In this document: positions 1 through 26,718 of the stretch, in pieces
How the letters are laid out: every line of letters starts with the position of its first letter
Numbering within the stretch: position 1 is the first letter of the stretch
IMG/VR virus record: IMGVR_UViG_3300025913_000098
Span: 1 to 26,718 of that record
Source: a virus
Direction: 5' to 3' (one strand)
Length of the DNA stretch: 26,718 bases
The notes under the pieces: model-generated
Told to the model about the DNA's origin: nothing
Databases searched by the model: none
Seen by the model: the letters and a program-made list of their open reading frames with translations, nothing else
Position numbers and translations under genes: made by a program

Positions 1-1
1 G

Positions 2-337
2 GACCAGTCCGCTGCCACCAACACCGGGTACCAGTCCGCTGCCACCAACACCGGGTACCGGTCCGCTGCCACCAACACCGGGTACCGGTCCGCTGCCACC
101 AACACCGGCAACCAGTCCGCTGCCATAGTTGAAGGAAAAGAGTCTATAGCCATAGCAACCGGAGCGGAAGGCAAAGCAAAGGGCAAGATTGGATGCTGGC
201 TTGTTCTTGCTGAATGGCAAATAGCAAGCGATGAATGGCACCTTGTCGATGTGAAATCATTCGCTGTTGATGGTGAGAAAATTAAAGAAGATGTTTTCTA
301 TTCCCTGAAAAACGGGAAAGCAATTGAGATAGAATAG
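2..337 (+). CDS. Tandem-repeat phage protein, DUF7666-like C-terminus (5' end outside window)
   Basis: The reading frame is open from the window edge to the TAG at 335-337, so the start lies upstream. The visible N-terminal part is a run of 9-residue repeats (SAATNTGYQ, with R or Q and Y or N variants), followed by an Ala/Gly-rich stretch. The end is a compact domain with a GCWLVLAEW core and a closing segment of the kind VDGEKIKEDVFYSLKNG. I know this architecture from Bacteroidota phage and prophage proteins carrying the DUF7666 domain, often with long degenerate repeats in front; the function is unknown. Assignment rests on recalled sequence pattern, not a search. The repeat part could form a beta-solenoid-like structure, which is inference. 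Confidence 0.7.
   Translation, partial: DQSAATNTGYQSAATNTGYRSAATNTGYRSAATNTGNQSAAIVEGKESIAIATGAEGKAKGKIGCWLVLAEWQIASDEWHLVDVKSFAVDGEKIKEDVFYSLKNGKAIEIE
5..124 (+). repeat. 27-bp in-frame tandem repeat, four full copies plus a partial
   Basis: Units begin at 5, 32, 59 and 86, with a 12-bp partial copy at 113-124. Each full unit encodes nine residues. Copies are almost identical at the DNA level: the differences change Q to R at the first codon and the last GGG TAC to GGC AAC. Such identity at silent positions points to recent expansion or ongoing slippage. The array probably continues upstream of the window. Confidence 0.95.
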
Positions 338-346
338 TTCCCCGCG

Positions 347-396
347 ACCGGCTGGCTGCAGCATCGCTTAATCCGTTCGTTTTAATCCGGTTTTTT
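347..396 (+). terminator. Possible terminator after the repeat protein
   Basis: ACCGG at 347-351 can pair with CCGGT at 387-391, directly followed by a T run to 396. The stem is short and the loop is long (35 nt), so this is weak evidence. Its position just after the stop at 337 supports it. Confidence 0.35.
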
Positions 397-415
397 CACC
401 CGCCCTGTGCAGACT

Positions 416-440
416 CCTTCTTCCCCGAAGGTTGCCGGGG
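416..440 (+). promoter_or_regulatory. Two mutually exclusive hairpins upstream of the 472 gene
   Basis: CCTTC (416-420) can pair with GAAGG (427-431), or CCCCG (423-427) with CGGGG (436-440). The two foldings share bases, so only one can form at a time. The second is followed by CTATTTTATT, which could act as a weak terminator or as the 5' leader of the gene at 472. No function is proven. Confidence 0.35.
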
Positions 441-471
441 CTATTTTATTCCAGTCATCAATTAAAAGCAT

Positions 472-738
472 ATGGCTTATATAGAAGTTGAGCTCGACGA
501 TTTTGATACCGTAGAGTTGGTGGAGGAATTAGCCAAGAGGCTGGGTCAGAAGAAGAGAAATTTTCTGACGGGTAAAACCCTGAAAAAGGCCATAGAAGCT
601 ATGCAGGGGTTGGATGAAGCGCTACACGTTATGGTCCTTCCAATCGATTCAGTGGATGACCAATCCAAAAGAGATGTCTTGCGGAAATATTGGTCAGAAT
701 TGACGTCTTATCAATTTGAAGAAAAACTTAGTAAATAA
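472..738 (+). CDS. Small acidic phage protein (MAY family), unknown function
   Basis: This 88-residue protein starts at the ATG at 472. The N-terminus, MAYIEVELDDFDTVELVEEL, is acidic and predicted helical. It resembles the start of the 88-residue protein at 6425 (MAYVFTEIDL..DANDLIEEL), so the two are probably distant paralogues. I recognise this start from many Bacteroidota phage small proteins of unknown role. The C-terminal half has another helical, charged segment ending in KYWSELTSYQFEEKL. No catalytic motif, membrane segment or signal peptide is visible. It stands alone between the hairpins at 416-440 and the Dam gene at 789. Confidence 0.75.
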   Translation: MAYIEVELDDFDTVELVEELAKRLGQKKRNFLTGKTLKKAIEAMQGLDEALHVMVLPIDSVDDQSKRDVLRKYWSELTSYQFEEKLSK

Positions 739-788
739 TTTACTCTTTCTCCACAACCAGGAGAAGGGGGAGTAAACCAGCAAAAGAG

Positions 789-1622
789 ATGACCGCGATC
801 AAACGCCCGATATTACGCTACCACGGAGGGAAGTTCCTGCTGGCAAAATGGATCATCAGCCATTTCCAGGATCATCTTAATTATTTCGAGGCTATGGGAG
901 GTGGTGGAAGTGTGCTTATGCAAAAGGCGCGATCCAGATATGAGACGTATAATGATTTGTGGGGGACGGTGGTGAATGTTTTCAGGGTACTGCGGGACAA
1001 AGGGATGGCTGCTGAACTTGAACGGGTTATCCGGCTTACGCCTTATTCCCGCGAAGAATTTGCAGCATGCGGGGAGATCAACATCGGCGCTATGGAAGAT
1101 CCCATTGAAAAAGCCAGGTTAACCATACTGAGATCGTTTGCCGGCTACGGCTCAGCAGCTACAAACAATAAGCATGCTACAGGTTTCAGGACCTGGCCCA
1201 GGCCGCGCGGTTCATCGCCTGCCCAGGATTGGGCAAACTGGCCCAGTCAGATCAAGGCGTTCACAGAGCGGTTGCAGGGCGTGACCATTGAGAATAGGGA
1301 CTATCGGGAACTATTGCCGCTGTACGACGGCGACAATACGCTTGTATACCTCGATCCTCCTTATCCTCACGACACAAGGAACATGAAGCGCGGGAATGCC
1401 GCCTATGCGCACGAGTTCACCGATTCCGATCACATAGACATGGCTGAAAGGGTCCGTCGATTGAAATCCATGGTGGTTATCTCCGGTTACAATTGCCCGC
1501 TATATGATGACCTTTTCAAAGGCTGGCAGAAAGTAGAGAAAACTGCAATGGCCGACGGAGGTCGGGAAAGAGTTGAATGTCTTTGGATTAATAGGACCGG
1601 TAAAAACACACTTTTCGCATGA
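789..1622 (+). CDS. dam: DNA adenine methylase, D12 class (Dam family)
   Basis: The 277-residue protein matches the D12-class N6-adenine methyltransferase plan, about the usual length of 250-300. Residues 9-22 (LRYHGGKFLLAKWI) form the N-terminal SAM-pocket motif with the GGK signature. Residues 32-47 (YFEAMGGGGSVLMQKA) replace the usual EPFxGGGxV motif I. The catalytic DPPY is at 189-192. It transfers a methyl group from S-adenosylmethionine to adenine in DNA; phages use such orphan enzymes to evade host restriction or to mark their own DNA. No cognate restriction enzyme is nearby. The stop overlaps the ATG of a 32-codon ORF by 4 nt, and a C5 methylase follows. Target sequence cannot be read from the protein. 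Confidence 0.93.
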   Translation: MTAIKRPILRYHGGKFLLAKWIISHFQDHLNYFEAMGGGGSVLMQKARSRYETYNDLWGTVVNVFRVLRDKGMAAELERVIRLTPYSREEFAACGEINIGAMEDPIEKARLTILRSFAGYGSAATNNKHATGFRTWPRPRGSSPAQDWANWPSQIKAFTERLQGVTIENRDYRELLPLYDGDNTLVYLDPPYPHDTRNMKRGNAAYAHEFTDSDHIDMAERVRRLKSMVVISGYNCPLYDDLFKGWQKVEKTAMADGGRERVECLWINRTGKNTLFA

Positions 1623-1717
1623 GAAAATCACCCTACACCCTCTCCTACTCCGATCTTGTCCAATGGGCAGAGAAGCAGGAGAGGTACGCAATGGAAAATG
1701 AAAACAACGAAAGATAA
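1619..1717 (+). CDS. Small ORF coupling the two DNA methylases
   Basis: A 32-residue ORF begins at the ATG at 1619, which overlaps the Dam stop as ATGA, and ends with TAA at 1715-1717, three bases before the C5 methylase ATG. The peptide begins MRKSPYTLSYSDLVQWAEKQ and ends in a charged tail rich in E and N. I recognise no family. Its exact fit between neighbours and its 4-nt overlap match the style of the rest of the window, which supports a real gene. It could also be only a leader that carries ribosomes from dam to the C5 methylase. Confidence 0.5.
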   Translation: MRKSPYTLSYSDLVQWAEKQERYAMENENNER

Positions 1718-1720
1718 ATT

Positions 1721-3376
1721 ATGCCAAAGAAAAATTCATATATCACATTTACGGATCAATTCTGTGGAGCTGGCGGAAGCAGTCAGGGCGTCCGAAATCT
1801 ATCACGCAAATACGCCGGAGGAGTGGAAGTTAAATTAGCTCTTAATCATTGGAAATTAGCCATTGAGACGCACAATACGAATTTCCCCAATACGATCCAT
1901 GATTGTACCGATATCAGTGCAGCCGATCCGCGCCGATACCCTTCAACGGATATTTTGATTACCTCGCCTGAATGCACCAATCATTCGCTTGCCAATGGTA
2001 AAAAGAAACCAAAGAACCTTATTGATCTTTTTACCGCCGGAAAGCTGGATCCTGCGGCAGAACGTTCCAGGGCCACGATGTGGGACGTTCCACGATTCGC
2101 AGAATACCACGGCTATAATGCCATTATCGTGGAAAATGTAGTTGATGCACGTAAATGGGTAATGTTCGAAGCCTGGTTAATGGCTATGCACGCGTTGGGT
2201 TATAATCATAAGTGCTGTTATCTCAATAGTATGCATTTCCAGCCGACCCCACAAAGCAGGGATAGGATGTACATCGTCTTTTGGAAAAAAGGGAATAAGG
2301 CCCCAGACCTTGAATACATGCCCATCGCTTGGTGCGGCAAATGCAGAAAGGATGTTCAATCTCTTCAAACATGGAAGAATCGCCGAAGGAAATTTGGCAA
2401 ATATCGCACCCAATATGTGTACTGCTGTCCATCTTGCGCTTCAGTCGTTGAACCTTATTATTATGCCTCCTTCAACTGTATAGACTGGACAGATTTGGGA
2501 GAACGTATTGGCGACCGGCCAAAGCCACTTGCTGATAAAACAATCACGCGCATACAATATGGCCTTGATAAATATGGGCGTCAGCCAATGGTAGTGACCA
2601 CCCGATATACTTCGGGAGTAGATTGCAGGGTAAGGCCGGCGGCGACGGACCCTATGCCGACACAACCAGGCGACGCCAGTCACGGCATTTGTACGCCTCT
2701 TATAATTGCTGCCAAATATGGCCCCGGATTGGGCTATAGAGTCAAATCTGCCGCATCTGATCCGCTTGGCACTCAGGTAGCGGATGTTCACCACGGAATA
2801 TGCACGCCTTTCATTGTAAAGCTGGAGCACGGAGGAAAAGTAAAAAGCACCACGGAGTCTCTTCACACCCAGACAACAAGGCAAAGCGACATGGTGGTTA
2901 CTGCCTATGTGAAGTCGTCTACGGATAGCTTGCCAACTCAAACAACTTGCCAAGGTATGGGCGTTGTTATGCCGATGCTGACCGAGATGTATGGTAATGG
3001 GAACTGTCGTCCAATAACCGATCCTTGCTCGACTATCACGGCTGGTGGAACTAAGCACGGTCTCATCACTACAGAGTCCTGGAATAGCTTTCTGGCCGCC
3101 TATTACAATGGTAGTAATTGTACCAAACGGATTACGGAAGAGGCGGGTACACTGACCGCCAGGGAGGGTATGGGTATCGTGAATTATAAGGAACCGAGCC
3201 TTGAAGATTGTTATTACCGAATGCTTAAGGCTCAGGAAGTAAAGATCGGTATGGCATTCGACAAAGATTATATAGTTCTTGGAAATAGCCGGGAGCAGGT
3301 AAAGCAATGCGGTAATGCAGTTACTCCGCCTGCCATGGAATGGCTCGCGCAGCAGGTAATTGAAAGCTTAAAGTAA
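1721..3376 (+). CDS. DNA cytosine C5-methyltransferase with zinc ribbon and internal repeats
   Basis: The 551-residue protein has the C5-methylase motifs in order: I FCGAGG (14-19), IV SPEC with catalytic Cys85, VI ENV (138-140), VIII QSRDR (178-182) and X GNAVTPP (531-537). Motif IV reads PEC rather than the common PCQ. Between VIII and X lie a zinc ribbon (CGKC 205-208, CCPSC 235-239) and, at about 289-488, six degenerate repeats with a DPxxTQT-like core. The usual target-recognition region occupies this position, so repeats and ribbon probably make up or decorate it. The enzyme methylates cytosine C5 in DNA, likely for anti-restriction together with the adjacent Dam. It is longer than typical bacterial enzymes (about 330-450), which the repeat block accounts for. 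Confidence 0.92.
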   Translation: MPKKNSYITFTDQFCGAGGSSQGVRNLSRKYAGGVEVKLALNHWKLAIETHNTNFPNTIHDCTDISAADPRRYPSTDILITSPECTNHSLANGKKKPKNLIDLFTAGKLDPAAERSRATMWDVPRFAEYHGYNAIIVENVVDARKWVMFEAWLMAMHALGYNHKCCYLNSMHFQPTPQSRDRMYIVFWKKGNKAPDLEYMPIAWCGKCRKDVQSLQTWKNRRRKFGKYRTQYVYCCPSCASVVEPYYYASFNCIDWTDLGERIGDRPKPLADKTITRIQYGLDKYGRQPMVVTTRYTSGVDCRVRPAATDPMPTQPGDASHGICTPLIIAAKYGPGLGYRVKSAASDPLGTQVADVHHGICTPFIVKLEHGGKVKSTTESLHTQTTRQSDMVVTAYVKSSTDSLPTQTTCQGMGVVMPMLTEMYGNGNCRPITDPCSTITAGGTKHGLITTESWNSFLAAYYNGSNCTKRITEEAGTLTAREGMGIVNYKEPSLEDCYYRMLKAQEVKIGMAFDKDYIVLGNSREQVKQCGNAVTPPAMEWLAQQVIESLK

Positions 3377-3721
3377 TTAAATATAAACAGGTTCTTTCCG
3401 GCTTCTACGCCTGGGCTTAAACAGAATAACAGCCGAATAGCAAGCCTCTCTTGATGCTTATATGTTGATCACAATAGTGTCCGCGCTGGCCGACCACTGT
3501 ACAACGGACGACTTGGAAAAAGAAAATTGATAAAGAGATCGATAACGCCGGGGATAGGGCAGGAACGCATCGGTAGAGAGTGAAAAAGGGCCATCTGTAA
3601 AAAAAACGACCCTTTTTAAATTCTTGGATAGAAATAGTAAGTATTAAACTCTGACAGGTAAAGATACTTAATATTTTGATTCCAAGGATATAGGAGTGGT
3701 AATGCAAGCTAAAGTCAAAAT
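3377..3721. other. Intergenic region with short hairpins and no convincing gene
   Basis: These 345 bp separate the methylase pair from the early operon. A small hairpin lies at 3398-3414 (CCGGC, loop TTCTAC, GCC-t-GG). A 22-codon ORF (3462-3530) starts MLITIVSALADH but stops early; a different frame stays open after it, so it could be a decayed small gene. The terminator at 3583-3617 is listed separately. I see no promoter with a full TAnnTTTG box, although AT-rich sequence before 3722 may hold one. Confidence 0.6.
3583..3617 (+). terminator. Intrinsic terminator, possibly bidirectional
   Basis: AAAAAGGG (3583-3590) pairs perfectly with CCCTTTTT (3610-3617) across a 19-nt A-rich loop. The T run is inside the right arm and the A run inside the left, so the structure could work on both strands. 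The loop is longer than usual. Confidence 0.6.
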
Positions 3722-4288
3722 ATGAAACCAAAAGCCTTTCAAAAGCCAACGATAGAAGAAGTGGAAGCCTTTATGCAGGAGCGCAAACCGGAATGGCCGG
3801 CGAAGTTCTGCAGATTTTATGCGGAGAAGTTCTGGAATAGCTATGAAAAATCAGGGTGGCGGCTCAGTGCTGGCCGGGGAGGACCGGTAAAAAGCTGGAA
3901 AGCTTGCTTCTCTTCGAATTGGCAGGATGTTTCTTTCCAATCGGATAGGGAGGCTCTCAATAGGATGGTAACGGAGGAGATAGCGCGATCCAAGGCGCAG
4001 CAAGGAAAAGGGCCGGATAGGCTTGTAGAGGTCACGCCGGATGCCCTGGACGCACTTCTGGAAAAGTACATGTCCAGCCCTACACGTGTTTTGCCTTCGA
4101 TGCTGGCCGGCTGCTACGACTGGATAAAGTCGAAGATCAAGGTGAAGCTGAGCAGGGAGCAAAGAGATATTGTAATGGGGCTTGCTGAAAAAGATGTGGA
4201 GAAAGCGAAGGCAACGGTCGTGGGATGGGTATTTGAAAATCTCGCCAGAGAGGGAAAGACCTTTAAACAATTGACCGCCAATGTCTGA
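3722..4288 (+). CDS. Putative replication-associated phage protein
   Basis: This 188-residue protein has an N-terminal module FQKPTIEEVEAFMQER, then FYAEKFWNSYEKSGW and a VKSWKACFSSNW segment. The spacing of KPTxEEV, FYxxxxxxGW and xxWKAxxxxW is that of the C-terminal module found in Bacteroidota phage replication initiators and DnaT-like replisome proteins, where it is followed by little else. Here the module is N-terminal and carries a further 100-residue helical region (PSMLAGCYDWIKSKIKVKLS). A role in DNA replication is inferred from this pattern and from the DnaA-like protein four genes on. No helicase or primase motif is visible. It opens the operon after the terminator at 3583. Confidence 0.6.
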   Translation: MKPKAFQKPTIEEVEAFMQERKPEWPAKFCRFYAEKFWNSYEKSGWRLSAGRGGPVKSWKACFSSNWQDVSFQSDREALNRMVTEEIARSKAQQGKGPDRLVEVTPDALDALLEKYMSSPTRVLPSMLAGCYDWIKSKIKVKLSREQRDIVMGLAEKDVEKAKATVVGWVFENLAREGKTFKQLTANV

Positions 4289-4586
4289 AGATCATAAAAT
4301 ATTGGTTCATCTGGGGTATGCGTATCTGGATATGTACAGGCGGGAGATATTTCAATTGGAAATGCTTTTCACCTTGCCGGTGGTTCGGCATATGCTTTTG
4401 TCCATCTATAGTTCGATGGTAGGAAGGAAGATGATCCTGGCAATTGAGAAGCTGCCGGCCGATATAAAGGAGAAACTGAAGATAGAATGCCGGGAATATA
4501 CCTTCGGTAAGCCGGCGGATCTGGCTATTGAATTTGCAAAATGCTACTGGTCCCTGGACCAGCTGGCTAAAATGAAAGAACAATGA
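4281..4586 (+). CDS. Hypothetical phage protein
   Basis: The 101-residue product is mostly predicted alpha-helical, with hydrophobic patches (LGYAYLDMY, MLFTLPVVRHMLLSIYSSMV) but no clear membrane span. I recognise no family. The ATG at 4281 overlaps the end of the preceding gene by 8 nt, and its own stop overlaps the next ATG as ATGA, so it is translated as part of a coupled set with 3722 and 4583. That placement suggests, but does not show, a replication-linked role. Confidence 0.65.
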   Translation: MSEDHKILVHLGYAYLDMYRREIFQLEMLFTLPVVRHMLLSIYSSMVGRKMILAIEKLPADIKEKLKIECREYTFGKPADLAIEFAKCYWSLDQLAKMKEQ

Positions 4587-4810
4587 AATGGACAACCGAA
4601 AAACTTCTGGCCTTTAAAGCGCATTTTGTACTAACCGATAGACAGATTGCCAAAGGGATAGGTATCACCCATAAAATGGCCTGGAGTATTCGGAATGGAG
4701 AGGTTGACATAGGCCGATACAGTGCTCCGTTGACGGCCTTTATGGAATCGGTGAGAGCGGGCAAGATTGCCGAGGCGGAAAAAATGATCGAGTATTTCAA
4801 AAGCTTTTAA
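4583..4810 (+). CDS. Small helix-turn-helix DNA-binding protein
   Basis: The 75-residue product starts MKWTTEKLLAFKAHF and then shows a helix-turn-helix pattern: LTDRQIAKGIGITHKMAWSI at about residues 17-36. The short first helix with DRQIAKGIG, followed by a recognition-like helix, fits XRE or resolvase-like HTH folds. The C-terminal helix AEAEKMIEYFKSF could mediate dimerisation. It is coupled to the previous gene by ATGA. A regulator or DNA-binding accessory of replication is likely; the exact family is not certain. Confidence 0.6.
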   Translation: MKWTTEKLLAFKAHFVLTDRQIAKGIGITHKMAWSIRNGEVDIGRYSAPLTAFMESVRAGKIAEAEKMIEYFKSF

Positions 4811-4813
4811 CCC

Positions 4814-4825
4814 AGGCTCCGGCCT
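4814..4825 (+). promoter_or_regulatory. Short UNCG-type hairpin upstream of the 4839 gene
   Basis: AGGC, TCCG, GCCT makes a perfect 4-bp stem with a UCCG loop of the stable UNCG class. It ends 13 nt before the ATG at 4839. It might influence start-site access; the stem is short and could be chance. Confidence 0.3.
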
Positions 4826-4838
4826 ATAAAATAAACAT

Positions 4839-5081
4839 ATGGCAAATAAGCAATATTCGAGGATGACAGCTGATTTCAATCCGGCTGTTGGAAATAAAGG
4901 CGATAGAGTAGAAATAAAGTTCAGGGGAAGAAACAGCGTGGGCAATGATTGCGAAATGACCATTTTGATTGATAAATGGTTCCTACCGGAGATCATAAAG
5001 AGTTTTGCTGAAATAGCAAGACGGGATGTTGCGGCGGCTGTTGGATTTGAAAAGAGGATCAAAAATGCTATAGAATCATGA
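4839..5081 (+). CDS. Hypothetical phage protein
   Basis: The 80-residue product begins MANKQYSRMTADFNP and has a beta-rich first half (RVEIKFRGRNSV, CEMTILIDKW) and a helical second half (EIIKSFAEIARRDVAAAVGF). No family is recognised. Its stop overlaps the ATG of the DnaA-like gene by 4 nt, so the two are probably co-translated. It has neither Cys pairs nor membrane spans. Confidence 0.6.
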   Translation: MANKQYSRMTADFNPAVGNKGDRVEIKFRGRNSVGNDCEMTILIDKWFLPEIIKSFAEIARRDVAAAVGFEKRIKNAIES

Positions 5082-5485
5082 ACCGAGAATTATTCCTGTC
5101 AGACTTCAAGCGCCTCCGCCGCGCTTATCCGCCGGAAGACCTGCCGGAGATTCTGGCAGACTACGTGAAGAACATGCCCCTAATGCCAGCGCATTGGCCT
5201 GGCAATACCCGGCATCCGGATAAGATCATTCGCCATTGTTGCATCTACTTCCGCACGAACCTTAAAAAGATGGCCATGCGATGCAGGAAAGAAAGCATCA
5301 AATATCCCCGGCAGGCGACAATCTACCTGCTCGAAAAACGATCAGGCTTGCATCATGATGAGATAGCCGCCATATTCGGGCTGGATCGAACGACAATCAT
5401 TTCTTCCCGCGACCGCATCCAGAACCTTATTGACACGAACGAAGATATACGGGCAGAGTTGTGGAGGTTGAATGCGAAATTATGA
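5078..5485 (+). CDS. Stand-alone DnaA domain IV-like DNA-binding protein
   Basis: The 135-residue protein ends in a region that matches the DnaA C-terminal domain (Bac_DnaA_C): PRQATIYLLEKRSGLHHDEI from residue 77, then AAIFGLDRTTIISSRDRI. The signature GxDRTT corresponds to the GRDHTT of DnaA that reads the DnaA box. There is no AAA+ ATPase domain, so it cannot open an origin like DnaA itself. The first 70 residues are helical with basic patches (KRLRRAYPP, RTNLKKMAMRCRKES). In phages such proteins may direct host DnaA boxes, regulate replication or transcription; that is inference. It sits among replication-like and HTH genes, coupled to the gene in front. Confidence 0.75.
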   Translation: MNRELFLSDFKRLRRAYPPEDLPEILADYVKNMPLMPAHWPGNTRHPDKIIRHCCIYFRTNLKKMAMRCRKESIKYPRQATIYLLEKRSGLHHDEIAAIFGLDRTTIISSRDRIQNLIDTNEDIRAELWRLNAKL

Positions 5486-5687
5486 CCCTATGGACCTTTA
5501 CGACAAAATCCGCCTTATGAAGGACCTGATCAAAGAGAACAAGGATATAACCGTAGGAGAATACTGGGAGACGGTAAAAGAGATTGAGAGCGTGGAGCAT
5601 AAGACAGCGGGTTATATTCAGACAACATCTGGCATCCTGGAAAGCGAGATTATTCACAACAAATTCACAAAGAAAAAGGCATCATGA
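5472..5687 (+). CDS. Hypothetical helical protein
   Basis: The 71-residue product is charged and probably all-helical (YDKIRLMKDLIKENKDITVG). The ATG at 5472 overlaps the end of the DnaA-like gene by 14 nt; its stop overlaps the next ATG as ATGA. No family is recognised. The lysine-rich end (NKFTKKKAS) could touch nucleic acid. Confidence 0.6.
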   Translation: MRNYDPMDLYDKIRLMKDLIKENKDITVGEYWETVKEIESVEHKTAGYIQTTSGILESEIIHNKFTKKKAS

Positions 5688-6421
5688 AAAAAGAACGACC
5701 CATTTTATTCTCAACTCCAATGGTCCAGGCTTTATTGGAAGGAAGGAAGACGCAGACGCGGAGGATCATAAAGCCGCAGCCAAGCCCCAGGGCCACAGAA
5801 TTTTACCATTCAGTCAAAGGTGGATGGCCAAAGACACCTTGGCATGCAAGGCTAGAACTTCCAAGCGATCCGGGATATTATGAGGTTACGGATTTATACA
5901 AATGCCCCTATGGAACCGTAGGGGACATTCTTTGGGTACGGGAGACTTTCATCCAAGGTCAGAAAATGGACGGCGAGGAGATGTTCGTATATGACGACAA
6001 TGGCCATCCAATTGACAAGACTTGGTACAGAGCGGATGGAGACCTGGATAAGTGGTTCAACGGCGACGCAATGGTGGAAGTACCATGGAAGCCATCTATC
6101 CACATGCCCAAGTCCGCTGCCCGCCTCTGGTTGGAGCTAACGGATATCCGTGTGGAGAGGGTGCAGGATATAAGCGAGGAAGACGCGATTGCTGAAGGGG
6201 TAGAAAGTCGGCTTGAAGAGCGTCTAATATCTAAGCCAGTTCACTATAAGGTCTATTACAACGGTCCAGGGGATGACTCTACTTATTCCTCATCAGCATC
6301 TGTTTCATTTGAGACACTCTGGCAAAAGATTAACGGTCCTGAGTCCTTGCAGGCCAATCCGTGGATATGGGCGCTGACATTAAAAGTTTTATCTACCACT
6401 GGTAAAACTGAAACACTATAG
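5684..6421 (+). CDS. ASCH-like phage protein (PILFSTPMVQALLEGRKTQT family)
   Basis: The 245-residue protein begins with the recognisable block RPILFSTPMVQALLEGRKTQ followed by TRRIIKPQ, then GDILWVRETF and HMPKSAARLWLELTDIRVER. Proteins with these blocks are common in tailed phages and are annotated as hypothetical or, historically, as morphogenetic; the fold is related to ASCH/PUA-like domains that bind RNA or modified nucleotides. Here it lies in the early operon, far from head genes, so a nucleic-acid role is more likely than morphogenesis. The RKTQTRR motif at about residues 20-26 and GDxLWVRE are the conserved parts. Exact activity is unknown. Confidence 0.75.
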   Translation: MKKERPILFSTPMVQALLEGRKTQTRRIIKPQPSPRATEFYHSVKGGWPKTPWHARLELPSDPGYYEVTDLYKCPYGTVGDILWVRETFIQGQKMDGEEMFVYDDNGHPIDKTWYRADGDLDKWFNGDAMVEVPWKPSIHMPKSAARLWLELTDIRVERVQDISEEDAIAEGVESRLEERLISKPVHYKVYYNGPGDDSTYSSSASVSFETLWQKINGPESLQANPWIWALTLKVLSTTGKTETL

Positions 6422-6424
6422 TAT

Positions 6425-6691
6425 ATGGCATATGTTTTCACGGAAATAGATCTCAGAGAGGTCGACGCCAATGATCTGATTGAAGAGTTGCAAAGTCGTT
6501 ATTTGGATGACAGGCATCGAGCCGAGCTTATTGATCTTTTGAAAGGCGAAGAAAAAACTAAACTGGATTTATTTTTCAAAGTGAAAGATAGGTATAGCCT
6601 TCTGGAGCTACAGGAGTTATTCCAGGAAAAATCCGTCAGTTTACCAACTCCAAAAGAACAATTACCATTATTTATCAACGATAAAACCTGA
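6425..6691 (+). CDS. Small acidic phage protein, likely paralogue of the 472 protein
   Basis: The 88-residue product has the same length and a similar start to the protein at 472 (MAY, acidic stretch, DANDLIEELQSRY). The middle is helical and charged, and the end is proline-bearing (SLPTPKEQLPLF). The similarity is confined mainly to the first 25 residues, so shared function is not certain. It lies 3 nt after the ASCH-like gene and 6 nt before the next gene, so it is operonic. Confidence 0.65.
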   Translation: MAYVFTEIDLREVDANDLIEELQSRYLDDRHRAELIDLLKGEEKTKLDLFFKVKDRYSLLELQELFQEKSVSLPTPKEQLPLFINDKT

Positions 6692-6697
6692 AACACT

Positions 6698-7054
6698 ATG
6701 ACCCTCGAAACAGCAAAAAAATTGATAGGCAACTGTGTATACTGCGGCCTATATGCAAACGGAATCATCGACGACAAGCCGGAAAGGATCGAAGTATCCC
6801 TGGCAGATCTCATGGAGGCGAACCGACTTGTAGCAGAAGCCAACGAGGCGGCAGAAAAGAAGCAGCGAGAAGAAAGCGGAACTTGCAGCGTACAAATGAC
6901 AGTAGCGGAAAGAGGACTGGCTGCTATGTACGCAGCCGCAAACTTTGCGGGCGGCAGCTGCGAGGAACCCAATATCGTAGGATATGCCAACGGCAATTAT
7001 GTCATGGTCATCCATGAGCGGCATTTGAAACGGACAGAAGGCGACGAATCTTAA
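6698..7054 (+). CDS. Hypothetical phage protein
   Basis: The 118-residue product starts MTLETAKKLIGNCVYCGLYA, which contains one CxxC pair; no second CxxC follows (one Cys each in GTCSV and GSCEE), so a zinc ribbon is not supported. A helical segment ADLMEANRLVAEANEAAEKK follows, then a region ending NYVMVIHERHLKR. I recognise no family. It sits between two other small operonic genes. Confidence 0.6.
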   Translation: MTLETAKKLIGNCVYCGLYANGIIDDKPERIEVSLADLMEANRLVAEANEAAEKKQREESGTCSVQMTVAERGLAAMYAAANFAGGSCEEPNIVGYANGNYVMVIHERHLKRTEGDES

Positions 7055-7065
7055 TAAACACAATA

Positions 7066-7347
7066 ATGATGAATAACGATCTATCCGGCGTCTTAAAAGA
7101 GGCCGATCCAAACGAAGTGATCGAACAGCTTAAAGTGGCTTTGAAAGAAAAGTCAGCTGTTATCGATGATCTGAAGGCAGAAAGGGATGCGTATAGGAAT
7201 GCGCTGGAAGAAATCAAAAACATTCACCGTAAATATTACCAGGCCGGCGAACCGGCCAACGGCATGGGCAATCACATGTTCAATATAGCATATGAAGCAA
7301 GCCTTCAATACCCTTCACCCTCAAAAGATAAACAAAACGGGATATGA
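7066..7347 (+). CDS. Small coiled-coil protein
   Basis: The 93-residue product has a strong heptad-rich helix at about residues 16-52 (EVIEQLKVALKEKSAVIDDL and on), consistent with a dimeric coiled coil. The rest includes HRKYYQAGEPANGMGNHMFN. The ATG at 7066 is followed by a second ATG at 7069, so the true start may be one codon later. Its 3' end overlaps the next gene by 56 nt if that gene starts at 7292. Function unknown. Confidence 0.6.
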   Translation: MMNNDLSGVLKEADPNEVIEQLKVALKEKSAVIDDLKAERDAYRNALEEIKNIHRKYYQAGEPANGMGNHMFNIAYEASLQYPSPSKDKQNGI

Positions 7348-7564
7348 ACATTATTGGCTTGTTACAGGTAGCCGTACGAAACAAGTGTCGGAGGATTCAT
7401 GGGAAAGACACTATAAATCATTGGTTGTGACAGATGAAAAAACGCCTCTCATAGATGTGTTTCAGTGGGCAGAAAATGAATCGCTCGATTGGGATGCGGG
7501 CATTACAATTCGTAAAGTAGTGGTTCAATCCGTGATCCCCTCACCAATAAAAGACAAGCCATGA
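7292..7564 (+). CDS. Hypothetical phage protein with HYWLVTGSRT motif
   Basis: The 90-residue frame starts at the ATG at 7292, deep inside the previous gene. The part that looks conserved begins about residue 19 (YEHYWLVTGSRTKQ, SWERHYKSLVVTD), so the first 18 residues may not be real and translation may start at a non-ATG codon near 7328. I have seen similar short proteins in Bacteroidota phages but know no function. The stop overlaps the ATG at 7561 by 4 nt. Confidence 0.6.
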   Translation: MKQAFNTLHPQKINKTGYEHYWLVTGSRTKQVSEDSWERHYKSLVVTDEKTPLIDVFQWAENESLDWDAGITIRKVVVQSVIPSPIKDKP

Positions 7565-7971
7565 TAGAACAAAATGAGATCATAGAAGGCAATCAGTTGA
7601 TAGCTGAGTTTCATGGATGGAGACATATACCTACTCCGAAAGGTAAGGGTAAAGGATACTGGGACTTCCCGGACTGGAAAAAAGCTAATTGGGATGCTGG
7701 CAGCTTTCAATATCATTCCTCTTGGGATTGGCTTATGCCCATGTTAGAAAAAATATCGAGGATTCCACTCCCCGGCGACGGAACGCGCCCAGCGGAGCCG
7801 CATGAAACATTTTACCCGTACACATTCGGAATGCTTAGTGCAGAAGGCAGGCTAATGGTTAGAATATGCGCAAATGCTCTTTTTGAGGCGGATACGTTGA
7901 TGGAAGCCACTTGGCTGGCTGTCGTTGACTTTATCAAAACCAATTCTCAACCACTAAACAATAAGGGTTAA
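7561..7971 (+). CDS. Conserved hypothetical Bacteroidota phage protein
   Basis: The 136-residue product has the pattern I associate with a common Bacteroidota phage family: ELIxEFxG near the start (NQLIAEFHGW), then YHSSWDWLMPMLEKI at the centre and EATWLAVVDFIKTNSQ at the end. The family has no known function. It is coupled by ATGA to the gene in front and lies one base before the next. It is Trp-rich, with no membrane segment. Confidence 0.75.
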   Translation: MIEQNEIIEGNQLIAEFHGWRHIPTPKGKGKGYWDFPDWKKANWDAGSFQYHSSWDWLMPMLEKISRIPLPGDGTRPAEPHETFYPYTFGMLSAEGRLMVRICANALFEADTLMEATWLAVVDFIKTNSQPLNNKG

Positions 7972-7972
7972 T

Positions 7973-8470
7973 ATGGAAAAGGTAACGGACATAAGAGAAG
8001 TTCTGCATCTATATCTAGGATGCGACTTTGAGCATGAAGACGATTTTTGCACTCTCACGCGCCACAAATTAGACGGGCGAATGATAGACAAGTGGAATGA
8101 CAACTGCGTATTATTACTCCGGCCCTTATTGGAAATTACCAATGATGAGCTTTTAGAATTGTGCAAAATATACTACCCTGCACCATTCACTGGCTTATAT
8201 CAGGATAAATGGAAAATACTTCATCAGTCAGTGGGAAAGCACAAGTCAACTAATTATGCATTGGTGCAGAACGAAAAAAAGAAGGCAACCTTTTGCGTAG
8301 AAATGAGTGACGGAACAGTAACATTCGAAAAAGACAATGTACCGGAACAGCAATATAAAACCGCCTTATGCACATTATTCTGTCTCAAAAAAGGGTTTGA
8401 TATTTTCGATTTAATTAATCGGAAGTTGGCCGAAAAATGGACTCCGGCAATACCAGTCATTGTAGATTAA
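7973..8470 (+). CDS. Hypothetical phage protein
   Basis: The 165-residue product contains LLLRPLLEITNDELLELCKI, a block I recall from other Bacteroidota phage proteins of unknown function (RPLSDIT-type), and a C-terminal part LFCLKKGFDIFDLINRKLAE. Six Cys residues are scattered without a zinc-ribbon pattern. There are no catalytic motifs I can name. The gene starts one base after the previous stop. Confidence 0.65.
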   Translation: MEKVTDIREVLHLYLGCDFEHEDDFCTLTRHKLDGRMIDKWNDNCVLLLRPLLEITNDELLELCKIYYPAPFTGLYQDKWKILHQSVGKHKSTNYALVQNEKKKATFCVEMSDGTVTFEKDNVPEQQYKTALCTLFCLKKGFDIFDLINRKLAEKWTPAIPVIVD

Positions 8471-8485
8471 ACAAAACAGCAAGTT

Positions 8486-8743
8486 ATGAACAAGGAGCAA
8501 GTATTAACCGATTTCGGATTTTTTGCTAAGGTAATGCCTAATTATTTTGTTACTTCTGCCTATAAGGGTAAAAACGAGATTTGGAGGTGCCGATCAAACA
8601 CGGGTATTCCGGATGATGAAAAATGGGAATTGCTCGTCAAAGCATTTAAGCAGCGATGGCAGGGAAGGTATTTGGAAATAAATCATACTACTTGCACCAA
8701 TCATATGGATTTTGACATTTACCTAAAAACTGATGTTCTCTAA
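8486..8743 (+). CDS. Hypothetical phage protein
   Basis: The 85-residue product, MNKEQVLTDFGFFAKVMPNY and on, has no recognised family. It has aromatic residues, a KWELLVKAFKQRW helix and ends in LKTDVL. It follows the previous gene by 15 nt. The 56-bp AT-rich gap after it (8744-8799) shows no hairpin or promoter box that I can defend. Confidence 0.55.
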   Translation: MNKEQVLTDFGFFAKVMPNYFVTSAYKGKNEIWRCRSNTGIPDDEKWELLVKAFKQRWQGRYLEINHTTCTNHMDFDIYLKTDVL

Positions 8744-8799
8744 CCCAACACATATAAACCAATAAACACCTATAATCACTCATTCCTAAAAAATAAAAC

Positions 8800-9846
8800 A
8801 TGGCAATCCCAATTTTGGACAAGGAATATGAAGAAAGAAAAAAGCAGGCCAAGGAATTGATCTCCGCAGGCGGATGTGCTGCGATAAAATATTGGAGCAA
8901 TACCGATGCGTTTCGCCTATGCCCCTCTAAATATAAAGACGAAGTGAAGTTTGACCCATTAGAAGGAATGGTATACATATCAGAATGGCTTGATACGGCT
9001 AAAAAAGCAATCGAATTTATTAGTAAAGGAATTGAATTGATTGAGCCAAAGCCCACCCCCTCCACCAACAACCAGAGAGAGGGAGAAAAGGAAGTTCATC
9101 CAATTTTTAAGGGCTGGAATAGTGAAAAGCTAATAGGTCGGGTGCGTCTTCGTTTTCAGGAACTTATTCGTAAAAAATGGGATTGGAGGAGCTTTTATAA
9201 CGGTTGGATCGAAGGGCGCGCGGACATGTTGCAGGTTCAGCGACAGGACTATGATAATGCGCAGCCCACAGAGACCCCATCCATGCCCGTAGAGGAAGTG
9301 CCGGCAAAGCGTATTATTCCAAAAGACCCTTATTTCGTCGGGCAATGCAATTCCTGCGGCTATAAGTGCTCTTCAGAAGAATGGGGCGGAGGAAGTGCTA
9401 TAGCAGATACCGGAGATTACACAGACCCTTACTGTCCACTATGCTTATCAAAGGACGTGGATGAGGCGGACGACGATCTTTATATAGATCAAACGGAGCT
9501 GCTGATAGCTGCCGTCAAAAGACTTCAAGAGAAAGTTAATTGCCTCGATTTTGAAGGATACACCAGAGATAATCAAATAGGAAATAAGGATTGCAAAATA
9601 GGTGAATTACAAGCAGAACTATCCTCCCTCCGCACCCAGCTATCTGACACGAAAAGAGAATTGGAGCGCCAGGCTTCATTAAAAAATTCTGCCCTTGCCA
9701 CTATAGAGGACCAAAAAAGAAGAAATACGAGTTTGGAATCGCAGCTATCCGAAGCCCAAAATGACCGGGACGCATATAAGAACCAGGCCGCTGAACTCCG
9801 GGAATGGATAGTTAGGCAGGCTCATAAATCGCAGGACAATGCCTAA
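8800..9846 (+). CDS. Zinc-ribbon and coiled-coil protein
   Basis: The 348-residue protein has three parts. Residues 1-155 are mixed helical with RKKWDWRSFYNGWIEGRADM near the end. A zinc ribbon follows: C183-x2-C186 with nearby C190, and C212-x2-C215, so four ligands are available. Residues 231-345 form a long heptad-rich coiled coil (ELQAELSSLRTQLSDTKREL). Such build suggests a scaffold or DNA-bound adaptor, which is inference. No enzymatic motif is seen. The protein is the largest of the early operon after the ASCH-like gene and precedes the DUF1064 gene by 18 nt. Confidence 0.65.
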   Translation: MAIPILDKEYEERKKQAKELISAGGCAAIKYWSNTDAFRLCPSKYKDEVKFDPLEGMVYISEWLDTAKKAIEFISKGIELIEPKPTPSTNNQREGEKEVHPIFKGWNSEKLIGRVRLRFQELIRKKWDWRSFYNGWIEGRADMLQVQRQDYDNAQPTETPSMPVEEVPAKRIIPKDPYFVGQCNSCGYKCSSEEWGGGSAIADTGDYTDPYCPLCLSKDVDEADDDLYIDQTELLIAAVKRLQEKVNCLDFEGYTRDNQIGNKDCKIGELQAELSSLRTQLSDTKRELERQASLKNSALATIEDQKRRNTSLESQLSEAQNDRDAYKNQAAELREWIVRQAHKSQDNA

Positions 9847-9864
9847 CAGGAAAAAATTAAGCAT

Positions 9865-10233
9865 TTGACGGACCGCCTGACCATATCGAAATACAAGGCC
9901 CTGGCCAAAAAGAAGCCGAAGTACGGCAGCAAGAAGACCGTGGTCGATGGAATAAAGTTCGATAGTCTCAAGGAGGCGAACCGGTATTGTGTATTAAAAT
10001 TGCTGGGTAAGGCTGGCAAGATCCGAGGTTTGGAGGTACACCCAATTTTAAGGCTCGTTGTTAATGGTCGACACGTCTGCGACTACGAGGGCGACTTTTC
10101 ATATTACTTGCCGGAAACCGGCCAAAGAGTGATCGAGGACGTGAAATCCGAGATCACCCGAAAGAACCGGGCCTATAGGATAAAGGTAAAATTGGTTCAC
10201 GCCTGTTATGGCATCGAGATATTGGAAACCTAA
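9865..10233 (+). CDS. DUF1064-family protein, PD-(D/E)XK nuclease-like
   Basis: The 122-residue protein has the DUF1064 pattern: KKPKYGSKKTVVDGIKFDSL, EANRY, then EVHPIL, VCDYEGDFSYYL and VIEDVKSEITR. The series E (in EAxRY), D (EGDF) and ExK-like EDVK matches a PD-(D/E)XK nuclease core, and the family is widespread in phages next to replication or recombination genes. A structure-specific nuclease role is inferred; it is not shown. The start used is TTG at 9865, since no ATG precedes the conserved KYGSKK; this is the least certain part. Confidence 0.8.
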   Translation: MTDRLTISKYKALAKKKPKYGSKKTVVDGIKFDSLKEANRYCVLKLLGKAGKIRGLEVHPILRLVVNGRHVCDYEGDFSYYLPETGQRVIEDVKSEITRKNRAYRIKVKLVHACYGIEILET

Positions 10234-10238
10234 ACTTA

Positions 10239-10340
10239 TCCCCAGCCTCCTGGGGAGCCGAAAGGCGAAAGGAGGCGCCCTATCCATGGGGCAATGCGTG
10301 GGTCGGCATAGCTCCCAGCCGGGACGGGGGTATTTTATAA
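10239..10340 (+). ncRNA. Structured intergenic RNA element or compound terminator
   Basis: The gap between 10233 and 10404 holds several stems in a row. TCCCCAG (10239-10245) pairs with CTGGGGA (10250-10256), a perfect 7-bp stem with a CCTC loop. GCC-GAAA-GGC (10257-10266) is a GNRA-capped stem stacked directly after it. GCCTCC (10245-10250) can instead pair with GGAGGC (10271-10276), which encloses the GAAA hairpin and excludes the first stem. GCCC (10277-10280) can pair with GGGC (10289-10292), and TCCC (10313-10316) with GGGA (10321-10324). A TATTTTAT tract follows at 10331. Whether this is a folded RNA, a switch between two states, or a terminator cannot be decided here. Confidence 0.4.
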
Positions 10341-10362
10341 CAAGCTACTAATACAACAACAC

Positions 10363-10385
10363 GGCCTGCGTTTCTACGCTGGGCC
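10363..10385 (+). promoter_or_regulatory. Hairpin with TTTCTA loop upstream of the 10404 gene
   Basis: GGCC-t-GCG (10363-10370) pairs with CGC-tg-GGCC (10377-10385) around a TTTCTA loop. It ends 18 nt before the ATG at 10404. Its loop resembles those at 3403 and 19809. It may be a processing or stability element. Confidence 0.35.
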
Positions 10386-10403
10386 ACTTTAAAAAACAAT
10401 TTT

Positions 10404-10712
10404 ATGCCAATTAACAAATTACAGTATGGAGTTCACCCTGATGTTCTATTCCTTGAATTCGGTTATGGTGATATTATGTTTACCAGGGCCACAGAGGACG
10501 GCAGTACTCACGACAATACTTTGATATTCAGCGTATCGGAACCTCATGAAATCGGAGCCGAAACAGACGAGCATAAGGGTAAAATGTCAGATGATCTGCC
10601 GCCAGTTCAAATGGTAATGAGATTTCGAAAGCCGGAATCGATCGCAGCCTTGATCCATTCGCTGGTAGAGATACAGAAAGAACTTTTTAGAGCACAAAAT
10701 TCGCAGCCATGA
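10404..10712 (+). CDS. Hypothetical phage protein
   Basis: The 102-residue product starts MPINKLQYGVHPDVLFLEFG and has beta-strand character in the first half and a helix ESIAALIHSLVEIQKELF at the end. I recognise no family. The first gene after the structured gap, its stop overlaps the next ATG as ATGA, so it leads a small coupled group with the membrane protein and the 10882 gene. Confidence 0.65.
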   Translation: MPINKLQYGVHPDVLFLEFGYGDIMFTRATEDGSTHDNTLIFSVSEPHEIGAETDEHKGKMSDDLPPVQMVMRFRKPESIAALIHSLVEIQKELFRAQNSQP

Positions 10713-10885
10713 CCAAATCAGTAAAACTCACCCGCTTCATCCTTTTCCTGCTCATAGCAGCCTGGTTGATCTATGCCTGCTGTAATGCCTGGAGACAGGT
10801 AAAACCCCCGGAAAAGACTCCGGAACAGGTAATGGAGGATACGTTGAGGATTTATCAGCATAAAAATCCGGAGGAACAATTGTGA
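10709..10885 (+). CDS. 58-residue single-span membrane protein
   Basis: The ATG at 10709 overlaps the preceding stop as ATGA and the TGA at 10883-10885 overlaps the GTG start of the next gene. The peptide begins MTKSVKLTRFILFLLIAAWL; residues 9-25 form one membrane helix, preceded by basic residues, followed by ACC and a charged soluble tail (KPPEKTPEQVMEDTLRIYQ). Positive-inside logic puts the N-terminus in the cytoplasm. A spanin or holin accessory is conceivable, but no lysis gene is next to it. If the Cys at 24-25 were a lipobox the motif would be YACC, which is weak. Function unknown. Confidence 0.65.
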   Translation: MTKSVKLTRFILFLLIAAWLIYACCNAWRQVKPPEKTPEQVMEDTLRIYQHKNPEEQL

Positions 10886-11226
10886 ATATAAGTGAACCCA
10901 AGCCTTTTTCATCGACCCATGACCTCGACTTCCTTTGTTGTCCTTGGGAGAGAGACCCAACTTGGATGCGATTCAAGATTGGAACCTGCCACGGCCTTTG
11001 GCGGTCTACTGACGGCGCCTACGAAATCCTGGTGGTGGACAATGAAGTTCCCGGGAACGGACATTTTGAGGATGTGATGCAATGGTTCGAGAACTCTTGC
11101 CGGAGGGATGGCAAAAAGTTGCGCCTGTTGGAATTCTTCAATGACCGATTTCGGCGGCATCTGATCGAGAAAAGGGGATTCCGGCCGGAAGGAGAAAACG
11201 CGGTCAAAGTATTTGACAATCAATAA
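10882..11226 (+). CDS. GNAT-like small phage protein
   Basis: The 114-residue product starts at GTG 10882, sharing 4 nt with the membrane protein in front. The second half (VPGNGHFEDVMQWFENSCRR, DGKKLRLLEF, FRRHLIEKRGF) has the order of an N-acetyltransferase end: a GxG turn, a helix, a strand and the closing xxYxKxGF-like KRGF. The first part is too short for a full GNAT (about 140-150 residues). It may be a reduced or degenerate acetyltransferase fold; I have seen this type in phages without a known activity. Confidence in the gene is high, in the fold moderate. Confidence 0.65.
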   Translation: MNISEPKPFSSTHDLDFLCCPWERDPTWMRFKIGTCHGLWRSTDGAYEILVVDNEVPGNGHFEDVMQWFENSCRRDGKKLRLLEFFNDRFRRHLIEKRGFRPEGENAVKVFDNQ

Positions 11227-11246
11227 CAGATTAAAACGGTAATACA

Positions 11247-11453
11247 ATGGCACCAATGAACACCGACCCGTCCGAGCGATTCGATAATCCATTGGTAGAC
11301 TACGCAACCGCATTTACCGCTGCGATTAAGCCCGCACTTGAATCAGATGACTTCATTGTCTGCATAGGCAATCGGGCTTATTTCAACTTTGGTCCAAAAG
11401 AAAAAGTGACGAAGAAAAATAACCGCCCCCAAGGGCATAAACAAAAGACATGA
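11247..11453 (+). CDS. Hypothetical phage protein
   Basis: The 68-residue frame starts at the ATG at 11247 or, three codons later, at 11256. The product has DYATAFTAAIKPALESDDF and a basic end (KKNNRPQGHKQKT). No family is recognised. The stop overlaps the ATG at 11450 as ATGA. Confidence 0.5.
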   Translation: MAPMNTDPSERFDNPLVDYATAFTAAIKPALESDDFIVCIGNRAYFNFGPKEKVTKKNNRPQGHKQKT

Positions 11454-11668
11454 CGCCTGAAGCAAAAGCAAAGGAGTTGTATACGAAGATGAAGCGCCAG
11501 CAACGAGGTCCCGGTATCGAGGCTGCAGATGGAAATGCAAAGCGGTCCGCACTAATCTGCTGCGATGAGATCATCGCTGCCATCGATTTTGACTGGATGG
11601 AAGTACAGAACCTTGAAAGGGAGCACGCCTACTGGCAGGCAGTAAGGCAACACATTGCAAACCAATAA
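11450..11668 (+). CDS. Conserved small Bacteroidota phage protein
   Basis: The 72-residue product has the pattern AKELYxKM at the start, AKRSALICCDEIIAAI in the middle and EHAYWQAVRQHI at the end. I know this from many small Bacteroidota phage and prophage proteins (ALIAVDEIINA..YWxxVxxEI type). Function is unknown. It is coupled to the gene in front by ATGA. Confidence 0.75.
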   Translation: MTPEAKAKELYTKMKRQQRGPGIEAADGNAKRSALICCDEIIAAIDFDWMEVQNLEREHAYWQAVRQHIANQ

Positions 11669-11683
11669 AAACCCACACATACA

Positions 11684-12577
11684 ATGAAAAGAATCATCAC
11701 GGCCATTTTACTTTTCCCGATTTTGGCTATTGCACAAATACCCCAGCCACAGCCAAACACCTACATCAACGACCTGGCAGGTGTCATTCCGGCCGCCGCC
11801 CGCCAGCAGATCAACGAAAAGATAGCCGCGCTAGAAAAGGACTATACCGTGCAAATAGCAGTCGTCCTTATCAATGAGTTGCCAGAGGGCATCGAGATCG
11901 ATGACTATGCCAGGGAGATCGGCCGGCAATGGCATGTTGGGAATCATGACAATGGTTTGGTCTATGTCGCCTCTGTCAACCAGCACAAACAAAGATTGGA
12001 GGTAGCAAGGCGCCTAGAAGGCACTATAACCGATATCGGCGCTCGGGAGATCACTGAACATATAAAGCCATTCTTTCGTACAAAAGACTATACCGGCGGG
12101 ATCTTGAACATGCTGCAGGAGATCGACCAGCGGCTAAAGCCTGTTCAAGCCGAGCAAAAAGCATTGGGCAGACACCATGAAAAAGGCATGCCCGGCTGGC
12201 TGGTATTTGTCCTTTGCCTTTCGGGCGCTGGCCTATTATGGTTCATTATGTGGCTAATTACTAAGAAAGAAAAACCCAACGAACCCGAAAAAGCCGCGGA
12301 GCCGGATTGGGACGCAATTGCCGCAAAATCAAGAACTATGCCGCCCCCTTCGCCCAGGGCAAGCCAAAGCAGGGATACAACGATCATCGCGCCAATCATC
12401 ACAACCAATAATTACAGCAGCCGTAGGGATGATGACGCCCCATCTTATGGAAGTTCGTCAAGTTCATCGAGTAGCGACAGTTCATCTTCCAGCTATGGCA
12501 GTTGGGGATCGGACAGCAGTAGTTCATCATCTTCCGACTCCGGGTTTTCCGGCGGCGGATCATCAAACGATTGGTAA
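11684..12577 (+). CDS. Secreted TPM-domain membrane protein with Ser-rich tail
   Basis: The 297-residue protein begins with a signal peptide (MKRIITAILLFPILAIAQ, cleavage likely near residue 17-18). A TPM domain (TLP18.3/Psb32/MOLO-1 family) follows at about 26-151, with INDLAGVIP, VQIAVVLINELPEG, YAREIGRQWHVG and NGLVYVASVN in family order. A membrane span lies at 171-192 (WLVFVLCLSGAGLLWFIMWL), then a serine-rich run at about 250-287 and the end GGGSSNDW, close to the Gly/Ser-rich ends of bacterial YgcG-like proteins. The TPM domain would be outside the cytoplasm. TPM proteins occur in bacterial envelopes and chloroplasts, with repair, phosphatase or assembly roles suggested. It is unusual in a phage and could be a host-derived moron. 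Confidence 0.88.
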   Translation: MKRIITAILLFPILAIAQIPQPQPNTYINDLAGVIPAAARQQINEKIAALEKDYTVQIAVVLINELPEGIEIDDYAREIGRQWHVGNHDNGLVYVASVNQHKQRLEVARRLEGTITDIGAREITEHIKPFFRTKDYTGGILNMLQEIDQRLKPVQAEQKALGRHHEKGMPGWLVFVLCLSGAGLLWFIMWLITKKEKPNEPEKAAEPDWDAIAAKSRTMPPPSPRASQSRDTTIIAPIITTNNYSSRRDDDAPSYGSSSSSSSSDSSSSSYGSWGSDSSSSSSSDSGFSGGGSSNDW

Positions 12578-12580
12578 CCC

Positions 12581-12868
12581 ATGACCGACCCCATAGAAGC
12601 CATTATAACCCAGCTGCGCTACGCCCAGGAGCTTGTCAAAACCGAACGCATAGACCTCGACCCGGATAAATGCGGCCCGCTATCGCCTTTGGAGGCCATC
12701 GTCCTGCAGCTTTGCGCAGAAGGATATTCCAACCAGGAGATAGCCCTAAAGGTCCACCGATCCATCCGGACTGTAGAAAGCATCCGCTACCGCATTTTGG
12801 GCAAGCTCCGGGCAAAGACCATGGCCCAGGCGGTCAGCGTGGCGTTGAGGAGGGGGATTTTGAAATGA
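12581..12868 (+). CDS. LuxR/GerE-type HTH regulator 1
   Basis: The 95-residue protein has a short N-terminal helix region and a GerE-type HTH at about 34-95: LSPLEAIVLQLCAEGYSNQE, then IALKVHRSIRTVESIRYRILGK. The pattern LSxxExxVLxLxxxGxSNxEIA and TVExxxxxIxxKL is the LuxR/GerE fingerprint. It lacks a receiver or sensor domain, so it cannot be phospho-activated in the usual way; abundance may set its activity. It lies 3 nt after the TPM gene and 25 nt before a second similar protein, both just before the late genes. A late-transcription activator is a good guess from position. Confidence 0.88.
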   Translation: MTDPIEAIITQLRYAQELVKTERIDLDPDKCGPLSPLEAIVLQLCAEGYSNQEIALKVHRSIRTVESIRYRILGKLRAKTMAQAVSVALRRGILK

Positions 12869-12893
12869 GATAACCTATTAAAAAGCAAAATAA

Positions 12894-13118
12894 ATGAACA
12901 ATATCCAGTTTGACCAAGAGATATACAAGAGAATAAGCCCAAGAGAAATGGAAGTGGCAAAAGCCGCAAGCGAAGGGCTGAGCCTAAAGGCTACCGCCGA
13001 CAGAATGGGAATTTCAAAAGCCACCGTCCAGAATTACCGGGCTCACATATTTGGTAAGCTCGGTTGCAAAAATATCTCAGAAGCCATAACCCTTCTCATC
13101 AAGGGAGGAATGATATGA
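12894..13118 (+). CDS. LuxR/GerE-type HTH regulator 2
   Basis: The 74-residue protein is almost only a GerE HTH: ISPREMEVAKAASEGLSLKA at residue 14 on, then TADRMGISKATVQNYRAHIFGKL. It has a 13-residue N-terminal leader and no other domain. It differs enough from the preceding HTH protein to exclude a recent duplication, though both share the fold and the end (LLxKGGMI, LRRGIL). The stop is followed at once by a terminator hairpin (13120). It may regulate the late promoter right after it, which is inference from location. Confidence 0.85.
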   Translation: MNNIQFDQEIYKRISPREMEVAKAASEGLSLKATADRMGISKATVQNYRAHIFGKLGCKNISEAITLLIKGGMI

Positions 13119-13119
13119 A

Positions 13120-13135
13120 GGATTGAAAACAATCC
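13120..13135 (+). terminator. Hairpin terminator after the HTH genes
   Basis: GGATTG (13120-13125) pairs with CAATCC (13130-13135) over an AAAA loop, a perfect 6-bp stem starting two bases after the stop. ATTTCAT follows, so the T-rich tail is short. It separates the regulators from the late genes. Confidence 0.55.
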
Positions 13136-13179
13136 ATTTCATGTGGAACCCCGAACTATCTATCTGATTTTAAAAGTTA

Positions 13180-13187
13180 TAACTTTG
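13180..13187 (+). promoter_or_regulatory. Bacteroidota-type promoter -7 box (TAACTTTG) before terminase
   Basis: TAACTTTG matches the Bacteroidota -7 consensus TAnnTTTG. It ends 11 nt before the TerS ATG at 13199, so the leader would be very short, perhaps 5-8 nt. A clear -33 TTTG is not seen upstream, so an activator may be needed; the HTH regulators encoded just before are candidates. Confidence 0.55.
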
Positions 13188-13198
13188 ATCTATATACC

Positions 13199-13627
13199 AT
13201 GGGTATTTCAAAAACTATAAAGACGGCTGACCAACTTTGGAGGCTATTTGAAGGCTATAGGACAGTCACAAAGAAGAAACCAAGGACAAGATATGTCATG
13301 AATCAGCGGACCGGCCGAATGGTCAAAGAGAAGCTTGAAACCCCGCTCACGAAGGAAGGGTTTTATAATTATGTTGCAAATCAGGGGATTGTATCCACGC
13401 TAAAGGACTACTTCAGCAATAGGGAAGATCGCTACGAAAAGTTCGTTCCTATCTGTACGCGCATAATGGAAGAAATCCGTCAGGACCAGTTGGAGGGCGG
13501 TTTGGTCGGTCAGTATAACGCCAGCCTCACGGCACGTATAAACGGCCTTACAGATAAGACCGAGTTCTCCGGTCCCAATGGGGGACCGATACAGACTGAG
13601 CAGATCACCGGAATGGAGATAAAATGA
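13199..13627 (+). CDS. terS: Terminase small subunit (gp3-like DNA-packaging protein)
   Basis: The 142-residue protein matches the Bacteroidota terminase small-subunit type (GP3_package-like): ADQLWRLFEGYRTVTKKKP, PLTKEGFYNYVANQGIVSTL, YFSNREDRYEKFVPIC and GLVGQYNASLTARINGLTDK. TerS binds phage DNA to start packaging and stimulates the large subunit. The large terminase follows 64 nt on. The N-terminus up to residue 35 carries basic residues that may contact DNA. Order and pattern make the call firm. Confidence 0.9.
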   Translation: MGISKTIKTADQLWRLFEGYRTVTKKKPRTRYVMNQRTGRMVKEKLETPLTKEGFYNYVANQGIVSTLKDYFSNREDRYEKFVPICTRIMEEIRQDQLEGGLVGQYNASLTARINGLTDKTEFSGPNGGPIQTEQITGMEIK

Positions 13628-13691
13628 ACGTGTTTTCCCACAAAGGCAACTTTTGCCACGGGCTGGATACAACAAAATTCCCACCGGATAC

Positions 13692-15047
13692 ATGAAACTC
13701 ACCTTCGATACCCGTGGCAATGAAAAGCAAAAGGCCTGCGCCCGGGCGTGGATTGATCCGAATATCACTGACATAGTCTACGGGGGCGCCAAGGGTGGCG
13801 CAAAAAGCTGGACTGGCGTATCGCTTATTTTCGGAGATGCCTTCATTTATCCGGAGACAATGTACTTCATAGCCCGTAAGAAGCTCAACGACCTGCGAAA
13901 ATTCACGGTCCCTACCATCAACCAAGTATTCCAGCAATGGGGCATTACGGACAAATATTACCGGTATAACGGTCAGGACAATGTTTTTAAACTGCATAAT
14001 GATAGCCAGGTCTTTCTGCTGGATGCAGCGCCTCAACCCTCAGATCCATATTATTACCGCTTTGGATCTATGACCATGACCCGGGGGTGGATAGAAGAGG
14101 CTGGGGAATTCGAGGAGGCCGCCAAAAACAACCTTGCAGCCTCAATAGGGCGGTGGAAGAACGATACCTACGGACTGCCGCCGAAGTTGCTACAGACCTG
14201 CAACCCGGCTAAAAACTACCTCTACCGCGAATATTACCGCAAGTTCCGGGATGGGAAGTTGGAGAACTGGAAGGCATTCATACAAGCCTTCCCCCAGGAT
14301 AACAAAATGCTGCCGGCTGGCTACGTGGAGAACTTACTGCGGACATTATCTCGAAACGAGATTGAGCGATTGATCCGGGGAAACTGGGAATTCGATGATG
14401 ACCCCTCGGTCTTGATGGATTACGACAAGATCGTCGATCTCTTCAGCAATACCCACGTCGAATACGGAGAAAAGAAAATAACCATCGATGCGGCCCGGTT
14501 TGGTGGCGACAAGATTGTCATAATTGAATGGGAGGGCTGGCGGGCGAAGGTAAGAGTATTTCAAAAGCAAGCTCTGGACGTTACCTCCCAACGAATAGAA
14601 GAGTCCAGGATCAGCCTTAAATGCGGCAAGAGCGATATTCTGGTGGATGAGGATGGCGTAGGCGGCGGCATTGTGGATTTCTACAAATGCAAAGGATTCG
14701 TCAATAACAGCTCTCCGCTGCCATCCCCGGACGGCCAGCTGGATGATAAGGGCAACCCGATCCGGGAAAACTTCGATAACCTCAAGTCTCAATGTTATTT
14801 CCGTTTTGCCAAACGGGTAAACGACAACGGCGTCTATATAGACTGCGATGATCCTGAGATCCGGCAAATGATCATTGAGGAATTGGAAGTCATCAAACAG
14901 CGGAACATGGATAGCGACATGAAGCGCGGTGTTATCCCAAAAGAAGAGATGAAAGAGCTACTGGGTAGGTCCCCGGACTTCGCCGATACCCTGATGATGC
15001 GCGAATACTTCGAACTGGCCCCAAAATTCTCATGGGGGGCCATGTAA
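13692..15047 (+). CDS. terL: Terminase large subunit
   Basis: The protein has 451 residues from ATG 13692 (MKLTFDTRGNEKQKACARAW). A longer frame from TTG 13653 is open but less likely, since the conserved start is FDTRGNEKQK. The ATPase half has the Walker A GGAKGGAKSW at 31-40, the Walker B WIEEAGEF at 133-140 and a TCNP coupling motif at 169-172. The nuclease half has D266 (TIDAARFGGD), D319 (VDEDGVGGG) and D429/D432 (SPDFADTLM), as in RNaseH-like terminase nucleases. It pumps DNA into proheads and cuts concatemers. Headful versus cos cutting cannot be told from this alone. Confidence 0.95.
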   Translation: MKLTFDTRGNEKQKACARAWIDPNITDIVYGGAKGGAKSWTGVSLIFGDAFIYPETMYFIARKKLNDLRKFTVPTINQVFQQWGITDKYYRYNGQDNVFKLHNDSQVFLLDAAPQPSDPYYYRFGSMTMTRGWIEEAGEFEEAAKNNLAASIGRWKNDTYGLPPKLLQTCNPAKNYLYREYYRKFRDGKLENWKAFIQAFPQDNKMLPAGYVENLLRTLSRNEIERLIRGNWEFDDDPSVLMDYDKIVDLFSNTHVEYGEKKITIDAARFGGDKIVIIEWEGWRAKVRVFQKQALDVTSQRIEESRISLKCGKSDILVDEDGVGGGIVDFYKCKGFVNNSSPLPSPDGQLDDKGNPIRENFDNLKSQCYFRFAKRVNDNGVYIDCDDPEIRQMIIEELEVIKQRNMDSDMKRGVIPKEEMKELLGRSPDFADTLMMREYFELAPKFSWGAM

Positions 15048-15056
15048 TTATTTTTC

Positions 15057-15064
15057 TATCTTTG
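15057..15064 (+). promoter_or_regulatory. Bacteroidota-type promoter -7 box (TATCTTTG) before portal
   Basis: TATCTTTG matches TAnnTTTG and lies in the 59-bp gap between terL and portal, leaving a leader of about 35-40 nt. The upstream -33 region overlaps the end of terL and has no clear TTTG. It would let the head genes be transcribed apart from terminase. Confidence 0.5.
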
Positions 15065-15106
15065 GTAAATATGTAAGCCCGTCGCTGCGCCATAACCCAC
15101 TTCAAA

Positions 15107-16603
15107 ATGGCGACAGCAAAAGCACCCACCAGGCTACAAAATATCTCGAATGCGTTCGGGAATCTCATTACCTCCATGTTTGGCAGGGGCTCTTCGACAG
15201 CCAAAAATAACCCTGGATTATTCGGCACCTTTATCGGCGGTCCAGCCATTTATCCGGACCCCAATGCCGAACGCTGGGTGAAGGAGGCATTCTCCGGCAA
15301 TGGCTCCGTGTATACCATCGTCTCCCGGGCTGCCAGCAAGTTCGGTTCTATCCCACGCTATGTTTATAAAATCAAGGATAAGAAGGCGGACAGCCAATTA
15401 AAGGCGCTGTATCGCCAGCGAGGATATAAACTGAAGCAGTTGCGAGACCTCCAAAAAAAGGCTTATGATGAGCAGATCGTTGAGAACGGGTTGAGTGAAT
15501 TACTGGCCCGACCTAATGAAAAGCAGGGACAGGATGCGTTCTATGAGTTGGCGAAGGTTTTCAAGATGGTCACCGGTGAGGCATTTATCTGGCTCAATCG
15601 CGGTGATATAACTAGCTTGGATGATGATGTTGCAAATGCAATTCCGCCGCTGGAGATGTACGTGCTGCCGACACAGTATGTTCGGATTATTCCAGACCCT
15701 CAGGACATTTGGGGATACCTTGGTTTTCACTTCATCGTCAGCGGCGTAGAGCACTTCATCCGCAAGGATGATATGATCCACTGGAAAAGCCCTAATCCCA
15801 ATTTCGATGGCGTTACTCGCGTCCATATGCGCGGTCTCTCTCCGTTGCAGCCCGGCAATAAGTGGCTGACAGAAGACGATAGCGCAACAGACGCCAGCGT
15901 GGCTATGCAACAAAACGATGGCGCAAAGGGCGCCCTCTTCAATAAGCAAATGGGGAATATGTCTCCTGAGCAAAAGAGCAAGATTGACCAGATGATCAAC
16001 CGGAAGATTAACAACCGGGCACTCAAAGGAGCCGTAACAGCATTGGAGGGAGAATGGGGGTTCATACAAATGGGTCAGACCGGCGTAGAGATGGAAGCCG
16101 TACAAGTTCGCTCTGCTGGCTTCGTGCGCCTTTGTAACCTTTTCGGCGTACCGCCGCAAATATTTCTCACTGATACCACATATGCCAATGTTGAGCAAGC
16201 TGGCAAGTCTTTTATCAACAACCTGATCGCCCCATCTGCTGCCAGCCTCCGGGATGAAATGAATCTGAAGCTCCTGCCGGCTTTTGGATTGGACAAGACC
16301 TATACACACGATATCGATATCACTCAACTGCCGGAACTACAGACAGAAATGGGCCAGCTCGTTACGCAGCTTGCCGCCGCCTGGTGGCTCACTCCAAATG
16401 AGAAGCGTAAGGAGATGGGCCAGGAAGAAAGCAGCGACCCGGAAATGGATAAACATTGGATACCCAACAATCTCATCACCATGGAAGACGCCTCGATGGC
16501 GGATAACTTAGACTCTTTTGCAAATGACACCGGAACAAATCAAGCAAATCCTGGACAACAAATACCCGATCCACAAAAAGGGGGATTCGGAAAAGGGAAT
16601 TAA
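15107..16603 (+). CDS. Portal protein, HK97 family
   Basis: The 498-residue protein is placed and patterned as an HK97-type phage portal (Phage_portal). Recognisable parts are ELLARPNEKQGQDAFYELAK, GEAFIWLNRGD, the block DDMIHWKSPNPNF, GLSPLQPG and FGVPPQIFLTD. The dodecamer would sit at one capsid vertex as the DNA channel and docking site for terminase and connectors. Size is within the usual 400-520. The last 30 residues are Gly/Pro/Asn-rich and overlap another ORF. Confidence 0.93.
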   Translation: MATAKAPTRLQNISNAFGNLITSMFGRGSSTAKNNPGLFGTFIGGPAIYPDPNAERWVKEAFSGNGSVYTIVSRAASKFGSIPRYVYKIKDKKADSQLKALYRQRGYKLKQLRDLQKKAYDEQIVENGLSELLARPNEKQGQDAFYELAKVFKMVTGEAFIWLNRGDITSLDDDVANAIPPLEMYVLPTQYVRIIPDPQDIWGYLGFHFIVSGVEHFIRKDDMIHWKSPNPNFDGVTRVHMRGLSPLQPGNKWLTEDDSATDASVAMQQNDGAKGALFNKQMGNMSPEQKSKIDQMINRKINNRALKGAVTALEGEWGFIQMGQTGVEMEAVQVRSAGFVRLCNLFGVPPQIFLTDTTYANVEQAGKSFINNLIAPSAASLRDEMNLKLLPAFGLDKTYTHDIDITQLPELQTEMGQLVTQLAAAWWLTPNEKRKEMGQEESSDPEMDKHWIPNNLITMEDASMADNLDSFANDTGTNQANPGQQIPDPQKGGFGKGN

Positions 16604-16745
16604 AAGGGATTGCCCAATGACTGTGAGGGCAAAAACGCTTGCACGGGCGGCTCTGACAAACAGGATAGCTCAAGACGAGTCGAATGGAATGTCCTTCGAA
16701 GAAATACTCGCGAAATATGCAGACCAAGGAGCAATACATACGTAA
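16524..16745 (+). CDS. Small phage protein overlapping portal and head-morphogenesis genes
   Basis: The frame gives 73 residues from ATG 16524 (an earlier TTG at 16518 is less likely). The product, MTPEQIKQILDNKYPIHKKG and on, looks like a soluble helical protein (VRAKTLARAALTNRIAQDES, FEEILAKYADQ). It fills the only gap between portal and the Mu F-like gene and overlaps both, by 80 and 29 nt. The matching part of portal is a low-complexity tail, which tolerates a second frame. Function unknown; a head-assembly accessory is plausible by position. Confidence 0.6.
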   Translation: MTPEQIKQILDNKYPIHKKGDSEKGIKRDCPMTVRAKTLARAALTNRIAQDESNGMSFEEILAKYADQGAIHT

Positions 16746-17523
16746 CCAGGAGATCATCATGCGCCGGCTGGCCAAAGCCTTCGTCCCGCAGGTATATGCT
16801 GCCATTCGGTCGCAAGTGGCTGCGGCGGTTCAGGCTGTGCGGGAAAAGGGTATTCAGGGGGCCCAGGGTAATATACACGGTTCCATCATCAATACTGAGA
16901 TATGGCCGATCATCGAGGATTTATATCGCACAGCCGCAAAGCTGGCTATTCGAAAGTACAAGCCCAACAAAAAGGCTTTTGGCTTTAACGAGGAGTTTAT
17001 CAACGCTATTATAGCCTATTTCCACAAGTATCTGCTCGAAAAAGTGGTGCTGCCTATCAGTCAAACGACAATAGATTATGTAGAAAAGGTACTGCAGCAG
17101 GCTTTAACCGAAGGCTGGGGCGTCGATAAGACAATCAAGCAATTGGAAGATACAGAGCTCCCCAAATGGCGGGCGCGGCTTATTGTCCGCACCGAATCGG
17201 CCAGGGCCACCAACTTCACACAGATGGCTGCTGCCGATGAGGAAGATGTGGAGATGGAAAAGCAGTGGATAGCCATCGATGACAATCGCACCCGTAAAAG
17301 TCATAGCCATGCCGGCGTAGATGGCCAGCGAGTAGATATAGATCAGCCTTTCAGTAACGGCCTCATGTTCCCGGGTGATCCGAACGGACCAGCTAAGGAG
17401 GTCTGTAATTGCCGGTGTACGCTGGGTTACTTCGCCAAGCGAGATGCGAATGGCAACCTCATTCCAAAGCAGCCGCAGCCACTCAACCTCATTTCCCGTA
17501 TGGGCATCAATCAGGCGGCATAG
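16717..17523 (+). CDS. Head morphogenesis protein, SPP1 gp7/Mu F-like
   Basis: From ATG 16717 the product has 268 residues. An ATG at 16684 gives 11 more; I prefer 16717 because MQTKEQYIRNQ is the more natural start. The C-terminal half carries the Phage_Mu_F signature: RTESARATNFTQMAAADE, KQWIAIDDNRTRKSHSHAGV and EVCNCRCTLGYF. It is a minor head protein that joins portal to prohead assembly. The order portal, Mu F-like, protease, capsid is canonical. The stop is TAG at 17521-17523. Confidence 0.9.
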   Translation: MQTKEQYIRNQEIIMRRLAKAFVPQVYAAIRSQVAAAVQAVREKGIQGAQGNIHGSIINTEIWPIIEDLYRTAAKLAIRKYKPNKKAFGFNEEFINAIIAYFHKYLLEKVVLPISQTTIDYVEKVLQQALTEGWGVDKTIKQLEDTELPKWRARLIVRTESARATNFTQMAAADEEDVEMEKQWIAIDDNRTRKSHSHAGVDGQRVDIDQPFSNGLMFPGDPNGPAKEVCNCRCTLGYFAKRDANGNLIPKQPQPLNLISRMGINQAA

Positions 17524-17551
17524 TTGAAAACAATCATGATTTTGTATCTCA

Positions 17552-17597
17552 TAGATAAAATCTATCTATCTAATTTCGATGAACGAATAATTCATCG
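17552..17597 (+). promoter_or_regulatory. Two hairpins leading into the TTG start of the prohead protease
   Basis: TAGATA (17552-17557) pairs with TATCTA (17563-17568) over AAATC. CGATGAA (17577-17583) pairs with TTCATCG (17591-17597) over CGAATAA, and AATT on the two sides can extend it with one bulge. The second stem ends two bases before the TTG at 17600. A TAATTTCG at 17571 is one base off the -7 promoter box. The site could be a promoter with an operator-like palindrome or a translational control hairpin. Confidence 0.45.
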
Positions 17598-17599
17598 AA

Positions 17600-18547
17600 T
17601 TGTCCCAAATCGAATACAAATCAATTCCACTCAAAGTCAATGACGTAGACAAGTCAAGCAGGACCGCTGTCATTGCTCACGCAGCCTACAATAACATCGA
17701 CCGAACAAAGGACATATCCCGTAAAGGCATGTTTAAAAAGAGTTGGGATGAGGGGATTGATGAAATTAGCCTGTATGTGAATCATGATGATACGCAAGCT
17801 CCCGGTAAAGTAGTTGGCGTGAAAGAGGATGCAGAGTATGCCTACACCGAGACGAAGATGGGCACACATACCCTGGGTAATGATACGCTGATCATGATGG
17901 ATGAAGGCATTATCAAAAAAGCATCTTTCGGTTACATAACGGTCAAGTCGAAGCCTATTGAGATCAAAGGCCAAAAAGTCCGGGAACTTTTGGAAGTCAA
18001 GCACATCGAAACATCTGTGCTGACTAAGATGCCCGCCAACCCAAAGGCCGGCATTGTCTCTGTGGTAAAGGCCTTCTCTGGTCTGTTGGAGCTTAAGACC
18101 CTCAATGATCAGGAGCAGGCGTTTCTGCAGATGATCATCTCCAGCGGTTCGAAGTTGGTGCGCCAGGCGCTTGATCTGGCGGATTCCCTGGATCCTGATG
18201 CCGACTTGTACACATGGGTGAATTACTTTATTCAGCAGCAATCCTCCTGGATAGGAGATGCCAAGAGCAATCTTCGATGGGGGCGTAAGGCGCTGGATCA
18301 TTCCATGACCGACCTGAAATCCCATATTCAGAACATGGAGCGCTTTGTTCGGAATACACGGGCATCAGACGACTGCATCAAAAGCATTGAAGCCGAATTA
18401 TTATCGGCTAAACATATCGTTTCCCTGTACGATACCGCAATCACTCATGAGATCAATGAGCCGGCTGCCAGCGAGAAGGGTAAGGCGAATGAAGGCGAAG
18501 TATTCGCCGCACTCAAATTACTTAACCTCAAAGCATCATTATCATGA
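17600..18547 (+). CDS. Prohead protease, HK97 family, with long C-terminal extension
   Basis: The 315-residue protein starts at TTG 17600; the codon at 17588 is an in-frame stop and no ATG lies between. Residues 1-155 are the HK97 prohead protease: RTKDISRKGMFKKSW, His62 in VNHDDTQAPG, Ser109 in KKASFGY and HIETSVLTKMPANPKAG. Ser and His are the expected catalytic residues. It cleaves the delta domain of capsid subunits and itself during maturation. The remaining 155 residues are mainly helical (LDLADSLDPDADLYTWVNYF, AKSNLRWGRKALDHSMTD) and longer than in most such proteases; they may act as scaffold. It is coupled to the capsid gene by ATGA. Confidence 0.9.
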   Translation: MSQIEYKSIPLKVNDVDKSSRTAVIAHAAYNNIDRTKDISRKGMFKKSWDEGIDEISLYVNHDDTQAPGKVVGVKEDAEYAYTETKMGTHTLGNDTLIMMDEGIIKKASFGYITVKSKPIEIKGQKVRELLEVKHIETSVLTKMPANPKAGIVSVVKAFSGLLELKTLNDQEQAFLQMIISSGSKLVRQALDLADSLDPDADLYTWVNYFIQQQSSWIGDAKSNLRWGRKALDHSMTDLKSHIQNMERFVRNTRASDDCIKSIEAELLSAKHIVSLYDTAITHEINEPAASEKGKANEGEVFAALKLLNLKASLS

Positions 18548-19734
18548 GCGACATATTAATTGACGAAATCAAATCGGTCGGAAAAAAGATCGATGATCAA
18601 AAAGGCTCCTTCGAAAAAGCCATAACAGAGCAAAAAGCCCTAATCGATACAAAGTTTTCCGAGGCCGAAAAGCTGGCCAAAGAAGCCAACCAGAAAATCG
18701 AAGATGAGGTAAAGACCATCAACGAGGACTTGGCAAAGAAGGGCGCGACACTGGAGGAAATCCAAAAAGAAGTCAAGGCCTTTAAGGCAAAGGCTGGCCG
18801 GTTCTCTGGCGGCGAAAGCGTTGCTGAAAAGAAAACCGCTGAACTTATCGCCGAAGCGTTCGAGGAGCATTTTAAAGAGATAAGCACTGCCCGGAAAGGA
18901 GCTCCTGCCCGTGTCGAGATGAAGGCAGCTGGCACAATGACTGCTGCCGCCAACCTCACCGGCAATGTAGTGGCAACTTACAATCTCATCCCGGCAGTAA
19001 GGGGACGCAGAAAGATCAATGTCCGGGACCTGCTCCCGGTAATCAATAGCACCACCGGCGTATGGAAGTTCTACCGGCAGCCTATACCGGCAGGTGAGGG
19101 TTCTATCGACTTTCAGACATCCCACGGCACAACCAAGCAGCAGGTTGACTATGATCTGCAGGAAGTAACGGTTAATGCCGAATACCTCGCCGGTTTCGCT
19201 TTGATCGCAAAGCAGATGATGCAGGATCTTCCTTTCTTGCAAAACTTCGTGGCCAATGAGTTGGTTGAGGACTACAAACGCCAGGAGAGCCAGAAATTCT
19301 TTGACCTGCTGACCGCAGGCGCCCTCGGTGATGGCACAACTACGTCAACAGTATTGGCGGAGAAATACATTGACTGGATCGCGCAGCTGATGTCTACCGA
19401 CTATTACGCGAATGCCATCGTCACCACGGCCAAGAACTGGGCGACCATCCTGAAGACCAAGCCGAACGATTATGACGTTCCTGGCGGCATCACCATCTCT
19501 GCTGATGGTACTGTGTATTTCTGCGGCATCCCGCTGATCGCACAGAACAACATCGCGACAGGTAAAACGCTGATCGGCGACTTCACAAAGGCTGCCATCA
19601 TACAAACGGAAGGCCTGGCTGTTGAGTTCTTCGAACAGGACGGAACGAACGTGCGCCAGAACCTTATTACGGCCCGCGTTGAGGCGCGTGTAGGTCTGGG
19701 TATTCTTCGCCCCGACGCTTTCATCTACGCGTAA
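18544..19734 (+). CDS. Major capsid protein, HK97 fold
   Basis: The 396-residue protein has a charged coiled-coil N-terminus (residues 1-95; KKIDDQKGSFEKAITEQK and on) that corresponds to the delta scaffolding domain removed by the protease, a linker near 100, then the Phage_capsid domain: LLPVINSTTGVWKFYRQPIP, YLAGFALIAKQMMQDLPFLQ, FFCG-like VYFCGIPLIAQNNIATGK and the ending VEARVGLGILRPDAFIY. Size is typical. It would form the icosahedral shell. Transcription appears to be stopped strongly after it. Confidence 0.93.
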   Translation: MSDILIDEIKSVGKKIDDQKGSFEKAITEQKALIDTKFSEAEKLAKEANQKIEDEVKTINEDLAKKGATLEEIQKEVKAFKAKAGRFSGGESVAEKKTAELIAEAFEEHFKEISTARKGAPARVEMKAAGTMTAAANLTGNVVATYNLIPAVRGRRKINVRDLLPVINSTTGVWKFYRQPIPAGEGSIDFQTSHGTTKQQVDYDLQEVTVNAEYLAGFALIAKQMMQDLPFLQNFVANELVEDYKRQESQKFFDLLTAGALGDGTTTSTVLAEKYIDWIAQLMSTDYYANAIVTTAKNWATILKTKPNDYDVPGGITISADGTVYFCGIPLIAQNNIATGKTLIGDFTKAAIIQTEGLAVEFFEQDGTNVRQNLITARVEARVGLGILRPDAFIYA

Positions 19735-19740
19735 ACGCTC

Positions 19741-19759
19741 CCCGCTGGCGCACAGCGGG
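19741..19759 (+). terminator. Hairpin 1 after the capsid gene
   Basis: CCCGCT (19741-19746) pairs with AGCGGG (19754-19759) over GGCGCAC, six bases after the stop. AACAACTTTT follows, a broken T tract. First of four stems in this gap. Confidence 0.5.
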
Positions 19760-19798
19760 CAACAACTTTTAGTCGCAGTGACGACACTTACATATTAC

Positions 19799-19834
19799 GA
19801 GTGAGGGGGTTTCTACCCCTTTACTCCATTTTTG
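19799..19834 (+). terminator. Strong intrinsic terminator after the capsid gene
   Basis: GAGT-g-AGGGG (19799-19808) pairs with CCCCT-tt-ACTC (19816-19826) over GTTTCTA, and CATTTTTG follows. This is a textbook intrinsic terminator in shape. Confidence 0.8.
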
Positions 19835-19842
19835 AAAATGAC

Positions 19843-19875
19843 AACCGTTTACGCTTTCGTGGGACGCAAACGGTT
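19843..19875 (+). repeat. 8-bp inverted repeat between the terminators
   Basis: AACCGTTT (19843-19850) and AAACGGTT (19868-19875) are perfect inverted arms with a 17-nt loop in which ACG and CGT can pair. TATTG follows. It may be a further terminator stem or an operator. Confidence 0.6.
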
Positions 19876-19887
19876 TATTGATAAGCC

Positions 19888-19929
19888 AAAAGGCCGGAAG
19901 TCAACCACGAATTGATGACCGGTCTTTTT
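19888..19929 (+). terminator. Intrinsic terminator just before the 19935 gene
   Basis: AAAAGGCCGG (19888-19897) pairs with CCGGTCTTTT (19919-19928) through 10 pairs, one of them G-U, over a 21-nt loop; a T run ends the right arm. The ATG of the next gene is at 19935, so transcription of the island would have to read through, or start inside, this gap. Confidence 0.7.
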
Positions 19930-19934
19930 CATTT

Positions 19935-20264
19935 ATGAACATCCGCGTCCATCTTTCATCGGTAGCCGGCAGCGATGAGAAAACCATTGAGGCCATCGAG
20001 CAGGCTATTAAGGACCGGCAACCGTTCGGCTTGAAATGTCAGCGGTCGACCATTGTATTCATCACGCATCAATACAAGGTGTACTGGATATGGAGCGACG
20101 GGGAGCCCGGGCCTGTGGTCGTTCTGGACAACCTGAAGGGGTTTATAGACCATGTTCGAATTCAATACCTATCCCACAAAGACCTTGTATCAACGGACGA
20201 ATTATTGGGCATAGCCAAATTATTACAGTATGAGCAACAACAAAAGCGTTTGGGACTTCTGTGA
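19935..20264 (+). CDS. Hypothetical protein opening the sugar island
   Basis: I start the gene at ATG 19935 (109 residues), not at the upstream TTG 19878, since that stretch is occupied by the terminator. The product has MNIRVHLSSVAGSDEKTIEA, a central strand region (TIVFITHQYKVYWIWSDG) and helices at the end (LGIAKLLQYEQQQKRLG). I recognise no family. It overlaps the GT25 gene by 35 nt, so the two are probably co-translated. Confidence 0.65.
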   Translation: MNIRVHLSSVAGSDEKTIEAIEQAIKDRQPFGLKCQRSTIVFITHQYKVYWIWSDGEPGPVVVLDNLKGFIDHVRIQYLSHKDLVSTDELLGIAKLLQYEQQQKRLGLL

Positions 20265-20880
20265 GGTGAAGTATTGCCTGAATCAGAACAGCAGGCCGGA
20301 CCGATGGACGCAGGCGCAGGGGGAATTATCCCGGGTGAAGATGGAAGGAGTTGAGCGGTTCGCGGCCCTGCCAGCTGACCGACCTTTCAAATCCTTTTGC
20401 CTCAGCCAGTATGCGCTGTTAAAGAGCTTTCTGGCTACAGGGAAGGAAACGCTGCTGGCGATGGAGGATGATGTTGTATTCCGAGATCTGGGGCACCTGC
20501 CAGCGGCTTTACAGGCGCTTCCAAAAGATTGGGACATACTATACCTGGGAGCAAACATCACGGCCATGGTCCATGGGATTGATGTAAACCCACCTGAGCC
20601 ATGCAGCTGGACAAAGCATCTATGGCGTGTCCGCCGGGCCTGGACGACGCATTGTATAGCCTATACACGCAATGTAGCTCAAAGGATTGTTGACGCATAT
20701 CCAATCCACTCCTTTGAGATGTACGACTGCTGGTTGTCTAATAACATCCTGGAGCTGTCCAACGCTTACCTGATCAATCCCATGGTCGCATGGCAGGCCC
20801 CCGGTAAAAGCGATCTGTGGGGCCAAGAGACGGACTATACTGGGGCATTTATTCATGGAGATAAAATAATGAGTACATGA
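20230..20880 (+). CDS. Glycosyltransferase, GT25-like
   Basis: The 216-residue protein has the GT25 plan: an N-terminal strand with VKYCLNQNSRPDRW (the usual form is INLDRRPDR), RFAALPA, then LLAMEDDVVF (EDD at 79-81, metal and nucleotide-sugar site) and WDILYLGANI at 101-110, with WTTHCIAYTR further on. GT25 enzymes move galactose or similar sugars to lipooligosaccharide or to protein hydroxylysine. The donor and acceptor cannot be told. It is somewhat shorter than many GT25 members (about 240-280). It leads the sugar genes placed after the capsid gene. Confidence 0.85.
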   Translation: MSNNKSVWDFCEVKYCLNQNSRPDRWTQAQGELSRVKMEGVERFAALPADRPFKSFCLSQYALLKSFLATGKETLLAMEDDVVFRDLGHLPAALQALPKDWDILYLGANITAMVHGIDVNPPEPCSWTKHLWRVRRAWTTHCIAYTRNVAQRIVDAYPIHSFEMYDCWLSNNILELSNAYLINPMVAWQAPGKSDLWGQETDYTGAFIHGDKIMST

Positions 20881-21032
20881 GATTATTCGGAACCATATTA
20901 CTGATCCTGCTATTCTTAGCGATGGTTTTGGTCATATTATCCCTGTGCTACTCAGTGCTCCTGATAATAGGCTCCGTGTTAGCAATTATCATCCTTTTCA
21001 TTTGTGCATTCATAATTTACGTTAATGATTAA
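20877..21032 (+). CDS. 51-residue two-helix membrane protein
   Basis: The ATG at 20877 overlaps the GT25 stop as ATGA, and the TAA at 21030-21032 overlaps the next gene, which starts at 21025. The peptide MRLFGTILLILLFLAMVLVI and on is almost wholly hydrophobic, with two likely helices (about 4-22 and 26-48) and the end YVND. Both overlaps and the composition argue for a real gene. A membrane anchor for the glycosyltransferases, or a holin-like protein, are possible; neither is shown. Confidence 0.65.
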   Translation: MRLFGTILLILLFLAMVLVILSLCYSVLLIIGSVLAIIILFICAFIIYVND

Positions 21033-21771
21033 ACTCGTCACCTTCACCGACTCCCGCATGACCATAAGCGCCAACAAGTGCGCTCAGTCGGCCATGCAAC
21101 ACGGAGCCACAAGTTACAGCATATGGACACCCGATGATCTATCGACTGAGTTCCGTGAGACAATGGCCGATGTATTGAAGCATGAGCGCGGCGCCGGTTT
21201 TTATTGCTGGAAGCCTTACATAGTTCACCTGGAAATGTGCCGATTGAAAGATGGCGACATTCTCGTGTACTGTGACGCGGGCAATGAATGGGTAGGCGAT
21301 ATGCGACAGGCTATTGACGCCATGGACCAGGACATTCTTTTCTTCTCGAATGGATGGCGGCATATGGATTGGTGTAAAATGGACACAGCCTTTGCGATTA
21401 TCCCAGAATCATTTTGTGATTTTGATGGGGAATTCGCCACATGCGGTATTCCACTGGATGGATTAAGGCAAGTCCAGGCTTCAACCTTCTTTGTCCGTGT
21501 CTCCCTGGAAACGCGGAAATTCATCCAGGAATGGTACGCATGGTCATTGGTCCCTGGCATGATCGACAATGAGGCCAGCAAGCTCCCCAACGTGCCGACC
21601 TTCCAGGAACATCGCTGGGATCAATCAATCCTGTGCTGCCTTCAGATCAAGTATGGATACCGATTGCATTGGTTTCCAACGACTACAGCCGGACATTTAA
21701 GGTCAGGCCACGAAGGCGACAAATATCCCGTACTTTTAAATCATCATCGAAAACGCAATCATGAGTGGTAA
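21025..21771 (+). CDS. Glycosyltransferase-like protein (WKPY/DAG family)
   Basis: The 248-residue protein has GAGFYCWKPYIVHLEMCRLK at 56-75 and DGDILVYCDAG at 76-86. In the family I recall, this is the GxGxWxWKPYxIxxxL...GDILxYxDAG pattern found in capsular and phage carbohydrate clusters; DAG stands where the DxD metal site of GT-A enzymes lies. Near the end, HRWDQSILCCLQIKYGYRLH and LLNHHRKRN agree with that family. Donor and acceptor unknown. Its context among other sugar genes supports the call. Confidence 0.75.
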   Translation: MIKLVTFTDSRMTISANKCAQSAMQHGATSYSIWTPDDLSTEFRETMADVLKHERGAGFYCWKPYIVHLEMCRLKDGDILVYCDAGNEWVGDMRQAIDAMDQDILFFSNGWRHMDWCKMDTAFAIIPESFCDFDGEFATCGIPLDGLRQVQASTFFVRVSLETRKFIQEWYAWSLVPGMIDNEASKLPNVPTFQEHRWDQSILCCLQIKYGYRLHWFPTTTAGHLRSGHEGDKYPVLLNHHRKRNHEW

Positions 21772-21988
21772 AGTATGGTTTTTGGCCCCCTTTCGGCGCC
21801 GCAAAATAAAAGGGATCGAGATGTTCGCCAATCTGGAAAATAAGGAAGAGCCGCGTAAGGTTTGCAGTAATTGTGGCGCTTTCATCATGGGTGAACGCTT
21901 TATTTTAGAGGTCAAAATAGGCGGGCAGCCTGTTGAAAAGAAAACGGATCTATGTCAACCTTGTTATAATAAATTGAAAGAGCTATGA
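21761..21988 (+). CDS. Small zinc-ribbon protein
   Basis: The 75-residue product has two Cys pairs, VCSNCGAFI and LCQPCYNKLK, at spacing suited to one zinc ribbon. The ATG at 21761 overlaps the previous stop; a second in-frame ATG at 21821 would drop the basic first 20 residues (APFRRRKIKG) and may be the real start. Role unknown. It ends as ATGA with the methyltransferase. Confidence 0.6.
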   Translation: MSGKVWFLAPFRRRKIKGIEMFANLENKEEPRKVCSNCGAFIMGERFILEVKIGGQPVEKKTDLCQPCYNKLKEL

Positions 21989-22617
21989 GCACGGCTAAAG
22001 CAACCAAGCATATCAACTTTTACGCTAAGTACGGTACCGACATCCACTCGCAGAACGGCGAAGATGGCGTTCTTTCGGAAGTCTTCCGGAGGCTGAAGAT
22101 CGACAAAGGAATCTTCTGTGAGTTCGGCGCAGCTGACGGCATCTTTTGCAGTAATACCCGCTTGCTCCTGGAAAATGGCTGGTCTGGAAAGCTCATTGAG
22201 GCCGATCCTGCCAGGGCAAAGGCACTCATAGATAACACCCTTGGCAAGAAGATTGAGTTGTATTTCGGGCCAGTGACCGCCCAGAACGTCAATGAGCTGA
22301 TCCCGGCGACGCTCAACCTGTTGTCGATAGATGTCGACAACGACGATTTCAACATATGGAACGCCTACAGAGGCGTTGCTGACGTAGTAGTGATCGAGGT
22401 CAACAGTTCCATTGCCCCGCCGGAAGTGGTCATACCGGGCACCAGAGGGGCATCCTATAGCGCCATGGTCATGCTGGGGCTATCCAAAGGGTATTTCCTG
22501 CTGGCGCACAAAGGCAACTGTATTTTCCTATTGAATAAATATCGCAATCTTTTTCCCGAGATCGAGGGAGATGGCGTTGCGAACGCGGACCTATACTTTG
22601 ACAGGTCTTGGCTGTAA
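21985..22617 (+). CDS. SAM-dependent methyltransferase, FkbM-like
   Basis: The 210-residue protein shows HSQNGEDGVLSEVFRRL, then motif I GIFCEFGAADGIFCSNT at 42-58, NGWSGKLIEADP at 64-75 (the acid that holds the SAM ribose), and LLSIDVDNDDFNIW. It is the Rossmann-fold type often found in O-antigen, glycan and cyanobacterial or phage clusters, where it probably O-methylates a sugar. The end, SYSAMVMLGLSKGYFLLAHK, is as in the family. Substrate is inferred from neighbours. Confidence 0.85.
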   Translation: MSTAKATKHINFYAKYGTDIHSQNGEDGVLSEVFRRLKIDKGIFCEFGAADGIFCSNTRLLLENGWSGKLIEADPARAKALIDNTLGKKIELYFGPVTAQNVNELIPATLNLLSIDVDNDDFNIWNAYRGVADVVVIEVNSSIAPPEVVIPGTRGASYSAMVMLGLSKGYFLLAHKGNCIFLLNKYRNLFPEIEGDGVANADLYFDRSWL

Positions 22618-22656
22618 TGTGTAAGTCGTCGATAAAGCTGCGGCGGTTCATTCCGC

Positions 22657-23442
22657 ATGCTGACAAATTCCTCCATTGGGCGGTATGGCAGATTCGCCAA
22701 TGCGCTGTTTCAGATAGCAGCCGTCATAGGTATTGCCCGGAAAAGTGGCCAGCCTTACGGCTTTCCTCCGTTCATAAATTGGGATCATAAGGAACGGTTT
22801 GGCTCAACTGAAGACATTGAGCTGGACAAATACTTCGTGAACCCACTGCCGCGCTTGTCAGACGCCGGCATCCTTCCATTTAAAAAGAAAGAATATCCAT
22901 GGGGCTACCATGATATTTACCTGCCTTCTGGCTGCTGGGATCTCTCCGGCCATTTCCAGAGTGAAAAATACTTCAAGCATTGCATTGATGAGATAAGGCA
23001 CTACTTCAAGATGAAGGATGAGCCTGGGATTATCCATTCCGTGGCTGTGCATTGCAGAAAAGGTGACTATGATAATGCCTACCACCCTGTTTTGGGGCCA
23101 GATTATTACTGGAAGGCAATAGGGCAATTCCCCAAAGGGAAAACCCAGTTTATAGTTTTCTCCGATGACATAGCAGCCGCCGAATCCATGTTTACGCTAA
23201 TGGGTTTCCCGCCGTCGCCTACCATGATTTTCTCCAAGGGCCGCAACTATATCGAGGACTTTAAGGTAATGAAATGCTGCCAGCACTTCATTACCGGCAA
23301 TTCCTCTTACTCCCTTATGGCGGCTATCCTGGGAGAACATCCTGAAAAGAAGATCGTATGCCCGGCCAACTGGTTTGGACCAGCATGGAGTATCCCGATG
23401 GAAACAAAAGACTTGTACCCTGAAAATGCGATAGCGATATGA
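22657..23442 (+). CDS. Alpha-1,2-fucosyltransferase-like, GT11
   Basis: The 261-residue protein has the GT11 motifs: GRYGRFANALFQ near residue 8 (usual GRLGNQLFQ), SGHFQSEKYF at 97-106, VAVHCRKGDY at 129-138 (usual HxRRGDY, GDP-fucose site), FSDD near 171 and ITGNSSYSLMAA near 212 (usual SNSSFSWW). It would add fucose, or a related sugar, in alpha-1,2 linkage to galactose. Several motif residues are altered (RKGDY, FAN), so donor specificity may differ. A 39-bp gap sets it apart from the methyltransferase. Confidence 0.85.
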   Translation: MLTNSSIGRYGRFANALFQIAAVIGIARKSGQPYGFPPFINWDHKERFGSTEDIELDKYFVNPLPRLSDAGILPFKKKEYPWGYHDIYLPSGCWDLSGHFQSEKYFKHCIDEIRHYFKMKDEPGIIHSVAVHCRKGDYDNAYHPVLGPDYYWKAIGQFPKGKTQFIVFSDDIAAAESMFTLMGFPPSPTMIFSKGRNYIEDFKVMKCCQHFITGNSSYSLMAAILGEHPEKKIVCPANWFGPAWSIPMETKDLYPENAIAI

Positions 23443-23672
23443 TAGAAGAAACATGGCTACCAATTAAAGGTTATGAGCTGCTTTTTGAAGTAAGTACGCA
23501 TGGTCGCATTAGAAGTCTTGCCAAGAGAAGTCGGAAGACTGTTCTACATCTGTTGTCCGGAGTGTATTACGACAGCGCCAGAGAGGCTTATAACCAATCG
23601 AACGGAGAGATCAGATTTGAGGTCTTCTGCAAAAATATTCGTAACAACAAAAACTACACATATGGGGCTTAG
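23439..23672 (+). CDS. Orphan NUMOD4-domain protein, homing-endonuclease relative without HNH
   Basis: The 77-residue product opens with a clear NUMOD4 motif: EETWLPIKGYELLFEVSTHG then RIRSLAKR, as at the start of HNH homing endonucleases. It then goes straight to GVYYDSAREAYNQSN and NIRNNKNYTYG, which resembles the C-terminal DNA-binding repeat of such enzymes. The HNH nuclease that should lie between is missing, so this is either a decayed homing endonuclease or a reduced DNA-binding protein. Its ATG overlaps the GT11 stop as ATGA and its end overlaps the likely GT4 start at 23662. Confidence 0.7.
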   Translation: MIEETWLPIKGYELLFEVSTHGRIRSLAKRSRKTVLHLLSGVYYDSAREAYNQSNGEIRFEVFCKNIRNNKNYTYGA

Positions 23673-23721
23673 GTTGCTATTTTCAGTACATCTTTATCCG
23701 CCAAAACACAATTGCCCGTAG
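23662..23721 (+). pseudogene. 5' fragment of the GT4 gene, cut off by an in-frame amber codon
   Basis: ATG 23662 opens a frame that reads MGLRLLFSVHLYPPKHNCP and stops at TAG 23719-23721. This is the typical first strand and PPKHN loop of a GT4 enzyme, which the longer downstream ORF lacks. The same frame resumes after the palindrome as RGGEYFIHN directly before the ATG at 23791. So the two parts once formed, or still form, one protein. The ATG overlaps the end of the NUMOD4 ORF by 11 nt, in the window's normal style. Confidence 0.75.
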
Positions 23722-23757
23722 CGGCCGGTCTTTAATTAGGTCGGCCGCTACGGGTGC
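23713..23757 (+). repeat. 40-bp perfect palindrome inserted in frame in the GT4 gene, flanked by TGC codons
   Basis: CCCGTAGCGGCCG (23715-23727) and CGGCCGCTACGGG (23742-23754) are perfect 13-bp inverted arms with a 14-nt AT-rich loop. TGC at 23713-23715 and TGC at 23755-23757 are in the same frame, 42 nt apart. The frame holds TAG at 23719, within the stem, and TAG at 23737 in the loop. TTG/CAA outside the arms can add pairs. No T run follows, so it is not an ordinary terminator. Confidence 0.9.
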
Positions 23758-23790
23758 AACCAAAGAGGGGGAGAATATTTTATTCACAAC

Positions 23791-24675
23791 ATGGCCAAAT
23801 ACTTGGTGAGCAGGGGCCATCAATGCCGCGTTCTGCTCCACCAAGGGAAGAAATATGGCATCACTAAGCCCTACGATTACGAGGGGGTAGAGGTGTTCCC
23901 AGCGGAAAAGCAATTGGACACGCATTTCCATTGGGCGCAAAAGGCAATCACCCACCTGGAATACACCAAGTGGACAGCACTGATCTGCAGGACCATGAAA
24001 AAGCCGGTGATCTTCATAGCTCACAACACATCAGGTTATTATAACTTCCTGAATGACGACCGTCTGCCCATCAATGTTATCTACAACAGCCGCTCAGCCA
24101 AAGAGTTATTGAACTACAACAAGCCATCCATGGTCCTTCACCCGCCGGTTGACTGGCGGAAATATGACGTCTGTCCCGATCCTAGCAAGAACCGGTTTAT
24201 TACCCTGATCAACCTGAATGACAATAAGGGCGGGAATGTCTTCTATGAGATCGCCCGCCGGATGCCCGAGAAGATGTTTCTGGGGGTAAAGGGAAGCTAT
24301 GACGAACAAATTGTTCAGAACGTGCCCAATGTCATCCTCATGGATAACACGCCCCATATCCTGCCCATTTACCAGCAGACGCGTATCCTGCTGATGCCAT
24401 CGGCATATGAATCCTGGGGCATGACCTGTACTGAAGCCATGTGCAATGGTATCCCAGTTATATGCACCCCCACGTTCGGCCTATCGGAGAACGCAGGAGC
24501 GGCCGGCATATACGTGGAGCGGGACAATATTGATGGCTGGGTCAAAGAAATTAAAAGGCTGGATAACAAAAAAACGTACCTTCGGCAAAGCGAAATATGT
24601 AGGCATCGTTCACGCGAACTGGACCCCTTACAGGAGTACCAGGAGTTGGAAAACTTCATCCAAAACGCAAAATAA
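23791..24675 (+). CDS. Glycosyltransferase, GT4 family (N-terminus interrupted)
   Basis: The uninterrupted frame gives 294 residues from ATG 23791, MAKYLVSRGHQCRVLLHQGK and on. Open codons before it (RGGEYFIHN) belong to the family's N-terminus, so this ATG is probably internal. The C-terminal GT-B half is intact: FITLINLNDNKGGNVFYEIA, LMPSAYESWGMTCTEAM with the EX7E motif, NGIPVICTPTFGLSENAGAA. As made from 23791 it lacks the first beta strand and GG loop of the acceptor domain and might be inactive. If ribosomes pass the palindrome between the two TGC codons, a 323-residue protein from 23662 results, a normal GT4 size for small members. GT4 enzymes retain the anomeric configuration and use nucleotide sugars. 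Confidence 0.85.
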   Translation: MAKYLVSRGHQCRVLLHQGKKYGITKPYDYEGVEVFPAEKQLDTHFHWAQKAITHLEYTKWTALICRTMKKPVIFIAHNTSGYYNFLNDDRLPINVIYNSRSAKELLNYNKPSMVLHPPVDWRKYDVCPDPSKNRFITLINLNDNKGGNVFYEIARRMPEKMFLGVKGSYDEQIVQNVPNVILMDNTPHILPIYQQTRILLMPSAYESWGMTCTEAMCNGIPVICTPTFGLSENAGAAGIYVERDNIDGWVKEIKRLDNKKTYLRQSEICRHRSRELDPLQEYQELENFIQNAK

Positions 24676-24681
24676 GGGACG

Positions 24682-25299
24682 ATGCTTCAAAACTTCTTCG
24701 ACGATATCAGCCAGGAAGAATCTTACACCCCGCCTGCCGAGCCGGTTACGCTGGACGAGGCAAAATCCCATTGCTACATCACCCATAGTGAAGATGACGA
24801 CTATCTGACGAATATCCTGATCCCATCGTGCCGCGCCATCCTGGAAAATTACTGCCATATTTCTTTGGTGGAAAAGTCAGTGACCGCTACGCTGAGGATA
24901 GAGAACAATATCAGCACCCGTTTTTCCAATTCATACAGGAGCCCTGAGGACCAGGAGAATGTCGTAGAGCTTCCTTATGGGCCGTTCAAGGAGTTCACGA
25001 GCATTACGCGGGTCTGCGGTAGCTCGGTGACCAATCTGACGGAGAACGAGGACTATATGCTCACTGGCAGCCTTTACAAGCAAATAACCCTCAATTCTAC
25101 CGGAACATACATCATTATCTATAAAACAGGCTATCAAAATGCCATTCCCCGGGACCTGAAGCTGGCCATTCTCAATGAGATCCTTTTCAGATACGAGAAG
25201 AAAGGTGATGAGAGCAAGCGATACAATGCGGACGTACCTGGCGTCTGCGCTGCATCGCAGATCATCGCCGATAAGTACAGGAGGATCGCATGGCATTGA
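24682..25299 (+). CDS. Head-tail connector protein, gp6-like
   Basis: The 205-residue protein has the pattern of gp6-like connectors: PAEPVTLDEAKSHCYI, then DYLTNILIPSCRAILENY, VVELPYGPFKEFTSI and PRDLKLAILNEILFRYE. The LxEAKxH, TxILIPxARxxxExY sequence is shared with HK97 gp6 and relatives. It would sit as a ring below the portal. In most phages it follows the capsid gene directly; here nearly 5 kb of sugar genes intervene. The end overlaps the next gene by 10 nt. Confidence 0.88.
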   Translation: MLQNFFDDISQEESYTPPAEPVTLDEAKSHCYITHSEDDDYLTNILIPSCRAILENYCHISLVEKSVTATLRIENNISTRFSNSYRSPEDQENVVELPYGPFKEFTSITRVCGSSVTNLTENEDYMLTGSLYKQITLNSTGTYIIIYKTGYQNAIPRDLKLAILNEILFRYEKKGDESKRYNADVPGVCAASQIIADKYRRIAWH

Positions 25300-25628
25300 C
25301 CTATACCATAGGAGAGTTCCGCCAGGTGGGTGTATTCCAAAAGAACCAGCCAGCGGATAATGATTCCGGCGGACAGGCTGACAACTGGGTCAACATAGTC
25401 ACCACCCGCGGAAAGCTGGAGAAAACGAAGGGCGGCAAAGGCATTGAGGAAGGTAGCTTGCAGTTCAATAAAAGCTATGTGTGGATTTGTAGGTATCAAA
25501 GCGATCTGATCATTGACCAGGACACGCGATTGATAATAGATGGACACCCTTACCAGATCATGGACTTCGAATTGGAGAACCAGATAAGACATATTTACAT
25601 TTTCAACCTCAATAAAATAGATGTCTGA
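25290..25628 (+). CDS. Head-tail adaptor (head closure) protein
   Basis: The 112-residue protein fits the Phage_H_T_join type: GEFRQVGVFQKNQPADNDSG, WVNIVTTRGKLEKTKGGK and DQDTRLIIDGHPYQIMDFEL. These small beta-barrels close the head and join the tail. A clear Shine-Dalgarno-like AGGAGG at 25279-25284 lies just before the ATG, unusual in this window. It overlaps the gp10-like gene by 8 nt. Confidence 0.85.
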   Translation: MALTYTIGEFRQVGVFQKNQPADNDSGGQADNWVNIVTTRGKLEKTKGGKGIEEGSLQFNKSYVWICRYQSDLIIDQDTRLIIDGHPYQIMDFELENQIRHIYIFNLNKIDV

Positions 25629-26154
25629 CAATCCCGCTATAGTTGGACTGACAGAGCTGCAGCGCAAGATCTACCGGCTGCAGGACAGACTTGTGCGGGA
25701 TGTCGAAAGAGAATTAGCGGACGGGGCGCAATCGATAGCTGCAGAGGCCAAACAACGTGCGCCGGGCGATCAGGGAACGCTCCGCCAGCAAATAAGCTCG
25801 AGAAAAGTAGATGCCACGCTTTATGAAGTAACGAGCAATGCCGAATACAGCCCTTATGTAGAGTTCGGCACAATGGAAAAGGTACAGATACCGCCGGGGC
25901 TGGAAGAATATGCCGCCCAGTTCAAAGGCAATTTTGCCAGCGGGCTGTATACGGAAGGCGGGGGCTTGCCGGCAAAGGAAGCAATTTACGCTTGGTGCAA
26001 GAGAAAAGGAATAGATCAGGAGCTTTGGTATCCTATCTACGTCTCCATCATGATCCATGGGGTTACACCGCAACCTTTCTTTTTTCCGGCTTATGAACGC
26101 ATAAAGCCGATCATTATTAACCGGGTTCAAAAATTATTGGATAATAAGGTATGA
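25621..26154 (+). CDS. HK97 gp10-like tail-component protein
   Basis: The 177-residue product has the HK97-gp10_like pattern: GLTELQRKIYRLQDRLVRDV, SIAAEAKQRAPGDQGTLRQQ, then NAEYSPYVEFGT and PQPFFFPAYERIKPII. Insert residues between about 90 and 140 make it longer than the usual 110-150. It belongs to the neck or tail-joining set. It ends as ATGA with the next gene. Confidence 0.88.
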   Translation: MSDNPAIVGLTELQRKIYRLQDRLVRDVERELADGAQSIAAEAKQRAPGDQGTLRQQISSRKVDATLYEVTSNAEYSPYVEFGTMEKVQIPPGLEEYAAQFKGNFASGLYTEGGGLPAKEAIYAWCKRKGIDQELWYPIYVSIMIHGVTPQPFFFPAYERIKPIIINRVQKLLDNKV

Positions 26155-26372
26155 GAACTTTCAAAGTATCGGAGCTCATTGTAGGATGTATATACCAGTG
26201 TCAACTTTCCGGCCTGCGCTTACTCATTGAGAAAATCCCAACCGCAACCGTGAAAACGATGCAAGGCGAACAGGTGACACAGTGGGAAATAGGCGCCATG
26301 TATTTTAATCCGGTCACCGGCGCTTATACTCACATGAAACCGATAGACAATCAATTAATTGAGGTAGAATGA
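26151..26372 (+). CDS. Small hypothetical protein in the head-tail module
   Basis: The 73-residue product, MRTFKVSELIVGCIYQCQLS and on, is beta-rich (VGCIYQC, IGAMYFNPVTGAYTHM). The VGxxYxxxxSG and MYFNPVTGxY parts look like a small SH3-like barrel, which is a guess. It is coupled to both neighbours by 4-nt overlaps, so it belongs to the joining module. Confidence 0.6.
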   Translation: MRTFKVSELIVGCIYQCQLSGLRLLIEKIPTATVKTMQGEQVTQWEIGAMYFNPVTGAYTHMKPIDNQLIEVE

Positions 26373-26718
26373 TCGACGTCAAACACCCGGTAAGGAAGGC
26401 ATATTATGAGCTATTGAATGGCTCACTGCTATATAATAGCACGGGCGTGCCGGTGAGCGATGACATAAAGAAGCTGCAGGACGCCGGCGCGAACCCTTAT
26501 GTCCTCCTTTCCATTCAGTCAGGGAGCGATACGGGAACCATGCAGAGCTTTGATAGTGATGAGGATATTTCGGTAGATATCGTCTACAAAGCCGCCAGGG
26601 CCAATAAGCAGGTGGTAGACAACATCGCCGGGCAGATACTGGGCCTTGTCCTTCCGTCGCCAGGAATCGACGGACTTGCGCGTCAGACGGGCGTCCAGAT
26701 CAACTGCGTCAGGACATT
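26369..26718 (+). CDS. Tail completion or terminator-like protein (3' end outside window)
   Basis: The frame from ATG 26369 stays open to the window end, giving 116 residues. The visible part begins MIDVKHPVRKAYYELLNGSL and has NPYVLLSIQSGSD and DEDISVDIVYKAARANKQVV. Position right after the gp10-like group and the strand pattern match the tail-terminator (DUF3168-like) slot in Bacteroidota phages. Assignment is by order and recalled pattern. ATGA joins it to the gene in front. Confidence 0.7.
   Translation, partial: MIDVKHPVRKAYYELLNGSLLYNSTGVPVSDDIKKLQDAGANPYVLLSIQSGSDTGTMQSFDSDEDISVDIVYKAARANKQVVDNIAGQILGLVLPSPGIDGLARQTGVQINCVRT

Follow-up and report, generated by a model that had tools for sequence, protein, structure and literature searches.

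A hairpin insert that recurs in phage GT4 glycosyltransferase genes, linked to a homing endonuclease gene, is probably bypassed by ribosomes

The GT4 glycosyltransferase gene of a virus is interrupted by a hairpin insert that recurs at the same codon boundary in many other phage contigs and that ribosomes probably skip. The gene lies in a 26.7-kb IMG/VR virus record (26,718 nucleotides; hereafter the window, meaning the whole stretch of DNA analysed), and 17 contigs, the window included, carry a hairpin insert at the identical C16|G17 codon boundary, the 16 others coming from independent metagenomes. We propose that the insert belongs to a mobile cassette of an endonuclease gene plus a hairpin, and we infer from sequence that ribosomes bypass the hairpin, as in the mobA/gene 60 system of phage T4. 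At this level the comparisons establish an exact recurrent site, structure in the sense-strand RNA, independence of reading frame, purifying selection, linkage to the endonuclease gene and mobility. These comparisons lend strong support to the core of the original prediction, that of a bypass element resembling T4 gene 60 and linked to a homing endonuclease, although part of the argument made for it was wrong.

Uninterrupted homologues fix the limits of the insert. All the positions first reported in the window are correct: the frame opens at ATG 23662, reaches TGC at 23713–23715, meets in-frame TAG codons at 23719 and 23737 and a second in-frame TGC at 23755, and then reads NQRGGEYFIHN into the GT4 body, which a family search of the window's ORFs assigned to Pfam PF13692/PF00534 (Table 1). 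GT4 relatives with and without the insert, whose comparison had been suggested as a check, were both found, and the uninterrupted ones mark the insert ends at C16|G17, two residues that are adjacent and invariant in 20/20 intact homologues. The intact relatives L003 and L004 lack both the insert and the endonuclease gene, their protein reads HNCGGE, and an empty site is seen directly when the carrier L236 is set against intact L161. Exact removal of the insert restores HNC|G(A/G/S)E in every carrier (HLC in L264). The true insert of the window is most likely 51 nt (23716–23766), not the 42 nt between the two TGC codons. The palindrome has the perfect 13-bp arms originally described (23715–23727 and 23742–23754), but its stem extends further, to 18 bp as RNA. 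Its local fold has an energy of −43.3 kcal/mol (z = −6.1 versus shuffles), a scan of the whole window found no other perfect hairpin of such kind, and a search for significant Rfam matches to it found none.

Table 1. Features of the interrupted GT4 locus in the window
Feature	Position	Strand	Basis or remark
Glycosyltransferase family 11 (GT11), upstream neighbour	22657–23442	+	
NUMOD4-HNH homing endonuclease remnant	23439–23672	+	In-frame loss of 102 residues; no HNH domain left; two ends kept
GT4 5′ part, MGLRLLFSVHLYPPKHNC	23662–23715	+	Matches start of intact GT4 genes L003/L004; ends with putative take-off codon UGC 23713–23715
RNA hairpin, 18 pairs and 6-nt loop (23732–23737)	23714–23755 (23714–23731 with 23738–23755)	+	Fold, covariation
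51-nt insert, putatively skipped	23716–23766	+	Exact removal gives HNC|GGEY; comparison with intact and other interrupted genes
In-frame TAG in stem	23719–23721	+	Within its family, in the window copy only
In-frame stop at loop end	23737–23739	+	Codon 8 of insert; TAG or TGA there in both main families
Insert 3′ tail after stem, GCAACCAAAGA	23756–23766	+	
GT4 body, resuming at GGG 23767 (GGEYFIHNMAKYL...)	23767–24675	+	Pfam

The insert at C16|G17 is real. We rejected an assembly artefact because the hairpin is present in many independent metagenomes, and its occurrence at one codon of one gene is far beyond chance, since a hairpin of the same geometry sits at the same GT4 codon in 16 other contigs and is absent from intact homologues (a hairpin model gave 0 matches at intact GT4 loci). 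Most carriers were found with patterns on the flanking protein motif alone, and these patterns, blind to the hairpin, gave mostly hairpin-bearing genes; three others (L253, L264 and L268) were added through an endonuclease alignment search and left out of the linkage test below. The 17 carriers hold 10 distinct hairpin sequences in about four sequence families: family 1 (window, L002, L239, L250), family 2 (L236/L238/L241, L237, L242, L244/L246, L247, L249, L264, L268) and the singletons L243 and L253. Scans covered mainly viral contigs. A search for the strict hairpin arms across all viral contigs, from which the window's own record was possibly left out, found nothing; the palindromes that a loose search of genomes brought up look unrelated. 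Among Bacteroidota genomes, none of 396 contained the GT4 gene at E 1e-40, one contained a lone endonuclease gene without such a hairpin, and the hairpin model gave seven weak, mostly partial matches. At the DNA level, neither the GT4 gene nor the hairpin region of family 2 had a match in annotated phage genomes.

The hairpin is conserved as RNA, in geometry more than in sequence. All carriers share the same 18-bp stem and 6-nt loop, the stem starting from the second base of a TGY codon. Across the 10 distinct sequences 99.4% of cells in the 18-pair helix are paired and 13/18 pairs show two-sided changes; covariation is 0.778 against 0.242 when shuffled (reached in 0/500 shuffles), and slid or shuffled helix controls collapse. 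Stem cells across carriers include 30 G-U but 0 A-C combinations, so selection acts on the sense RNA (mRNA) strand. A transcription terminator and a DNA-level palindrome are disfavored for the same reason, and because a U tract is lacking. Even the wobble position of the take-off codon takes part in the covariation, pairing as C-G in nine and as U-A in L243. The helix is closed by the base opposite the G in the take-off TGY (23755 in the window, the first after the 17-bp core stem), and this base is U in all carriers, an invariant basal G-U pair.

Hairpin cores also change far more slowly than the synonymous sites of the adjoining endonuclease and GT4 genes. The window and its closest relative, L002 (94% in GT4), have the same insert with four differences, all of which keep the fold (4/39 core sites): a compensatory pair of changes (A to T at 23720, T to A at 23749), a G-U pair that becomes A-U, and one loop change. 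Cores are identical at 33–36/39 sites within family 1 and 38–39/39 within family 2, whereas synonymous sites of the endonuclease genes beside them are saturated in family 1 and have dS 0.6–1.1 in family 2, which indicates that the hairpin is old and constrained.

Insert length does not respect the reading frame. Inserts measure 47, 48, 49, 50 or 51 nt and place the GT4 body in all three frames relative to the leader, yet the body is open and conserved in every carrier whatever its frame, with no frameshift or stop in any; the kept frame of the window, earlier read as a clue to bypass, is incidental. Readthrough of the stop or a reassigned TAG, with the insert translated, would suit the window copy, whose length is a multiple of three, but the frame would be lost with inserts of 47, 49 or 50 nt, which excludes readthrough for most copies. 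Family 2 also uses TGA, and in the window phage the main genes contain 0 internal TAG codons while three end in TAG. We regard this explanation as extremely improbable.

In-frame stops are present in each insert, at codon 2 in the window, L243 and L253 and at codon 8 elsewhere; a stop directly after the take-off codon, as insert codon 1, was found in no carrier. The amber codon within the stem, another of the original clues, is not conserved (TTG in L002, TGG in L239, TTG in L250), but the stop at the loop end, insert codon 8, is kept in all of family 1 (as TAG in L002) and in all family 2 copies. Such stops could make the locus a split gene in which a leader terminates in the hairpin and reinitiation at a second start yields a shortened GT4. 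All 47-nt family 2 copies indeed have TGATG at the loop, with the ATG in frame with GT4 (MHPQEVLCGAEW...), and most copies have a Met soon after the insert. In contrast, no ATG stands in frame within the inserts of the window family or of the 48- and 49-nt copies, and the window insert lacks ATG, GTG or TTG in the GT4 frame altogether. In an AlphaFold model of intact L003 (mean pLDDT 92.1) strand 1 spans residues 2–7 and helix 1 begins at G17, so that the insert separates the two; a product begun at 23791 would miss residues 1–24 and with them strand 1, half of the predicted helix 1 and the invariant HNC-G-x-E motif. Reinitiation is also opposed by purifying selection on the leader and G-x-E codons (next paragraph), and we consider it unlikely.

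Selection is evident on both sides of the insert. Between the window and L002, the GT4 body has dN/dS 0.06 at dS 0.54 and the leader (15 codons) has 3 synonymous and 0 nonsynonymous changes; the leaders of L237 and L242 differ by 7 synonymous changes and 1 nonsynonymous change. Since the cassettes move, some of the flanking conservation could predate insertion, but the window–L002 pair and the old divergence of the endonuclease genes argue against this as the whole story. The same data bear on the plainest alternative, that the insert inactivates GT4 and the cassette is purely selfish in a dead gene. In-frame stops in every copy would fit this, and phage glycosyltransferases may be dispensable; however, the low dN/dS between two carriers, the absence of any decayed carrier body, the conserved sense-strand RNA structure and the persistence of GT4 and hairpin after the endonuclease gene is gone (below) all make a dead gene rather unlikely.

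The insert travels with a homing endonuclease gene. The NUMOD4 ORF noted immediately upstream of GT4 is there, but it is not an orphan: it is the remnant of an endonuclease gene that is complete in L002 (179 aa, NUMOD4+HNH_3, just upstream of GT4). Using carriers found without reference to the endonuclease and intact genes with enough upstream sequence, we find the gene directly upstream in 7/10 collapsed carriers versus 0/69 intact genes (P = 4e-8); in the intact relatives L003 and L004 the GT11 stop overlaps the GT4 start directly. Both GT4 and hairpin are retained after loss of the endonuclease gene in the window, L236, L247 and L249. Mapped on the GT4 tree, the hairpin implies nine gains or losses, at least 8 of them forced by well supported branches, and horizontal spread is indicated by nearly identical family 2 hairpins in GT4 genes whose identity drops to 67%. 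A different endonuclease copy lies further upstream, beside another gene, in L161 and L182. Several of these phages have a second NUMOD4-HNH-like gene between the gene for the major capsid protein and the one that follows (L246:4765–5253, likewise in L244 reverse-complemented; L161:1391–1879; L182:1061–1798), with no comparable hairpin beside it that we could see.

These patterns suggest how a cassette might enter a gene without destroying it. The cassette, a NUMOD4-HNH gene plus hairpin, would invade the most conserved GT4 motif, YPPxHNC|G. A ribosome would decode up to the UGC codon (23713–23715 in the window), where the 18-bp hairpin, beginning at the second base of that codon, would block or occupy the A site; peptidyl-tRNA would release, the ribosome would slide past 47–51 nt, and decoding would resume at a GGN codon (GGG 23767 in the window). 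GT4 would stay functional because ribosomes skip the insert, and because the hairpin splits the presumed endonuclease target, the carrier genome would be spared while intact alleles would be cleaved. Sliding in T4 gene 60 is efficient up to 56 nt (PMC11194080).

Rules for landing appear to differ between families. In family 2, UGC directly precedes the resume GGN codon in all copies, while the tail before it varies from 8 to 10 nt and in sequence; this is the pattern expected of a landing codon that matches the take-off UGC. Family 1, L243 and L253 instead have a tail ending ...AAC(M)AAGA before GGN, and the codon before the resume codon is AGA. AGA cannot pair with tRNA-Cys, and landing by codon match fails in L239, L250, L243 and L253, none of which has a UGY nearby; outside family 2 only the window and L002 have a UGY near the boundary, and it comes nine bases too soon. 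Codon matching thus leaves the landing rule of family 1 and the singletons unexplained. For T4, work cited in PMC3014915 is reported to have found minimal pairing sufficient. The pair of TGC codons in the window, which had been taken as matched take-off and landing sites, loses its weight as a clue: the TGC at 23755 is shared by L002 only (L239 TTG, L250 TCG), so the match is probably incidental. A 42-nt hop between the two is unlikely, being unconserved and leaving NQR between the invariant and adjacent C16 and G17. An AAU-to-AAC hop fails in frame for L250, L243 and L253. The resume codon is GGA in 11/14 carriers versus 6/54 intact genes (P = 2e-6), an excess that may reflect either function or co-transfer/co-conversion.

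If the 47–51 nt were cut from the mRNA before translation, as by a mini-intron, both families could have exact boundaries with no need for matched codons, and the hairpin base does bring both junctions together. However, the junctions lie at the base of the helix rather than in bulges or loops, there is no significant Rfam match, the conserved 3′ UGC of family 2 would be left unexplained, and we know of no intron class in bacteria as small as 47–51 nt. We judge such excision very unlikely and favor ribosome bypass.

The mobA/gene 60 cassette of phage T4 is the closest known system, judged from T4 sequence and annotation and from PMC3014915, PMC5009743, PMC11194080 and Bonocora 2011 as cited in PMC4592705. 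In both systems the hairpin takes in the take-off codon from its second base onward (GGA in T4, TGY in GT4 carriers), a noncoding insert is precisely absent from homologues, and an HNH homing endonuclease gene lies beside the insert and is missing from insert-free alleles. The host gene differs (topoisomerase in T4), as do the take-off codon (GGA versus UGY), the hairpin (short, with UUCG, versus an 18-bp stem and 6-nt loop) and the stop (right after take-off versus usually codon 8). The T4 landing codon is matched, whereas here only one family has UGC|GGN and the other carriers have AGA|GGN; T4 has a KKYK nascent-peptide signal about 30 residues upstream, whereas no such signal is recognisable in leaders of only 16–18 residues. 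The GT4 insert, unlike that of T4, recurs in many phages at one site with several unrelated stem sequences.

Rickettsia palindromic elements lie within protein-coding genes. Palindromes within protein-coding genes of Nematomorpha mitochondria are described in PMC6649704. Palindromes of both groups are translated, whereas GT4 inserts carry in-frame stops and do not keep frame. The byp elements of Magnusiomyces capitatus mitochondria are many short inserts bypassed in translation and of suspected mobile origin (PMC5009743, PMC4592705). In these yeast mitochondria, where decoding is relaxed, they are scattered over 81 sites, whereas the GT4 insert uses a single recurrent, endonuclease-linked phage site.

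To our knowledge, T4 gene 60 has for decades stood alone as a well-studied natural bypass among bacteria and phages, and without relatives its rules are hard to tell from accidents. The GT4 site offers ten different natural variants, spread over the three frames and with or without a matching landing codon, which make the needs of take-off and landing directly testable and show a route by which a homing endonuclease may enter an invariant coding motif without killing the gene. We see an even chance that they represent a widespread phage class of horizontally moving bypass elements that let homing endonucleases invade invariant coding motifs. Such a class would be set apart by its geometry (a 6-nt loop on an 18-bp stem that begins at the second base of UGY, then an 8–12 nt tail) rather than by sequence, and in one family the ribosome would land without codon matching.

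The surroundings of the gene are shared with relatives. In the window, 20230–24675 holds a cluster of glycosyltransferase-like and related genes between capsid and head-tail connector genes (assigned from ORF reading rather than family search), and the same neighborhood occurs in relatives. At the contig start, positions 1–186 form an imperfect tandem repeat encoding a repeated YQSAATNTG/YRSAATNTG unit.
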